Part shown: piece after piece, positions 1 through 64,000 of the stretch
How the letters are laid out: each line of letters begins with the position of its first letter
How positions within the stretch are numbered: position 1 is the first letter of the stretch
Assembly: GCF_003722075.1 (NCBI RefSeq)
Contig: NZ_RDSK01000015.1
Location: forward strand, 84,500 to 148,499
DNA from: Methanohalophilus sp. RSK
GTDB taxonomy: Archaea; Halobacteriota; Methanosarcinia; Methanosarcinales; Methanosarcinaceae
Length of the DNA: 64,000 bases
Reading direction: 5' to 3'
Notes under the pieces: model-generated
Databases searched by the model: none
The model's input: the letters and a program-made list of their open reading frames with translations, nothing else
What the model was told of the DNA's origin: nothing
Position numbers and translations under genes: made by a program

Positions 1-885
1 TGTCTCAATTTCTCCTTTCCTGAAATTAGACATGACACGTTCCCTTTGCGCTTGCCTCATATCACCATGCAGTCCATCTACAAGATAACCTCGTGCCTTG
101 AGAGTTTCAACCTGCTTATCGACGTTTTTCTTGGTATTACAGAAAACAAGAGAGGACTTGAAATTGTAAATATCTATCAAACGGCACAAAATTTCGGTCT
201 TTGCATTGTTTTTGACTTCGAAATAGAATTGTTCAATCTGGGGGACCGTTAGTTTCTTATGAACCGTCTTTACCATCTGGGGATTTTGCAGGTATTTCTT
301 TGTGAGTTTAATAATTGGCTTGGGCATCGTGGCAGAAAATAGAACTGTTTGTTTCTGGCCGGGCACGCGACTGAGAATAAATTCAATGTCCTCCCTGAAA
401 CCCATATCAAGCATTTCATCAGCTTCATCAAGCACCAGCATTTTCACACCATCAAACTTCAGTGTCTTTCTCTGGATATGGTCCATAACTCGCCCGGGAG
501 TACCAATTACAATGTGTACCCCTCTTCTCAAGGCCTTAATCTGCCTGTCTATTGGTTGACCACCGTAAACAGGTAACATTTTGGTATTCTGGTACTTGGC
601 AAGGTTGCTCATCTCCTCAGCAACCTGATTTGCCAGCTCCCTGGTTGGACAGAGGACCAATACCTGAACCTTCTTACTCTTGACATCCAGCATTTCAAGA
701 GCAGGTATACCGAAGGCAGCAGTTTTACCGGTACCGGTCTGCGCCTGTCCTATTACATCCTTACCTTCCATAAGATAGGGGATAGATTGAGATTGAATAG
801 GGGTGGGTTCCTCAAAACCCATATCTTCAACTGCACGTTCAATATTTTTCGATAAATTCAAATCTTTAAAAGTTAATGATTCCAT
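1..885 (-). CDS. DEAD-box RNA helicase (partial, C-terminus beyond window)
   Basis: ATP-dependent RNA helicase of the DEAD-box family, unwinding RNA in the cytoplasm. The reverse strand from ATG 885 reads MESLTFKDLNLSKNIERAV. It continues with the Q motif (PTPIQ), Walker A-like AQTGTGKT, PTRELA, GTPGR, the DEAD box in VLDEADEMLD, and SAT. The second RecA domain begins with LVFCNTKK. The frame is open to base 1, so 295 codons are visible and the C-terminus is missing. A TATA-like box near 1050-1059 would give a leader of more than 100 nt, as known for the cold-induced deaD of Methanococcoides burtonii. That regulatory parallel is inference; the family call is secure. Confidence 0.93.
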   Translation of the reverse strand, partial: MESLTFKDLNLSKNIERAVEDMGFEEPTPIQSQSIPYLMEGKDVIGQAQTGTGKTAAFGIPALEMLDVKSKKVQVLVLCPTRELANQVAEEMSNLAKYQNTKMLPVYGGQPIDRQIKALRRGVHIVIGTPGRVMDHIQRKTLKFDGVKMLVLDEADEMLDMGFREDIEFILSRVPGQKQTVLFSATMPKPIIKLTKKYLQNPQMVKTVHKKLTVPQIEQFYFEVKNNAKTEILCRLIDIYNFKSSLVFCNTKKNVDKQVETLKARGYLVDGLHGDMRQAQRERVMSNFRKGEIET

Positions 886-1049
886 GGTAAAATTCCTTTT
901 ATATTCTGCTATCACAGTATCCTGAAAAATTGCCTGACACAGAATAGGTGCCTGTATAGGCATCTTTGGGGATAATGATGATCAATTAGATGTACTTGTT
1001 CTAAATGTTTCTTTAAACAAAAAGAGGCATGGTCCATAACAACGGCAAG

Positions 1050-1059
1050 TATATAAAGG
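1050..1059 (-). promoter_or_regulatory. TATA-like box upstream of the helicase gene
   Basis: On the minus strand CCTTTATATAC matches an archaeal TATA box. Transcription would start about 25 nt downstream, near 1025, leaving roughly 140 nt of untranslated leader before ATG 885. The stretch 886-1180 otherwise holds no ORF I can support. Confidence 0.4.
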
Positions 1060-1180
1060 TTGTCGGTAAGCAAGGCAATCCCATAAATTGGTTTTACTAA
1101 AAACTGGATATATTTAGTGGTATTTTACAACGAGCCTATACTGAAAGCAAAAAATAGGAAAGTATATCGAAGAAAAATAA

Positions 1181-1963
1181 TCAAATATCCGCAGACTCAC
1201 TTTGTTTACTGCCTGTTTCCTGTTCTTCCACCACGTCCCTCTGCTGTGCCACTGCTTCGGCGTGTGCAACCGCTCCGCGAAGCCCTTTACGTCTTCTGTC
1301 CAGGGAACGCAAAGATTCTCCTCTGCCGTATAGAAGAAGTACATCATTAACTTCAATACGCGTGGACGCTACAGGGGCTCCAATGTATTTACCGCCGGGT
1401 TTCTGGATACCAAGAATAAGTACTCCCTCATCCACAAGGTTCAACTCATTTAGGACTTTACCGGCTAGCCAATCTTCAGAGCCAACTTCCAGTTCTGAAA
1501 CCTGATAATCCCCACCCAGGTAAATCAGGCTTGCAGAATCCGATGTCTGGATATCGGTCCATCTGGTAAGAGAAAAAGTGATAACACGGCTGAGGAATCT
1601 ATCAGTGTTTTTGCTACGGGTAAGGATTAAAATTGTTAGCATACCAAGTGTAATGACAATGACATAACTTAGCAATGTATCAGAAGCAGGATTCAGAAAG
1701 ACAAGGACTACAGAAGCCATCAGGGTTATTATTCCTGCATTCCCCACAAGCATAAGCAACATCAGTATCCTGCGCCTTACAGGATGATTCATCATTTTTT
1801 CGGATTCCGTGGTTGTAAAACCCGCACCTGTAAGTGCAGATCTTGCCTGGAAACGTGAGACTTCGCGGGAAAGACCGGTTAGGGTTAACGCAATAGTGGC
1901 TATACGATTGATAAAAAGAGATAAAATAATTACCACAAAAACCGTAACAAATGCCGCTATCAT
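1181..1963 (-). CDS. membrane protein with TrkA-C (RCK_C) domain
   Basis: 260-aa protein of unknown exact role. Three hydrophobic segments (about residues 2-25, 68-88 and 93-112) are followed by a soluble region. This ends in a TrkA-C type ligand-binding fold at about 145-215 (LGGDYQVSELEVGSEDWLAGK ... GAPVASTRIEVNDVLLLYG). TrkA-C domains gate K+ channels and transporters or bind nucleotides such as c-di-AMP. No pore or permease domain is present, so it may be a stand-alone sensor or accessory subunit. The C-terminal tail is Gln/Glu-rich and low complexity. ATG 1963 is the only good start. Confidence 0.75.
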   Translation of the reverse strand: MIAAFVTVFVVIILSLFINRIATIALTLTGLSREVSRFQARSALTGAGFTTTESEKMMNHPVRRRILMLLMLVGNAGIITLMASVVLVFLNPASDTLLSYVIVITLGMLTILILTRSKNTDRFLSRVITFSLTRWTDIQTSDSASLIYLGGDYQVSELEVGSEDWLAGKVLNELNLVDEGVLILGIQKPGGKYIGAPVASTRIEVNDVLLLYGRGESLRSLDRRRKGLRGAVAHAEAVAQQRDVVEEQETGSKQSESADI

Positions 1964-2069
1964 TTAGAAGTCTTCTCCTTGTGTCCTATTGGACCTGAAG
2001 CCATTTATTATTTTCTGAGTAAAATGAACCATAAAGTGGAAGGAAAGGAATAGGAGAGGAGGAAAATAA

Positions 2070-2088
2070 GGCAATTCAGTGAATTGCC
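2070..2088 (-). terminator. hairpin terminator after the 53-aa membrane protein gene
   Basis: Perfect stem GGCAATTC / GAATTGCC with a 3-nt loop. It lies about 10 nt past the stop of the minus-strand small gene and is followed in that direction by TTATTTTCC. Confidence 0.6.
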
Positions 2089-2097
2089 CTTTAATAA

Positions 2098-2259
2098 TCA
2101 GCCGATGAGGTTGGCATAAGCGATCAACCTGTACAGAGAAAACAATCCAAATGCCAGAATAACCATCATGAAAACCATTTCATTAATGGTAATGCTACGG
2201 TTTGCTTGTCTGGTAAGATCACTTTTCTCCTGTATAGATTCATTTTGGTAAATTTCCAT
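2098..2259 (-). CDS. small single-span membrane protein (53 aa)
   Basis: Short gene reading MEIYQNESIQEKSDLTRQ and ending YRLIAYANLIG. A polar N-terminal half (about residues 1-25) precedes one membrane helix (about 27-47, EMVFMMVILAFGLFSLYRLI). A GGGGG run about 8 nt before the ATG can serve as a ribosome binding site, and a perfect hairpin follows the stop, which together argue for a real gene. I do not recognise the family. Its neighbours, a TrkA-C membrane protein (same strand) and an amidohydrolase (opposite strand), give no clear functional hint. Confidence 0.6.
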   Translation of the reverse strand: MEIYQNESIQEKSDLTRQANRSITINEMVFMMVILAFGLFSLYRLIAYANLIG

Positions 2260-2571
2260 TTACTAACCCCCGTTTATCTATTAGTCACATATATTGTGAT
2301 GTTTAATCGTTATAAATATCTATAATGATTTACCATTGATAAACTTTATGCCTATTATAAACCACACCCAAAATTTGCCGACATCCGCAAGTAAATAATG
2401 TGAAAAACTCGCATCTATGCCATTTTCATATAATCTAATTCTTCTGTACTCCAGCATAGACGATACATTATGTACAAGCCTCATCAATTCGACAAAGGCT
2501 TCAGAAAAGACAGCAGCAAGCAAATCTTTGTGTCGAGTATGTATATGCAGCATAAATAAAAACAGTTCTTC

Positions 2572-3450
2572 ATGAAAAAATGTGGAAAATCTCGGATCAA
2601 TGATGCACATTGCCATTACGGAACAAATTCAATCTTTATGACAATGGCGCTAAGGCCTACCACCAGAATAAGTAATAACATACAGAGGCTGCAGGAGAAC
2701 ATGGATAAGAACAATGTTGAAAACTGTGTTCTTTTTGCACAACCAGAACCATCAAACACTTTCGGACATTTCTGGAAAGGTCTTTTCTACCATCTCAAAA
2801 ACAAATCTCCAGACCCTGATGAACCATACTCTGGTTGGAAGATAGATTACACCAGAGCAAACGATGAAATATGGGCAATTGATGATGACCGGGTCGCTTT
2901 TATACCGTTTATAGCTGCAAATGATAGTGCCGAAAATATTGCAAAATATGAAGATGAATACGAAAAACCTCCTGCAGGGATAAAGTATTATGGAATCTAT
3001 GGAAATATGCCTGGTGATTCAATCCTGAGTTATATGAATGAAAACTACATGAACCTCCTTTTACACATCCCTATGGCGTGTAATAAAGATCCTTATAAAT
3101 TGCTGGATAAAGTGGAACAATATACGGATATTAATTTTCAGCTTGCACATCTGGGAGATGGTATCCCTGAAATTATAAATGCACTCAATGATCTTGATAA
3201 TCTCTATCTGGATACTGCAATGTCAAACCACGAAGCATACAGATACATGTATAAAAATCATGACACGACTACTGAGGATATAATAACCAGCCAGCCAGAA
3301 GGAAAAGTCCTTTTTGGTTCAGATGAACCCTGGGGAAACCTGCAGGAACAACTCCAGAACATAGTTAAACTACAGGAAGACGGAACCTTTTCGACAAAGG
3401 ATGTTGACAGGGTACTGTACAAAAATGCAGCACATTTATGGGATTTCTGA
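2572..3450 (+). CDS. amidohydrolase family (TIM-barrel metal-dependent hydrolase)
   Basis: 292-aa protein of the amidohydrolase-2 type. The metal-binding DAHCHYG motif is at residues 11-17, LLLHIPMACNK marks mid-barrel, and the late-barrel Asp lies in LFGSDEPWG (about 252-260). Such enzymes hydrolyse or decarboxylate small cyclic or acyl substrates; the substrate here cannot be told. The start is ATG 2572, with no obvious Shine-Dalgarno sequence. The upstream 2260-2571 is AT-rich and holds only promoter-like sequence; a 98-aa minus-strand ORF there lacks support. Confidence 0.75.
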   Translation: MKKCGKSRINDAHCHYGTNSIFMTMALRPTTRISNNIQRLQENMDKNNVENCVLFAQPEPSNTFGHFWKGLFYHLKNKSPDPDEPYSGWKIDYTRANDEIWAIDDDRVAFIPFIAANDSAENIAKYEDEYEKPPAGIKYYGIYGNMPGDSILSYMNENYMNLLLHIPMACNKDPYKLLDKVEQYTDINFQLAHLGDGIPEIINALNDLDNLYLDTAMSNHEAYRYMYKNHDTTTEDIITSQPEGKVLFGSDEPWGNLQEQLQNIVKLQEDGTFSTKDVDRVLYKNAAHLWDF

Positions 3451-3534
3451 ACTGCAAGATAATTTAAAATAATAATACAGCCCAAACTATTATTATAGTT
3501 TGATTTGTGTATTATTCTTTTAAGGAGGATAAAG

Positions 3535-3667
3535 ATGGCAAAAAAGATGTGTTCCTGGAAATACAAAGGAATTTAAAAAACTTATTAAGAATCCTTCGTA
3601 TTACTGCAATAAATATGGCCGTGTTGCAAAGGATGACGAGAATCTCTGCAAAGCCAAAAAACTATAA
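3535..3667 (+). pseudogene. frameshifted small Cys-containing protein gene
   Basis: A strong AAGGAGG lies 6-8 nt before ATG 3535. The ATG frame (MAKKMCSWKYKGI) stops after 13 codons. Shifting one base at about 3547 gives MAKK, then VPGNTKEFKKLIKNPSYY and CNKYGRVAKDDENLC, to a TAA at 3665-3667. Its sequence looks like a small methanogen protein family with a CxxC-type ribbon. In this copy the second Cys of the first pair is Tyr (CNKY), consistent with loss of function. The length of 133 nt is not a multiple of three. A programmed +1 shift or sequencing error cannot be excluded. Confidence 0.5.
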
Positions 3668-3802
3668 AATGGCTTTGAAGAGGTAGTTTTAATCTCTCGC
3701 ATTATTAAAACCAACCTTATAGGCAATTGCCTCCATAAGAGTTTACTTTTTGACTTGTCTGTGCCGTTTTCTACTACAAAAAATTCTCCAAACTGCGAGA
3801 TA

Positions 3803-4726
3803 TCAGATGTCCAGATTGTCGATCCTTTCCTTTATGCTTGCGGAAGATTCTTTTAGTACCTGTTTCTGTTCTTCAGTCAGTTCCAGCTCTATTATACCTT
3901 CAACACCCCCACAACCAATTTTTGCAGGTACACCGAAATATATTCCTTTCTGGCCATATTCCCCCTCCAGATAAGCAGAAACAGGTAAGATTCTCTTTTC
4001 ATCTCTCAGAATTGATTCAACCATCTGGACTATGGCAGCAGAGGGTGCATAAAAGGCGCTACCCTGTTTGAGAAGAGCAACTATTTCAGCACCACCATGG
4101 ATTGTACGTTCTACAAGCCCTGCAATGACATCTTCTCCAAGCAATTCTGGCAGAGGCGTCCCGAATACTGAAGAATGCTGGGGAAGGGGAAGCATCTGGT
4201 CCCCATGACCACCTATCACCATTGCTTCAACATCTCTTTTGGAGCAGGCAAGTTCATCGGCAATAAAACTGGCAAAACGTCCTGTATCAAGTATTCCACT
4301 CATTCCAAATACACGATTTGATTCAAAACCAGTGACTTCCAGGGCCACATAAGTCATTACATCAAGAGGATTGGTAACAGCAATAACAATACAATGAGGT
4401 GCATATTCTCTGACATTCTCACAAACATCTTTCATGATCTTAGTATTGATATTTATCAGATCAGCCCGGCTCATTCCGGGTTTTCTTGCAGCCCCGGCAG
4501 TTATGATAACAATATCTGAATCAACAATGTCCGCATAGTCATTACTGCCTTTGATTTTGGTATCATATCCTACTATAGCTCCTGCCTGCATAAGGTCCAG
4601 GGCTTTTCCCTGAGGTAAACCTTCAACTATATCCACAAGGACAATGTTACCGAATTCCATTTCGGCAAGTCTCTGCACAGTAGTTGCACCAACATTCCCT
4701 GCTCCTATTACTGAGATTTTAACCAT
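3803..4726 (-). CDS. mdh: malate dehydrogenase (NAD(P)-dependent)
   Basis: 307-aa LDH/MDH superfamily enzyme interconverting malate and oxaloacetate in the cytoplasm. The nucleotide-binding GAGNVG is at residues 8-13. The substrate-site MSRADLININ and VTNPLDVMTY follow, and the catalytic His is in GGHGDQMLP. The length is typical of the archaeal/bacterial tetrameric (LDH-like) MDH. ATG 4726 is the natural start because it leaves only three residues before the first beta strand. Divergent from the permease gene, with about 180 bp of AT-rich promoter region between them. Confidence 0.93.
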   Translation of the reverse strand: MVKISVIGAGNVGATTVQRLAEMEFGNIVLVDIVEGLPQGKALDLMQAGAIVGYDTKIKGSNDYADIVDSDIVIITAGAARKPGMSRADLININTKIMKDVCENVREYAPHCIVIAVTNPLDVMTYVALEVTGFESNRVFGMSGILDTGRFASFIADELACSKRDVEAMVIGGHGDQMLPLPQHSSVFGTPLPELLGEDVIAGLVERTIHGGAEIVALLKQGSAFYAPSAAIVQMVESILRDEKRILPVSAYLEGEYGQKGIYFGVPAKIGCGGVEGIIELELTEEQKQVLKESSASIKERIDNLDI

Positions 4727-4910
4727 GGCAAAAGCACCTTTGATGTGATTGTTTTAAGAGGAAATCAAATTAGATTTTTTTATAATTAAAACTATTCTTT
4801 TGCGATTAATATTGCTGTTTCGTATTAAAGGTATTTTTGAAAACATTGGTTTAAAATATACAGAAAATATAACTGGAGATGATATACAGAATGTGAATTA
4901 ACCAAAAACG

Positions 4911-6155
4911 GTGAAAAATGTGCAAGCTATCCTGATTTTCACGATAACTATAGTATTAATAACAATTCTTCTCTGGAAGATTAGATTACCCCCTTTCCTT
5001 GTCCTGACAGGTGCAGCCCTTTTTTATGGTATTTTCAGCGGGATGCAGCAAAATGCAATCGCAATGGCTACACAGGGCGCAGGCAGGGTTTTTGCACTCC
5101 TAGCAATTCCTATTTTTTCAGGGTCATTGATTGCCCTGGTAATAAGACAGGAAAATTTTGCTCAGCGGATTGTGCCGGATATGCAAAAAATATCCTCACG
5201 ACCCACCCTTACATCAGCGATTGCAGGTTACCTGTTATCCATACCCCTCATGTGCTGCCTGACAGCTTATGTGGTAATGATACCCCTTGTTGAAAACCTG
5301 AAAGTAAACTCCGAGATCAGGAAGAAATGTTATTATGCAACCGCGGTCGCAAGTACACTTTCTTTTGTCCTTCTGTATCCGCTTCCTGTCATATACAGTA
5401 TTACAAGAAATCTTAATTTTAATGTTGATGCTGGTTTCAACCTGGCTGCAATCACCATATCCATAATTCTCTTTATTTTTGGATACCTGCTTATTTCAAA
5501 AAGAGGCAGCCACAAAGACACATGGAAAGAAAGAGAATTGTCAGCAAAGGAGTCACCTATTGGATGGATTCCATTAATACTGCCCATTTTTTTCCTGACA
5601 ATTGGCTATTTTTTGCCGGGAGCTTCCCTGCTGGCAGATGTCAATCTTGCCATTATTCTTGCAGCCAGTTTCTCCCTGTTACTGGTAAAAAAAGAAAATC
5701 TGGATACCGTTTTTGAGAAAGGCAGCCGCAATGCAGGTATTATATTACTTGACCTATGCGGTGCGGGGGCACTTGGAGGAGTAATTGCTGCTAGTTCATT
5801 TGCAGAAAATACCTATAATCTTATCGGACACCTAGTACCTGCTCTTTTCATCCCGTTTATTTTCGCCGCGATAATCCAGACTGCACAGGGATCCAGGGCT
5901 GTCACCGCAATAATAACATCATCCATACTCGCCTACAGCCCCTATGTTTCAGAGGTGGCAACCATTCCCCTGATATTAATGATATCAGCTGGCACCATGG
6001 TGTTTTCCTACGTTACAGATCCATTTTTCTGGCTGATCCAGAGAACCACGGGAGATGATGTGAAAACCGTAGTATCGAATTATACCATTCCACTTGCCAT
6101 ACTGGGAATATTACTCTTCACTTCAGTCTTACTGATTGATTATTTCCTGTTCTGA
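4911..6155 (+). CDS. DUF401-type integral membrane permease
   Basis: 414-aa polytopic membrane protein with about 10-12 hydrophobic segments and an internal-repeat look typical of the ion transporter superfamily (GntP/DUF401-like). It starts at GTG 4911. Conserved glycine-rich and charged loops include GAGRVFALLAIPIFSG and AAIIQTAQGSRAV (re-entrant loop-like). The substrate is unknown, likely an organic anion. It is followed 40 bp later by the macrodomain gene on the same strand, with no evident link. Confidence 0.7.
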   Translation: MKNVQAILIFTITIVLITILLWKIRLPPFLVLTGAALFYGIFSGMQQNAIAMATQGAGRVFALLAIPIFSGSLIALVIRQENFAQRIVPDMQKISSRPTLTSAIAGYLLSIPLMCCLTAYVVMIPLVENLKVNSEIRKKCYYATAVASTLSFVLLYPLPVIYSITRNLNFNVDAGFNLAAITISIILFIFGYLLISKRGSHKDTWKERELSAKESPIGWIPLILPIFFLTIGYFLPGASLLADVNLAIILAASFSLLLVKKENLDTVFEKGSRNAGIILLDLCGAGALGGVIAASSFAENTYNLIGHLVPALFIPFIFAAIIQTAQGSRAVTAIITSSILAYSPYVSEVATIPLILMISAGTMVFSYVTDPFFWLIQRTTGDDVKTVVSNYTIPLAILGILLFTSVLLIDYFLF

Positions 6156-6195
6156 AGTGACAACAATTATTAACCAGTAAAAAAGACCACAGATT

Positions 6196-6717
6196 ATGGA
6201 TAAACAGATAATCAAGATAATTAAAGGTGACATCACAGAACAGGAAGTTGATGCCATTGTTAATGCAGCCAATAATTCCCTGCTGGGCGGAGGAGGGGTT
6301 GATGGAGCAATACACAAAGCTGCAGGACCTAAACTGCTGGAAGAGTGCAGGACACTGAACGGTTGTGCAACAGGTGAAGCGAAAATCACGCAAGGCTATG
6401 ACCTGCCGGCAAAATGGGTCATACACACAGTGGGACCTGTCTGGCACGGCGGAAACAATGACGAGGACAAAATGCTGACAAGATGTTACAGGAATTGTCT
6501 TGAATTGGCAGCAGAAAAAGGAATCAAAACTATCGCTTTCCCTTCAATAAGTACCGGAGTCTACCATTTTCCTATACAGTGGGCAGCTGAGATCGCCATA
6601 GATGAAGTTATCAGTTTTCTGAACGACAGGCCTGTTTTTGACAGGATAGTATTTGTATGTTTTAACGATGAAACTTTCAGTAGCTTCAATCGGGTACTTG
6701 ATGAAAGAGTACCATAA
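6196..6717 (+). CDS. macrodomain protein (O-acetyl-ADP-ribose deacetylase type)
   Basis: 173-aa single macrodomain that binds ADP-ribose and probably hydrolyses O-acetyl-ADP-ribose or mono-ADP-ribosyl groups. Key motifs are [20 protein letters not shown] (N-terminal adenine/ribose site), the [10 protein letters not shown] catalytic loop, TVGPVW, and the phosphate loop [10 protein letters not shown]. The length matches the MacroD/YmdB class. ATG 6196 opens only a few residues before the domain. Confidence 0.92.
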
Positions 6718-6864
6718 ACAAAGCAGGAGATAGAGAAATGATCGGAATAATGGCTGATTATCTCTTAATGTAATAGTGATAATGTAATACTGTATTATCC
6801 ATTGAACCATTAAGTTTAAAGTATTATCTATCATATACCTTAACATAAAGGATAAGTTGTAATT

Positions 6865-7005
6865 ATGCCAAGACTTCAAGAATCAAAAAATAGGTTAAGC
6901 CTGACAGTACCCAAGTCTATTGCAGATTTGAAAGGATGGAAGAAGGGACAGAAGTTAAAGTTTGTAGAAAGGAATGGATACGTTTGTCTTATTGAAGATG
7001 AATAA
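6865..7005 (+). CDS. AbrB/SpoVT-like swapped-hairpin protein (46 aa)
   Basis: Short protein MPRLQESKNRLSLTVPKS... ending YVCLIEDE. The pattern of two short strands around LTVPKSIADLKGWKKGQKLKFVERNGYVCL is the AbrB DNA-binding fold, which dimerises and often acts as an autorepressor or antitoxin. No partner toxin follows directly; the next small gene is 115 bp downstream. The family call rests on the short motif only. Confidence 0.6.
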   Translation: MPRLQESKNRLSLTVPKSIADLKGWKKGQKLKFVERNGYVCLIEDE

Positions 7006-7120
7006 TAGGAATATTCAAATAAAATAAGTGTAAGATAATGGTATAGGAATGTGTGATACACGCCCGTCTTACATTTTTCATACTGTGACACATATTGCAC
7101 ATAAAAGAGGAGGAAGAATA

Positions 7121-7264
7121 GTGGCAAAGCCTATTGAGTTAGGATTACGGTTAGAAGGTGAGGATGCTAAAGAATTCTGGGAAAACGAAAAAAAACCCGC
7201 AACTACACAACAAAAGGAGTTAGTGAAAAACGCCAGAAAAATGTATAAGAGAATTAGGTTCTGA
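7121..7264 (+). CDS. short antitoxin-like protein upstream of GNAT gene (47 aa)
   Basis: GTG 7121 is preceded by AGAGGAGGAAG, so it is preferred over the upstream ATG at 7049 in the same frame. The product starts MAKPIELGLRLEGEDAKEFW, has a charged middle and ends KNARKMYKRIRF. The gene stops 3 bp before the GNAT gene, a spacing typical of GNAT-type toxin-antitoxin pairs in which the antitoxin comes first. Usual DUF1778 antitoxins are longer, so this is either a shorter family or a trimmed copy. Confidence 0.5.
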   Translation: MAKPIELGLRLEGEDAKEFWENEKKPATTQQKELVKNARKMYKRIRF

Positions 7265-7267
7265 TAC

Positions 7268-7700
7268 ATGCCTAAAATCGATCCCTATTCCCTTATCGTT
7301 TATCCTTTATCTAAAAAACACGATGTTTCTTTTTTTAATTCAACTGAAGAAGAGTTGAACGATTTTTTTAAAAACGATGCAAAAAACAATCAAGAACAAT
7401 TAGTAAGTAGAACTTACGTTTGTTATTATGAAAAACACTTGGTGGGGTATTTTACATTAACAACCGATGTATTAGAAGTTAAAGCAATTAAAAGAGAAGA
7501 TATGTGTGATGATTTCGCACATGACCCTTACCCCGCTGTTAAACTTGCACGGTTGGCCGTCGATCAAAATTATGAAAGAATGGGAGTGGGTCAACTTAGT
7601 TGGATTGCTAGCTGTAAGAAATAGTATTTTTATAAAGCAGGGGTTATATGTTTGTTAAATATTAAACCAATTTTTATAAATTCTGTTAAAACGTTCCTTA
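7268..7700 (+). pseudogene. decayed GNAT acetyltransferase (toxin-type)
   Basis: The intact frame gives 118 aa (7268-7624): MPKIDPYSLIVYPLSKKHDV, LVGYFTLTTDVLEV, and motif A start PAVKLARLAVDQNYERMGVG, a classic GNAT acetyl-CoA pyrophosphate loop. It then runs into a short non-homologous tail. A frame shift near 7592 restores GNAT-like LVGLLAVRNSIFIKQGLYV. A further shift gives TNFYKFC, resembling the C-terminal FYxxxGF of these enzymes. The family normally has about 160-175 aa, so the gene appears broken. The frame reconstruction is inference. Confidence 0.55.
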
Positions 7701-8490
7701 GGATATTAGAAAAATGTAATGTCCAGTAGTCCTTTGAAAGCAACGTTTTGTCTTTCATATCTACTTGCTATTTTCCTGTATCCCATTTTCAATCATGCAA
7801 TGAATCGTTCTATTGTCCCACTTCTCCTTTATGACTCATATTCAAGTCTTGTAGATCTTCCCCTCTTAGTATATCTCCGATTCCTGATATTTATTAATAG
7901 AAATGTTATTTTATATCGCTCTGTGTCTCTGATATTTCCTGATGTTTATCTCATCATAAGAAGAATCTGCAAGTACTTCTAACTGTCTGGTTCTTGGTCT
8001 TTTTTCAGTTTGATCTTTATATTTCCATGAACTCAACAAAGTGATTTCTGTAATGTTCTTTTCCCGAGGCTATTTGGATTGTCAAAGTAAAGCCTTTACA
8101 ACTTATACAAACATGTATCTTTATTCCATTCCTTTTTTTGTGGCCGTTGTATTCGGAATTTTACCTTTTTTGTTTCAATAAAACTGCTATCAAAATACAA
8201 TATCCATAGAGAATTTACCCTTCTGGTAAGCTGAATCCCGAAGGGATTCCATTATCTTATTGCTATATTCCTCTGACATCTTTCAAGCCTTCTCCATGCA
8301 TTTACATGGGAGCCGTAAATAGATGGCATATCCTCTCACCTACAACCTGTAATCAGAACAAAGAGAATTCCATTGATGACATTAAGGTCGTTAGATCTCT
8401 TTTCTTCCAGTTATTGGCTGCTGTGGCAAAAACGGTTTGATGTATTTCCATTGTTCATCAGAGAGTTCTATGAACTCCATATATTTCTCT
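7700..8490 (-). pseudogene. degenerate IS5-type transposase
   Basis: From ATG 8479 the minus strand reads MEFIELSDEQWKYIKPFLP, then PQQPITGRKRSNDLNVING and ILFVLITGCR, the N-terminal hallmark of IS5-group transposases. Multiple stops and shifts follow, but recognisable pieces persist: DMPSIYGSHVNAWRRLER and the DDE-region DSSFIETKKV. No single frame is open for more than about 80 codons. I could not define terminal inverted repeats or a target duplication, so the coordinates are approximate. It lies directly behind the broken GNAT gene. Confidence 0.75.
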
Positions 8491-8624
8491 CATATAATTA
8501 TTGTACTAGGTAGTATCTATACTTTTGAAATGAGCTCAATATTTAAATTTTTGAAATAAGCTCAAAAATAGTATGCATTACCCTGTATAGGTATGCAGGG
8601 TAATGACATAATTAAATAACTAAT

Positions 8625-9215
8625 TTAATATTTTTTCCCAAGTATAGGAGAACCTATAGGTATATGGAAATCGGTTGCTTTTCCTAGATGATGTGCCATC
8701 ATCCATAATCCCCATAAGGTAAGCACTATAAACAAATAACCACCTATAGTAGTTAATCTTGCTGATAAAGCACCTGTTGTGAGATGCCCTAAACCAGCAG
8801 TAATTAATGTCACACCACCGATCGGACCAATCAAAAATTCAACCCAAGGTGCCCTCAGGAGAGGTATCACCCATATTAAAAGGAAAACTCCTAATAACAC
8901 ATTGAAAGATCCTAGCATTGTACTGATTCCATCAGTAACACCTATCCCATGTAAAAATACCATCAAACCAGGTGCGATCATAAATAACGTTCCAAATGTA
9001 GCAAATAGATTGCCGGCTGGTACATTTCCTTTTTTAAATAAGATTATACCAGTTGTAAATTGAGCTAGGCCTCCTGTAACTCCCACTGCCACTAACAAGG
9101 GTACTTCGGAAGTAGGAATCTTGCCCAACATTATTAAAGAGAACATTAATGTAATACTTGCTAAGCCGGCAAATCCCAATGGTGCAGGATCTGCCCAGGT
9201 TGAATCATTTGCCAT
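8625..9215 (-). CDS. mtpP: GPR1/FUN34/YaaH family transporter, probable MMPA uptake protein
   Basis: 196-aa protein with six hydrophobic helices and the family signature near the N-terminus (ADPAPLGFAGLASITLMF, equivalent to NPAPLGL). The family carries acetate and other small monocarboxylates. ATG 9215 is chosen because AAAAGGGGG lies just upstream; it overlaps the end of the methyltransferase gene by 11 bp, indicating translational coupling. The order corrinoid protein-methyltransferase-transporter equals mtpCAP of Methanosarcina acetivorans, where MtpP is the proposed 3-methylmercaptopropionate carrier. The substrate is therefore inferred from context. Confidence 0.75.
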   Translation of the reverse strand: MANDSTWADPAPLGFAGLASITLMFSLIMLGKIPTSEVPLLVAVGVTGGLAQFTTGIILFKKGNVPAGNLFATFGTLFMIAPGLMVFLHGIGVTDGISTMLGSFNVLLGVFLLIWVIPLLRAPWVEFLIGPIGGVTLITAGLGHLTTGALSARLTTIGGYLFIVLTLWGLWMMAHHLGKATDFHIPIGSPILGKKY

Positions 9216-10269
9216 TTCTATGCCCCCTTTTAACATTAACATCCTTATTTTCGAAATATTCATCCCTTGCTTCTGCCATTGCTTTTAAATTTTCAAGTGG
9301 CGTTTTTGGTGCTACCCCACAACCAGCATTTAGCAAATCGATACCATTATTTAGGCTTTCAGTAGCCTCTTTTTTTACTTCTTCAGGTGTTCCACTGAAT
9401 AATGTTTGAGATGATGAAACATTACCAATTACCAAAGTGTTATTTTCATGTGCAATTTCCACTGCAGTTTTAGTATCTTTAACCTTTTCTTCAATACTTA
9501 TGCAGGTAAATCCACATTCTACCATATGTGGTATTACTAAATCGGTTTTTCCACAAATATGCAGAGCACTATATCCGTTTAGATTTTTGGCAATCTTAGA
9601 TAACCTCGGTTTCAAAAGAGCTTCAAAGTCTTCAGGAGACACTAAATCGGGTGATGCTACAGGATCTGCGAAAACAAAGGCATCTGCACCATGGTCAAAG
9701 CAAGCGTTTGCAACTTCCAGACATGCATCTGCACTTATATCCATTATCATTTCAACTCTATCACGGTCGGTACGTATCCACCTCATGAATGAATTAACAT
9801 TGGAGAGATTGGATGCGAGAGTTGTAGGACCTTCACAACCTGCAATAACTGCTACTTCGTCTCCAACTTCCTCTTTCAGGATTTCAATTGCTTTCAAAAG
9901 AACTGGGATTCTTCCTTTTTCAAGCAAATTCTTTGGTAAACTTAGACTGTCCATTGATTCACTAAATGGATGGGTTTTTATTGATGGTTGACTGGCCTTA
10001 TTTCCTGGGTCAATCTCACAACCCATCACTTCCGAAACTATAGCAATGTCATAAGGTACCCTTACAGCGTCAAATTCAGCATCATTATGTGCTGATTTTG
10101 CAAGATCAGCCATTGTTTTAGCATCGCTATCTGCTTTTGGTCTTTCAGCACCAGATACGTCCATAAAGTCTACTACACCTGCAGATGTCCATCCTCCAAC
10201 AGGTGCTTTATCCACTGCTTTACCTTTCAAAGTAAATAAAATCCTTTCTTTAGAAGTCATTTCTTTCAT
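9205..10269 (-). CDS. mtpA: methylcobamide:CoM methyltransferase (MtpA-like)
   Basis: 354-aa protein of the uroporphyrinogen-decarboxylase-like MtaA/MtbA family, which moves a methyl group from a corrinoid protein to coenzyme M in the cytoplasm. The zinc-site HxC is in ALHICGKTD and the third ligand in LLNAGCGVAP near the C-terminus. The N-terminus MTSKERILFTLKGKAVDKAPVGG is typical. ATG 10269 has AGGAGG 8 nt upstream. A short basic tail (VKRGHRNGK) follows the domain. No separate substrate methyltransferase (MtxB) lies nearby, as in mtpCAP where MtpA is thought to act on the thioether directly; MtbA/MtaA remains the alternative. Confidence 0.8.
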   Translation of the reverse strand: MKEMTSKERILFTLKGKAVDKAPVGGWTSAGVVDFMDVSGAERPKADSDAKTMADLAKSAHNDAEFDAVRVPYDIAIVSEVMGCEIDPGNKASQPSIKTHPFSESMDSLSLPKNLLEKGRIPVLLKAIEILKEEVGDEVAVIAGCEGPTTLASNLSNVNSFMRWIRTDRDRVEMIMDISADACLEVANACFDHGADAFVFADPVASPDLVSPEDFEALLKPRLSKIAKNLNGYSALHICGKTDLVIPHMVECGFTCISIEEKVKDTKTAVEIAHENNTLVIGNVSSSQTLFSGTPEEVKKEATESLNNGIDLLNAGCGVAPKTPLENLKAMAEARDEYFENKDVNVKRGHRNGK

Positions 10270-10299
10270 ATATGTATCCTCCTGTTGAATACGTCCATT

Positions 10300-10941
10300 T
10301 TATTTAATGTTGGATGCGAGCCAACTTGCAGCTTTACTTGCATCAGGCTGTGTCGAATCAGCACCAATTTTGTTTGCAAATTTTTCAGTAACCGGCGCAC
10401 CACCAACAATGACTTTTACTGAATCTCTCAAGTCCTTTTCATGGAGGATGTCGATAACTGTCTCCATGCCACTCATAGTGGTTGTCATTAAAGAACTTAT
10501 AGAGATGGCCTTTGCACCATATTCTTTTGCTGTTTCAACAAAATCTTCAGGTGAAACATCGGCGCCAAGATCAATTACATTGAAATCTGATATAGATACC
10601 ATTGTTTTAACCAAACTTTTACCAATATCATGAATATCTCCTTCAATAACGCCCAAAACAACTGTATCAGACTGATTTGTGTCTTCTACTTTTAGATAAG
10701 GATTTAATACATCCATTCCTGCATACATAGCATCGGTTCCCAGGAGAAGGTCCGGAACATAAGCTTCTCCATTATCATATTTGTTGCCGAGTATAGACAT
10801 CCCTTTTGACAAACCATTTACGATGGCTTCATAAGGGTCTATACCTTCTCCTAATGCTTCATTTGCAATATCAGGTGCAGTGTATTTATCACCCTTAACA
10901 ACCACGTCAATTAATTTTTCTAGCATGTAATTTTTGTTCAC
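10300..10941 (-). CDS. mtpC: methyltransferase corrinoid protein (MtpC-like)
   Basis: 213-aa B12-binding protein that carries the methyl group between substrate and CoM methyltransferases. An N-terminal helical cap (about 1-85, including GLSKGMSILGNKYDNGEAYVPDLL) precedes a Rossmann B12 domain. That domain carries DxHxxG in EGDIHDIGKSLV (the His axial ligand), SSLMTTTM and VIVGGAPV. It starts at GTG 10941 right after AGGAGGAATA. It is the first gene of the mtpCAP-like operon, followed 30 bp later by mtpA. Confidence 0.85.
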   Translation of the reverse strand: MNKNYMLEKLIDVVVKGDKYTAPDIANEALGEGIDPYEAIVNGLSKGMSILGNKYDNGEAYVPDLLLGTDAMYAGMDVLNPYLKVEDTNQSDTVVLGVIEGDIHDIGKSLVKTMVSISDFNVIDLGADVSPEDFVETAKEYGAKAISISSLMTTTMSGMETVIDILHEKDLRDSVKVIVGGAPVTEKFANKIGADSTQPDASKAASWLASNIK

Positions 10942-11060
10942 ACTATTCCTCCTTTAATATTACTACCTTATTTAATGATGAGTGAGATAATTCAAACTGC
11001 ATCTCATCACCTAGTTTTATATTCATTAAAATATAATATATAGTATAACCGTGAATTGAT

Positions 11061-11112
11061 TTTATAATAACATAGATTTATTTTAACTGGGTTCATATAT
11101 TAACTGGGTTCA
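11061..11112 (-). promoter_or_regulatory. mtpC promoter region with direct repeats
   Basis: On the minus strand TTATTATAAAATC (11061-11072) looks like a TATA box placing the start near 11035, so the leader is about 95 nt. Immediately upstream are two direct copies of TAACTGGGTTCA (plus-strand 11084-11095 and 11101-11112), 17 bp apart. The repeat spacing and its place just before the TATA box suit a regulator binding site. Confidence 0.4.
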
Positions 11113-11133
11113 CATAATCAAAGAGGTTAATAT

Positions 11134-12022
11134 CCCGGGTTTGACAGTATCCACTCCTTGCTAAAGAAATCGTCTCCTCTTCCAACCTAAAAATTTCACT
11201 TTTTTGTCAGGAAAACCCATTTGACAGTCTTAACTATTTCACGTTAATTTCTACGATTTCATCCCTTTTTGCCTTAAAATCAGTGTATTTATGGCATCAA
11301 AATTAGCGTAAATGTACCTTTTTGCCTTATTTTTCATGTAATCCACGGTAACTGTCAAATTCAATAAGCTATTTTTAATGAATTTTGTAGATTTGGACTT
11401 GAGTTCATCGTACTCGTATCGCATCAGCGATATGAACAATTGCGCAATGAACCCAAGAATCACAGCTCCATAAACGCTAGCATCCGTCCACACTCGCAAT
11501 GGTTTGATCTCAATTTCATTCTTCAGTGAGTTGATGGTTTTCTCAATTGAATCCATCTTTCTGTATTTAGAAAGAGCCTGTTTTAGTGTCAAATTCCTGC
11601 TTAATTAAAGGCAGAAAAATCCTTCTCTGCCTGTAATCACCTTTCTAGCTCTGGAATCAAGTTGTTCCTTCTGCAATTACCCTGTACAGATTTCGTTCAC
11701 TGAATTCAGGAAGAGTAAAAATACCAAGGACTTCCTCACGATTGATTCATTCGTGAGCTTTACTTATGCTGAAATTATCCGTCAGTTTTAACTTACAAGG
11801 GCTTTGAGCAGGTTGTTGATGTCAATCCCATTCTTTTTGTGTTTACCAAAAACTGAAGCAATATCGAGGATTTCGTAAAGTTGGTTTACAGCCAAGACGT
11901 TTCCGATGGGAAAGCACATATTCTTGTTAGGAATAATCTCATACGTCCTTAGTTTTTGTTGCATTTTTACCGAATACAGCAAAGCTAAGAACACTATTAT
12001 TACTTTTGACTGTCAAAGTCGG
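11134..12022 (-). mobile_element. relic of an IS1634-like insertion sequence
   Basis: Ends form imperfect inverted repeats: CCCGGGTTTGACAGT at 11134-11148 and ACTGTCAAAGTCGG at 12009-12022. Between them is a broken transposase on the minus strand. A clear target duplication is not visible. The element sits between the regulator gene at 12087 and the promoter of the mtpC-like operon. Confidence 0.65.
11251..11994 (-). pseudogene. IS1634-like transposase remnant
   Basis: The N-terminal piece (11788-11994) contains VLAVNQLYEILDIASVFGKH and KKNGIDINNLLKALVS, typical for this transposase class. Traces such as KLTDNFSISKAHEW continue in the same direction to about 11640. The C-terminal piece (11251-11592) has ALSKYRKMDSIEKTINSLKN and LGFIAQLFISLMRYEYDEL, the end of the DDE domain. 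The catalytic middle is deleted; a full enzyme of this type has well over 450 aa. Not functional. Confidence 0.7.
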
Positions 12023-12086
12023 ATAGAATACCTAATCTACAAATTAGATATCTTTTATGGAAAGTAGTTAATAGTAACCTGATATA

Positions 12087-12887
12087 TTATATGTCTTTGT
12101 ATGTGATTGGTTTTGAGTTATTAAGATAATATTTAAATAAATCCTCTCCCCATGCTATAGCACTATTGTCATAACTTATCAAAGTGATGCGATTAAACCG
12201 GTGGTTTTTATCGAAGAGCCATAGCGATACAAATATGTCCGAAACTGCTACCGTTATAGGTTCAATATCCCTTTCAATTGTCCTTAAGTATAAGTTAGTA
12301 TTATTATATGAAAAAAAATTATCGAGGTCTATTTTGCAATCTTTCATTGATCTTTCAAGTACAGGTTTTGTTATAATATAGGAAATATCAGTACTTTTAT
12401 CTGCAGCTTCACAGAGAACAGAAATGGTCTGTGGATTAAAAGAAGAACTGGCCATCATGAGGTATTTCGATTCAAGTGATTTTTCTATAAAATGAGGGTG
12501 ATGTTCGAATAAATGATGTCTGTCTGGTTCTATTAAATAGCAATGACCTAGTTCTCCAACCCTTTTTAGCATGTGTTCTGGTATTTCGCTAAGGTCTCGA
12601 CTTTCCCAATAATCATGATTTTCCTCGAATACTTTTGCAATGTCTAATAATTTTTGCATTTTTTCAACGATCAAATAGCCCATATCAGATAGTTTATAAT
12701 TGTGATGGTCTTGAATTATCAAATCCCAATCTAATAATTTTTTTATTTGAGGTGTTAATCCACTTGAATCATAACCAAGTATATCTTTTATTTCATCAAT
12801 ATCTTCAGTTCCATTATTATAAAGTAAAAGGAGTACATCTTTTCTTTTATCTGACATTAGTATAGTTTCAATCAGAGACGTTTTCAT
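12087..12887 (-). CDS. msrH: Msr-type winged-helix regulator (MsrH-like)
   Basis: 266-aa methanogen regulator. An N-terminal winged helix (about 1-75, LIETILMSDKRKDVLLLLYN ... LTPQIKKLLDWDLI) is followed by the DUF1724/FilR1 domain (about 130-260). Paralogues in Methanosarcina (Msr proteins) activate adjacent methanol, methylamine or methylthiol methyltransferase operons; MsrH is described as controlling mtpCAP. It lies upstream of the mtpC-like operon in the same orientation, separated by an IS relic. Two related genes lie at 41812-43426. ATG 12887 is used; the specific MsrH name is inferred from position. Confidence 0.7.
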   Translation of the reverse strand: MKTSLIETILMSDKRKDVLLLLYNNGTEDIDEIKDILGYDSSGLTPQIKKLLDWDLIIQDHHNYKLSDMGYLIVEKMQKLLDIAKVFEENHDYWESRDLSEIPEHMLKRVGELGHCYLIEPDRHHLFEHHPHFIEKSLESKYLMMASSSFNPQTISVLCEAADKSTDISYIITKPVLERSMKDCKIDLDNFFSYNNTNLYLRTIERDIEPITVAVSDIFVSLWLFDKNHRFNRITLISYDNSAIAWGEDLFKYYLNNSKPITYKDI

Positions 12888-13036
12888 TTTGAAATCCCCA
12901 GATCGTTAATGAAATATTACACCATTCAAAAAAATTCATTTTGCGATCCCTCTACAGAAAATATTTTGCTAGTCTCTTTTAAAAAGTATAACTTTACTTA
13001 TTACCTTTTCGGAATATACCTTATAACTATATATTA

Positions 13037-13166
13037 GAGATTGTCGGAAATGTCCACATTCAAGAAAATTATAACATATCCATTAAATACAGTGCAACAC
13101 GGCATAGCGTTTTACTTTCAGTCATTGCTTGAAATGTTTCGATTTCACCACTTTTCCGACAGTCTC
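13037..13166. mobile_element. MITE-like element of about 130 bp
   Basis: GAGATTGTCGGAAA at 13037-13050 and TTTCCGACAGTCTC at 13153-13166 are near-perfect inverted repeats with one mismatch. They enclose about 100 bp with no ORF. No related transposase is present in the window. Confidence 0.5.
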
Positions 13167-13173
13167 CCGGTAA

Positions 13174-13402
13174 CCCAAGTTTGACAGTTTATCCTCTTTT
13201 CTAAAGAGAATGTCTTCTCTTTTGTTCAATTTTTTACTTTTTTGCCAGGAAATTCGATTTGACAGTCTCAATAAATTCACTTAAATCGTCATGAATTGCC
13301 AATTTTGACCTTAAAAACAGAGTATTCACCGCATCAAAATTGGCATAAATGTAGTTTTTTGTCTTCCTCTTCCATGAATCCACGGTAACTGTCAAAGTCG
13401 GG
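13174..13402 (-). mobile_element. MITE derived from the IS1634-like element
   Basis: Ends CCCAAGTTTGACAGT (13174-13188) and ACTGTCAAAGTCGGG (13388-13402) match the inverted repeats of the relic at 11134-12022. The interior matches that relic's first ~220 bp, including the last ~35 codons of the transposase (GCATCAAAATTGGCATAAAT). The rest is deleted. It is therefore a short non-autonomous derivative. Confidence 0.65.
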
Positions 13403-13485
13403 TTAAATCCCTGTTTACTCTGTTCATTTCGAAAAGTTCAAGTATGTTACTTGCTAACACTCCCCAGTATAAAAGAGGTGTAAAA

Positions 13486-13608
13486 ATGTTAGGCATAGAG
13501 GACCCCTACATATGGAGTGCATATGTTCTGTGCATAATAAGTGCCATCGCCTGCATGGCATACGGAATTGCAAAATGGAATGAAGAGGAGGAAGAGGATT
13601 GCCTGTAA
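13486..13608 (+). CDS. symporter small accessory protein (40 aa)
   Basis: Short protein MLGIEDPYIWSAYVLCIISA, then one membrane helix and an acidic tail WNEEEEEDCL. Peptides of this kind are encoded directly before sodium:solute symporters in archaea and bacteria and are thought to be accessory subunits. The gene overlaps the symporter start by 10 bp, and its run of GAG/GAA codons doubles as the symporter's ribosome binding site. AAGAGGTG precedes ATG 13486. Confidence 0.75.
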   Translation: MLGIEDPYIWSAYVLCIISAIACMAYGIAKWNEEEEEDCL

Positions 13609-15197
13609 ACCCGGTAGTTCTCGGCGTAATCGTTCTGGTCTATCTGATGATAGTCTTCTATTGCGGATGGATTGCCTATAAACGCACAAAAGAAGTTGAC
13701 GATTACATGCTTGCAGGAAGGAGTGTGCACCCCTATATTCTGGCCCTGTCCTACGGAGCGGCATTTATCAGTACATCCGCAATCGTTGGTTTCGGGGGAG
13801 TTTCCGCAACATTAGGCATGGGAACACTGTGGCTCGTCTTCATGAATATTGTGGTTGGGATCTTTGTAGCCTTTGTCCTTTTCGGATCACGCACACGACG
13901 TATAGGTGTGAACCTGGGAGCTGTCACATTCCCCGAACTGCTGGGCAAACGTTTCAATTCGAAATTCATACAGGGTTTTTCAGGTGCTTTGATCGGTGTA
14001 TTCATGCCCCTTTATGCAGGGATCGTACTCATCGGAGGAGCCCGTTTCATGGAAACCTCCCTGGGAGTCAATTATGACGTGGCCGTATTTATCCTCACTA
14101 TTATTGTTGCAGCCTATGTGATCACAGGAGGTTTGCTGGCAGTCATGTACACAGACGCCATGCAGGGAACCCTGATGCTTGGGGGCATGACTGTACTGCT
14201 CATATTAACCTATGTTAACCTCGGTGGAATCACGGAAGCCCACCAGGCTCTCACCGACATGTCGTCCATGGTGCCGGCAGGTTTAGCGGCAGGCGGACAT
14301 ACTGGATGGACATCAATGCCTGCGTTTGGCACACCTATATGGTGGACAATGGTATCTACAATTATACTCGGCGTGGGAATCGGCGTACTGGCACAGCCCC
14401 AGCTGGCCGTGCGATTCATGACAGTAGATAGCAAGAAATCCCTCAACAGAGCAGTATTTGCCGGCGGGCCTTTTATCCTCATGATGGCAGGAGTTGCCTA
14501 TATCGTGGGTGCCCTTTCCAATGTGTATTTCCTCGATACGCAAGGCCAGATTGCATTGGATGTGGCAGGAGGTAATATGGACCGCATCATCCCGGAGTAC
14601 ATAAACAGTGCCACACCTGATCTTTTCGTTGCAATTTTCATGGTAACCCTGCTGGCAGCTGCTATGTCAACTCTCAGTTCCCAATATCACACAATGGGAA
14701 CTGCTATTGGTCATGATTTTTATAAAGAATTCCTCAAGGGCGGTAAATCCGGAAAGACCATATCAGTAACCAGACTGGGAATCGCTGTTACAATCATACT
14801 GAGTGTTATCCTTGCCTACATGCTGCCGATCAGCATTATTGCCCGTGGTACAGCTATTTTCTTCGGCCTGTGCGCGGCTGCCTTCCTGCCCGCCTATGCA
14901 GGAGCACTGTTCTGGCCGCGTATGACCAGGGAAGGAGCAATTGCAAGTCTTCTCGCAGGAACATTCAGCAGCCTTTTCTGGCTGACCTTTGTCCATGCAA
15001 AAGAAGCCGCTCCTCTGGGAATATCACAGGCCATTTTTGGAACGGAAACCCTGCTCACAGGCACCTGGACGGTTGTGGATCCAATCCTTGTCGCCACACC
15101 AATTGCAGCCATTACCGCCGTGGTAGTAAGCCTTGCTACCAAGCCAATGCCAGAAGAACACCTCGACAAATGTTACAGGGGATGCATCAAAAGATAA
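13599..15197 (+). CDS. sodium:solute symporter (SSS family)
   Basis: 532-aa integral membrane protein with about 13 helices of the LeuT fold, driving uptake of a small solute with Na+. Typical segments are VDDYMLAGRSVHPYILALSY near the N-terminus, AYVITGGLLAVMYTDAMQG in the middle and AAAMSTLSSQYHTMGTAIGHD, which carries the sodium-site serines. The start is TTG 13599, because GAGGAGGAAGAGGA lies just upstream and it places the first helix properly. Codons here are more GC-rich than in the preceding IS area. The substrate cannot be read from sequence; proline, pantothenate or an osmolyte are possible. Confidence 0.85.
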   Translation: MPVNPVVLGVIVLVYLMIVFYCGWIAYKRTKEVDDYMLAGRSVHPYILALSYGAAFISTSAIVGFGGVSATLGMGTLWLVFMNIVVGIFVAFVLFGSRTRRIGVNLGAVTFPELLGKRFNSKFIQGFSGALIGVFMPLYAGIVLIGGARFMETSLGVNYDVAVFILTIIVAAYVITGGLLAVMYTDAMQGTLMLGGMTVLLILTYVNLGGITEAHQALTDMSSMVPAGLAAGGHTGWTSMPAFGTPIWWTMVSTIILGVGIGVLAQPQLAVRFMTVDSKKSLNRAVFAGGPFILMMAGVAYIVGALSNVYFLDTQGQIALDVAGGNMDRIIPEYINSATPDLFVAIFMVTLLAAAMSTLSSQYHTMGTAIGHDFYKEFLKGGKSGKTISVTRLGIAVTIILSVILAYMLPISIIARGTAIFFGLCAAAFLPAYAGALFWPRMTREGAIASLLAGTFSSLFWLTFVHAKEAAPLGISQAIFGTETLLTGTWTVVDPILVATPIAAITAVVVSLATKPMPEEHLDKCYRGCIKR

Positions 15198-15256
15198 GGC
15201 CAAAAGGCGCAATCTTAAAATCCCTTCCGTTTTCTCTTTTATACAGGTGATTTAAC

Positions 15257-16036
15257 CTGCCAACCCTAACAATAATAGCCTGCAGAATGTTCGAAGATGA
15301 GATAGCATATCTCATGGAAAAGGACAATTCAGTAGATAATGTGATCATAATCGAAAATGATGAATCTTATGGTATCAGGGACAAACTCAGCAAAGCAGGA
15401 GTGGACGTTGAAACAAAAACCATGGTGAATTTGCTGAATAATCCATTGCCTGATAATCATTTCAATATAGTTATCCAGATACTTGAATTTGCCCTGCATG
15501 CAATCCCAAAAAAACTCAAGGACGAGGTATACACAAATACCAAGAGATTGACACCCATATCTGACGGTATATTGCTTTTTTACGGGTTGTGTGGCAATGT
15601 ACTCTCAGACATAGAAGAAGATTTTGCCGACCATTCCTGTCCGGTGGGAATACTAAGAGAAAACAACGGGGAAACTATCGATGATTGTATAGGTGCCGTG
15701 CTTGGAGGCAGACAGGAATATCTCGACACTCTCAAGAGTTTCAAAGGGGAAGGGGCTTTTTTCCTGACACCCATGTGGGCAGCCAACTGGAGAGATATGC
15801 TCGTCTGTTCAGGTTTTGGCAAAGATAAAAACGACATTGAAACATCGAGATATGTCTTTAATGAAGTTGGTTACAAACACGTTGCAAAGGTTGACACAGG
15901 AATTAATTACGAAGAGGATTTCCACCAAAAGGTCGATGAGTTCGCTGATTTGTTTGACTTTGATGTATTGTATGTGCCGGCAAACCTGAATACTTTAAAG
16001 CAGTGCTACAATAATTTTAAAAAAGAATTATATTGA
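15257..16036 (+). CDS. DUF1638 domain protein, probable CTG start
   Basis: Proteins of this family commonly begin with a strand such as LTIIACRMFEDEI. Here that sequence is encoded in frame upstream of the first ATG (15287), beginning at CTG 15257 with GGTGATTTAAC just before it. I therefore place the start at CTG, giving 259 aa instead of 249. Later motifs are ILLFYGLCGNVL and AAFFLTPMWAANW-like FFLTPMWAANWRDML. The function is unknown; in methanogens DUF1638 genes occur with methyltransferase and corrinoid genes. Confidence 0.65.
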   Translation: MPTLTIIACRMFEDEIAYLMEKDNSVDNVIIIENDESYGIRDKLSKAGVDVETKTMVNLLNNPLPDNHFNIVIQILEFALHAIPKKLKDEVYTNTKRLTPISDGILLFYGLCGNVLSDIEEDFADHSCPVGILRENNGETIDDCIGAVLGGRQEYLDTLKSFKGEGAFFLTPMWAANWRDMLVCSGFGKDKNDIETSRYVFNEVGYKHVAKVDTGINYEEDFHQKVDEFADLFDFDVLYVPANLNTLKQCYNNFKKELY

Positions 16037-16059
16037 ACCAAAAGTATCCGGGCTTTTTC

Positions 16060-17396
16060 CCGCTTTGTCCGAAAAATGAGTACTTTTCGGTCAATGGTAT
16101 GATTTTTAGGACAAAAACAGTATTATTCGGTCATGTCTCAAAATGGACAGCCACAGAGGTGTTTTGTAAATCCGATTCAAAATCAAAACTTTTTATTCCA
16201 CAACTATTGTCACGTTATTAGATTGAATCTTTCCTAGCCAATAAGGATCTGAAATCCGTTCACCCGTGGACGTGTGGTATTCAGCACTAAGAATGTATTT
16301 TCCTTTCTTCAAAGACCAACATTTTGAGATAAATGTATCATTTATGGACCTACCTGGAGCGAGTTCTACAATATCATTGTTTGTCAATGGTTCTCTGGAG
16401 TAAACACCACACTCATATGGTACGTAGTGGTCATGTTCTAGTGACATAAAAGCAATGTTATAAGATATTTGTTCATGCATTTTCCAAACATTAATTGTAT
16501 TATTTCCATCATTTGTTAATGTCAAGTAAATTATGAAGTTCTCTCCCTCTTCCACTTTAGTTTTTTCTGGTACTACTGTAAAATTTAACTCACCTGTTTG
16601 ATATTCAGAACGATAAATAACATGAATCCCGTCTCCCCCATATACTTGTTTGGTAGGGTGGATGTGATAGACGTTTTTATCAATACTGATTTTTCCATTA
16701 ATCGTATCCATAGTTACTAGAAACCAAGCGTTACTGTTTGTTGCACCAACAACTTTTCCTTCAAATATAGATACTCTTGGTGGATCTGATACATAGATTG
16801 TGGGTCCATTATCTACAACCATCTTTTTAGACCCTTCTGGAATGGGTACTTCATGGATTTCGATTTCAATCTCCTCATCCAATAATTTCAGATTGACTAA
16901 TCCATTTGCAGCAGTTTTTTTAAAATTTTCAGGTTTTACGGTCACAGTTTCATAATTACTTTGCAACCAATAGAGACTTCTAACTGAACTAATATCATAA
17001 TCGACTTTTTCGAAAATCTGATTTTCACTTAGGACTTCAGTAGGAATTGTAAAATTCTCATTTGGAACTGATTTTTCGTTTGATTTGGTAGAATAATCTC
17101 CAGATATACATCCTGCAGTTACTAAAGCTACAATAAGCAATAAGATAACACCAAATATCCCAATACCTTTCAAATTAAATACCCCATTTGAACACTACCA
17201 TAATACTATAAAAAGAATTTCATGTAACACTTATTTTTTACTCTATGTTTGTATGATAATTAAGAAAATCCATTTTTGGGGAGATTATAGTCCAAGAATA
17301 TAGATGTAAAAGGGAATGGCTATGAAAAGTCTAAACACATTATTCGTTCAGAAATATGAATTTCTAGTCAAAATCACTATTTTTCGGTCAAAGCGG
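16060..17396. repeat. inverted 18-bp repeats flanking the lipoprotein gene
   Basis: CCGCTTTGTCCGAAAAAT at 16060-16077 recurs inverted at 17379-17396 (ATTTTTCGGTCAAAGCGG) with one mismatch. Further partial copies of TTTTCGGTCA/TATTCGGTCA lie at about 16084-16135. The repeats bracket the lipoprotein gene and nothing else. Confidence 0.5.
16193..17173 (-). CDS. secreted lipoprotein with propeptide-like domain
   Basis: 326 aa. The signal peptide ends in a lipobox, LVTAGC (Cys about 22), so the protein is probably lipid-anchored outside the membrane. Residues about 70-160 (VNLKLLDEEIEIEIHEVPIP ... FEGKVVGATNSNAWFLVTM ... GKISIDKNVYHIHPT) resemble the M12-type metalloprotease propeptide fold, but no protease domain follows. 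The C-terminal half looks like an Ig-like beta-sandwich (TKVEEGENFIIYLTLTNDG). The function is unknown. The gene is enclosed by inverted repeats. Confidence 0.6.
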   Translation of the reverse strand: MKGIGIFGVILLLIVALVTAGCISGDYSTKSNEKSVPNENFTIPTEVLSENQIFEKVDYDISSVRSLYWLQSNYETVTVKPENFKKTAANGLVNLKLLDEEIEIEIHEVPIPEGSKKMVVDNGPTIYVSDPPRVSIFEGKVVGATNSNAWFLVTMDTINGKISIDKNVYHIHPTKQVYGGDGIHVIYRSEYQTGELNFTVVPEKTKVEEGENFIIYLTLTNDGNNTINVWKMHEQISYNIAFMSLEHDHYVPYECGVYSREPLTNNDIVELAPGRSINDTFISKCWSLKKGKYILSAEYHTSTGERISDPYWLGKIQSNNVTIVVE

Positions 17397-17460
17397 CTTT
17401 TTCCATAAAGTTATTAAAGGTAATTCCTATTCATTAGCGGACAATAAATCAGGTGATTAA

Positions 17461-17889
17461 TTGACACGCATACTTGCAACAGGAACCTTTGATATACTAC
17501 ACCCGGGTCATCTCTACTATCTGGACCAGGCCCGGAAGTATGGCAGTGAATTATATGTCCTTGTTGCGCGGGACTCAACAATTGAACATAAACCCAAACC
17601 CATAGTTCCTGAAAAGCAACGGCTTGAAATGGTTAAAGCTTTAAAGGTTGTGGACCATGCCCTTCTGGGAAGCGAAGAAGATATGTTCAAACCCCTCGAA
17701 GAAGTACAACCGGATATCATTGTACTGGGGCACGACCAGGTATTCGATGAAAAAGAACTTGAAGACAAACTCCAAAAAAGAGGATTCAATACAAGGGTAG
17801 TACGCCTCGGAAAACCCCATCAATGCCCCCTTTGCAGCAGTGGTGGAATTATAAAAAGAATTCTGGAAAGGAAAAGAACAGAATTATAA
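17461..17889 (+). CDS. ribL: FAD synthase (archaeal RibL)
   Basis: 142-aa nucleotidyltransferase that adenylates FMN to FAD. The N-terminal TGTFDILHPGHLYYL holds the HxGH signature, and the KMSKS-like site is replaced by the Cys-containing C-terminus KPHQCPLCSSGGIIKRI, characteristic of RibL. It starts at TTG 17461 with GGTGAT 3 nt upstream. It overlaps the converging aminotransferase stop by 6 bp. The riboflavin genes ribH and ribC lie 1-2 kb away on the other strand, which supports a flavin role. Confidence 0.88.
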   Translation: MTRILATGTFDILHPGHLYYLDQARKYGSELYVLVARDSTIEHKPKPIVPEKQRLEMVKALKVVDHALLGSEEDMFKPLEEVQPDIIVLGHDQVFDEKELEDKLQKRGFNTRVVRLGKPHQCPLCSSGGIIKRILERKRTEL

Positions 17890-19026
17890 AAGGCAATTCT
17901 CAATCCTTTCAAGAGCTTCTCTTATCCTTTCCTGTGAAATGGCGTATGAAAGCCTCACGAAATTGTTACCACTTGGGCCAAAAGCCGAACCTGGAGTCGC
18001 AGCAACGTGAGCATCTGAAAGCAATTTCTCAGCGATTTCTTCACCATTGCCGTACTCGCTTACATCCGCAAATGTATAGAATGCACCCTTTGGACGGCTA
18101 CAATGTATACCTATATCATTCAATCCATCTACAAGGACATCACGGCGTTTCCTGAATTCGGCTACCATGTCCTCAACAGGTTGCTGGTCACCTTCCAGTG
18201 CCTCAATGGCACCATATTGAGCAAACGTTGTTGCACTGCTGACAGAATGGGACTGGATCTTCTGGAAATCATGGATGAACTTTTCATGAGCAGCGACATA
18301 GCCGAGTCTCCAGCCGGTCATAGCATAGGATTTGGAAAAGCCATTTACAGTTATGGTACGGTCCTGCATCCCTTCCATAGCACCGATGCTGAGGTGTTTT
18401 TCATCATAAAGTATCTTCTCATAGATCTCATCAGAGAGAACCAGCAGATTATGATCAATAGCAAGGTCGGCGATTTCCTTTAATTTGTCCTTGCCAAAAA
18501 CACCACCTGTAGGATTGCAGGGGGAATTGACAACTATCAGACGAGTTTTATCTGTAATGTGATCGCCAATATCATAAGGAAGAAAACCATTTTCCGGATC
18601 TGTAGGCACCCATTTAGGGTTTGCTCCTGCAAATTTAATGCATGGTTCATAGGAAACCCAGGCAGGATCGAACAGGATAGCCTCATCGCCATCATCAAGT
18701 ACAGACATCATAATTTCAAAGATTGCCTGTTTGGCTCCCGGTGTAACCATCACATTGGATGCATCCAAATCCAAATTGTTCTCTGTTTGTAGTTTTTTGG
18801 CTATAGCTTCGCGCAGCGGTTTGATACCCGGAGATGGCGAATAATGGGTTTCTCCGCTATAAAGCGCCTTGCATGCAGCATCACTGATGTGTTTGGGCGT
18901 GTCAAAATCAGGCTCACCCAGACTGAAACTAATTACATCAATGCCATCATGCTTGAGCTTATTTGCTATATTGGCTATACGGATAGTTGGGGATTCAGCC
19001 ACTCGGGCCAATCTTGAAGATGCCAT
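17884..19026 (-). CDS. PLP-dependent aminotransferase class I (aspartate/aromatic type)
   Basis: 380-aa fold-type I aminotransferase. Motifs: SLGEPDFDTPKHI (substrate loop), SPCNPTGGVFG, SDEIYEKILYD with the PLP-contacting Asp, and the Schiff-base Lys in NGFSKSYAMTGWRLGY. The C-terminal Arg is in NFVRLSYA. The class includes aspartate, tyrosine/phenylalanine and alanine aminotransferases; the substrate is not decidable here. Its start at ATG 19026 is 25 bp from the ribH stop, so it may share a transcript with ribH and ribC. Confidence 0.88.
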   Translation of the reverse strand: MASSRLARVAESPTIRIANIANKLKHDGIDVISFSLGEPDFDTPKHISDAACKALYSGETHYSPSPGIKPLREAIAKKLQTENNLDLDASNVMVTPGAKQAIFEIMMSVLDDGDEAILFDPAWVSYEPCIKFAGANPKWVPTDPENGFLPYDIGDHITDKTRLIVVNSPCNPTGGVFGKDKLKEIADLAIDHNLLVLSDEIYEKILYDEKHLSIGAMEGMQDRTITVNGFSKSYAMTGWRLGYVAAHEKFIHDFQKIQSHSVSSATTFAQYGAIEALEGDQQPVEDMVAEFRKRRDVLVDGLNDIGIHCSRPKGAFYTFADVSEYGNGEEIAEKLLSDAHVAATPGSAFGPSGNNFVRLSYAISQERIREALERIENCLL

Positions 19027-19047
19027 TAATAGCCCCTATGAGTTTAT

Positions 19048-19452
19048 TTAGAGACGTCTGATAAGTTTTACCGCAGCCTCTACAGCCCTCTTGGCATAAT
19101 CGACCCTCTGGTGAGCCTCCATACGACTCATACCGGGACCTGCAATGCCCAGAGTTACAGGCTTGTTGTATTCCAGAGAAAGGTCGGTAATCTTTCTTGA
19201 AGCATGCTGGACCACGATCTCATCGTGACCGGTTGCACCTTCTATCACCGAACCAATGGTTACAACTGCATCGATATCATCCTTTTCACAAAGTTTCTTG
19301 ATTGCAAGCGGCATATCGTAAACACCCGGCACAAGAACGGTGTCTGTCACTTCCGCACCCAGGAACTTCGCATGTTCTATACCAAGCAATTCCATCTGGT
19401 AGGTCAAATCCCTGTTAAATTCCGCTACCACAAATCCCAGTCTAATTGTCAT
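19048..19452 (-). CDS. ribH: 6,7-dimethyl-8-ribityllumazine synthase
   Basis: 134-aa lumazine synthase condensing the ribityl-diaminouracil with dihydroxybutanone phosphate. It has [14 protein letters not shown] near the N-terminus, [16 protein letters not shown] and the catalytic-loop [16 protein letters not shown] with the active His. ATG 19452 is chosen over the upstream in-frame TTG 19467 because GGAGAA lies between them. Next to archaeal riboflavin synthase ribC, so the last two steps of riboflavin synthesis are adjacent. Confidence 0.92.
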
Positions 19453-19515
19453 TATATTGTTCTCCAATGCAGATTTTGCTTCCTAATCATACTTATAAAT
19501 TATAAAATCAAACTC

Positions 19516-19986
<471 letters not shown>

Positions 19987-21132
19987 TCATTTACACAATA
20001 CTTCAATTGCAGCTTCTGTTGCAGGCCCCAGTTCTGAAACCACTCCCCTTTTCTTGAATACTACCTCAATTTGCTGGAGAGTACTGAGAATATCCCGGTA
20101 ACTTACATTGGCCATACTTCCAATACGGAAAATCTTGCCCTTAAGATGGGCCTGTCCGCCTGCAATTGTAATCCCGGATTTCATCATTTCCTTCTTCAGG
20201 ACTTCACTGTCCATACCCGCCGGGGCCTTCATTGCCGACACAGTGTTGGAATATGCACTGTATTCATTGAGCTGCGGGAACATCTCGATACCCATTGCAT
20301 CCATCGCCGCACGCACAGCAGCTGCACCCTTATGGTGCCTTGCTATCCTGGCATCCATTCCCTCTTCTTCAATTATATGAAGGGATTCCTGCAGGGCGTA
20401 GAATAGGGGGATCGCAGGTGTGTAAGGAGTTTGTGTTTTTTCCTTGTCAGCACTCTTTTTGCAGGCTTTGAGATCAAGATAATAGGGAAGGTTTTCTTTT
20501 TCCATTGCGTCAAATGCAGCTTCACTTACAGAAAGCATTGAAAGGCCTGGTGGTGCACCAATACATTTCTGGGAACCAACCACTGCTACATCAACTCCCC
20601 AATCATCAACAAATACATTATCTCCGCCCAGGGAGGTAACACCGTCCATTATAAACAGGGCCCCATATTTCTTTGCCAGTTTGCCAACCTGTTTTGCAGG
20701 ATTCAGGATACCTGCTGATGTTTCGTTGTGAACCATGGTAACGGCTTTTGCTCCTTCCTGAAGTTGTGCTTCAAGCATATCCAGGTCCACTGGAGAACCC
20801 CATTCAAATTCCAGGGGAACGACAGAACCGTATCTGGAAGCAAGATCTTTGAAACGCTCCCCGAATTTACCATTCTCAATGGAGATTATCCTGTCATCTT
20901 TATCTGCGATACAACCCACAGCAGCTTCCATAGAAGCAGTGCCTGAACCACTTAACACAAAAATGTCATTTTCTGTCTTGAAAACGTCAGCAAGAATTCG
21001 GCGACAGTCATCGTATATTTCAGAAAATTGTGCTCCACGATGATTGACCATCGGTTTGGACATTGCCCTGAGAACCCTGGGTGGTACTGGCACCGGGCCC
21101 GGCATCATTAATAAATTATCTTCAAGGTCCAT
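19987..21132 (-). CDS. class V aminotransferase (alanine-glyoxylate / serine-pyruvate type)
   Basis: 381-aa PLP enzyme. It opens with LLMMPGPVPVPPRVLRAMSK, the typical AGT start, followed by SGSGTASMEAAVGC, MVHNETSAGILNP, FIMDGVTSLGGD, and the PLP-lysine in VVGSQKCIGAPPGLSM. In methanogens without the usual serine pathway these enzymes may supply serine/glycine or alanine; the substrate is not decided. It leads the gene row ending in ribH and the class I aminotransferase. Confidence 0.87.
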   Translation of the reverse strand: MDLEDNLLMMPGPVPVPPRVLRAMSKPMVNHRGAQFSEIYDDCRRILADVFKTENDIFVLSGSGTASMEAAVGCIADKDDRIISIENGKFGERFKDLASRYGSVVPLEFEWGSPVDLDMLEAQLQEGAKAVTMVHNETSAGILNPAKQVGKLAKKYGALFIMDGVTSLGGDNVFVDDWGVDVAVVGSQKCIGAPPGLSMLSVSEAAFDAMEKENLPYYLDLKACKKSADKEKTQTPYTPAIPLFYALQESLHIIEEEGMDARIARHHKGAAAVRAAMDAMGIEMFPQLNEYSAYSNTVSAMKAPAGMDSEVLKKEMMKSGITIAGGQAHLKGKIFRIGSMANVSYRDILSTLQQIEVVFKKRGVVSELGPATEAAIEVLCK

Positions 21133-21220
21133 AGACTTTCCTCTAATAGCTTTTTTAACTAATCCACACCTAATGTAGCGCTAATATTTAACTGTAGTTA
21201 AACAGTCAGAATAAACAATA

Positions 21221-21778
21221 TTAACCGTGTAGCAACTTAATTATGTCGTGCTTGGTGATAAATCCGATAGCAACTCCTTTTTCAAGCACAAGGACTGCAG
21301 GATAGCGTTCCAGCAGTGTAGATACAATACCAATATCAGCCTCGGGGGAAACTGCCGGAAAAGATTCACCCATCATGTCCCCTACTTTCATTTTAGATAT
21401 CATGGCGGCCTTGTTCTCAGCCATTGACTTGACAAACATGTCCTCTGAAATACTGCCTACAGGCACACCGTTATCGATCACAGGGACCTGAGAATAACCA
21501 TGCTCCTGCATTATACTGGCTGCATGATCCACCGACTCATCGGAAGATACAAAAACCACAAGGGTATGCATGATGTTCCTGACACATATCTTTTCTTTTT
21601 CAGATTGGTCAAAAGCATCAAATATTTTTCTCAATGTAGATAACCTCGGATCAACATCACCCGCCTCTATCCTTGCTATAAGGGGCTGGCTGACACCGGC
21701 TCTTTTTGCCAGGCCGCTCTGTGTAAGTCCTAGCTCTATCCTTTGCTGCTTTATGGATTGGGCAGTTGGCAGTATCAT
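21221..21778 (-). CDS. XRE-type HTH plus CBS-pair regulator
   Basis: 185 aa. The N-terminal HTH (about 5-58, KQQRIELGLTQSGLAKRAGV ... SQPLIARIEAGDVDP) binds DNA. Two CBS motifs (about 68-120 and 128-183) follow and may sense an adenosyl ligand such as ATP, AMP or SAM. This architecture is common in methanogens and thought to be transcriptional control. Upstream is the divergent end of the aminotransferase operon region; no target is evident. Confidence 0.82.
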   Translation of the reverse strand: MILPTAQSIKQQRIELGLTQSGLAKRAGVSQPLIARIEAGDVDPRLSTLRKIFDAFDQSEKEKICVRNIMHTLVVFVSSDESVDHAASIMQEHGYSQVPVIDNGVPVGSISEDMFVKSMAENKAAMISKMKVGDMMGESFPAVSPEADIGIVSTLLERYPAVLVLEKGVAIGFITKHDIIKLLHG

Positions 21779-21822
21779 TTAGTACTATTGATGTGAATTT
21801 TATTATTTAAGCAATTGCTTAT

Positions 21823-22779
21823 TTATTGCATATAGAAAAAGAAAAGACCTCCTACGTATGCAATATAAGTGGCTAAGATAATAGCTCCCTCCCAGCGTGC
21901 AAGCTTGCGACCTGTCAATCCAAAAAATACGATCATTCCCATAATTAACAACATTGCAGGAAAATCATAGTATAGGGATTGGTCCTGTATCGGAAGTTCA
22001 TTGATAAGGGAAGAAGCACCCAATATAAGTGTTATGTCCATCGTATTTGCCCCAAGTATGTTACCAACGGCCAGGTCATTATGTCCCTTACGAGTAGCTG
22101 AAATAGCAGTTATCAGTTCAGGAAGAGATGTCCCAAATGCTACAAGGGTCAATCCGATTATCATCTCGGGAACACCAAGCCACATAGCAATGTCAGTACC
22201 GGAATCAATCAGGATACGACTGCCACCCACCACAAGAGCAGCACCAAGAACAAAAAAAACCACATCTTTTGAAATAGAATCGGATACTTCGCCAAGTTCT
22301 TCATTAACTTCTTCATTTGTCCCAAAGAGCAGCGATTGAAGTCTGTAATTGTAATAGAGAAAAGCAACAAAAACTATCAGTAAAAGTATACCATCAACAG
22401 GTGTGAGCATGCCATCAATGGATACTACAACCAGCAGCAAAGCCGATACAATCATAAATGCACCCCTTTTCAAAAAAGAGGAATCCTCTACAGGAATCGA
22501 GCGTAAGACTATTACTCCTCCGAGGATCAGGCCAGCATTGCATATAGCAGAACCTACAGCGTTACCAACTGTCAGACCTGTATGGCCCAGATAGGCAGCA
22601 TATGCAGAAACAGCAAATTCCGGTGCAGTCGTTGCGAAACTAACAATAGTCGCTCCTATAATCATTTTAGGAATGCCACTTTTTTGGGATATAGAAACCG
22701 CAGACTCGGTAAACCAGTCAGCACCCTTTGTAATAAGGATCAGACCTACTATAAAAAGAGGTAAAGTATATTGCTGCAT
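21823..22779 (-). CDS. Ca2+/Na+ antiporter (CaCA family)
   Basis: 318-aa membrane exchanger with ten hydrophobic helices and both inverted alpha repeats: GATIVSFATTAPEFAVS (first) and GLTLVAFGTSLPELITAI (second), the ion-binding acidic/Thr motifs. An acidic loop (TNEEVNEELGEVSD) separates the halves. Function: export of Ca2+ in exchange for Na+, inferred from family. Followed on the same strand by HTH-CBS. Confidence 0.9.
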   Translation of the reverse strand: MQQYTLPLFIVGLILITKGADWFTESAVSISQKSGIPKMIIGATIVSFATTAPEFAVSAYAAYLGHTGLTVGNAVGSAICNAGLILGGVIVLRSIPVEDSSFLKRGAFMIVSALLLVVVSIDGMLTPVDGILLLIVFVAFLYYNYRLQSLLFGTNEEVNEELGEVSDSISKDVVFFVLGAALVVGGSRILIDSGTDIAMWLGVPEMIIGLTLVAFGTSLPELITAISATRKGHNDLAVGNILGANTMDITLILGASSLINELPIQDQSLYYDFPAMLLIMGMIVFFGLTGRKLARWEGAIILATYIAYVGGLFFFYMQ

Positions 22780-22838
22780 TTTTGGGATCAGCGCAATCTG
22801 GTTAATAGAGAATATAAAACTTACCCGATTAAAATTTT

Positions 22839-23276
22839 TCAGTCACCTGCAGTAATAACAAGAACCGGGCCGATATCGGCAGCAATCAACCATCTTGTGA
22901 GACTTCCAAATGGGTCGCTACGCAATGATTCTGTCCCCATTACAGTAAGATCAACCTTGTTATCTTTTGCAATATTGATTATTTCACGACCTGGGTTTCT
23001 GCCTCTAACAACCCGGGTATGGACTTCTATGCCATATAGTTCAGCTTGCTTTGCCGCATACTCCAGATTGGCTTCTATACTTTTTATAATCAAATTGACA
23101 AGTTTTTCATGAAACTCATCCGGGAATGATTTCAAGTTGCTTGGATCCTCAACATAAATTATGATAATACACCCATTTTCCACAGATGCGATATGCAATG
23201 CGTTATCAATTACCTTTTTGGAAAGTTTCGTTTCATCAATTGGCACCAGAATATTACGATAAGTTATGTCCTTCAT
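22839..23276 (-). CDS. universal stress protein (UspA family)
   Basis: 145-aa single-domain Usp. It has NILVPIDETKLSKKVIDNAL at the start and the ATP-loop VRGRNPGREIINIA with VMGTESLRSDPFGSLTRWLI (GxxG9GS-type). ATG 23276 is preferred because GGATGGTGG precedes it; an upstream in-frame TTG at 23306 would overlap the next gene. It may be cotranscribed with the VIT1/CCC1-like gene. Confidence 0.88.
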   Translation of the reverse strand: MKDITYRNILVPIDETKLSKKVIDNALHIASVENGCIIIIYVEDPSNLKSFPDEFHEKLVNLIIKSIEANLEYAAKQAELYGIEVHTRVVRGRNPGREIINIAKDNKVDLTVMGTESLRSDPFGSLTRWLIAADIGPVLVITAGD

Positions 23277-23292
23277 TTTACCACCATCCATC

Positions 23293-23817
23293 TTATGTAA
23301 GTCCAAAAGCGGTCACAACAATTACAACAAGTATACCAAGTCCAACCATTCTGACAGAATGTAGTATCAGGTTTTGCCGGGCTATTTTGCCGGAAAATAT
23401 TCCAAGAGCAGCCAAAACGATTATACTGAATCCAACTGAGACCTCCAGTGCATAATTTTCCAGAAATACAAACGGCAATATCGGCACAAGAGAACCAATG
23501 AGACTGGAACCGCCATGGGCCAGAGTATCATACAGTATTTTGTTGCGTGTTTCTTTTTCAAGACTTGTAGATCCAAGATTGCGCAAGAGGGGTTTTTCAA
23601 GATCAGCAAGATGGCCGTACTCTACCGCACTTTCTGCAAGGTAAGAACCAAGCCCATTGGTCATCGCAAGAGCAATCGCGCCCCCCAGAGCAGCATTTGT
23701 TATGAGATCAGGGTTAGAAGAGACATTCGAAGCACCAATGACAACACCAAGGACTGCCAGTATTCCATCAATACTGCCAAGGATAATATATCTACTCTGA
23801 TCGGATTTTGGTTTCAT
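23293..23817 (-). CDS. VIT1/CCC1-like membrane protein (TIGR00267 type)
   Basis: 174 aa with about five membrane helices. The first half has the CCC1/VIT1 signature YIILGSIDGILAVLGVVIGA and NGLGSYLAESAVEYGH. Members include Fe2+/Mn2+ transporters; many archaeal short ones are uncharacterised. Metal transport is inferred from family only. The stop lies about 17 bp before the Usp start. Confidence 0.8.
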   Translation of the reverse strand: MKPKSDQSRYIILGSIDGILAVLGVVIGASNVSSNPDLITNAALGGAIALAMTNGLGSYLAESAVEYGHLADLEKPLLRNLGSTSLEKETRNKILYDTLAHGGSSLIGSLVPILPFVFLENYALEVSVGFSIIVLAALGIFSGKIARQNLILHSVRMVGLGILVVIVVTAFGLT

Positions 23818-23910
23818 TTAAGACACTCAATATTTTATGAGCACGTATCAGGACATAGGTATATGATCACAAAAAATATAACAATTTTGCATACAGGGTT
23901 TGATTATTCT

Positions 23911-24333
23911 TCATCCTGACAAAGCACAAGAATCAGAAAAATTCAAAGCCTCAGAAGAGGATTTATTTCCAGACAAAGCCTCTTCTATCATATTGCGCAG
24001 CTGTGAGTCATCAAAGGGTTTCATTATAGTTCCCACTGGTTTCAGTTCATGGACACGCTTCAAAATGGCTTTGTCAGATATACCGGTAAGGAAAATAAAA
24101 TGAGGAGCCAATTTCTGTTTGATTACTTTGGCAGCTTCAATTCCGTCTATATTGCCTTTGAGAACAATATCCATTAAAATCAAATCAGGTTTCAAATGTG
24201 ATGCCATATTTATAGCAGTTTGCCCATCTGCCACAATTCCACAAACAGTATAACCCATCTCTTCCAGTTTGAGTTTTATGCCCAGTGCAACGATCATTTC
24301 ATCCTCAACTACCAATATGCCCCCGGATTTCAT
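23911..24333 (-). CDS. stand-alone response regulator receiver protein
   Basis: 140 aa, a single REC domain. Acidic pocket in VVEDEM (about 7-12), phospho-acceptor Asp in LILMDIVLKGNIDG (about 55), the Thr in FLTGISD, and Lys in GTIMKPFDD. No output domain. It strongly resembles the receiver encoded at 39250. Its cognate kinase is not adjacent; the histidine kinase at 39642 is the only one in the window. Confidence 0.9.
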   Translation of the reverse strand: MKSGGILVVEDEMIVALGIKLKLEEMGYTVCGIVADGQTAINMASHLKPDLILMDIVLKGNIDGIEAAKVIKQKLAPHFIFLTGISDKAILKRVHELKPVGTIMKPFDDSQLRNMIEEALSGNKSSSEALNFSDSCALSG

Positions 24334-24413
24334 GATTATTCCTCTGTTTACTGATTTATAGAAAAAATATATGAAGTAAATTTTTAAATAGCCATTTGTT
24401 TTTGTTGCAATAA

Positions 24414-24442
24414 AATAAAAAAAAGTACCGGCAAGACCGGTA
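24414..24442 (-). terminator. terminator after the SORL gene
   Basis: TACCGG / CCGGTA stem with 5-nt loop at 24426-24442, followed on the minus strand by TTTTTTTT. It sits 23 nt beyond the SORL stop codon. Confidence 0.7.
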
Positions 24443-24464
24443 TCTTAATTCCAAATATAGATTA

Positions 24465-24935
24465 TCAAACTTTCCAGCTGCATTTTTTGCCTGGTTTTTG
24501 TTTTGAGGACATAACTTCCACTTCCATGGAAGATTCCCAGAGGCCATGGACATTACAACTTTCAATTGCTTTAAAATCTGTAATCACAGAAGTCAGACCA
24601 CAATCTCCACATACATTTACACCCCTTATATGACAGACCTCAAATTCTTTTGCACCAATTAGCTCCTCATGAGGAGTCACATTAAATGTGGCCTCTGCTT
24701 TTTCTGCAGATGACCCCAGATCCACTCTGCCTATCTTCTGCTCTGCAAGATAGAGGTCTATCCATTCAATGTAGTGGTCCTCTTCCATTACATGTGGTTC
24801 AATTCCTACAGAAACCGTTACTTCATAGGTACCCCCTGCAGTCATCATTGAAGGCCCTTCGATTACCGGTACATGTTTCTTTTCAGTCTCCGTTGGATTA
24901 TTTTCGTCTTTTATACGGTTGATATTATCAGTCAT
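24465..24935 (-). CDS. class II superoxide reductase-like (SORL) protein
   Basis: 156-aa beta-sandwich of the neelaredoxin/desulfoferrodoxin type. The iron-site pattern is visible: MEEDHYIEWIDLYL (first His, after the short VEP-like GIEPHV) and the C-terminal SCNVHGLWE with Cys and His. An extra cluster CHIRGVNVCGDC is unusual for plain neelaredoxin. Expected to reduce superoxide in the cytoplasm. It lies downstream of the monomethylamine operon but behind a terminator-like hairpin, so it may be separately transcribed. Confidence 0.75.
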   Translation of the reverse strand: MTDNINRIKDENNPTETEKKHVPVIEGPSMMTAGGTYEVTVSVGIEPHVMEEDHYIEWIDLYLAEQKIGRVDLGSSAEKAEATFNVTPHEELIGAKEFEVCHIRGVNVCGDCGLTSVITDFKAIESCNVHGLWESSMEVEVMSSKQKPGKKCSWKV

Positions 24936-24962
24936 CGTATCACCTACCCATAATTAAAAAAT

Positions 24963-24987
24963 AAGTTGCCAGCACTGCTGACAACTT
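24963..24987 (-). terminator. hairpin after the 83-aa membrane protein gene
   Basis: AAGTTG-CCAGC / GCTG-CAACTT stem, followed on the minus strand by ATTTTTTAATT. It ends the mtm operon 1 and precedes the SORL gene by about 28 bp. Confidence 0.6.
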
Positions 24988-25238
24988 CAGAACCTGTAAT
25001 TCTTAACCGAGTGGAAAAGCACCACTGCAAAGAACACCAGAATTACAGCAACCAGGCTGAAATAAGACACCGGGTCCCAGATAAATTTCATGCCTCCTGA
25101 TTCTCCCCATCCCACAAGGACGGTACCCTGCAGGATAACGGGCAATACAACACAGATACCTGCCACAATGAAGATAAACAAGATGTCAAATATCTGCATG
25201 AAGAGACTTCTTTCCTTTCCCCTGCTAGTAACTGCCAT
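24987..25238 (-). CDS. small membrane protein in mtm operon (83 aa)
   Basis: Two hydrophobic helices (about 15-40 IFDILFIFIVAGICVVLPVI and 55-76 YFSLVAVILVFFAVVLF) with a basic N-terminus TSRGKER. AAGGAGGAG lies 6-8 nt before ATG 25238. It follows the other small membrane gene by 12 bp. I do not recognise the family. The position suggests an accessory part of the adjacent methylamine permease. Confidence 0.6.
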   Translation of the reverse strand: MAVTSRGKERSLFMQIFDILFIFIVAGICVVLPVILQGTVLVGWGESGGMKFIWDPVSYFSLVAVILVFFAVVLFHSVKNYRF

Positions 25239-25250
25239 ACTTACTCCTCC

Positions 25251-25538
25251 TTAGTTATAATACCTGAATGTGTACATATGTTCCTTGATAGAACTATATA
25301 CCCTTAGACATGCAGCAGTTCCGATACCCAATACCAACAGCAAGAACAAGACATAAAACGGAAACATACCCGAAAGTTCAGGTGTGCTGTTCCATACAGT
25401 GGTAATTATGGTATAGAAGATGAACGATTCTGAGAAGAACAAAATACCCATCAAAGCCACCACAACAAGAGCATCCTGCCGCAGCTTGCTCATATACCTT
25501 ACAGTATCAACATTTTCCTCTGTTTGTTTAATTTCCAA
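25251..25538 (-). CDS. small membrane protein in mtm operon (95 aa, TTG start)
   Basis: Two helices (about 25-47 ALVVVALMGILFFSESFIF and 60-82 PFYVLFLLLVLGIGTAACL). I place the start at TTG 25538, since AAGGAGG (25553-25547) overlaps the permease stop and lies 8 nt upstream; an apparent GTG at 25547 would overlap that ribosome site. Family not recognised. Tight spacing to mtmP and to the 83-aa gene points to one transcript and a common complex. Confidence 0.6.
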   Translation of the reverse strand: MEIKQTEENVDTVRYMSKLRQDALVVVALMGILFFSESFIFYTIITTVWNSTPELSGMFPFYVLFLLLVLGIGTAACLRVYSSIKEHMYTFRYYN

Positions 25539-25551
25539 GGTCAACACCTCC

Positions 25552-26937
25552 TTATGTCCTCACAGGGTCGGGCCATCCCATCTCTTCGCCCCAGTCATGG
25601 CTAACTTCCAGACTGCGGTATCTCCAATTGAAATAGAAATACGCAATCGCATAGAACAACAGTCCGAATATCAGATTATACCTGTATCCCCATTGCAGGG
25701 TTGACATAATCACAAGTGCCAGGAATATTGTGAAGTATGCAAGCCAGGGTTGCAACGGACCAACGAACGGACGCACTTTGTTGCTGTGTTGCGGGAACAT
25801 CTTCCTGAAACGAATCAGGGAAAATGGAATCATCACATAGCAAACAAGTCCGGACGTTATCGAGAATGTGATAACCTGATCCAGAAAACCACTGAATGCA
25901 AATGCAATCGCAATTGGCATCGTGAATATAACAGCCCTGTAAGGTGTGTTATATTTTGGATGTACAGCAGAGAACCATGGTGTCAGGAATTGGTCCCTTG
26001 ATAGGGCATACCATGATCTGGACGAGTCACAGATAGTACCGTTGGCACTTGCAAGACATGTAAAGAGAGTACCTATTGCAAGAAATACTACAAGCAACTG
26101 TATACCGCTGTTAGTGGCTGCCTCATAAAGTGGATAGACAGATACACCAAGCTGGTCTGTGGGTATAAGGCCAGAACATACATACAGTGTCATACCGGCT
26201 GCAAGCAAAAGAGTGATCATCCCTGCCTGTTGACCCAGCGGCACTGCCCTGGAAGGATGCTTACATTCTTCAGCACTCATGGCCGCACCTTCTATACCCA
26301 GATAGAACCAGGGACCAAATTGTAAGGCAGCAAAGATGCCTATAAAGCCGTTTGGAATAGCACCGGATATTAAGTTACCCGGGTTCCATACGCCTCCAAA
26401 ACCTGTAACACTCATGGCAAAGAATACAAGAATTGCAATGAATGCTGTAAATGTCAGTGCAAAATTAAGATTAAGCGCCGCTACAATACCTCTGTAATTC
26501 ATAAATGTCAAGAAAGTAATCACTAAAAGTGTAACCGGGAATACCTGTATCTCCGGGAATACTGATTCTCCAATTGATGCCACAACAATGGAATCTGCGG
26601 CTTCCAGAGCGATGTATTCCATATAAACAGCAAGTCCCACCAGTGCCGCTGCACCTGGACCTACAAATAATCTTGCCCAGTCATAAGGTCCTCCGGCAAG
26701 TCTGGTAGATGCACCAAGTTCACTTGCACATAGAGAAACCATCAGATACATTGTACCGGCAACAAGTAATGCCAAAAGGGAACCCAATATACCACCTTTG
26801 GCAACTGTAAAGTTCCATCCCATATATTCACCCACCAGCACAATCCCGACACCAAGTGCCCATACATGATAAGGTCTTAGTGTCTGCACAAGACTGGCAG
26901 ATTCATCAAGAGGATCATTAGTTATTTCATCGGTCAT
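25552..26937 (-). CDS. mtmP: APC-family permease, probable monomethylamine permease
   Basis: 461-aa amino acid/amine permease with 12 helices, APC superfamily (LeuT fold). It shows KGGILGSLLALLVAGTMYLM with the glycine-rich helix 1 break and YLGIEGAAMSAEECKHPSRAVP, the usual GxE...E motif. The nearest kind is the ethanolamine/amine permease type. In Methanosarcina the gene following mtmCB encodes the methylamine permease MtmP, and here it lies in the same position. GGGGGAATATTG precedes ATG 26937. Confidence 0.85.
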   Translation of the reverse strand: MTDEITNDPLDESASLVQTLRPYHVWALGVGIVLVGEYMGWNFTVAKGGILGSLLALLVAGTMYLMVSLCASELGASTRLAGGPYDWARLFVGPGAAALVGLAVYMEYIALEAADSIVVASIGESVFPEIQVFPVTLLVITFLTFMNYRGIVAALNLNFALTFTAFIAILVFFAMSVTGFGGVWNPGNLISGAIPNGFIGIFAALQFGPWFYLGIEGAAMSAEECKHPSRAVPLGQQAGMITLLLAAGMTLYVCSGLIPTDQLGVSVYPLYEAATNSGIQLLVVFLAIGTLFTCLASANGTICDSSRSWYALSRDQFLTPWFSAVHPKYNTPYRAVIFTMPIAIAFAFSGFLDQVITFSITSGLVCYVMIPFSLIRFRKMFPQHSNKVRPFVGPLQPWLAYFTIFLALVIMSTLQWGYRYNLIFGLLFYAIAYFYFNWRYRSLEVSHDWGEEMGWPDPVRT

Positions 26938-26951
26938 TCAATATTCCCCCA

Positions 26952-27050
26952 TTATTTTTTCGCTACCTTCATTGCATCAAGCAACATCCAGCCGATCATG
27001 GCGAAACATACCAGGTAAATGACACCGTTAATTATAGTCCAAGTACCCAT
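26952..27050 (-). CDS. single-span membrane peptide between mtmB1 and mtmP (32 aa)
   Basis: Reading MGTWTIINGVIYLVCFAMIG, then WMLLDAMKVAKK. One membrane helix (about 5-26). AGGAGGCATCCAA lies 7 nt before ATG 27050, a strong ribosome site. It ends 14 bp before mtmP. It is conspicuously similar in design to the 40-aa symporter accessory peptide at 13486, suggesting a small subunit of the permease. Family not recognised. Confidence 0.6.
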   Translation of the reverse strand: MGTWTIINGVIYLVCFAMIGWMLLDAMKVAKK

Positions 27051-27082
27051 TTGGATGCCTCCTATTTTTTTATATCTCTACG

Positions 27083-27110
27083 AAAAAAAAGAGCCATAAA
27101 ATGGCTCTTT
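27083..27110 (-). terminator. hairpin between mtmB1 and mtmP genes
   Basis: GAGCCAT / ATGGCTC with AAA loop, extended by AAA/TTT, followed on the minus strand by TTTTTTTT. It begins 8 nt after the mtmB1 stop. A strong U tract suggests an intrinsic terminator that would reduce readthrough to mtmP. Confidence 0.7.
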
Positions 27111-27115
27111 CACAC

Positions 27116-28492
27116 TCAGAATACCAGACCGAAGTCTTCGAGTTTCTTCTTTGCCCCGTCGTATACCTTGACGTACTCGTCAGTTGGTGTAACGGTTGCA
27201 ACATCATAGCATTCCTGGAATGTCTTGCCTGCAGGTGCATTGGCATAGTCATTCTCGTAGCTTGCTACGAGTTTATCCAGAATCTGGTTGACAGTATTGA
27301 TATCCATACCAGCGGTTGCACGTGCGACTTCTCCCATCATACGGGCTTCCATACCGGTTGTCTTGTCAGTGATTACACCCTTGGCAGCTGCAACACCGGA
27401 CAGGATCTCACGGCCTGATGCGGTATCTGTCATGGACTGAGCTGCAGCCTCAAGCAGGCACATCTCGGTGCATGGACCGGCACATGGATAGTACTGGTTA
27501 CCGGACATAAGGTCTGTGAACTCGGAAATGGTGGCACATGCCCAACCTGCGATCATAAGGGTCTCACGAGTGTTGGTGGATCCCCAGCGGATGTGCACAG
27601 GACCGTCAAGATGCCAGCTGGCACTGCTCATGACCATGGAGTTGAGGTGAGTTGCAACATCGACGATGGTTGTTTCCTCAACACCGCCGGCGTAACCACC
27701 AAAGATTGGCATCTGTTCATCCATGATGATGTCACTGTTACCCTTGTAGTGGGCAATGACAGCGATTGCGTCAAGATCAATCTTGAGTTCGTTCAACTGG
27801 GAGACTTCGTGGCTGTCGTTGGAGTTCATACCACCGACACAGTCTGCACCGATGTTACCCTGTGCGGACAGGGAGGATTCAGGGCCCTAAACTGCCATAC
27901 CCGGACGACCTGCCATGGAAGCGGCGGTCCTGATCTGGCGGGTTTCGGATTTTGATGCAAGAACCTCGTAGGGACTGCCAGGGATCGGGGATTTACCACG
28001 GGCAGAGGTCATTACACCGTTGACGATTGTGTCACATTCTTTCTCAAGAGCGTAACTCATATGCACAGGCATGAAGACATCTTCAGAAATTGGGGAACCG
28101 GTTGGACCACCCTGGACAATTGGTTTCCTCTTGTCGCCTACTTCACGTTTTTTCATGTAAACTGCGTCACGACCGGTACCAAGCTGGAATTGCCTTTGCG
28201 GATTGTTGATTGCATCCCAGATCTCGTCCTCGGTGTATTTGACGATACGATGAGTGTCGGTACACCAGATACCACACTCAAGAAGCATCTCGAAACCGGC
28301 TTTGAACAGCCTTTCCATCTGGTCCTTGTCGGTTGGAACGAATTCCTTGCCAAAGTCAAGGTTGTATTTCTGCTTCAGTTCCATTGCCTTCACTGGGATG
28401 GTCATTAAATCCCAGTCGTCCTGGGTGCATTTCTCACCGGTCTGGGCACGGTCATAAAAATCATAGCAAGTTACGGATTTGTTAAATGTCAT
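27116..28492 (-). CDS. mtmB1: monomethylamine methyltransferase with pyrrolysine (copy 1)
   Basis: 458-aa MtmB, which transfers the methyl of monomethylamine to the corrinoid protein MtmC. The frame has one in-frame TAG at 27887-27889 (codon 202), the known pyrrolysine position: GRPGMAV-Pyl-GPESSLSAQG. Around it the sequence is unbroken, so this is not a pseudogene. It starts at ATG 28492 with GGAGGATAATTT upstream and ends at TGA (27116-27118). The gene is essentially identical to 43526-44902. It follows mtmC1 by 17 bp. Confidence 0.97.
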
Positions 28493-29170
28493 AAATTATC
28501 CTCCAGATTTTATTTCATTAAGTCAAGAGCTACATTTGCTGCTTCTGCTGCATTTTCTGCTGTTGCGTCAGCACCGAGTTCCTTAATCCAGGAATCTGTG
28601 ACCGGAGCGCCACCGAACATTACTTTTACAGAGTCACGCAGTCCTTCTTCTTCAAGCAGACGCATGACGTCTTTCTGGCCGAGCATGGAAGTGGTCATCA
28701 GGGCAGAGCCGGAGAGCAGAAGTTTCTCGCCTTTGTGGGCTGCTACTTCTTCGATGACCTTGTCGTTGGGTACGTCAACACCCATGTCGATAACGGTGAA
28801 ACCGTTTGCACCGAGCATGGTTGCAACAAGCCTGTGACCTATATCATGAATGTCGCCTTCCTGGACGAACTTGATACAGGTTCCGACAGATACAGTGGAT
28901 TCATCCTCTGCAAGGATTGGATCAAGAATTTCCATGGCGGCTTTCATGGCCTTGGCAGACATCATGATCTGGGGAAGGTAGACTTCGGCGGCTTCGAATT
29001 TGTCACCGATGATCTTCATACCGACAGACAGACCATCGTTGATGATCTCGAAAGGAGTTAAACCTGCATCCAGGGCTTCCTGGACAAGGGGGCCAGCACC
29101 ATTGATGTCCTGGTTGACAATCGCATCTCTGAGTTTATCATACATTTCCTGTTTTCCCATTAAATCACCT
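27118..29170 (-). repeat. 2.05-kb duplication of mtmCB, copy 1
   Basis: This block recurs at 43528-45580 with constant offset 16410. Overlapping translations in other frames are identical as well, so the DNA is identical or very close to it. The boundaries are the stop of mtmB (differing) and the ribosome site of mtmC. Confidence 0.9.
28510..29160 (-). CDS. mtmC1: monomethylamine corrinoid protein (copy 1)
   Basis: 216-aa B12-binding carrier of MtmB. Starts MGKQEMYDKLRDAIVNQDIN; a helical cap then the corrinoid domain with DxHxxG in EGDIHDIGHRLVA (axial His), SALMTTS and VMFGGAPV. The start is ATG 29160 with GGTGATTTA before it; a longer in-frame extension upstream is not coding because the promoter lies there. 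First gene of the methylamine operon. Confidence 0.95.
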   Translation of the reverse strand: MGKQEMYDKLRDAIVNQDINGAGPLVQEALDAGLTPFEIINDGLSVGMKIIGDKFEAAEVYLPQIMMSAKAMKAAMEILDPILAEDESTVSVGTCIKFVQEGDIHDIGHRLVATMLGANGFTVIDMGVDVPNDKVIEEVAAHKGEKLLLSGSALMTTSMLGQKDVMRLLEEEGLRDSVKVMFGGAPVTDSWIKELGADATAENAAEAANVALDLMK

Positions 29171-29180
29171 ATTTCTAACT

Positions 29181-29243
29181 GTACAGCAGCTGTCATATCA
29201 TAGGCTGCTGCTACAATGAACTTAAAAAGCAAATTTATATAAC
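29181..29243 (-). promoter_or_regulatory. mtmC1 promoter and leader hairpin
   Basis: TATA box GTTATATAAA on the minus strand at 29234-29243; the start would be near 29210. Just downstream the leader can fold GTAGCAGCAGC / GCTGCTGTAC (29181-29214). The sequence differs from the corresponding leader of copy 2, whose hairpin has another stem. The region 29244-29566 is AT-rich, without ORF, and separates mtmC1 from mch. Confidence 0.5.
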
Positions 29244-29565
29244 CTATCGGGCTACGGTTTTTCAACCTACATAAAAATAGTAAACACTTCAATAATTCAA
29301 AAAGCGATTCAAAATGACAGATGTAAACAAAGCGATCATGGCATTGAAATCGACAACGTTTTTTGAAAACTAAGTTACAACCATTTCACTATAAAAGTAG
29401 AATTTTAACCAACATTTCTAATATGGAATTTCAGTAAAATTAAGTATAATTTGAGATTGGGAATTACACCATAAATAAGCAATCATTCATCCATAAAACC
29501 GAAACGAATATGTATCGTTCTAACTGTATCATTTGTACTTGTTAGATTTACAATAAAGTAATCTA

Positions 29566-29574
29566 AAAGTATAT
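29566..29574 (+). promoter_or_regulatory. TATA-like box of mch
   Basis: AAAGTATATGG about 40 nt before GTG 29608 puts transcription near 29594. That would make the earlier GTG 29584 untranscribed. Confidence 0.35.
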
Positions 29575-29607
29575 GGTTAATTCGTGAAAATATCTACTGG
29601 TGATAAT

Positions 29608-30567
29608 GTGATTAGTGTTAATGAAAAGGGACTTGCAATAATTGATGAAATGCTGGACTGGGAAGATGAGATCAATGTCGAATCCAAACAGCTCGAAAAT
29701 GGCGCTACAATAATTGATTGTGGAATCAATGCCCAGGGTGGCTATGACGCAGGTATGTATCTTTCACGCCTCTGTCTTGCCGATCTTGCCGAGATTACTT
29801 ACACTAAATTCAACCTTGATGGACTCCCGGTACCTGCAATTCAGGTCGTAACCGATCATCCCACAGTCGCTTGCATGGGTTCCCAGTATGCGGGCTGGAG
29901 AATTTCCGTTGGCAAGTATTTTGGAATGGGTTCAGGTCCTGCACGTGCCCTTGGACTCAAGCCAAAGGAACTTTATCAGGAAATCGATTACAAGGATGAT
30001 GCCGAAGCTGCTGTACTTGTAATGGAATCCAGCAAACTGCCGGATGAGGAAGTAGTAGAATATATCGCCAAACACTGCAGTGTTGATCCGGAAAATGTCT
30101 ATATTGCAGTGGCACCTACTGCATCCATTGCAGGTTCTGTCCAGATCTCTGCCCGTATTGTGGAGACAGGTATCCACAAAATGGAATCCGTAGGATTCGA
30201 TATCAACACAATTAAGAGTGGTTTCGGTGTGGCACCAATAGCACCTATTGTTGGTGACGATACAAAATGCATGGGTTCAACCAATGACTGCGTAATCTAC
30301 TGTGGGGAAACCTACTACACAGTAGACTACGGACAGGATGATCTTGAGGAATATGTCAAAAAGACACCATCCACAACGTCCAAAGACTTTGGAAAACCTT
30401 TCTATACAACATTCAAGGAAGCAGAATTCGACTTCTTCAAAGTAGATGCAGGCATGTTCGCCCCGGCAAGAATTACCGTCAACGATGTTGCATCTAAAAA
30501 ATCATACACCGCAGGACGTATCAATCCCGGTATCCTGCTCGAATCCTTTGGAATCAAGGAGGCATAA
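29608..30567 (+). CDS. mch: methenyltetrahydromethanopterin cyclohydrolase
   Basis: 319-aa enzyme hydrolysing methenyl-H4MPT to formyl-H4MPT (reversible) in the methyl-oxidation branch of methanogenesis. It has [19 protein letters not shown] near the N-terminus, [40 protein letters not shown] and [19 protein letters not shown] choose GTG 29608 because GGTGAT lies 3 nt before it, the resulting MISVNE start matches family proteins, and the TATA position fits. GTG 29584 would add eight residues with no ribosome site. Confidence 0.95.
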
Positions 30568-30593
30568 TCCTCCTTTTAATTTTGGTGATCTAA

Positions 30594-31067
30594 GTGGAAA
30601 TACTTGAAAAATCTGAAGGAATCGGCGCATTGCTTAAGAATTTTGCATCTCTGGCTAAAGAATCGGAAAAAATCATTTTTATTGGAACTCCCGGGTTTTG
30701 TACACCTTTTGCAGAAATTGCCGCTTATTCCCTGCGTAAAAGTTCCAGGCAAATGGGATTTGTAGCCAATACTGATATCGAAAAAGCAAAACAACTAATC
30801 CCCACGGATATGGGGATGCAACTCGGTGATACAATTGATTATTATGCTGATACGGTCGTACTGCTTGGCGGGCTTGCCATGCCCAAAATCGGAGTGGAAC
30901 CAGAGGAATTGAAAACGACTCTTGAATCGATATATGAGGGGTCTCAAAAGAAATTGCTTATAGGCATCTGTTTCCAGTCAATATTTGAAAAACAGGGATG
31001 GACCGATATCCTGAATTTCGATTACATAATTGATTCGGACATGTCAGTGTCCCTGAAGAAAACATAA
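30594..31067 (+). CDS. DUF2124 family protein
   Basis: 157 aa, conserved in methanogens with unknown function. An alpha/beta fold is suggested by KIIFIGTPGFCTPFAEIAAY and DTVVLLGGLAMPKIGV. GTG 30594 has GGTGATCTAA directly upstream. It follows mch by 26 bp on the same strand and is likely cotranscribed with it, which hints at a methanogenesis-linked role, though nothing in the sequence shows a catalytic site. Confidence 0.75.
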   Translation: MEILEKSEGIGALLKNFASLAKESEKIIFIGTPGFCTPFAEIAAYSLRKSSRQMGFVANTDIEKAKQLIPTDMGMQLGDTIDYYADTVVLLGGLAMPKIGVEPEELKTTLESIYEGSQKKLLIGICFQSIFEKQGWTDILNFDYIIDSDMSVSLKKT

Positions 31068-31077
31068 TAAATCTCCT

Positions 31078-32100
31078 TTACCATATACGTGCGTCCACGA
31101 CAACATGCCAGACGCCCGGGGAATATTTTTTGATACTGCGACACTCCATAATCTCCACATTTCTCCCCTGCATTTCCACTGCCTTTTTAATCTGCCCGAT
31201 TGGTCTATCAAACATTAAATTTTCAGCCAGTGCTTCATGAAAATGCAATATACCCCCTTTTTTACTTAATGCCCCAATTGCAGCAGGCAAATAATCCGCT
31301 GTTCCTCCCACATAGCCCATAATTACCCGGTCAGCAACTCCTTGAGGTGTAATTTCTGCACAATTCCCATGCAGGGGCTGTACAATATGTTGCACATTAT
31401 TCAACCTGACATTGTCTTTGAGGTAGCCAAAAGAGACAGGATTCAGTTCAATCGAGTATATTTTTTCAGGTTGGGAATGTACGGCCATCGGGAGACTGAA
31501 ATAACCAATTCCAGCAAACATATCAACAACAATCTCCCCGGTTCCCAATTTACTCATCCTGTTTTTTTCCCTGAGGTTGCCTTTGGAATACATGACCTAT
31601 GTCACATCAAGTTTGAAGTAACAACCGTTCTCTTTGTGTATTGTTTCAGTGGTATTGCCACTCACAAGCTGTCTTTTTGGTTGCCGTAAACTGCCATTGA
31701 TACCCAAATCCCTTACGACAGTATCACAAGAGGGATACATATTCAGTAATTCTTCAGCAATTTCCCCTCCCCTGTGGATTATTTTTTCAGGAATGGTAAC
31801 TACTATAATGTTTCCAAGGATTTGCCAGCCGGAAGGAATTGTTTCCAGTTCCTCCGGTTTCATTATTCCGGCAAGCCTCTCTTTCAGACTCATTTGTTGA
31901 CGGTAGAACTCCGGTTGTTCCTGACGTTTTATTTCATAGCCACGTACAAAATCCGTGACTGGAATTTCGACAAAACTTTCACCTGCAACAATGCGAGATA
32001 TGAATTTTCGGTTTCCATCCAGCAACCCTTCGGATTGTAGTTTAGACCTTACTTTTTCAGTATCCCTGGCAGGTACCATAACTGCAAAATTTTCTTCCAT
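31078..32100 (-). CDS. tRNA-G37 wyosine-pathway transferase (Taw2/Trm5 family) with in-frame TAG
   Basis: 340-codon gene read through one TAG at 31597-31599 (codon 168). The frame is the same on both sides: NGCYFKLDVT-TAG-VMYSKGNLREKNRM. The upstream part (1-167) is the RNA-binding N-terminus. Downstream is the SAM-binding Rossmann domain: VVDMFAGIGYFSLPMA and IYSIELNP. A VIMGYVGG loop in place of the Trm5 NLP/NPP motif favours Taw2, the aminocarboxypropyltransferase of tRNAPhe. Relatives usually have Lys/Arg at this site, and Lys AAG is one base from TAG. Pyrrolysine insertion is inferred because the organism uses TAG that way in mtmB. Alternative: nonsense mutation. Confidence 0.7.
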
Positions 32101-32189
32101 TCAGTTCATTGAGAGGTATGTTTTGTTATAAAATTCATTCGGAATGGAGCGAACATTTATATACCCTATTCTCCTTATAAGTTATCTGG

Positions 32190-32924
32190 ATGAACGCTAC
32201 GAACCGCACGGCCCTTTTTGCTACCAATGATGGTTTCATTGCAATTAACGGTGCCGTTAAATTACAGATAATGGATTTACTGGACAAGAGGTCATGTTCC
32301 TTCGATGAAATAGTCCAAACTACGGGGAAAGCCAAATCCACTGTATCAGTACATCTTAACGATCTTAAAAAAGCAAACCTATTGCGGGAATCAGTAGACG
32401 CAGTGGATAGGCGAAAAAAGAATTATAGTTTAGCCTCAAAATACGTAGCTTGTTCACAAAAACCGCTGGATACTCACTACTATCAAAGCCTGGAAAATTT
32501 CTCCAGCACATTTTCCAGCGAAACTGATTTTTTCCAGAATGTTTTCTGCGCTTTCAAGGCAGGTTTTGAAGCCCAGGGCATTGATCATAATCCTATAGTC
32601 AAACATATAGGAAGTGACATCGGCAAACAGATTGCAAATACTTTTGAGCAAGGCGATTTCTTTGACAGCCTTGAAGAGGTACGCTCCTTCTGGAAATGCT
32701 ATAAACTGGGAAAAGTACAGATCGAAGATACAGATCCTCTTACTATCAAAGTAAAAGATTGTTTTGAATGTATGTCAATGCCTGTTCTTGGCCACCCAAT
32801 ATGCTCTTTTGATGAAGGAATGCTGGAAGGCATCCTATACAAGATCACCGGTGAGAGACATTCAATAAAAGAAATAGAGTGTTATGCAACAGGGGATAAC
32901 CATTGCCTTTTCATCAAGGTATGA
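32190..32924 (+). CDS. HTH plus V4R domain regulator
   Basis: 244 aa. The N-terminal ArsR-like wHTH (about 15-85, INGAVKLQIMDLLDKRSCSF ... GKAKSTVSVHLNDLKKANLL) precedes a V4R domain (about 120-244). That domain carries conserved Cys in DCFECMSMP, PICSF and the C-terminal ATGDNHCLF, the usual small-molecule or metal site of V4R proteins. It likely senses a hydrophobic or cofactor ligand. The TATA-like TTTATATACC at 32156-32165 is close to ATG 32190. It is divergent from the Taw2-like gene. Target unknown. Confidence 0.8.
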   Translation: MNATNRTALFATNDGFIAINGAVKLQIMDLLDKRSCSFDEIVQTTGKAKSTVSVHLNDLKKANLLRESVDAVDRRKKNYSLASKYVACSQKPLDTHYYQSLENFSSTFSSETDFFQNVFCAFKAGFEAQGIDHNPIVKHIGSDIGKQIANTFEQGDFFDSLEEVRSFWKCYKLGKVQIEDTDPLTIKVKDCFECMSMPVLGHPICSFDEGMLEGILYKITGERHSIKEIECYATGDNHCLFIKV

Positions 32925-33611
32925 TTACTTTTCTGAACGGATTACACCCATATCAGCATTGAGTTTAGGACCGATCTCTGCAACAATACCCGGCCCATCC
33001 GTAGTTTCCCTGCATATCACGCAATGCTCCATAATTCCCAACCTTTCAGTACCATAGATATCCCTGCTGTGGCCTGTTTTCTTCAGCACTGACTTGAGCT
33101 GGGAACGTGTAACGGAATTTACAATAATCCTGTCCGTGGAAGCTTTCTTCCATTCCCATAATTTATCGGCCTGTTGGCCGGTAAATCTTACCTGTTCGCC
33201 TTCATTTGTATTGAGAATTTCCACTTTAACAGGCATATATGGAATAAGACCAAAACGAGTTGCAACCTGCTCGGGACTACCTGTACCCAGATTTTTCAGT
33301 CCGCTTGCAGTGATAGAGATCTTTTTACCAATATCTACAACTATTTTATCTTCTTTTATGGATTGTATGTAGCCGCGATATTTTTTCCCTGCTACAGGTT
33401 CATATACAGGTGTACCATATTTTTCCTTCAGAAAATGAATCGCAAATTCCGCATCATCCCCATCCGCATCTACGGTAACCCACTTGTTTTTGGAAATACC
33501 TATACCTAATTTCATGTCAAGGTCCTTGAGGTCATCTGCAAATTTTGCAGCAATTGCATCAAGGGTCTGTTCTGCATTTGAATATACTTTTATTAACAGT
33601 TCGATTTGCAT
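32925..33611 (-). CDS. DUF2110 family protein
   Basis: 228 aa conserved in methanogens, function unknown. Residues about 95-175 (EDKIVVDIGKKISITASGLK ... TRFGLIPYMPVKVEI) look like an OB/S1-like fold, suggesting nucleic acid binding. ATG 33611 is preferred by similarity of the opening MQIELLIKVYSNAEQ with family proteins; the in-frame GTG 33623 gives four more residues. It converges with the V4R gene and follows the regulator at 33638 with the same orientation. Confidence 0.7.
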   Translation of the reverse strand: MQIELLIKVYSNAEQTLDAIAAKFADDLKDLDMKLGIGISKNKWVTVDADGDDAEFAIHFLKEKYGTPVYEPVAGKKYRGYIQSIKEDKIVVDIGKKISITASGLKNLGTGSPEQVATRFGLIPYMPVKVEILNTNEGEQVRFTGQQADKLWEWKKASTDRIIVNSVTRSQLKSVLKKTGHSRDIYGTERLGIMEHCVICRETTDGPGIVAEIGPKLNADMGVIRSEK

Positions 33612-33637
33612 ATAATCCCGCACAAAAGAAGTAAAAT

Positions 33638-34225
33638 TTATTTTCTGCCCAGCAGTTTATCGAAGACATCTTTGGTGTTACCATAAGCAATGAGAACATC
33701 ATCATGTATAGGTTCCTCTGAATTCTCAATTGTATCCCCTATCATATGTATTTCCCTGCTGAAAGGACCCAGTTTCAATTTAATCCGGTCTTCACTGGCG
33801 TTTGCTTCTACCAGTTGTCCATAGATTTCCTCTATCTTATTCCTTAATGTTTTAATACGTTCCAATATTTCTTCGGACTCCCTGTTCAGTTGTGTTCCTT
33901 CACTCTCTTCCTCTTCAACTGTTTCTACCAGTTCCCTGTACTTTTCAGGAAGATTCTCTCCGAGTGTTGTAATAAAAGCCCTGAGAGTTGTTACTACATC
34001 TACACCATATTCAGTCAGTTCTACATATTTTATTCTACCCTCAGCTGTGAACTGCACAAGTCCCATATCGGACATTTTGGAAAGGATTTTTGTAGTATGT
34101 GCAAAAGTCGAATTTATTTGCTTTGTAATAACAGAAGCATACGTCTTTCTAAGAGACCATATAGTAAGGAGTGCCAGGGTTGGTTTTTCCTGAAGGAACA
34201 GGTTTTCTACTTCTTCGCGGGACAT
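33638..34225 (-). CDS. wHTH transcriptional regulator
   Basis: 195 aa. The winged helix of MarR/PadR kind spans about 15-80 (TLALLTIWSLRKTYASVITK ... KILSKMSDMGLVQFTAEGRI). A long charged coiled-coil-like segment follows (about 105-150, VETVEEEESEGTQLNRESEE), then a basic C-terminus. GGTGATTTTCTA precedes ATG 34225. It lies divergently close to trm1 (same strand) and DUF2110. The target is unknown. Confidence 0.7.
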   Translation of the reverse strand: MSREEVENLFLQEKPTLALLTIWSLRKTYASVITKQINSTFAHTTKILSKMSDMGLVQFTAEGRIKYVELTEYGVDVVTTLRAFITTLGENLPEKYRELVETVEEEESEGTQLNRESEEILERIKTLRNKIEEIYGQLVEANASEDRIKLKLGPFSREIHMIGDTIENSEEPIHDDVLIAYGNTKDVFDKLLGRK

Positions 34226-34302
34226 TAGAAAATCACCTGATGATATCGTGAGAGCTATCTCAATAGCCTATTCTTTATATATATCTTTTTGTTGTATATA
34301 TA

Positions 34303-35463
34303 TCAATACATATTGGAGAGGATTTGCTTTATCGCACTGAGAGGGGCATTGGTCTTAAAGGACATACCACTGAAATGTGTCCTGCTGGCCTCATACCCTT
34401 TACTCCTCAGGTCTTCAATGGTTTTTTCAATACGTGGAGCTGCCACAGAAAGCTGTTTGCATAGCCTGTGCTGATCATAAAAGAAGGGAATATCAAGTTC
34501 ATCCAGGCAGGTCTGGATTATTTTGATGGCTTTTTTCTTCTTGCCAAGGGGTCTTATTTCAATTTCTTCCATGACCTTTGAACAAAAAATACTGTCATGT
34601 AACTTACCAAGCCAGAGAAGACCTCCTGATTTCATTTCAGTCCCACATTCCGGGCAGGTTTGTTCCATGAAAACAGAGTAGCCTTTTTTCCATTCACGGT
34701 AACTGCAATTGTCACAATGTGTGACATAACCCAGCTCCTTTAGTGTCCGATCAGCGTTCTTAGCCCCGCTTTTAATCCCTACATAGGCCCTGACATAATG
34801 ACGCGTGGCGTGAGAGAGCAATATTTCCATTCCTTTCTCATGACGTGCCAGATGGCGGGCAATTGAACCCAGCAATATCCTCAGTCCCATTTCACTGTGA
34901 TATTCATTGTTAAGAGGAACAGCCGCATACTTACGGATACCCGAATTCAGGTGAGCCCCGCAAAGAGGAGCAGTATCTGTAGCTGTAACCTCCAGCAGGT
35001 GTACAGCAGAGCGACTGGCAGCATCCAGATATGGAGCAGGACTTCCAAAAGGGTCCAGATCCACGATATTGAATCGTTGTTCATGGAGGAGGGTATTTGC
35101 ATTTCTGCAGGAGGTCTCAGCAATATCGGAAAGGCTATTGAGTTCGATATTTTGTTCAATAAATTTACAGGCCTCTGCATCCCAGTCATTAAGTATCGTC
35201 CTGAGACCTACCTCATTTGCTATGCGCAACCCCCTGATACCGGAGGCTGCCATTGCGTCCACATAATCGATCTCTGAGGGAGACCTTTCTTCAAAATCGA
35301 AATGTTCCTTAACAAAAACAGAAGTTGCTGCCACGGTAATATCCCGGTTAAGTTCCATATGGGAATTATAGAAAACCGGTGAATTCACAGGCAGTTTGTC
35401 TTCAATAGCAGCAGAAGGAACCTCCACTTCGGTGGTTCCTTCTGTTATTTTTCTTGTTTCCAT
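34303..35463 (-). CDS. trm1: tRNA (guanine26-N2)-dimethyltransferase
   Basis: 386-aa SAM-dependent methyltransferase making m2,2G26 in tRNA. Motifs: NSPVFYNSHMELNRDITV, AMAASGIRGLRIANEVG, FNIVDLDPFGSPAPYLDAA with catalytic Asp/Pro, and a zinc-type cluster CDNCSYREW ... CPECGTEM. The length is normal. I prefer ATG 35463; an in-frame GTG at 35472 would add three residues. Confidence 0.93.
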   Translation of the reverse strand: METRKITEGTTEVEVPSAAIEDKLPVNSPVFYNSHMELNRDITVAATSVFVKEHFDFEERSPSEIDYVDAMAASGIRGLRIANEVGLRTILNDWDAEACKFIEQNIELNSLSDIAETSCRNANTLLHEQRFNIVDLDPFGSPAPYLDAASRSAVHLLEVTATDTAPLCGAHLNSGIRKYAAVPLNNEYHSEMGLRILLGSIARHLARHEKGMEILLSHATRHYVRAYVGIKSGAKNADRTLKELGYVTHCDNCSYREWKKGYSVFMEQTCPECGTEMKSGGLLWLGKLHDSIFCSKVMEEIEIRPLGKKKKAIKIIQTCLDELDIPFFYDQHRLCKQLSVAAPRIEKTIEDLRSKGYEASRTHFSGMSFKTNAPLSAIKQILSNMY

Positions 35464-35486
35464 GTCTTCCACATGACATGGTTTTT

Positions 35487-35948
35487 TTATTTAACCGTAA
35501 TTGTCACATTCATGCCATTCCAGGGAGGAACATAGGCTTTGAATTGGCCTGTTTCATTGAATGTATAACGGAACGTTTTGCCAAAAGCCAATTTTTGGTC
35601 ATCCCAAAGGCCTTCTTCACTTTTGATTGTGAAAAATCTCTTGGGGTCGGATTGTTGATTTCTCCAGATAACCGTATCTGTCCTGTTTATATCCAGTGAT
35701 CTGGGAATTGCATTGTAGTTTCTCAAAAGAACTCTGTATTCCCGCGGAGTATAATTCTCCAATTCCGCTTCATCGGCCTCACTTACATTATCTTCTCCAT
35801 CCACATCTTCATCTGGCTGGATATCTTCATCTGACTGATTATCCTCACCATTTACCGGAACCTGCTCGTCCTGATTCGTAGTATCCTGTGTTGTACAGCC
35901 CAATCCCAGCAGGGATATCACAACTAAAAGTATGATTATTTTTTTCAT
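35487..35948 (-). CDS. cupredoxin-like lipoprotein with acidic linker
   Basis: 153 aa. The lipobox LLGLGC (Cys 18) follows a short signal. Residues about 25-68 are a very acidic, Asp/Glu-rich linker, as seen in proteins exposed to salty medium. The C-terminal part (about 70-153, SLDINRTDTVIWRNQQSDPK ... FNETGQFKAYVPPWNGMNVT) is a cupredoxin-type beta-sandwich but lacks the usual His/Cys copper ligands. So it is likely an electron-inactive binding module. AGAGGAGTGG precedes ATG 35948. Confidence 0.7.
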   Translation of the reverse strand: MKKIIILLVVISLLGLGCTTQDTTNQDEQVPVNGEDNQSDEDIQPDEDVDGEDNVSEADEAELENYTPREYRVLLRNYNAIPRSLDINRTDTVIWRNQQSDPKRFFTIKSEEGLWDDQKLAFGKTFRYTFNETGQFKAYVPPWNGMNVTITVK

Positions 35949-36100
35949 CCGACCACTCCTCTAATTATTTGTTAAACAATAAGTATCTCTACAGTTATCA
36001 AACTTTCTGGCATAAATAAACAGCAGAGATATCTATTTAAATATATATGTCAATTTGTGTCGCGGTCATTTTCATTAATATATAAAAGGAGAATGCATCA

Positions 36101-36673
36101 ATGTCTGTAAAAAACCCCCTCGGTGAAAAGATAAGCCAGCTCAGACAATCCAGGGAGATGTCACAGGAAGAACTGGCAAAAGCAAGTAACAACGATGTTG
36201 AACTGATAGACAAACTGGAAAACGGAGCTCTTGTTCCTTCACTAACACCTCTTTTTAACATTGCACGAGCCCTGGGAGTCCGACTTGGCACCTTTCTTGA
36301 TGATGCTCCCCAGAACGGCCCGGTGCTTGTAAAATCAGGCAAATCAAAACATGTTGTCCGCTTCTCTGGTAAATGTTCCAATTGCAAAGAGAGTTCACTT
36401 GAATTCAACTCACTGGCAGCTGATAAACAGGACCGTCATATGGAGCCTTTCATAATTGATGTACATCCACAACAAGGAGAACATCCCCTTTCATCCCATG
36501 AGGGAGAAGAATTTATTTATGTGCTGGAAGGTGAAATCGAGATTCTCTACGGAAAAGAGACCTACAATCTTGAAGCCGGTGACAGTATATACTACGATTC
36601 CGTAGTTCCCCACGACCTGCATGCAGTTGATGAAGATGCAAAGATAATGGCAGTTGTATACACACCTTACTAA
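36101..36673 (+). CDS. XRE-type HTH plus cupin regulator
   Basis: 190 aa. The HTH (about 8-60, [20 protein letters not shown] ... [10 protein letters not shown]) is followed by a cupin sensor barrel (about 105-185, [20 protein letters not shown]). Such regulators are common in methanogens upstream of acyl-CoA ligases. It is 9 bp before the thioesterase gene. AAAGGAGAATGCATCA precedes the ATG. Confidence 0.88.
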
Positions 36674-36682
36674 GGAATTCCT

Positions 36683-37087
36683 ATGTTCACACTAACAGTT
36701 ACCCCACGTTTTGGAGATATTGACGGCCTTCGTCATGTAAATAATACCGTGATTCCCGAATGGTTTGAAATGGGGCGAAATCCCATATTCCGGATATTTA
36801 CTCCCGATCTCGACCTCACTCCGGAGAAGTGGCGGCTTATTATGGCTCGCACAGAATTCGACTTCCTGGGAGAGATGTATTTTGACGGGGATGTCGAAAT
36901 ACGTACCTATATTGCCCGCCTTGGTAATTCCTCTTTTACAATCGGGCATGAAGCCTGGCAAAGAGGAGAATTAAAAGCAAAAGGCAAAGCAGTAATTGTA
37001 CATTATGATTTCATGGAAAAGAAGTCTTTAGCAATTCCATCTGAGATACGTACAAGGCTCGAGGAACACCTGATAGAGGAACAGTAA
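36683..37087 (+). CDS. acyl-CoA thioesterase (hotdog 4HBT)
   Basis: 134-aa single hotdog domain: [22 protein letters not shown], with the catalytic Asp of 4-hydroxybenzoyl-CoA thioesterase types, and [17 protein letters not shown]. It probably hydrolyses acyl-CoA. It sits between the cupin regulator and the ligase gene, which implies acyl-CoA homeostasis or fatty/aryl acid use. AAGGAATTCCT precedes the ATG. Confidence 0.85.
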
Positions 37088-37107
37088 ACATAAAGGAGGC
37101 TGGTACT

Positions 37108-38766
37108 ATTCGTTTTGAAAACGAGACTATAACAGATGTCTTCGAAGAGATGGTTCAAAAAGATCCTCAAAAGGACTTTATGGTTTATCCGGACCGGGAT
37201 CTTCGTTTTAATTACAGTCAATTCAATGAGCGTGTGAATGACCTGGCAAAAGGTTTGCTTGCCCTGGGACTTAAAAAAGGGGACCACATAGGCATATGGG
37301 CCCGCAATGTACCCGACTGGCTGACTTTCCTGTTTGCAGCTTCCAAGATCGGAGCAGTCCTTGTAACTGTAAATACCTCATACCGAAGCCACGAACTTGC
37401 TTATGTGGTAAAACAGTCCGATATGAAAGCACTGGCTATAATCGATGGATTCAGGAATGTGGACTATGTTCAGACTGTTTATGACATTGTGCCTGAACTC
37501 AAAACACAGCAAAGAGGAAATCTTACAAGCCAGGAATTCCCTGAGCTAAATCATGTAATCTATATAGGACAGGAAAAACACAGGGGCATGTACAATACCC
37601 GTGAATTGCTTCTGCTTGGAAAACATTGTTCTGACGCCGAACTTGCACAAATAAAGGCATCCACTACCGCTGATGATGTGGTCAACATGCAGTACACCTC
37701 CGGTACAACCGGTTTCCCTAAAGGAGTAATGCTGACCCATAAAAATATCCTCAACAACGGTTATTACATCGGTGAAAAACAAAAATTCACAGATCAAGAT
37801 CGCCTGTGCCTGCCTGTGCCCCTATTCCACTGTTTTGGGATTGTGCTCGGCGTACTTGCGGCCCTGAGCCACGGAGCAACGCTGGTGATGCTTGAAGTAT
37901 TTGATCCGCTCCTTGTACTCGCAGCAGTCCAGAAGGAAAAATGTACGGCCCTTTATGGCGTACCGACCATGTTCATTGCAGAACTCAACCATCCAATGTT
38001 CGACATGTTTGACCTGTCATCCCTGCGTACAGGAATCATGGCAGGATCACCGTGTCCCAAAGAAACCATGAAAAAGGTCATTTCGGATATGCACTGCGAT
38101 GAGATCACAATCGCTTACGGGCTCACGGAAGCCTCTCCGGTAATGACCCAGACCAGTATCGATGATACCATTGAAAGGAGGGTCAGCACCGTAGGTATAG
38201 CAATGCCCCTAATCGAAGTCAAAATAGTTGACCCGGATACAGGTGAAAAACTCGGCCCGGGACAGCAGGGCGAGATATGCTGTCGCGGTTACAATATAAT
38301 GAAAGGTTACTACAAAATGCCTGAAAAGACAGCCGGGACGATCGACAGGGATGGATGGCTCCACAGTGGTGATCTGGGGACAGTTGATGAATATGGATAC
38401 TACAAGATTACCGGCCGTATCAAGGACATGATCATTCGCGGCGGGGAAAATATCTACCCAAGAGAGATCGAAGAATTCCTGTACACCATAGACGGAGTCA
38501 GGGATGCACAGGTGGTAGGTATCCCTGATGAAAGGTACGGTGAGATCGTAGGTGCTTTTGTAATGCTTCAGGAAGGAGCTGACCTGAGCGAGGAAGACAT
38601 ACGTGAGTACAGTATGGAGAAAATTGCACGGTACAAAGTTCCAAAACACGTATTCATTGTGGATGAATACCCAATGACAGCAAGTGGTAAAATCCAGAAA
38701 TTCAAGTTGCGTGAGATGGCAACTGAATTACTGGAAAAGGAGAAAAAGGAAGAAGAGCAGATTTAA
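37108..38766 (+). CDS. acyl-CoA synthetase (AMP-binding), probable ATT start
   Basis: 552-aa ANL-family ligase forming acyl-CoA from acid, ATP and CoA. The AMP-binding P-loop [16 protein letters not shown] is clear, then [22 protein letters not shown] and the C-terminal Lys in [11 protein letters not shown]. The family N-terminus ([20 protein letters not shown]) lies upstream of the first ATG (37150). In that frame only ATT 37108 follows AAGGAGG (8-nt spacing). I therefore place the start at ATT, a rare initiator. If ATG 37150 were used, 14 conserved-like residues would be lost. Confidence 0.85.
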
Positions 38767-38785
38767 TTATCACTCTTTTTAATTT

Positions 38786-39175
38786 TTACTTATAAAGCGA
38801 TATATCATAATCCAGTGATGTTGTTTTTTTAGCACATTCACTGCCACTATGTATCATTTCATCTATACTTCTTTTCAAATTAGCAGGATGCATGGCTCCA
38901 ACTTCTGTTTTTATGAGATTTGCATCGCAGAAGTAAAGAAATGTGGGAGTACCCCTAATATTATATCTTTTTGTAATCCCGGGATTTTCCGTCGGATTAA
39001 CCATCACAAAATTAACTGAATCCGCATACTGTTTTGAATACTCCCTGAAATGAGGCTCAATAGCCCTGCAATGAGGACATGTGGGCAAAAATACCATTAC
39101 AAGGGTCGGTTTATCTCTCTGCTCTACAATATCCAGCAGTGTACTGTCAGTGGCATAAGCTATTGGTTGGCCCAT
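38786..39175 (-). CDS. thioredoxin-fold protein
   Basis: 129 aa with a CPHC redox site in LVMVFLPTCPHCRAIEPHF, the cis-Pro in RGTPTFLYF and the thioredoxin strand order. Likely a cytoplasmic disulfide reductase. ATG 39175 is used; no clear ribosome site is visible. It converges with the acyl-CoA ligase (18 bp after that stop). Confidence 0.82.
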   Translation of the reverse strand: MGQPIAYATDSTLLDIVEQRDKPTLVMVFLPTCPHCRAIEPHFREYSKQYADSVNFVMVNPTENPGITKRYNIRGTPTFLYFCDANLIKTEVGAMHPANLKRSIDEMIHSGSECAKKTTSLDYDISLYK

Positions 39176-39249
39176 CAATTACTTATTTTGTATGAACAAA
39201 CATAAAGATTTCTCAAACTTTAAGCCATCATCCTGAAATTATTATATTC

Positions 39250-39645
39250 TCAATTCCCTTTCTCTTTCCGGAATTTGTGAAGAGCGATTTCGATGGTAGT
39301 ACTTAAGTCCTTTTCAGTAAAAGGTTTCAATATATATCCATCCGGATCTGTTTCTTTGGCTTTCTTAAAAGTTACATCATCCGAATGGGCCGTAAGATAA
39401 ACCACCGGAAGGGAAAATCTATCTTTGATTATTTTGGTTGCTTCAATACCATCCATGTCCCCTTTAAGCCTGATATCCATAAGCACCAAATCCGGGAAAG
39501 TCCCTTCTACCTTGGTAATAGCATCCTTTCCTGTTGAAGCAATGCCTGAAACAATATAACCCAGGTCTTGCAAACGGCGTTTTATAACCATTGCCACTAT
39601 AGCCTCATCTTCTACAACCAGTATTCTTGAATTATTCAATATCAC
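39250..39645 (-). CDS. stand-alone receiver, partner of the histidine kinase
   Basis: 131 aa REC domain only: VVEDEAIVAMVIKRRLQDLG, Asp in LVLMDIRLKGDMDG, YLTAHSDD, Lys in DGYILKPFTE. It overlaps the kinase stop, with GTG 39645 as the start and TTG 39639 an alternative behind GAGGTG. Translational coupling to the kinase makes it the likely phosphotransfer partner. It lacks a DNA-binding output, so a further effector is needed. Confidence 0.9.
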   Translation of the reverse strand: MILNNSRILVVEDEAIVAMVIKRRLQDLGYIVSGIASTGKDAITKVEGTFPDLVLMDIRLKGDMDGIEATKIIKDRFSLPVVYLTAHSDDVTFKKAKETDPDGYILKPFTEKDLSTTIEIALHKFRKEKGN

Positions 39646-41819
39646 ACCTCTTTATCCCTAAAAGTAATCCTGAAACAGGTCCTGTAATCCTTAATATCAA
39701 GTTCAATATCCCCATCGATCTGGCTTACGAGATTGGAAACAAGTTGTAATCCCAGTGATTCGGTATTTCTGAAGTCGATATCAGCCGGGAAAGCACCTCC
39801 CGAATCTTCAACCTTCAGTATGAATTGACCTGCAGACTTAAAAAAGTCAATGTTAATTTCCCCATTCTCGCCCTCTATAAAAGCGTGCTGCAATGCATTT
39901 GAGGTCAATTCATTTATAATAATGCCCAGAGGCACGGCAGAATCCATATCCAGATATAGATTCTCGATATTAAGATTAATTTTGACAGTATCCTCATTAA
40001 CATTATAGGAGTTGATGAGGTGTTCAACAAGGTCTTCGATATAATCCGATAAATTGAGACTGGTGAGGTTTTCGGAATGATACAGCTTTTCATGGATCAG
40101 GGCAATTGAACGTACCCTGTTCTCACTTTGCTTGAAAGCTTCCATAACTTCATCCGATTTGAAATTGAGAGATTCAAGGTAAAGAAGACCGGAGACGACC
40201 TGTAAATTATTTTTAATCCTGTGATGAATCTCCTTTATTCGAATCTTTTCCATCTTTTTCAAAGTCTCTTCAGCTTTTTTACGCTCATTGATATCCAGAA
40301 TGACTCCCTGTAATCTATTTGAATGGTTTGCAGAGAAGTTACCGATGAAAATTCTCTCCTCAACCCACTTGACCTCTCCATCCCGCGTAATTATACGATA
40401 TTCATAATTAAATTCCTTATCGCCTCTGTTAATTGCTTCAAGGAGATTCTGCTCAACGTTTTCAAGATCTTCAGGTACTACTATATCCGCATAGGTAATG
40501 TTACCCTTCATAAACTCATCCTGAGTATAACCAAACTGGGAAATATTCCTGGATACAAACTCTACCGGCCAGTTTTTCTGGGAATTCCACTTGAATACGA
40601 TGACCGGGCTGCGGTTTACTACAGCTTCCATTTCTGCACGCAACCGGTTTGCATCCTGCAGCGTATCAAGCACCTCATTGAGTCCTTCCGGAATCTTCTT
40701 GAAATCAATGTCTACATCCGTATTTGCCCTGATGTCAAGGTCACCTTCCAGAGCTGAATCCGAAATTGTCCTGAACTCATCCACAATCCCGTTTATCCGA
40801 TTGGTAAATGAAGCTGCGATCAGATATGCCATAAATCCCATAAAAATGATAGAAAATGTATAGATCGTAAACAGATTCGACCGCAGGGAAGCTACCCCTG
40901 CAAACATCTCATCCTTTGGGACAGAAAGAAGAATTGAATAATTGCCTGTCGAAATCGGTTCATAAAAAAGTATCACATCTTTCCCGTTTGACGGGTCTAT
41001 AATATCGACATAACCACTCTTGCCCTTTTCAATATCATTTGCAACATCATTAATTCTGGGATTATCGAACTCCCTGAGTGTTTTGGAACTAATCCAATCC
41101 TTCCTTGTTGGATGGGAAACAATAATACCCGTATTACTTACCATAAACAAATAACCGGTCTCAAACGCCTTTACACTACTAACCGTATTGTCTACGTAAT
41201 CCAGACCTACATCCACCCCGCCTATACCTATGAATTCATCGTTCTCAATTATCGGGGAGACATAGCTCACAATCAAAGCACCCTGATAAAAATAGGGCTC
41301 GGTTAATACATCCTGTTTTGTCCGTTTTGGTAACTGGTAATAATCTGATGTCCTGTAATCAACAAGTGGTTCAACATCTATATCCTCCCCTATCCTGTTC
41401 CAGTAGGGAAGAAACCTTCCCGTCCCATCGTGAGCTGTGGTATTAACGTAACGTTCATCCTCTCCGTCAAAAGCATCAGGTTCAAAGCCACTATAAGTCC
41501 CTATAAGCTGAGGATTATCCTCAAGTATACTTCTTATTATATCGTTGGCTTCTTCTCTTGTAGAAGAATCATGAATAGCCCCCATCGTAGTGGCTATATC
41601 CCTTGCAATAGCCATATTGGACTTCATATCTGCATTGAATTGGTTGGCATAACTTTGTGCCATTTTAGCAGATTGGTCATAAGCGAGCTGTTCTTCCTGA
41701 GAAGTAACCGTTGATATTACTATTGAAGATGAAATCGACAGGATTAGAAAAACACTGACCACAATATAAAGAACCAGTTTAAACCTGAGTGACAGGTCTT
41801 TCCATGCCAAATCACTCAC
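39642..41819 (-). CDS. membrane sensor histidine kinase (Cache-HAMP-PAS-HisKA_2)
   Basis: 725 aa. Membrane helices about 13-35 and 310-335 enclose an extracellular dCache sensor (motifs GRFLPYWNR, YRTSDYY, PYFYQG, GIGGVDVGLD). Such folds bind amino acids and amines, but the ligand here is unknown. A HAMP-like linker (about 335-390), a PAS domain (about 400-510) and the HisKA_2 phospho-acceptor EIHHRIKNNLQ (His 532-533) follow, with ATPase N box NELTSNALQHAF. The start is GTG 41819, overlapping the Msr regulator by 8 bp. Cotranscribed with the mtmB2 downstream genes by arrangement. Confidence 0.88.
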   Translation of the reverse strand: MSDLAWKDLSLRFKLVLYIVVSVFLILSISSSIVISTVTSQEEQLAYDQSAKMAQSYANQFNADMKSNMAIARDIATTMGAIHDSSTREEANDIIRSILEDNPQLIGTYSGFEPDAFDGEDERYVNTTAHDGTGRFLPYWNRIGEDIDVEPLVDYRTSDYYQLPKRTKQDVLTEPYFYQGALIVSYVSPIIENDEFIGIGGVDVGLDYVDNTVSSVKAFETGYLFMVSNTGIIVSHPTRKDWISSKTLREFDNPRINDVANDIEKGKSGYVDIIDPSNGKDVILFYEPISTGNYSILLSVPKDEMFAGVASLRSNLFTIYTFSIIFMGFMAYLIAASFTNRINGIVDEFRTISDSALEGDLDIRANTDVDIDFKKIPEGLNEVLDTLQDANRLRAEMEAVVNRSPVIVFKWNSQKNWPVEFVSRNISQFGYTQDEFMKGNITYADIVVPEDLENVEQNLLEAINRGDKEFNYEYRIITRDGEVKWVEERIFIGNFSANHSNRLQGVILDINERKKAEETLKKMEKIRIKEIHHRIKNNLQVVSGLLYLESLNFKSDEVMEAFKQSENRVRSIALIHEKLYHSENLTSLNLSDYIEDLVEHLINSYNVNEDTVKINLNIENLYLDMDSAVPLGIIINELTSNALQHAFIEGENGEINIDFFKSAGQFILKVEDSGGAFPADIDFRNTESLGLQLVSNLVSQIDGDIELDIKDYRTCFRITFRDKEV

Positions 41820-42633
41820 TTCCGTTTATGATTTCAGACAGCATCTCAGAGGAAACAGGAACAGAAAGGTCACGATAATAAACAAATAGTTGTGTCCCCC
41901 ATTCAATTGAACCTTCAGTGAAACTTATTATGTCCCTGTGGTCATACATATGTGATTTGTTGAAGAAACAGAAGTAAGTAAAATCATCACCAATAGTCAA
42001 AGAAGGAATGTAGTCGTTTTCCCGGAAAAGCCTTATATCAACATTTGCCTGCTCGATCAGCTTTTGCATATCTGAAGGCGATTCGGCCAATATTCTTTCC
42101 ATTACGGAAGCCGTCAAAAGCAATTCCAGATTCTTGCCTGCAGAAGAAAGGGAATTAAAAACTTCAACATAATCAGGATGAAAAAAAGAAATCAGACATT
42201 TGATATAATTTGATTTGAGCATATTTGCATGCAACTGCGGCTGCATATCATACATGTGGTCAAGATCGGGTTCAATGACTTCAACTGCACCCAACTGACC
42301 TATGCTTTTCAGTAAATAGCGGGGAATTACATCCATATCACGTGTTTCCCAGTAATACTCCTTTGAATCAAAAACATCAAGCATACATGCAAGGGGTGAC
42401 AGGTTTTCAACTATTAAACGCCCTGTAGTTGTAAGGTCATAGATTCCCTCGTCATTTTTGGAGACAAGGCCCTTTTCCCGTAATTTTTTGATTTGAGGAA
42501 GAATAGAGGAAGAGGTTACATTAAGGTGGTCTTTTACCTTCTTAATATCAGTGGGACCGTCAAGCAAAAGCAAAAGGAATCTTTCTCTCTTGTCGGAAAG
42601 AAAAATAGTGTCAATAAGTTCCTGTGGAGCCAT
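41812..42633 (-). CDS. Msr-type winged-helix regulator (wHTH + DUF1724), copy A
   Basis: 273 aa. wHTH about 5-80 (LIDTIFLSDKRERFLLLLLD ... SSILPQIKKLREKGLV) and DUF1724 about 130-265, with ending GTQLFVYYRDLSVPVSSEM. It is the same family as the gene at 12087 and its neighbour at 42644. Paralogues control methyltransferase operons in Methanosarcina. It ends inside the kinase gene (8-bp overlap) and follows the other Msr gene by 10 bp, so one transcript is likely. Confidence 0.85.
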   Translation of the reverse strand: MAPQELIDTIFLSDKRERFLLLLLDGPTDIKKVKDHLNVTSSSILPQIKKLREKGLVSKNDEGIYDLTTTGRLIVENLSPLACMLDVFDSKEYYWETRDMDVIPRYLLKSIGQLGAVEVIEPDLDHMYDMQPQLHANMLKSNYIKCLISFFHPDYVEVFNSLSSAGKNLELLLTASVMERILAESPSDMQKLIEQANVDIRLFRENDYIPSLTIGDDFTYFCFFNKSHMYDHRDIISFTEGSIEWGTQLFVYYRDLSVPVSSEMLSEIINGSE

Positions 42634-42643
42634 TCAATATCCC

Positions 42644-43426
42644 TCATATCTCAATCTTTTCACAAAAAGAGCAATAATAATCAAAGAGCTCATCTCCCCA
42701 TTTTAAGGCACTCTCATCAAAACTCATTATATCTTTATGATCATAACGGCCGTTTTTATCAAGAAAACTTATGTAAGTAAACCGCTCTGAGGTGTCAAGG
42801 CCTGGAGGTCTGCTATTTTCCGGGAAAATATACACATGAATATGTGGAGCCTCTATAAGGCGGATCATTTTAGAATTACATGACTGCTTCATTCTTTCAA
42901 AAACCGGTGGCGTCATAATCAATGACATGCTCTCTGCATGTTCCATTAATTCACAATAAATATCAGGATATTCCGGTCGGTAAAAAGAGATTATCGATTT
43001 TATATTTCTGGACTTGAGCAGGTTTTCGGTGAATTCCCGGGGGATTTCAAAGGTATGATTTAAATCAGGCTCAATCAAAAGGTAATTCCCAAGTTCATAC
43101 AGCCTGCGAAATAATTTTGGTGGTAGTTCACTTAAGTCATGGGTTTCCAGATAGGTATCATCATTGCTCACCATCTCTATCGTGTTCAGGAGAGGAAGCA
43201 TTTTCTCAACAATTAATTCCCCAATCGTGGAAAGACAGTATTGTTCATCCTCTTCAACTATCAGGTACTTCTCTTTCAGTTTTTTAATCTGGGGCATCAT
43301 CCCCCTGGAAGTCACATTCAGAGATGTCTTGATCTGGTCGATGTTCCTGGGGCCTTCCATTAAAAGAAGCAAGAGATTTAATCTCTTATCAGAAAGCCAA
43401 ACCGTATCACTTAGCGAAGAACCCAT
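42644..43426 (-). CDS. Msr-type winged-helix regulator (wHTH + DUF1724), copy B
   Basis: 260 aa with wHTH about 4-80 (LSDTVWLSDKRLNLLLLLME ... RGMMPQIKKLKEKYLIVEED) and DUF1724 about 125-258. ATG 43426 lies 100 bp after the mtmB2 stop, behind a terminator-like hairpin. Its position immediately downstream of mtmCB2 suggests control of the methylamine genes. The copy at 41812 is a relative, not a duplicate. Confidence 0.85.
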   Translation of the reverse strand: MGSSLSDTVWLSDKRLNLLLLLMEGPRNIDQIKTSLNVTSRGMMPQIKKLKEKYLIVEEDEQYCLSTIGELIVEKMLPLLNTIEMVSNDDTYLETHDLSELPPKLFRRLYELGNYLLIEPDLNHTFEIPREFTENLLKSRNIKSIISFYRPEYPDIYCELMEHAESMSLIMTPPVFERMKQSCNSKMIRLIEAPHIHVYIFPENSRPPGLDTSERFTYISFLDKNGRYDHKDIMSFDESALKWGDELFDYYCSFCEKIEI

Positions 43427-43489
43427 TATATCTGATAGCTGTTGGAAGTGTATATTATTAATAGTTTATGTATAAAAAAGGGAAAAAAC

Positions 43490-43514
43490 AAGATCGGTAT
43501 ATGATACCGATCTT
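43490..43514 (-). terminator. hairpin after mtmB2
   Basis: AAGATCGGTAT / ATACCGATCTT with ATG loop, perfect over 11 bp, followed on the minus strand by GTTTTTTCCCTTTTTT. It sits 12 nt beyond the mtmB2 stop and differs in sequence from the hairpin behind mtmB1. Confidence 0.7.
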
Positions 43515-43525
43515 GAACAATGGTC

Positions 43526-44902
43526 TTAGAATACCAGACCGAAGTCTTCGAGTTTCTTCTTTGCCCCGTCGTATACCTTGACGTACTCGTCAGTTGGTGT
43601 AACGGTTGCAACATCATAGCATTCCTGGAATGTCTTGCCTGCAGGTGCATTGGCATAGTCATTCTCGTAGCTTGCTACGAGTTTATCCAGAATCTGGTTG
43701 ACAGTATTGATATCCATACCAGCGGTTGCACGTGCGACTTCTCCCATCATACGGGCTTCCATACCGGTTGTCTTGTCAGTGATTACACCCTTGGCAGCTG
43801 CAACACCGGACAGGATCTCACGGCCTGATGCGGTATCTGTCATGGACTGAGCTGCAGCCTCAAGCAGGCACATCTCGGTGCATGGACCGGCACATGGATA
43901 GTACTGGTTACCGGACATAAGGTCTGTGAACTCGGAAATGGTGGCACATGCCCAACCTGCGATCATAAGGGTCTCACGAGTGTTGGTGGATCCCCAGCGG
44001 ATGTGCACAGGACCGTCAAGATGCCAGCTGGCACTGCTCATGACCATGGAGTTGAGGTGAGTTGCAACATCGACGATGGTTGTTTCCTCAACACCGCCGG
44101 CGTAACCACCAAAGATTGGCATCTGTTCATCCATGATGATGTCACTGTTACCCTTGTAGTGGGCAATGACAGCGATTGCGTCAAGATCAATCTTGAGTTC
44201 GTTCAACTGGGAGACTTCGTGGCTGTCGTTGGAGTTCATACCACCGACACAGTCTGCACCGATGTTACCCTGTGCGGACAGGGAGGATTCAGGGCCCTAA
44301 ACTGCCATACCCGGACGACCTGCCATGGAAGCGGCGGTCCTGATCTGGCGGGTTTCGGATTTTGATGCAAGAACCTCGTAGGGACTGCCAGGGATCGGGG
44401 ATTTACCACGGGCAGAGGTCATTACACCGTTGACGATTGTGTCACATTCTTTCTCAAGAGCGTAACTCATATGCACAGGCATGAAGACATCTTCAGAAAT
44501 TGGGGAACCGGTTGGACCACCCTGGACAATTGGTTTCCTCTTGTCGCCTACTTCACGTTTTTTCATGTAAACTGCGTCACGACCGGTACCAAGCTGGAAT
44601 TGCCTTTGCGGATTGTTGATTGCATCCCAGATCTCGTCCTCGGTGTATTTGACGATACGATGAGTGTCGGTACACCAGATACCACACTCAAGAAGCATCT
44701 CGAAACCGGCTTTGAACAGCCTTTCCATCTGGTCCTTGTCGGTTGGAACGAATTCCTTGCCAAAGTCAAGGTTGTATTTCTGCTTCAGTTCCATTGCCTT
44801 CACTGGGATGGTCATTAAATCCCAGTCGTCCTGGGTGCATTTCTCACCGGTCTGGGCACGGTCATAAAAATCATAGCAAGTTACGGATTTGTTAAATGTC
44901 AT
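43526..44902 (-). CDS. mtmB2: monomethylamine methyltransferase with pyrrolysine (copy 2)
   Basis: 458-aa MtmB, the second copy. All visible codons are the same as mtmB1 except the stop: TAA here (43526-43528) against TGA there. The in-frame TAG is at 44297-44299 (codon 202). Function as for copy 1: methyl transfer from monomethylamine to MtmC. It follows mtmC2 by 17 bp. Confidence 0.97.
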
Positions 44903-45580
44903 AAATTATCCTCCAGATTTTATTTCATTAAGTCAAGAGCTACATTTGCTGCTTCTGCTGCATTTTCTGCTGTTGCGTCAGCACCGAGTTCCTTAATCCA
45001 GGAATCTGTGACCGGAGCGCCACCGAACATTACTTTTACAGAGTCACGCAGTCCTTCTTCTTCAAGCAGACGCATGACGTCTTTCTGGCCGAGCATGGAA
45101 GTGGTCATCAGGGCAGAGCCGGAGAGCAGAAGTTTCTCGCCTTTGTGGGCTGCTACTTCTTCGATGACCTTGTCGTTGGGTACGTCAACACCCATGTCGA
45201 TAACGGTGAAACCGTTTGCACCGAGCATGGTTGCAACAAGCCTGTGACCTATATCATGAATGTCGCCTTCCTGGACGAACTTGATACAGGTTCCGACAGA
45301 TACAGTGGATTCATCCTCTGCAAGGATTGGATCAAGAATTTCCATGGCGGCTTTCATGGCCTTGGCAGACATCATGATCTGGGGAAGGTAGACTTCGGCG
45401 GCTTCGAATTTGTCACCGATGATCTTCATACCGACAGACAGACCATCGTTGATGATCTCGAAAGGAGTTAAACCTGCATCCAGGGCTTCCTGGACAAGGG
45501 GGCCAGCACCATTGATGTCCTGGTTGACAATCGCATCTCTGAGTTTATCATACATTTCCTGTTTTCCCATTAAATCACCT
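43528..45580 (-). repeat. 2.05-kb duplication of mtmCB, copy 2
   Basis: Second copy of the block at 27118-29170, in the same orientation. Sequence past either end is unrelated between copies. Confidence 0.9.
44920..45570 (-). CDS. mtmC2: monomethylamine corrinoid protein (copy 2)
   Basis: 216-aa corrinoid carrier identical in translation to mtmC1, with EGDIHDIGHRLVA (axial His). GGTGATTTA precedes ATG 45570. The identity with copy 1 extends about 10 bp upstream of the start codon, to the ribosome site, and then stops, so the leaders and promoters are different. Confidence 0.95.
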   Translation of the reverse strand: MGKQEMYDKLRDAIVNQDINGAGPLVQEALDAGLTPFEIINDGLSVGMKIIGDKFEAAEVYLPQIMMSAKAMKAAMEILDPILAEDESTVSVGTCIKFVQEGDIHDIGHRLVATMLGANGFTVIDMGVDVPNDKVIEEVAAHKGEKLLLSGSALMTTSMLGQKDVMRLLEEEGLRDSVKVMFGGAPVTDSWIKELGADATAENAAEAANVALDLMK

Positions 45581-45598
45581 TATTTTCATATTATAGAT

Positions 45599-45672
45599 AA
45601 CCGGCGCATCCTTAAAGGAAACTATCTGCCGGCTAACAACTACTATGAACCTGATTATTTATTTTATATAAA
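45599..45672 (-). promoter_or_regulatory. mtmC2 promoter and leader hairpin
   Basis: TATA box ATTTATATAAA at 45663-45672 on the minus strand. The leader can fold AGCCGGC / GCCGGTT (45599-45634) with an inner TCCTTTAAGGA palindrome. Its sequence has no similarity to the mtmC1 leader, although both carry a hairpin at the same distance from the start codon. Confidence 0.5.
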
Positions 45673-45724
45673 TGTTTTTAGTATTGAACATAACTATTTA
45701 TACTTAAAAACGCAATCAAAAGAC

Positions 45725-46135
45725 ATGTCAAAAAAAGAAATGTATCCTATTAAAGAAAAGATGAGCATGGAAAGCCTGGAAAAAAGGATAAGATACATTG
45801 AATACCTTACAAAGGTTTTGACTAGGTTGTACTTCATAAGATATCGATACAAAGGTTTTTCAGTGGAAGAATCAGCAAAAAAAACAGGTGTTACAAAAAG
45901 GGTTGGTTACATATGGCAGAAAAGATGGAATCGTGATGGTTATCCCGGATTATTTCCCAAATATGGGGGTGGAAGACCTTCAAAACTCAGTGAAGAACAT
46001 AAATACGAACTGAAGAATATACTTCGGGAAAAAAAGAAATGGAAAACTTCTGAGGTACAGGCAATTATAAAAGAAAAATTTAATGTGGATTATTCATTAA
46101 AACAAGTAAAAGTGATTATTGATTCCTTATCCTAA
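45725..46135 (+). CDS. HTH protein with IS630-like N-terminal domain (136 aa)
   Basis: Starts MSKKEMYPIKEKMSMESLEK. A helix-turn-helix region (about 40-80, YFIRYRYKGFSVEESAKKTG ... VTKRVGYIWQKRWNRDGYPG) resembles the DNA-binding end of IS630-type transposases and regulators (the GRPSKLSEEHKYELKNILRE piece). No DDE domain follows, so it is a stand-alone protein or a domesticated remnant. An upstream longer ORF overlapping mtmC2 is not coding. A TATA box about 25 nt before ATG (ATTTATAC) suggests a leaderless message. Confidence 0.65.
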   Translation: MSKKEMYPIKEKMSMESLEKRIRYIEYLTKVLTRLYFIRYRYKGFSVEESAKKTGVTKRVGYIWQKRWNRDGYPGLFPKYGGGRPSKLSEEHKYELKNILREKKKWKTSEVQAIIKEKFNVDYSLKQVKVIIDSLS

Positions 46136-46339
46136 TAGTATACGAAGTTACGTAATATACAGAGCAACATTAATTAAAAAGTAGGATTACTGACTAAGTC
46201 AGATTAAATGTATGCTATAATTACCTATTAAAATCCTCTAAATTGTACTTTATTTAATATAAAATAATGGGAAGAGGAAATTTTTAAAATAACTTTTTAC
46301 TATTCAAAAGTTATATTCATAAAATCTGGATGAAAAATA

Positions 46340-47215
46340 ATGAAAATGGACCCACGCTGTACTTACTGCCTTCTTTCAAGAGTACACTATGAAGCAGAAC
46401 TTGCAACAGACGACACAGATAAAATATACAGGGCAATTACAGAGTGTATGGATGTGATGCGAAATACCTACAGGCCTGGTGTTGCCGCAGGAGTGGTATC
46501 AACCGCTGTACACAGGAAAGCCTATGAAATAATTGAAAACAACGATCCATATTATAACTTAAAGGAACTTAGCAATAGTACGGCACAACAGGTATACCCT
46601 GTTGCTAAAGGCCTTATCTATCAAAATGGACCTTCACTGGAAGAAGCATTCAGAAGAGCAATACTTGCAGCGGTTATAGGGAATTATTTTGACTTTGGTA
46701 TCATGGGTTTTGATGTGGGAGAAGATGTTTTTGATGAAACATTCAGGAACGTATTCCACAAAGGACTTGACGTTGACGACACATCCGAAATGTTCAAATT
46801 GCTTGATAATGTTGTATATGTAGCGGACAATTGCGGCGAAATAATCCTTGATACATTTGTATTTGACCTTATCAAAAAAGCGGGAGGCAATATAACACTT
46901 GTCGTGCGGGGAGAGCCAATCCTTACCGATGTAACTATGGCAGACGTCAGGCAGCTTAACCTGGAAGATAAAGTTGACAGGATTTTGACTACAGGCTGTA
47001 ATGCAATCGGAGTTGCTTTTGATGAGGCACCACAAGAATTACTAGAGGCTTTTGACAAAGCAAGTCTTATTATTAGCAAAGGTATGGCAAACTATGAGAC
47101 CCTTTCAGAAAGGAAAATGGGACCAATCGCTTACCTTCTGCAGACAAAATGCGAAAGTGTTGCACAGGACATGGGCCTTGAGAAAGGTTATTCAGTTGCC
47201 AAACTCATGAGGTGA
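46340..47215 (+). CDS. DUF89 family protein (damage-control phosphatase type)
   Basis: 291 aa with an N-terminal CTYCLL Cys pair (subfamily III trait), VVYVADNCGEIILDTFVFDL (metal-binding Asp/Asn), VVRGEPILTDVT and IISKGMANYETLSE. Members are metal-dependent phosphatases that clear damaged sugar phosphates; the archaeal substrate is unknown. It is followed 4 bp later by the CooT-like gene. Confidence 0.85.
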   Translation: MKMDPRCTYCLLSRVHYEAELATDDTDKIYRAITECMDVMRNTYRPGVAAGVVSTAVHRKAYEIIENNDPYYNLKELSNSTAQQVYPVAKGLIYQNGPSLEEAFRRAILAAVIGNYFDFGIMGFDVGEDVFDETFRNVFHKGLDVDDTSEMFKLLDNVVYVADNCGEIILDTFVFDLIKKAGGNITLVVRGEPILTDVTMADVRQLNLEDKVDRILTTGCNAIGVAFDEAPQELLEAFDKASLIISKGMANYETLSERKMGPIAYLLQTKCESVAQDMGLEKGYSVAKLMR

Positions 47216-47219
47216 AGTT

Positions 47220-47414
47220 ATGTGTGAACTAAAAGCTGTTCTGGAAAGGGGAGAAGGAAATAGGGATATTGTTATGGACTCAACTACACGTGTAATTGTG
47301 GAAGGAGACGAAATTGAACTTACAGGCATATTCGGTGAAAGAGAAAATGTGCAGGGTTCGATAAAGGAAATCAATTTCTCAAAGGGAGAACTTATAATAC
47401 TCGGAAATGATTAA
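47220..47414 (+). CDS. CooT-like nickel-binding protein
   Basis: 64 aa starting MCELKAVLE, with Cys 2 as in CooT, the nickel-binding protein of the CODH system. The barrel-like strands VIVEGDEIELTGIFGERENV and GSIKEINFSKGELIIL match the small family. It may supply Ni to the CODH/ACS genes 6 kb away. Function inferred from family. Confidence 0.75.
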   Translation: MCELKAVLERGEGNRDIVMDSTTRVIVEGDEIELTGIFGERENVQGSIKEINFSKGELIILGND

Positions 47415-47489
47415 ATATCAAAACCGGGGGAATAGTAGCAAATCCCTTTAACTGTAGATATAGCCGACATTACAGGGAAGGTACATAAA

Positions 47490-48494
47490 ATGACAGTCAA
47501 AGTTGCAATAAACGGTTACGGAACCATCGGAAAGAGAGTTGCAGACGCTGTAAGCGTCCAGGACGACATGGAAATTATTGGAGTGGCAAAGACCCGCCCT
47601 AATTTTGAAGCTTTTATGGCAAAGAAAAAGGGATATGATGTGTTTGCCCCTGAAGACAGAATTAAGGGAATGGAAAAGGCAAACCTTGAAGTTGAGGGTT
47701 CAATTGACGATATGCTTGAAAGGGCAGATATCGTTGTAGACTGTACACCCGGTGGAATTGGTGAAAAGAACAAACCAATTTACGAAAAAGCAGGTGTCAA
47801 AGCTATCTGGCAGGGCGGGGAAGACCACGAGCTTGCAGGTTGTTCATTCAATGCACAAAGCAATTATGAAGAAGCAAGCGGAAGGGATTTTGTACGGGTG
47901 GTATCCTGTAATACGACCGGCCTCTGCAGGATCATCAAACCTCTGGATGACGAGTTTGGTGTAAACAAGGCAAGAGTGACCCTGATGAGAAGGGGTGCTG
48001 ACCCCGGGGAGATCAAGAAAGGACCAATCAATGCTATTGTCCCCAATCCCATCAAACTGCCTTCCCATCACGGCCCGGACGTCAAAACCGTCCTCCCCGG
48101 CATCGATATCGCTACTACAGCTGTAAAACTTCCTACGACCCTTATGCACCTGCACACTGTCAACATGGAATTAAATAGCGAATGTACGGCAGAAGAAATA
48201 GAAGCTTTACTGGCCAAACAATCCCGCGTGCGTTTTGTCGGACAGGGTATCACTTCCACGGCCGAGGTAATGGAAATGGCCCGTGACATGAACCGCCCAA
48301 GGTGTGACATGTGGGAAAACTGTGTATGGAACGAATCTATCACCATATATGAAGGAGAACTATACTTCTTCCAGGGAATCCATCAGGAATCAGATGTAAT
48401 TCCCGAAAATGTCGATGCAATACGTGCTATGATGGAAGTTGAAAAGGACGGAACAAAGTCCGTAGCAAAAACTAACAAAGCAATGGGTATCTAA
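47490..48494 (+). CDS. gap: type II glyceraldehyde-3-phosphate dehydrogenase (archaeal)
   Basis: 334-aa NAD(P)-dependent GAPDH. Start MTVKVAINGYGTIGKRVADA, active Cys in VVSCNTTGLCRI, and the HHGPDVK and STAEVMEMARD segments are archaeal type. It works in glycolysis or gluconeogenesis. ATG 47490 follows GGGAAGG by about 11 nt. Confidence 0.95.
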   Translation: MTVKVAINGYGTIGKRVADAVSVQDDMEIIGVAKTRPNFEAFMAKKKGYDVFAPEDRIKGMEKANLEVEGSIDDMLERADIVVDCTPGGIGEKNKPIYEKAGVKAIWQGGEDHELAGCSFNAQSNYEEASGRDFVRVVSCNTTGLCRIIKPLDDEFGVNKARVTLMRRGADPGEIKKGPINAIVPNPIKLPSHHGPDVKTVLPGIDIATTAVKLPTTLMHLHTVNMELNSECTAEEIEALLAKQSRVRFVGQGITSTAEVMEMARDMNRPRCDMWENCVWNESITIYEGELYFFQGIHQESDVIPENVDAIRAMMEVEKDGTKSVAKTNKAMGI

Positions 48495-48508
48495 TACCCA
48501 TCTTTTTT

Positions 48509-49321
48509 ATGCAATCGATACAAAGCCTCCTTGAAGTTTGCAATCATGCTTCAAAAGAGGCTAACGAGTCCATAAAAGATCTTGTCGGAAAAAAGGAAGC
48601 ATACAAATCCGTCTATATGGGAGCAGACGGGACCCGCACAAGACTTATCGATGACAGGGCTGAAAAGGCAATTTTTGAAGTGTTGAAAAGTTATGGCAAT
48701 TGCCGCATCCTCAGTGAAGAATATGGAGAATACATTCCTGATATAAAACCTGAAATAACTTTTGTAATTGACCCTCTTGACGGCACATATAATGCAGCCC
48801 ATGGAATCCCATTTTATTCAACTTCCATTGCTGTTGGCAATGCGGATCTTTCTTCAATCTACTTTGGATATGTTAAAAACCTCTGCACAGGTGATATATA
48901 CCATGCATATAAGGGAGGAGGAGCATATCTAAATGGCGAACCAATAAATACATCCAACATAAAACTATTAAGAAATTTCAGTGTCAGTCTTTATGGTTAC
49001 CATAACAATGTAGAAGATACCCTGGAGCTTTCCAGAAAAGTAAGAAGGGTTCGAATACTGGGAAGTGTGGCCCTGGAACTCTGCTATGTTGCCTGCGGCA
49101 AACTTGATGCTTTTGTAGATATCAGAAATTCACTGAGGCTGATTGATGTTGCTGCAGGAAAACTTATCCTTGAAGAAACAAATGGCAAGGTAACTAACGG
49201 AAAAGGTACAGAGTTACACCTTCAGGATAGTGTTGTAAACAGGCTTTCCATGATAGCATCAAACGGACATGCCCACAGGGACATACTCAATTTTGTGGGG
49301 AGAAAAGATGAAAGCAAATAA
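48509..49321 (+). CDS. inositol monophosphatase / FBPase-type phosphatase (possible NADP phosphatase)
   Basis: 270-aa Mg2+-dependent phosphatase: ILSEEYGEY, DPLDGTYNAAHGIPFY (metal site), and RRVRILGSVALELCYVACG ... LIDVAAGKLILEE. Archaeal members act on inositol-1-phosphate, fructose-1,6-bisphosphate, or NADP. The gene overlaps the NAD kinase gene by 14 bp, and in Methanocaldococcus a similar pair is fused as NADP phosphatase/NAD kinase, which favours that role here. Confidence 0.9.
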   Translation: MQSIQSLLEVCNHASKEANESIKDLVGKKEAYKSVYMGADGTRTRLIDDRAEKAIFEVLKSYGNCRILSEEYGEYIPDIKPEITFVIDPLDGTYNAAHGIPFYSTSIAVGNADLSSIYFGYVKNLCTGDIYHAYKGGGAYLNGEPINTSNIKLLRNFSVSLYGYHNNVEDTLELSRKVRRVRILGSVALELCYVACGKLDAFVDIRNSLRLIDVAAGKLILEETNGKVTNGKGTELHLQDSVVNRLSMIASNGHAHRDILNFVGRKDESK

Positions 49322-50144
49322 AATTGGTATAACCTCTAAATATGATAGTCCGCAAGCCCTGGAAATGGTTGAGACTATTGTGAAAAGGTTCACTTCACAA
49401 ATTAAAATTTTTCTGGATGAAGGGTCCTTTGACATGCTAAATCTTCCTGAAACAGAACGAATGCCTGTGGAAGAAATGAGAAAAGCAGGTGTCAACCTGG
49501 TGATTTCAATCGGAGGAGACGGCACTGTTCTGCGCAGCATATCCAGGATGGAGGATCCACTGCCACTCCTGGGAATCAACATGGGCATGCTGGGTTTCCT
49601 TGTGGATGTGATGCCTGACGAGGCAATTCCTACGATCGAGAAAGTGCTGGAAGGATTCGAATATACCGAACGTTGCCGTATTGCAGTCAACCTTAACGGC
49701 GAAGAACTACCCTGCGCCACCAATGAAGTTGTACTGACCACAGCCAGGCCTGCCAAGATACTGACATTTAGGGTGACAGTTGACGAATGTATGATAGAAG
49801 AATTCAGATCCGATGGAGTAGTAATCGCAACCCCCACAGGTTCCACAGCCTATGCTATGAGTGCCGGCGGACCTATTCTGGACCCCAGGGTCAACGCCAC
49901 CCTTATAGTACCTCTTGCACCTTTCAAACTTTCAGCCCGTCCCTGGGTAGTACCTTCTGACAGACCTATAAAGGTCGAAATAACTATCCCGGAAAAGGAA
50001 GCTGCTGTTGTTATCGACGGACAGCATACTTACACAATGAAAAAAGATGATACCGTTTGTCTTGCAAAAGCAAAAAATCCTGCTCGTTTTGTAGTGACTG
50101 AACGTAGTGGTTTCTATGAGAAAGTACAATCAAAACTTCGATGA
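49308..50144 (+). CDS. nadK: NAD kinase
   Basis: 278-aa ATP/polyP-NAD kinase making NADP. Motif GGDGTVLRS is the conserved phosphate loop, NMGMLGFL and PTGSTAYAMSAGGPI complete the site. ATG 49308 lies just after GGGGAGAAAAG and starts inside the phosphatase gene; an earlier in-frame ATG at 49269 is less likely for lack of a ribosome site. Confidence 0.93.
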   Translation: MKANKIGITSKYDSPQALEMVETIVKRFTSQIKIFLDEGSFDMLNLPETERMPVEEMRKAGVNLVISIGGDGTVLRSISRMEDPLPLLGINMGMLGFLVDVMPDEAIPTIEKVLEGFEYTERCRIAVNLNGEELPCATNEVVLTTARPAKILTFRVTVDECMIEEFRSDGVVIATPTGSTAYAMSAGGPILDPRVNATLIVPLAPFKLSARPWVVPSDRPIKVEITIPEKEAAVVIDGQHTYTMKKDDTVCLAKAKNPARFVVTERSGFYEKVQSKLR

Positions 50145-50198
50145 TACAAACACATATCTTTAAATATAAAAGTAAAGATAGGATCGGATAGCGATAAC

Positions 50199-51386
50199 AT
50201 GGCTCCAAATAAAGAGTATTCCAGAAATGAAATGATGGATTTTATTGATATCGAACCTCTTGATATAGAGATATGTGATGTGACCCTCAGGGACGGTGAA
50301 CAAACTCCCGGTGTTGCATTTACCAAAGAAGAGAAAATGGACCTGGCAAGGGAACTGGATGCAATTGGTGTCGAGGTTATTGAAGCCGGATTCCCTGTCG
50401 TTTCTTCTTCTGAAAAAGAAACTGTTAAGGAAATTAGCAATATGGGGCTGAATGCAAGTACATGTTGCCTGGCCCGCTCTATCGTAGGGGACGTGGATGA
50501 TGCTATTGATTGTGATGTTGATATGGTGAGTATTTTCATAGCTCTTTCAGACCTTCACCTGAAACACAAATACCACCGCTCCTGCAGCGATGTACTGGGT
50601 TGCTCGATGGAAGCAGTAGAATATGCAAAAGATCATGGGCTAAAGGTCAGGTTTGCCGCAGAGGATGCAACGCGTACACCCATACCCACCCTGCAACATG
50701 CATTTCAGGAAGCAGAAAAATACAATGTTGATTATGTAAGCATCGCTGATACCATAGGAACATTAAATCCTTCAACTACCAAATACCTAGTTGAAAAGAT
50801 AAAAGAAAAGGTACATACACCCATATGCATTCATTGTCACAATGATATCGGACTTGCCACTGCGAATACATTAGCAGCAGCCGAAGCAGGGGCAAAGCAG
50901 CTCCATACCACCGTAAACGGTATCGGGGAAAGAGCAGGAAATGCTCCTCTTGAAGAAGTACTTGTAGCTCTTCGTATCCAATACGGAATCGAAAACTACG
51001 ATACCACACATCTTAATGGCCTTGCAAGAAAAGTTGAAGATTATTCCGGCCTGACAACTCCCGTGAATAAAGCCATTGTGGGCAAACACGCCTTCACACA
51101 TGAATCCGGGATACACGTCATGGCAATTCTGGAAGAGCCGCGGACTTACGAACTCTTTTCCCCGGAAATGGTTGGTGGGGCCCGTAACCTTATAGTCGGT
51201 AAGCATACAGGCCTGAAGGCTTTAAAAGGGATAATTAAGGACATGGGTTATTTCCTTGAACACGAAGAATTATGTGCATTAATGGAAAAAATAAAGAATT
51301 GTACAGAAATCAAACGTGGAATTTCAAGACCACGTCTGGAAGAAATGATCGATGATATTAGATCCTGTAAAAGAGATGATGAATAA
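50199..51386 (+). CDS. aksA: homocitrate synthase family (AksA-type)
   Basis: 395-aa HMGL-like TIM-barrel enzyme condensing acetyl-CoA with a 2-oxoacid. It contains CDVTLRDGEQTPGVAFTKEE (metal Asp), IHCHNDIGLATAN, TTVNGIGERAGNAPLEE and HESGIH. Short relative to LeuA because the regulatory domain is missing, as in AksA, which elongates 2-oxoglutarate for coenzyme B. Alternative: citramalate synthase CimA. Begins at ATG 50199 after GGATAGCGATAAC. Confidence 0.85.
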   Translation: MAPNKEYSRNEMMDFIDIEPLDIEICDVTLRDGEQTPGVAFTKEEKMDLARELDAIGVEVIEAGFPVVSSSEKETVKEISNMGLNASTCCLARSIVGDVDDAIDCDVDMVSIFIALSDLHLKHKYHRSCSDVLGCSMEAVEYAKDHGLKVRFAAEDATRTPIPTLQHAFQEAEKYNVDYVSIADTIGTLNPSTTKYLVEKIKEKVHTPICIHCHNDIGLATANTLAAAEAGAKQLHTTVNGIGERAGNAPLEEVLVALRIQYGIENYDTTHLNGLARKVEDYSGLTTPVNKAIVGKHAFTHESGIHVMAILEEPRTYELFSPEMVGGARNLIVGKHTGLKALKGIIKDMGYFLEHEELCALMEKIKNCTEIKRGISRPRLEEMIDDIRSCKRDDE

Positions 51387-51388
51387 AT

Positions 51389-51898
51389 TCAAGACATCTC
51401 TTCTTCAGGTATTGAAACCTCTCCTGTATTCAAAATTACAACATAATCAGAAGAATTTCTAAGGGCAGTTGAAAATCCAGGTTCTACACCAAAGATTATA
51501 GTTTCTTTCCCGTGTTCATTTGCTTTATTCAACAAGGGTTTAAAGTCAGCATCTCTTGTCACAAGTGCAAGAGTATCAATATTGGGATTATGAACAAGAT
51601 CCATTCCCTCAACAGCAAGCCTTACATCCACATCGCTTGAACAAATAACAGGCTCGAAACCATTGTTTTCCACAGCTTCTACAAGTTTATTAGAAGCATA
51701 CTGATTCAGGAAAACACGTCCTATCTTGACATTACCGTACTCTTTCAATACATCCCTTATTTCTTCTAAATTTACATCAAATTCTTTTCTCAGGACATTG
51801 GGGCCATCTACAAGAAGTCCAATACTCCGCCGCCCTACTTCCTTTTTAGTACTCAGGTATTTGACTATGGAATTAAATCCGGTTTTTACATTCTGCAT
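51389..51898 (-). CDS. NYN-domain protein (TIGR00288 type)
   Basis: 169 aa. The NYN/PIN-like nuclease fold has RRSIGLLVDGPNVLRKEFDV (first Asp), VRLAVEGMDLVHN, and TLALVTRDADFKPLL (acidic triad). Predicted RNase or nucleotide-binding; substrate unknown. ATG 51898 has AGAGG close upstream; a longer in-frame start at 51964 adds a hydrophobic stretch that is probably not translated. Confidence 0.8.
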   Translation of the reverse strand: MQNVKTGFNSIVKYLSTKKEVGRRSIGLLVDGPNVLRKEFDVNLEEIRDVLKEYGNVKIGRVFLNQYASNKLVEAVENNGFEPVICSSDVDVRLAVEGMDLVHNPNIDTLALVTRDADFKPLLNKANEHGKETIIFGVEPGFSTALRNSSDYVVILNTGEVSIPEEEMS

Positions 51899-52016
51899 AT
51901 TGCCTCTTATCGCAGGTATAAACATTATAATAATAAATATGTGCAACCACAGCATCAGCAACAATTAACCATAATTACAAATAATGACTATATTAACAAC
52001 TAAGGACCTGCAAACC

Positions 52017-52433
52017 TTATAATCTTTCAGCAAGCAACCATTCATTTACATCCTTTTTGGAATATGAATCATCCACAAGTACAAAATAGTTTTTGTACCT
52101 CCTTCCTTCTTTCTTCCTCCTGTACATAATTTCTCCCCTGTATAAGAGAAATTTATTGAATATATCCTCAAATTGCATTCTTTCGTCGTTTGTCAACTCA
52201 ATAATAGATTGACCATCACGGTACCAGTTATACACCCTTAAAACAAATACTTCCCTTATTCTTTTTAATCCTTCGGCCTGTTCAAAAGCGTCAAAGTATA
52301 AAGTCTTCCTGATTTCAGGCGACCAGGCTGCAATTTTTTTTTCCATGTCAATAAACTGCACGGGAATTTCTTCCCCTTCACGGGGCCTGGGATACAGTAA
52401 GGAAAGATGCCTGGTGGAGCCCAATATCACCAC
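52017..52433 (-). CDS. uncharacterised archaeal protein (138 aa)
   Basis: Hydrophilic, starting MVILGSTRHLSLLYPRPREG and ending KKDVNEWLLAERL. The middle (IELTNDERMQFEDIFNKFLL, YRRKKEGRRYKNYFVLVDDS) is charged and helical. I do not recognise the family. It overlaps the rhomboid stop by 7 bp, so it is translated from the same message and may assist that protease. Confidence 0.55.
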   Translation of the reverse strand: MVILGSTRHLSLLYPRPREGEEIPVQFIDMEKKIAAWSPEIRKTLYFDAFEQAEGLKRIREVFVLRVYNWYRDGQSIIELTNDERMQFEDIFNKFLLYRGEIMYRRKKEGRRYKNYFVLVDDSYSKKDVNEWLLAERL

Positions 52434-53305
52434 CGCCTGTAAAAGGAACCCCGGGAAACTTTTAGGTTTTTCTTAAGTCTGAGGCCCACAATGATACCGA
52501 CAAAAACTCCGCTCAAATGGGCTGCATGAGCTATCATATCCCCGGAAATGTTCACGTACATGAAAAATAAGTCCACTATCACAAAGAGTATTAGAGCAGA
52601 TTTGATAGTCATCGGGAAGAAAAATACATATACGGGCAAATTTGATTCAAGAATTGCAAGGGTTGCAAAAACACCCATTATTGCCCCACTGGCCCCGACC
52701 ATCGGGTAACTAGTAGAGGTTGTTGCAATGAAACCTAAAGCTGCAACTATCCCGGAAATAAAATACAGGTAAATAAACATTGAATTGCCAATGCGCCTCT
52801 CCAGTATCCTGCCAAAGAAATAGAGAACAAGCATATTGAAGAACAGGTGACCAGGACTTGCATGGAGAAACATATGAGAAATCAAAGTCCAGGGCCTAGA
52901 TAGAATATTACCCGGTTCAAGCTGGAATAAAGTATAATAAGGCTGACCCAACAGGAGCTCCAGGAAAAATGAAAATATACATATAATTATTATAGCCATT
53001 GAGGGGCTAGTATAAAAGGAGCGTTTAGTCCTGTTAAATGCACTCCCTGCCGCACCTTTTGCAGCATTTTTGGTGGCTTCTTTAAAGAAATCCTTCACGA
53101 TTTGGTCTGTACCGGAAGTACTGCGGCCTCTGGCACTACTACTTCCAGCTGCACTTTGTGCAGAGCTGAAACGTGTTCCATCTCCCAGACCTTCACAACC
53201 ATGCCTTTCAGGAAGACGATGATCAGAACAAAATGTTTTCCCACAGTAGCGGCATGTATACATCACTGGCTCCTTCTTACCGCATATCCAGCATTGATTA
53301 TCCAA
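52427..53305 (-). CDS. rhomboid protease with AN1-type zinc finger
   Basis: 292 aa. The N-terminus MDNQCWICGKKEPVMYTCRY ... CGKTFCSDHRLPERHGC is an AN1/zinc-finger-like module. A Ser-rich linker follows, then six membrane helices of the rhomboid fold: WTLISHMFLHASPGHLFFNM, catalytic Ser in MVGASGAIMG and catalytic His in MIAHAAHLSGVFVGI. Intramembrane protease; substrates unknown. Confidence 0.87.
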   Translation of the reverse strand: MDNQCWICGKKEPVMYTCRYCGKTFCSDHRLPERHGCEGLGDGTRFSSAQSAAGSSSARGRSTSGTDQIVKDFFKEATKNAAKGAAGSAFNRTKRSFYTSPSMAIIIICIFSFFLELLLGQPYYTLFQLEPGNILSRPWTLISHMFLHASPGHLFFNMLVLYFFGRILERRIGNSMFIYLYFISGIVAALGFIATTSTSYPMVGASGAIMGVFATLAILESNLPVYVFFFPMTIKSALILFVIVDLFFMYVNISGDMIAHAAHLSGVFVGIIVGLRLKKNLKVSRGSFYRRW

Positions 53306-53436
53306 AATATCCTCCTACCTAAACACATATGCAAAAGTAAATAAATCTATTTCCATAATCAGAAAGCAGGTTGAATTAACAGCGCAAACAAATAAAAAGA
53401 ATTATCTATTATAATCATGATAAATACCGGAAAGAC

Positions 53437-53546
53437 TTATATACTGGATTTACATTATTTATGACACAGTCCACTACTGTATAAAATATTAACTTTTTAT
53501 CAAACTCTAACACTCCCATCAAAGCTATACCGTTTATAGCGATGGG
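53437..53546 (+). promoter_or_regulatory. cdhA promoter and leader hairpin
   Basis: TTATATA at 53437-53443 suits a TATA box (start near 53465); TATAAAA at 53480-53486 is a second candidate. The leader contains a near-perfect hairpin: CCCATC (53515-53520), GCTATA and TATAGC, GATGGG (53541-53546), with three unpaired A on one side. The AGGAGG of cdhA begins 7 nt later, so the fold could affect translation or elongation. Long leaders are known for the cdh operon of Methanosarcina. Confidence 0.55.
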
Positions 53547-53569
53547 ACACCCAGGAGGACAATACATAG

Positions 53570-55975
53570 ATGAGTGAACTTAAAACAGGGACATTCTCTG
53601 TCAGCGACCTGGAAAACGTCCAGATCAACATCGGAAGCATTGTAGGTGCTATCGAAAAAACTGCCGCTGAAGAAGGAGAAGTAGGGCCCACTATAAAACC
53701 AAATATCTCCGGACTGAGAGATTGGGACTATAAACTTTTTGAAAGATACAATCCGGTATACACACCGATGTGTGACCAGTGTTGTTATTGTACCTTCGGT
53801 ACCTGTGACCTTACCGGAAACAAGGAAGGAGCCTGTGGTATCAACATGGAAGGCCATAACGCCAGGGAATTCATGCTGCGTGTGATTACAGGAGCATCAG
53901 CTCACTCCGGTCACGGAAGACACCTGCTCCACCACCTGATAGACAAGTACGGGGCAGATTATCCGCTTAAAGTTGGACAAACAAATATAATTGCTCCCAA
54001 TGTCCAGATGGTTACAGGCAAAAAACCTGAAACTCTCGGTGATCTGGAAGACTCCCTGAGTTATGTGGAGGAACAACTGGTCCAGCTTCTTGCATGTGTC
54101 CATATGGGACAGGAAGGAGAGGCAATCGATTTCGAATCCAAAGCAATGCATGGTGGTATGCTCGATCATGTAGGAATGGAAGTTTCCGATATCGCACAGA
54201 TTTCCTGTCTGGAAATGCCAAAAGCAGACGAAGAACCACCTCTCTCTGAAATTGGTATGGGAACAATTGACTCCGAAAAACCTGTCCTGCTGGTTATCGG
54301 TCATAATGTTGCCGGAGTTACCGACATTATAGACTATATGGAAGACAATGACCTGACCGAAAATATGGAACTTTGTGGTCTGTGCTGTACCGCTCTGGAC
54401 ATGACAAGATACAGGACCGAAGGAGGAGACGTACCAAAGGCCAAGGTTGTAGGAACCCTTGCCAAGGAACTCAAGATGATACGTTCCGGTGTTCCTGACG
54501 TTATTGTTGTCGATGAACAGTGTGTACGCGCCGACGTATTGAGGGAAGCACGCGAGCTTATGATGCCTGTCATCACAACCAATGATAAAATCATGTATGG
54601 ACTGCCTGACAGGTCCGAAGATGATGTAGAGGATATCATTGATGATCTCAAATCCGGAAGGGATGATGGTGCCCTGATACTCGACTTTGAAAAACTCGGT
54701 GAAGTTGCCCCCAGACTTACAAAGGAAATGTCAAAAATTCGCAAGGAAAAGGGTGTCGTATCCCTACCTACTGAAGAAGAGTTCAACGAACTTACCTCCA
54801 GATGTGTACATTGCCTTGCATGTGAACTCGAATGTCCGACAAACCTGCCAATCAGCGATGCCATGACTGCTGCTGAAGAAGGTGACCTCAGGCCTTTCGA
54901 AATACTCCATGACAAATGTGTAGCCTGTGGCAGATGTGAACAGGCGTGTCCAAAGGATATACCTGTCCTCAATGTAATTGAAAAGGCATCCCAGAAAGTT
55001 ATCCGGGAAGAAAGAGGCAAAGTTCGTGTCGGACGTGGCCAGATCAGTGACCCTGAAATCCGTGAAGAAGGTGTCAACCTCGTTATGGGTACCACACCAG
55101 GAATCATTGCAATGGTCGGATGTTCTAATTATCCTGATGGAACAAAAGACCTGTATCGGATAGCAGATGAAATGCTACGCCGTAACTACATAGTCCTGAT
55201 GTCCGGATGTTCTGCAATGGACCTTGGTATGTACCAGAACGATGACGGAGAGACCCTTTACGAGAAATACCCGGCAAAGTTCCAGAAAGGAAACCTCATC
55301 AACGTGGGCTCATGTGTTTCCAACTCCCATATCACAGCTGCTGCCATAAAAGTTGCCGCAATCTTTGCTCAACGTAATATAACGGGTAATTATGAAGAAA
55401 TAGCTGATTATGTTCTCAACCGTGTTGGAGCTGTTGGTGTAGCTTGGGGAGCATACTCCCAGAAAGCATCTTCAATTGGAACTGGCTGCAACAGGCTTGG
55501 AATCCCTGTAATTCTTGGCCCTCACGGTTCAAAATACCGCAGGGCACTCATAGGCAAACCCTATGAAGAAGATAAATGGAAGGTCCTGGATGCAAGAAAC
55601 GGGAAAACAATGGATATCCCGGCAGCTCCGGAGTTCTTGCTAACAACCGCAGAAACCATTGATGAAATGATGCCTATGCTTGCCAAGAACTGTATCCGTC
55701 CAAGTGACAACAATATGGGAAGAATGATCAAACTGACTCATTACATCGAACTCAGTGAAAAATACCTCGGAATAATCCCTGATGACTGGTACCGTTTTGT
55801 TAGAAGTGAAACAGACTTGCCACTTGCAAGACGGGAAGAACTCCTTAAGAAACTTGAACAGGAACATGGATGGGAAATCGACTGGAATAAAAAGAAGATT
55901 ATATCCGGTCCGACCAGTAAACTGGATGTATCGGCCCAACCCACCAACGTGGAAAGATTGTGTAAGGAGGCTTAA
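53570..55975 (+). CDS. cdhA: CODH/ACS alpha subunit (carbon monoxide dehydrogenase)
   Basis: 801-aa Ni-Fe CODH catalysing CO oxidation / CO2 reduction at the C-cluster. It has the N-terminal cluster Cys ([18 protein letters not shown] ... GACG), two [4Fe4S] ferredoxin motifs ([13 protein letters not shown] and [13 protein letters not shown]), and C-cluster ligands around [18 protein letters not shown] and [14 protein letters not shown] at 53553 precedes ATG 53570. First gene of the complete cdh operon, 2 bp before cdhB. Confidence 0.97.
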
Positions 55976-55977
55976 AA

Positions 55978-56490
55978 ATGGCTGATGTTTCAAAAAACCT
56001 GAAGGTCTATACAACATATGGGCCTAAATCTGCCAAGGGTACAAAGCCAGCTATTGTGGCAAAGATGATCGAAAAAGCTAAAAGGCCTCTTTTCGTTGTT
56101 GGCTCGGATGTCCTGGAGGAAAAACTCCTTGCCTGTGCACAAACCATAGCAAAGAAAGGTATCCCTGTAGCTGCTACCGGGCATTCTATAAAGGGATTTA
56201 TCGATGAAGAGGGAGTGGATGCAAAATATATCAACATCCATTCCCTTGGTACTTTTCTTTGTGACCCAAAATGGGATGGGTTGGATGATAACGGATGTTA
56301 TGATCTGATAATCCTGCTTGGACATAAGAAATATTATATTAATCAAGTTCTTTCAGGACTGAAGAATTTTTCAGACCTGAAAACAATTAACATAGGAAGA
56401 CATTATACCCAAAATGCTACCATGTCTTTTGGTAATACTACACCCGAAGTACATCTGGAAGCGCTGGACGAACTTATTGATAACCTTTGA
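55978..56490 (+). CDS. cdhB: CODH/ACS epsilon subunit
   Basis: 170 aa Rossmann-like subunit that binds CdhA (alpha2epsilon2); its role is probably FAD/electron exchange. Visible: [20 protein letters not shown] and [21 protein letters not shown] 55978 comes 2 bp after the cdhA stop, with AAGGAGG overlapping the cdhA end. Confidence 0.95.
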
Positions 56491-56515
56491 ATTTTAAAGA
56501 GGGAGGATATTAAGA

Positions 56516-57913
56516 ATGGCTGAAGATTTTCCTTTTGAAATTTCTCCAATGTTTGAAGGAGAAAGAATCAGAAAAAATGACATGTATGTGGAACTTTCAG
56601 GTCCCAAATCCATAGGTTTTGAACTTGTAAAGGCAGCTGAGATGGATGACGTGGTAGACGGCAAGTTTAACATGATCGGTCCGGACATCCAGGATATGGA
56701 AGAGGGAGGAAGATATCCCTTTGCCATGATCTACAAGATTGCCGGTGAACTTGTGGAAGAAGACCTTGAATCCATTGTGGAAAGAAGAAACCACGATTTC
56801 CAGAATTATATACAGGGGCTTATGCACCTGAACCAGCGTTATGATGTATGGGTTCGTTTAAGCAAAGAGGCTGTGGAAAAAGGTGTTACCTCTTTTGAAT
56901 CCATTGCTCAGGCAATAATGATGCTTTTCAAGAACGAACTTCCATTTATTGAAAAAGTAGAAGCCACTTACATCACAGACAGGGATGAGATTGAAAAACT
57001 CATGGATGAGGCAAAAGCCAAATACAAGGCAAGGGATGACAGGACCCGTAACCTCCACGATGAAGATGTCGACACATTTTACGGATGTACTCTCTGTCAG
57101 TCCTTTGCCCCATCCAATGTATGTGTAATTACACCAGATAGGATATCCCTGTGCGGAGCCATCAACTGGTTTGACGGTAGGGCAGCTGCCAAGGTCGATC
57201 CTGAAGGACCCCAATTCGCAATACCTAAAGGGGATGTAATAGATGAAGAAGCCGGTGAGTTTACCGGTGTCAATGAAACTGCAAAATCCCTTTCAAGCGG
57301 AGAGTATGACCGGATAAAACTGCACTCATTCTTTGACTGCCCACATACCTCCTGTGGATGTTTTGAAGTTGTAGGTTTCTATATACCCGAGGTTGACGGT
57401 ATCGGATGGGTTGACAGGGATTACACCGACTCTGCACCTAACGGTCTTCCATTCTCTACCATGGCCGGCCAGACAGGAGGAGGCAAACAGATCAGTGGAT
57501 TTTTGGGAATTGGTATCAATTACTTCCGTTCTCCCAAGTTCATCCAATCTGACGGCGGATGGGAACGCGTGGTCTGGATGCCAAAACATCTCAAGGACCG
57601 TGTAGCTGATGATATCCCGGACGATATAGCAGACAAGATCGCAACTGAAGAGGATGTATCGGACCTGGAAACCCTCAAGGACTTCCTGAAGGAAAAGAAT
57701 CATCCAATCATCAATAGATGGGAGGAGGAAGAAGAGGAAGAGGCTGTAGAGGAACAAGAGACTCCACAACAAGCCGCTCCCGCCATGCAGATGCCTGCCT
57801 CAATGCCAATGAATATGCCAGCCATGCCAACTTCCGGAAGTGGCGGTGTAAAGGTCATTCTCAAGAATGCAAAGGTATCTGTTGATAAGATAATCATTAA
57901 GAAGAACGAGTAA
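56516..57913 (+). CDS. cdhC: CODH/ACS beta subunit (acetyl-CoA synthase)
   Basis: 465-aa subunit holding the A-cluster where methyl, CO and CoA join. A-cluster Cys are visible at C191, C194, C203 (TFYGCTLCQSFAPSNVC) and C280, C282 (PHTSCGCFE). The C-terminus has an acidic run (EEEEEE) and a Met/Pro/Ala-rich flexible tail, then a basic end. GGGAGGATA precedes ATG 56516. Confidence 0.97.
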   Translation: MAEDFPFEISPMFEGERIRKNDMYVELSGPKSIGFELVKAAEMDDVVDGKFNMIGPDIQDMEEGGRYPFAMIYKIAGELVEEDLESIVERRNHDFQNYIQGLMHLNQRYDVWVRLSKEAVEKGVTSFESIAQAIMMLFKNELPFIEKVEATYITDRDEIEKLMDEAKAKYKARDDRTRNLHDEDVDTFYGCTLCQSFAPSNVCVITPDRISLCGAINWFDGRAAAKVDPEGPQFAIPKGDVIDEEAGEFTGVNETAKSLSSGEYDRIKLHSFFDCPHTSCGCFEVVGFYIPEVDGIGWVDRDYTDSAPNGLPFSTMAGQTGGGKQISGFLGIGINYFRSPKFIQSDGGWERVVWMPKHLKDRVADDIPDDIADKIATEEDVSDLETLKDFLKEKNHPIINRWEEEEEEEAVEEQETPQQAAPAMQMPASMPMNMPAMPTSGSGGVKVILKNAKVSVDKIIIKKNE

Positions 57914-57928
57914 TACAGAGGTTTCTCT

Positions 57929-58681
57929 GTGACAAAAATCATTGCGATTACAGGTAAAGGCGGCACCGGGAAGACGGCCATAACGACTCTTCTCATGCGC
58001 CACCTGACAAGAAGTGAAAAGGTTGTCCTGGCAATCGATGCCGATCCGGACACCAACCTCCCGGAAACCCTGGGATGTGAGGCAGACCGTACCATAGGTG
58101 ACATCAAGGAATACATGATGAATGAACGGGACAACATGCCACCCGATATCAACAAGGAATCGATTTTCGAATCCAAGATCTATGAAACACTCAACGAGTT
58201 ACCTGACTATGACCTGCTGGTTATGGGAAGACCCGAAGGATCAGGTTGTTACTGCTATGTAAACAATCTGCTGCGGGGAATCATGGACCGCCTGACCGAA
58301 AACTATGACGTGGTTATCATGGACATGGAAGCAGGTCTTGAACATTTCAGCAGGAAGACTATCAGGAATATCGATGATCTCCTGGTGGTTACCGATGGTT
58401 CCCGTAGAGGAATGAGGACTGCCGAAAGAATCAGTGAACTTGTGCATGAGCTGGAAACAGATGTGCGCAATATCCATGTGGTCGCAAACAAAGTCACAGA
58501 AGACAATAAAGAACAGATCCAGAAAACTGCGAATGAACTTGGCCTGAAATTAATAGGCCTTGTTCCAACGGATGAAAAGATTGCAGAGAGAGATCTCGCA
58601 GGGGAAGCTCTCTATGATCTTCCAGAAGATTCGAAAGCCGTTATCGAAGTTGAAAGAATCGCAGCAAAACTTGGATTGTAA
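57929..58681 (+). CDS. cooC: CODH nickel-insertion ATPase (CooC/AcsF type)
   Basis: 250-aa MinD-family ATPase. Walker A is GKGGTGKTAITTLL with the deviant Lys, then RPEGSGCYCYVNNLLRG (the CxC metal site of CooC) and DMEAGLEHFSR. It matures the Ni cluster of CdhA. GTG 57929 follows CAGAGG. It lies between cdhC and cdhD as in Methanosarcina. Confidence 0.93.
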   Translation: MTKIIAITGKGGTGKTAITTLLMRHLTRSEKVVLAIDADPDTNLPETLGCEADRTIGDIKEYMMNERDNMPPDINKESIFESKIYETLNELPDYDLLVMGRPEGSGCYCYVNNLLRGIMDRLTENYDVVIMDMEAGLEHFSRKTIRNIDDLLVVTDGSRRGMRTAERISELVHELETDVRNIHVVANKVTEDNKEQIQKTANELGLKLIGLVPTDEKIAERDLAGEALYDLPEDSKAVIEVERIAAKLGL

Positions 58682-58706
58682 TAAATAATCGGATGGTGGA
58701 AGTGGA

Positions 58707-60026
58707 ATGTCAGATAAACTCAAACTTTCAGACCTTAATAGTATCTTAAAAGACCTCGATGTGGAATCCCTGGAAGGGGTTACTATCGAAGGTGACATAG
58801 AACTTGATATACAGGGAGGTGGGGGAATGAACCCGGCTATGGCTTATGCCCTTGGCCATGAAGCCGCCCAGATCTCCCTTCATGTGGCAAACATCGCCAG
58901 AATGCTGGGCTATCCTGTAGACCAGCTCTTTGCACAGTGTCTTGGAGCCGGAGGAGAAACTGCGGCATTACAGGCAGAACCTGCAATAGAGGAACTGATG
59001 CAGACTAAATTCGATGTTGCCAGAAGTAGCGAATGGAATACACCTATCCAGGAAGTAACCCTCGGTGCAACTTCAGCAGATGGAGGAAGCCGTGGCCATA
59101 CAATAACCCTGGGTGGTGAAAAGGCAATGCCATTCTATTTTGATGCAGAAATGCCCAACCGTAATTATGTCACAATGGATGTTTTTGACATGCCTATCTC
59201 AATGGCAAAGTCTGTCAAATCCAATTATGAAGACGTTATGGGAGACCCTGCAGAATGGGCAAAAAAGGTTGTCAATGAATATAATGCGGATATGGTTACA
59301 ATTCACCTGATTTCTACAGACCCTCTTATCAATGATACTCCTGCAAAGGAGGCTGCAAAGGTAGTAGAGGATGTATTACAGGCAGTTGATGTGCCTATTG
59401 TAATCGGTGGTTCAGGAAATCCACAGAAAGACCCTGAAGTACTCGAAAAAGCCGCAGAGGTTGCCGAAGGAGAACGTGCCCTGCTTGCATCCGCAAGTCT
59501 TAACCTGGATTATGAAAGGGTGGCAAAGGCAGCAACGGATTACGGTCATGCAGTCCTTTCCTGGACTCAGCTTGAGATCAATGCTCAGAAAGAACTCAAC
59601 CGTAAACTCATGAAACAGTGTAATGTCCCACGTGACAGCATTGTGATGGATCCGACAACAGCAGCTCTGGGGTACGGTCTGGATTATGCTTACAGTAATA
59701 TGGAAAGGATTAGATTGTCCGCCCTTATGGGTGACGACGAACTTAACTTCCCTATGTCCTCCGGTACCACAAATGCCTGGGGTGCACGTGAATCCTGGAT
59801 GAAGGAATCCCCCCTAAAGGAAGATTCTGACTGGGGACCCAGAGAATACAGGGGACCCATCTGGGAGATTGTTACTGGACTGTCCCTTGCCCTTGCAGGC
59901 AACGACATGTTCATGATGATGCACCCAACATCCGTACAGGTGCTCAAAGAGATTACACAGACCCTCTATGGCAATATTGAAGCAAAGACTCCCGACATCA
60001 CCAACTGGATCACTGCGGAGGTATAA
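58707..60026 (+). CDS. cdhD: CODH/ACS delta subunit (corrinoid Fe-S protein, small subunit)
   Basis: 439-aa TIM-barrel subunit of the methyl-carrying corrinoid/iron-sulfur pair, partner of CdhE. It has [54 protein letters not shown] and [14 protein letters not shown]. The start ATG 58707 has GGTGGAAGTGGA upstream. Confidence 0.95.
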
Positions 60027-60027
60027 A

Positions 60028-61440
60028 ATGAAGATTAATAGCCCCCTTGATGCTTACAAATACCTGCCGGGAACAAACTGTGGCAGGTGTGGTGAAGATA
60101 CATGTATGGCCTTTGCCTCACATCTTATCGACCGTTCCAAAAGTGGCGAAGACTGTCTGCCCATGGTAGAGGAAGACAAGTATGCAAAGAAACTCGAAGA
60201 ACTGGAAAAACTGCTTGCCCCGGAAATCAAGGAAGTTACCATTGGTACTGGTGAAAAATCAGTCACCATTGGCGGAGATGATGTCCTTTTCCGTCATAAA
60301 TTGACCTTCTTCAACAAGACAGCCTATGCATACGATGTCACCGACACTATGGACGATAAGGAACTTGAGGAAAGAATCAATACCATCCAGACTTTCAAGA
60401 AATTCTATGTGGGAGAATTCCTTACCCTTGATATGGTAGCGGTACGGTGTGTATCCGGCAAACCCGAAACTTTTGCAGAGACCGTGAAAAAGGTAATCGG
60501 ACTTACAGAATTACCTCTTGTACTCTGTTCTTTTGATCCGGCAGTATTAAAAGCCGCCCTGGAAGTAGCATCAGACAAAAAGCCACTAATGTATGCAGCC
60601 AACCAGGAGAACTGGAAAGAAGTTGCCGGCCTTGCAAAGGAATACGAGGTGCCAGTAACCCTGTTCGCACCGAATGACCTGGACTTGCTCAAGTCAATGG
60701 CAAAGACATTTGCAGAAATGGGAATAGAGGACCTTGTGCTTGACCCGGGAACATTTCCCACAGGCAGGGAACTGAAGACAACGTTTGAGAATTTCCTGAA
60801 GATCAGAAGAGCAGGTATAGACGGGGATGGAGAAATTGCCTATCCAATTATGGCCGTTCCCCTGACTGCATGGATGGCCTACGATGATGATGTCAGTGCA
60901 TCCTACTGGGAAACTGTGGTAGCCTCCGTACTCACTGTAAAGTACGGCGACATTATGATCATGCATAGCATAGAACCTTATGCATTGCTGCCTGAAATGC
61001 ACCTGAGAGATACCATTTACACGGACCCAAGAAAACCTGTGACTGTTGATCCGGGTGTATGGGAAGTAGGTTCCCCGACTGCCGATTCACCAATTATAGT
61101 TACCACAAACTTTGCTCTCACCTACTACACAGTTGAGAGTGATATTGCTTCCAACAAGATAGACTGCTACATAGTGGTAGCAGATACCGAGGGTATCGGT
61201 GTGGAAGCAGCGGTTGCCGGTGGACAGCTGACCGCAGACAAGATCAAGAAGACTCTGGAAAATGCCAAGTTTGACCTTAAGGAAAAGACAAATTACAACA
61301 CCGTCATCCTGCCCGGCCTGTCCGCACGCCTGCAGGGTGATGTCGAGGACAAGGTGGGTTCAAGGGTACTCATTGGACCGGCAGACTCCGGCAGACTTCC
61401 GGGATGGCTGGAAAAAAACTGGCCACCACAGAATAAATAA
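60028..61440 (+). CDS. cdhE: CODH/ACS gamma subunit (corrinoid Fe-S protein, large subunit)
   Basis: 470-aa subunit with an N-terminal [4Fe4S] motif GTNCGRCGEDTCMAFASHLI ... GEDC, a TIM barrel that holds corrinoid (FNKTAYAYDVTDTMDDK, HLRDTIYTDPRKPVTVDPGV) and a C-terminal Rossmann domain with LPGLSARLQGDVED. The longer upstream ORF start (59968) lies inside cdhD and is ignored. It ends the operon before a terminator. Confidence 0.96.
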   Translation: MKINSPLDAYKYLPGTNCGRCGEDTCMAFASHLIDRSKSGEDCLPMVEEDKYAKKLEELEKLLAPEIKEVTIGTGEKSVTIGGDDVLFRHKLTFFNKTAYAYDVTDTMDDKELEERINTIQTFKKFYVGEFLTLDMVAVRCVSGKPETFAETVKKVIGLTELPLVLCSFDPAVLKAALEVASDKKPLMYAANQENWKEVAGLAKEYEVPVTLFAPNDLDLLKSMAKTFAEMGIEDLVLDPGTFPTGRELKTTFENFLKIRRAGIDGDGEIAYPIMAVPLTAWMAYDDDVSASYWETVVASVLTVKYGDIMIMHSIEPYALLPEMHLRDTIYTDPRKPVTVDPGVWEVGSPTADSPIIVTTNFALTYYTVESDIASNKIDCYIVVADTEGIGVEAAVAGGQLTADKIKKTLENAKFDLKEKTNYNTVILPGLSARLQGDVEDKVGSRVLIGPADSGRLPGWLEKNWPPQNK

Positions 61441-61446
61441 ATCGAA

Positions 61447-61484
61447 AAGCATCCGTTAAATACGGGTGCTTCAATTCTTTTTTT
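61447..61484 (+). terminator. terminator of the cdh operon
   Basis: AAGCATCCGT / ACGGGTGCTT hairpin 61447-61471 with TAAAT loop and one G-T pair, followed by TTCTTTTTTTG. It begins 7 nt past the cdhE stop. Confidence 0.8.
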
Positions 61485-61523
61485 GCACCAAATTTATTAG
61501 TGCTGAACATAGATGTATCACTC

Positions 61524-62633
61524 ATGAAAAGCAAAGTCTTTTTTGTCGACCTGAAAGTACGTAGAGATTGTGAAAACACAATTCAGAAAATCAAAAGGCT
61601 TTACGATAAAGCAGGATTTGACAGAATAATTGATGAAGGAGAACTCACTGCCATTAAAATACATTTCGGGGAAAAGGGCAATGAAGGCTTCATAAGTCCG
61701 GTCAATGTCAGGCAGGTTGTGGATAAGATTCATTCTTCGGGTGCAAAGGCCTATCTTACCGACACCAATACCCTGTACTCAGGATCCCGCAGGAATGCTG
61801 TGGATCATCTTACAACGGCAATTGAGCACGGTTTTGGTTATGAGGTCACCCGGGCACCACTGATAATAGCAGACGGACTGCTGGGCAACAGTTTCCGACA
61901 GGTAGCGATCAATGGGCAACATTTTGACAGCGTTAAAATCGCATCCGAGCTGCTTGAATGCCAGAGTATGATCGTGATGTCTCATTTCAAGGGTCATGAA
62001 CTTGCAGGTTTTGGAGGGGCGATCAAGAATCTGGCAATGGGCGGAGGTTCGGTAGCCGGGAAAATGGAGCAGCATGGCGGGCTTCATCCGGAGATTGATG
62101 TCAACAAGTGTACCGGATGCGCAACCTGTGTGGAAGTATGCCCCTGCAATGCAATGGAGATTAATAACGACAATATATCCACTATCGATGATGACAAGTG
62201 TATAGGCTGTGGAGAATGTATGACAGTATGCCCGGTCGAGGCGATTGATTTCAATTATGCCGATATACCCGACTTTATGGAAATGATGACCGAATATGCC
62301 CTGGGCACCGTTGCCGGCAGACAGGATAAAATAGGTTATATGAATTTCCTTGTCCGCATCACACCCGACTGTGATTGCGTGCCATGGAGTGATATACCTC
62401 TTGTACCGGATATCGGCATCCTGGCCTCCACAGATCCGGTGGCTATCGACCAGGCAAGCCTGGACCTCGTAAACGAGCAACATGGGTTTACTGCATCCAA
62501 ACTTGAAGAAAATATAGAACCCGGCAAAGACAAGTTCAAAGGTGTCTGGAAGAACAGTTTGGGAGATATCCAGTTAAGTTACGGAGAAAAAATCGGACTT
62601 GGAAATAAGGATTATGAGCTGATAAGGATTTGA
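61524..62633 (+). CDS. DUF362 domain protein with two [4Fe4S] clusters
   Basis: 369 aa from ATG 61524 (377 aa from GTG 61500). The DUF362 core (about 30-200) has AIKIHFGEKGNEGFISPVNV and VMSHFKGHELAGFGGAIKNL. It is followed by ferredoxin motifs CTGCATCVEVCPCNAME and CIGCGECMTVCPVEAID (about 205-250). An electron-transfer protein, function unknown. GTG 61500 has no ribosome site; a leaderless start cannot be excluded. It lies just after the cdh terminator. Confidence 0.85.
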   Translation: MKSKVFFVDLKVRRDCENTIQKIKRLYDKAGFDRIIDEGELTAIKIHFGEKGNEGFISPVNVRQVVDKIHSSGAKAYLTDTNTLYSGSRRNAVDHLTTAIEHGFGYEVTRAPLIIADGLLGNSFRQVAINGQHFDSVKIASELLECQSMIVMSHFKGHELAGFGGAIKNLAMGGGSVAGKMEQHGGLHPEIDVNKCTGCATCVEVCPCNAMEINNDNISTIDDDKCIGCGECMTVCPVEAIDFNYADIPDFMEMMTEYALGTVAGRQDKIGYMNFLVRITPDCDCVPWSDIPLVPDIGILASTDPVAIDQASLDLVNEQHGFTASKLEENIEPGKDKFKGVWKNSLGDIQLSYGEKIGLGNKDYELIRI

Positions 62634-62829
62634 ATCAGAACTAATCAGCAGGAGTTTTGCAGTTCCTGATGATAATATTATTATTCTATGGATATACTAT
62701 AATGCAGCAAACATCCTTATGAGTGAATTGCAAATTAATTGGTGAATACTATAGTTTTCAAAAAAATTCACTGTTGTTAAAGATATTAAAAATTCGGGAC
62801 GTATCTGATTGCCCGACAACTAACGGACG

Positions 62830-63828
62830 ATGAAAATGAGTTACAAAATAGGAATTATGGGTGCTACCGGAGCGGTGGGCAGAGAAATTATCGAAGTATT
62901 GAGTAACAGGAAGTTCCCGGTAGAAGAATTGAAACTCTACGCATCACATAGGAGTGCCGGTAAAGTAATGGAGACTCCTTTTGGAAAAATTACCATCGAA
63001 GATGCAGACACGGCAGATTACTCGGAACTTGACATTGCTTTTTTCGCAATAAGCGGCTCGTGGAGCAAAGCTAATGCCAAGAAAGCAACCGATGCAGGAT
63101 GCTACGTGGTTGATAACAGCAGTGCATACAGATATGATGACAACGTTCCCCTGATAGTTCCTGAGATCAATGCTCATGCCATCGGGGATTCAAAACTGAT
63201 TGCAAACCCCAACTGTACAACCGCGATTGCGGCCATTCCCCTGTATGCCCTCCATAAAGAATACGGCCTGAAGAAGGTCATCATCAGCACCTACCAGGCA
63301 ACCAGTGGTGCTGGAGCTGCCGGGATGAATGAACTGATCAATGAGACAAAGAACTATCTTGAAGATAAAAAGGTAAACCATCAGGCCTTTGTCCATCCTA
63401 TCGTTTTCAACGCAATTCCTCATATCGACAGTTTCCAGGAAAACGATTACACCCGCGAGGAAATGAAAGTTGTCTGGGAAACCCACAAGATATTTGAGGA
63501 ACCCGATATCCCGATCAGCTGTACCTGTGTGAGAATCCCGACCCTGAGGGTCCACGGAGAAAGCATTGTTATCGAAACTGAAAAGCCAATCTCACCGGCT
63601 GATGCTAAAAAACTGCTGGCATCGGTCGAAGGTGTTGAGTTGAAGGACGATATCGAGAACAATGTATACCCGATGCCCCTAACAGCCACCCAGAAATACG
63701 ATGTGGAAGTTGGCAGGATCAGGCAGAACATCGTGTTCGGTGACCATGGCCTGGAATTCTTTGTCTGCGGGGACCAGATCCTCAAGGGCGCCGCCCTTAA
63801 TGCAGTACAGATTGCCGAGCAACTTTAA
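62830..63828 (+). CDS. asd: aspartate-semialdehyde dehydrogenase
   Basis: 332-aa NADP-dependent enzyme of lysine/threonine/methionine synthesis. GATGAVGREIIEVLSNRKFP is the NADP loop, active Cys lies in ANPNCTTAIAAIPLYALHK, and CVRIPTLRVHGES is the substrate site (His). Start ATG 62830, with ATG 62836 possible. The preceding 62634-62829 is AT-rich and shows nothing beyond likely promoter sequence. Confidence 0.94.
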   Translation: MKMSYKIGIMGATGAVGREIIEVLSNRKFPVEELKLYASHRSAGKVMETPFGKITIEDADTADYSELDIAFFAISGSWSKANAKKATDAGCYVVDNSSAYRYDDNVPLIVPEINAHAIGDSKLIANPNCTTAIAAIPLYALHKEYGLKKVIISTYQATSGAGAAGMNELINETKNYLEDKKVNHQAFVHPIVFNAIPHIDSFQENDYTREEMKVVWETHKIFEEPDIPISCTCVRIPTLRVHGESIVIETEKPISPADAKKLLASVEGVELKDDIENNVYPMPLTATQKYDVEVGRIRQNIVFGDHGLEFFVCGDQILKGAALNAVQIAEQL

Positions 63829-63844
63829 GTAAATTCATTTTGTG

Positions 63845-64000
63845 TGACTACTCCCACGACTAAAGTACGTGGACTTCTATGGGTTTTATCCAAGAGATTG
63901 TAGTCCCAATCTCAGTATGTTGATAGCGGCATTGTGGTCTCTGTCCAAAACCAGGCCACATCTATTACATTTATGAGTTCTATCATCTAATGTTTTTTCA
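63845..64000 (-). mobile_element. right end of an IS200/IS605-type element
   Basis: CCACG / CGTGG (within 63851-63872) forms the short hairpin typical of the subterminal right end of IS605-group elements (CCCACGACTAAAGTACGTGG). It is followed by the tnpB tail on the minus strand. The rest of the element is beyond the window. Confidence 0.75.
63886..64000 (-). CDS. tnpB: TnpB C-terminus (partial, runs off the window)
   Basis: The minus strand ends with THKCNRCGLVLDRDHNAAIN, then ILRLGLQSLG and TAA at 63886-63888. CxxC plus the following DRDHNAAIN is the zinc ribbon and third RuvC aspartate of TnpB, an RNA-guided nuclease of IS605 elements. Only about 38 codons are inside; the upstream part lies to the right of base 64000. 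Whether the element is intact cannot be judged. Confidence 0.85.
   Translation of the reverse strand, partial: EKTLDDRTHKCNRCGLVLDRDHNAAINILRLGLQSLG

Follow-up and report, generated by a model that had tools for sequence, protein, structure and literature searches.

An in-frame TAG in an otherwise intact Taw2-like gene of Methanohalophilus sp. RSK is probably read as pyrrolysine

Does the lone TAG codon in a tRNA-modification gene of Methanohalophilus sp. RSK end translation, or is it read as pyrrolysine (Pyl)? The strain, described as originating from Kebrit Deep in the Red Sea and as using mono-, di- and trimethylamine as well as methanol (PMC6491703), is represented by a draft assembly of 1,969,036 bases in 18 contigs, from which we analyzed one stretch of 64,000 nucleotides (the window). 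As the original prediction had described, a gene of the Trm5/Taw2 family in this window contains a single in-frame TAG at codon 168, with open and homologous sequence on both flanks and a 340-codon translation when the TAG is taken as a residue (Table 1). Under the standard code, the gene is split into a 167-residue ORF and a 171-residue ORF, the latter starting at Met170. When the bases of the downstream stretch were shuffled 20,000 times, the 172-codon frame following the TAG stayed open only once, and sequence searches showed this stretch to be homologous to full-length enzymes; the open frame is therefore not due to chance. The Pfam families Trm5_N and TYW2_N_2 were matched before the TAG and TRM5-TYW2_MTfase after it, and the match of PF02475 to the read-through product (196 bits, residues 153-312) spans the TAG. 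Apart from the TAG, no stop interrupts the 340 codons, and neither further lesions nor relaxed constraint, the marks of a pseudogene, were found. Only one Taw2-like copy was detected in the RSK genome, and the order of the genes neighboring it is conserved in five congeners.

We refer to the product as Taw2-like because, unlike the Taw2 proteins MJ1557 (M. jannaschii) and PH0793 (P. horikoshii), it carries a D1-like Trm5_N domain, and because it scored below the cut-off of the corresponding family model. Thus, the absence of a D1 domain expected of Taw2 was not observed, as Trm5_N matched at residues 7-55; most of the 120 best-listed relatives (among 4,167 matches) are annotated with this Pfam entry as well. 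Among NCBIfam models, the Taw2 model NF047824 scored best, with 255 bits, below its equivalog cut-off of 350 bits. MJ1557 and PH0793 are nevertheless the closest solved structures by sequence (38% and 34% identity, respectively), and an AlphaFold model of the RSK protein (mean pLDDT 92.2) gave TM-scores of 0.93 with MJ1557 and 0.89 with PH0793, of the target, in Foldseek. Foldseek ranked P. abyssi Trm5b first, with Taw2 entries fifth, eighth and ninth, which we ascribe to the N-terminal domain matching Trm5b as well. In addition, the RSK protein shares with MJ1557 and PH0793 the Gly of the MGYV motif, reported to be a Taw2-type residue that replaces an Asn of Trm5 (N265 of MjTrm5; PMC7761594), while the Trm5b-like paralogue of RSK reads MNLP at this position.

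In P. horikoshii TYW2, Arg116 is reported to contact SAM and to be required for activity, Glu155 to contact the SAM ribose, and the archaeal R116 position is given as K225 in the human enzyme (PMC3386263). The Arg-to-Lys exchange at the corresponding Lys179 of the RSK protein is conservative. We considered and rejected the idea that codon 168 itself represents the catalytic Lys of human TYW2 (K225), as K225 is equated with archaeal R116, which is Lys179 here, 11 residues beyond codon 168. As the 167-residue piece ends ahead of both mapped SAM-contacting residues, activity of this piece on its own appears implausible. Taw1 was found in the RSK genome and Taw3 gave no match there, so that the predicted end product would be yW-86.

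Table 1. Features of the Taw2-like gene and of other RSK genes with an in-frame TAG. Positions are those of the window unless a locus handle (L) precedes them.
Feature	Position	Strand	Remarks
Taw2-like gene	31078..32100	minus	340 codons from ATG to TAA including one in-frame TAG (translated with TAG as a residue)
In-frame TAG	31597..31599	minus	Codon 168; GAG (Glu) in 5/5 close congeners; other relatives mostly Lys
Part before the TAG	31600..32100	minus	167 aa; Trm5_N (D1-like) and TYW2_N_2; stops short of both mapped SAM-contacting residues
Part after the TAG	31078..31596	minus	SAM-binding catalytic core; purifying selection
ATG (Met170)	31591..31593	minus	Two codons past the TAG; possible restart; Met in 120/120 best-listed relatives
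Lys179	31564..31566	minus	Aligns with P. horikoshii TYW2 Arg116; numbering mapped by hand
Glu218	31447..31449	minus	Aligns with P. horikoshii TYW2 Glu155; numbering mapped by hand
Gly262	31315..31317	minus	MGYV motif; Taw2-type residue where Trm5 has Asn
mtmB copy 1	27116..28492	minus	TAG at 27887-27889 within PF05369 match, 756 bits; internal reference for Pyl
mtmB copy 2	43526..44902	minus	TAG at 44297-44299 within PF05369 match, 756 bits
GAF/PAS histidine kinase	L125:8759-10396		One in-frame TAG, residue 254; PAS match 188-294 spans the TAG
Subtilase-family protein	L123:5164-8943		One in-frame TAG, long open continuation
VWA protein	L177:1613-6811		One in-frame TAG, long open continuation

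Reading a TAG as Pyl presupposes a decoding system, and the original prediction had assumed one from the two mtmB genes of the window. Indeed, the genes for Pyl synthesis and charging are complete: pylT (anticodon CTA), pylS, pylB, pylC and pylD are intact and form a single cluster in the RSK genome, and pylS, pylB, pylC and pylD each exceed their NCBIfam curated cut-off. Both mtmB copies bear one in-frame TAG each, as had been stated, and their translations are identical. Each copy is paired with an mtmC, assigned by eye, at window positions 27116-29292 and 43526-45570.

UAG is reported to serve as both a sense and a stop codon in Pyl-using archaea (PMC2933860). We counted stop codons in mechanically called ORFs of at least 450 bases in 464 kb of the RSK genome (the window plus 400 kb). 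Of 361 such ORFs, 178 ended with TAA, 176 with TGA and seven with TAG. These seven are the two mtmB genes, the Taw2-like gene and pylB, plus three ORFs whose frames continue for another 264, 291 and 764 codons. Six of the seven remain open for at least 172 codons beyond the TAG, the seventh being pylB. Among the interrupted genes outside the window (Table 1), a domain match bridges the TAG in the kinase only, and the subtilase-family and VWA cases rest on the open frame. Seven shorter TAG-ended ORFs encode 100-148 residues, several of them with short continuations. Taking ORFs of at least 100 codons together, at least 100 further codons were open in 6/14 TAG-ended cases versus 35/427 (P 0.0008), and in 3/11 (P 0.06) when the mtmB genes and the Taw2-like gene were left aside. 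Given the shorter ORFs, TAG is rare as a terminator in RSK but may still end some genes.

Two of the TAG-ended ORFs deserve separate mention. At window positions 7268-7624, a 118-residue ORF, by eye a truncated acetyltransferase, ends with TAG and is followed by 69 further codons that are open except for a second TAG. The pylB gene of RSK (L121:13902-14963) is TAG-ended, as in all 15 pyl clusters examined (those of five sampled Methanohalophilus genomes and ten further loci, two of them also from Methanohalophilus), with 14-42 further open codons. The end of pylB is reported as TAG in M. mazei, M. acetivorans and M. burtonii and as TAA in M. barkeri (PMC2933860); a feedback of Pyl on PylB would be a guess.

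To place the TAG codon among its relatives, we compared column 168 across the family. Among the 120 best of 4,167 matches, the column holds Lys in 108, Arg in six, Glu in four and Leu and Gly in one each, in agreement with the earlier claim that Lys or Arg is common at this site; Asp or Gln occurs in some further relatives. Given this range of residues, site 168 looks tolerant. The five close congeners (90-92% identical), M. euhalobius among them, all carry GAG at this codon, and RSK branches inside these five in a tree of six neighboring ORFs, albeit with weak bootstraps (40-71). In a 77-gene tree, strain RSK is reported to be nearest to M. euhalobius (PMC6491703). The last step would therefore most simply be a GAG-to-TAG change at a site that had already departed from Lys, and not the direct AAG-to-TAG path proposed originally. 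Likewise, the codon does not lie in a linker, as had been supposed, but within the TRM5-TYW2 domain PF02475, where the AlphaFold model predicts a loop (residues 166-175) between a strand (160-165) and a helix (176-183).

Of 111 Methanosarcinaceae genomes, 103 gave a match with an E value of at most 1e-60. Only RSK has a stop within the gene, and the other 102 matched genomes have none; we therefore rejected the idea of a conserved Pyl site. In keeping with this distribution, no stop was seen in the Taw2-like gene of the seven congeners searched. Three of 85 good Methanosarcinaceae genomes lack a match at the same threshold, so the gene is not strictly essential. No RNA signal that assists recoding (PYLIS-like) was seen at the Taw2-like TAG: the 101 nucleotides starting from it folded worse than shuffled sequences (z +1.65). 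By the same comparison, mtmB of RSK is likewise without structure after its TAG (z 0.12).

For residues 169-340, dN/dS between RSK and the five congeners was 0.075-0.132, compared to 0.085-0.226 among the congeners themselves. Moreover, the changes unique to RSK after the TAG comprise six synonymous and two nonsynonymous ones (P 0.002 under neutrality for so few nonsynonymous changes). The part after the TAG is thus under purifying selection, and no relaxation is visible, although the comparison would miss a TAG of very recent origin.

We also asked how in-frame stops behave in the genus at large. Five Methanohalophilus genomes were surveyed over 400-464 kb each, roughly one fifth of their length. 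A first pass returned 186 in-frame stops (111 TGA, 41 TAG, 34 TAA) with no excess of TAG. An overlap rule against antisense and other shadow ORFs removed 171 of these and left 15 (6 TAG, 4 TAA, 5 TGA). Five stops were backed by at least three other genomes, four TAG and one TAA, a weak departure from an expectation of one third (P 0.045); the other ten had the support of one genome each and by eye mostly resembled shadow ORFs or starts placed too far upstream. In M. mahii, a TAG noted in a photolyase-related gene did not survive the filtering of the survey.

In M. mahii (G007), the citrate synthase gene has a full-length frame of 372 residues that includes one TAG; the gene is stop-free in two other genomes (G002, G005) and is reduced to a short remnant in RSK and three congeners (G000:C13:205146-205373; L181). 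An acyl-CoA synthetase-like gene, so assigned by eye, is stop-free in RSK (window positions 37150-38766). Among its orthologues, codon 372 is TAG in M. halophilus (G006) and codon 305 is TAA in M. profundi (G004); one of these may be a Pyl codon, the other looks like decay. The citrate synthase remnants and the stops in the acyl-CoA synthetase-like gene together indicate that genes do decay in Methanohalophilus.

This tendency bears on the main rival to decoding as Pyl, a young loss of function in which the TAG mostly terminates and the enzyme is lost, or nearly so, while the downstream part has not yet decayed. Such a loss would account for the presence of the TAG in a single genome out of 103, would need only one base change and would resemble the fate of the two stop-bearing genes above; in M. 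acetivorans, moreover, an amber codon in a reporter is reported to have mostly terminated translation, with 20-30% read-through (PMC2933860). However, no second lesion is present in the 340 codons, and constraint is strong over the whole branch in the part after the TAG. In addition, TAG seldom ends ORFs in RSK, and TAG outnumbers TAA four to one among the five in-frame stops supported by at least three congeners in the five sampled genomes. Weighing these points, we regard a young loss of function as unlikely.

Single-base substitution errors are uncommon in well-covered Illumina/SPAdes contigs, and the RSK genome has further TAG-interrupted ORFs, both of which speak against an error of sequencing or assembly that has turned a real GAG into TAG. 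The RSK data are described as Illumina MiSeq reads assembled with SPAdes (PMC6491703). On the other hand, the source is a single draft assembly, and we found no second strain sharing the TAG: the top full-length database match of the protein is 91% identical, and the top match of the 171-residue piece, among proteins of 94-299 residues only, 66%. As the database is clustered at 90%, a cluster could conceal a nearly identical strain. Altogether, an error strikes us as very improbable. We assign a slightly lower probability still to a split gene, in which the ribosome halts at the TAG, restarts at the ATG two codons on and thus produces two peptides that together form the enzyme. Three of 120 listed matches of the 171-residue piece (P0004, P0007 and P0021; 170-172 residues, two of them from short metagenome contigs) do start exactly at the position of Met170, so that C-terminal pieces of this kind are predicted elsewhere as well. 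A TAG may lie just upstream of them, and short contigs, a frameshift or a stop are candidate causes of their shortness; four close genome relatives of P0021, however, have unbroken frames of 300-313 residues. The ATG itself encodes an old Met conserved in all 120 of the best-listed relatives, and so is not newly gained; the bases around it are nearly the same as in the congeners, arguing against the gain of a start signal, and the break would fall inside PF02475.

Based on these results, we suggest that the TAG at codon 168 is likely read as Pyl by the cell's own tRNA-Pyl, giving a full-length enzyme from an otherwise intact gene. The original prediction of a candidate Pyl protein outside methylamine metabolism thus appears likely to be correct, given the open homologous frame, the pyl genes, the sense codon in relatives and the constraint after the TAG. 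An ancestral Lys would have been replaced by Glu (GAG) in the Methanohalophilus lineage, and a single base change would then have converted GAG to TAG in RSK. The change could have survived as TAG is readable as sense in this strain and site 168 probably tolerates several side chains, pointing to a neutral origin. No RNA signal would be needed, competition between Pyl-tRNA and release factor setting the yield. For the full-length product, the predicted reaction is transfer to tRNA-Phe of the aminocarboxypropyl group found in the wyosine derivative yW-86. By analogy with the read-through of the M. acetivorans reporter, the enzyme may be made at a lower level, and perhaps more of it when Pyl is plentiful.

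It had further been proposed that wyosine modification could respond to the supply of Pyl. The yW-86 step of tRNA-Phe would then depend on Pyl, with full wyosine during methylamine-rich growth, less on methanol and a shift in the reading of Phe codons with carbon source; the loop may also be a repeated landing site for TAG. We consider such control a slim possibility that gained no specific support: the TAG occurs in one of 103 genomes, no RNA structure accompanies it and other RSK ORFs carry a TAG as well. As the stop is restricted to this one genome, neutral drift, as for M. acetivorans Thg1, would fit better than a conserved switch.

In-frame ambers confined to a single species are already known from M. 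acetivorans (Thg1) and from M. mahii (citrate synthase). Thg1, the tRNA-His guanylyltransferase, likewise acts in tRNA processing, and its amber, too, occurs in frame in just one species; it is reported to be translatable as Pyl and dispensable for activity (PMC2933860). Translation of the Thg1 amber as Pyl has been tested, whereas that of the RSK codon is predicted from sequence. For citrate synthase of M. mahii, a housekeeping gene of the same genus, the authors proposed Pyl at the in-frame amber (PMC3017947). That gene may be decaying, as remnants in RSK and three congeners suggest, in contrast to the Taw2-like gene, which is stop-free in the seven congeners searched. The TAG in MtmB, MtbB and MttB is likewise in frame, including the two mtmB genes of the window, but the Pyl of these enzymes is catalytic and conserved, whereas the Taw2-like TAG occurs in one genome and Glu or Lys takes its place in relatives. 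A 2009 study by Heinemann, judging by its title, reportedly ascribed the Thg1 amber to neutral evolution. Kivenson and co-workers are said to have described, in 2025, an archaeal code in which TAG is avoided as a terminator and read as Pyl genome-wide, to which the TAG usage of RSK would bear likeness on both counts. In-frame amber candidates have also been catalogued, with neutral drift named as a likely cause for some (PMC3639795).

If translated as suggested, the Taw2-like protein would extend the Pyl proteins outside methylamine metabolism by one. Standard annotation is likely to call such genes pseudogenes or to split them. As the gene is the sole Taw2-like copy found, as the GAG congeners offer controls and as the strain grows on methylamines and methanol, nature provides at this locus a clean test of whether Methanohalophilus simply uses TAG as a Pyl codon.

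TAG codons were also encountered in other members of the family. A Trm5-like paralogue in M. halophilus (G006, C1:514900-515583), whose RSK counterpart has 277 residues, carries a TAG of its own (TCG to TAG) in the motif LDL*EVFF, at the column adjoining codon 168. Two family members in two species thus have a TAG at neighboring columns, and the loop around codon 168 may be a repeated landing site for this codon. Finally, a Trm5b-like gene in a genome of another Methanosarcinaceae genus (G025; L226:285-1331) contains an in-frame TAG near its C-terminus.
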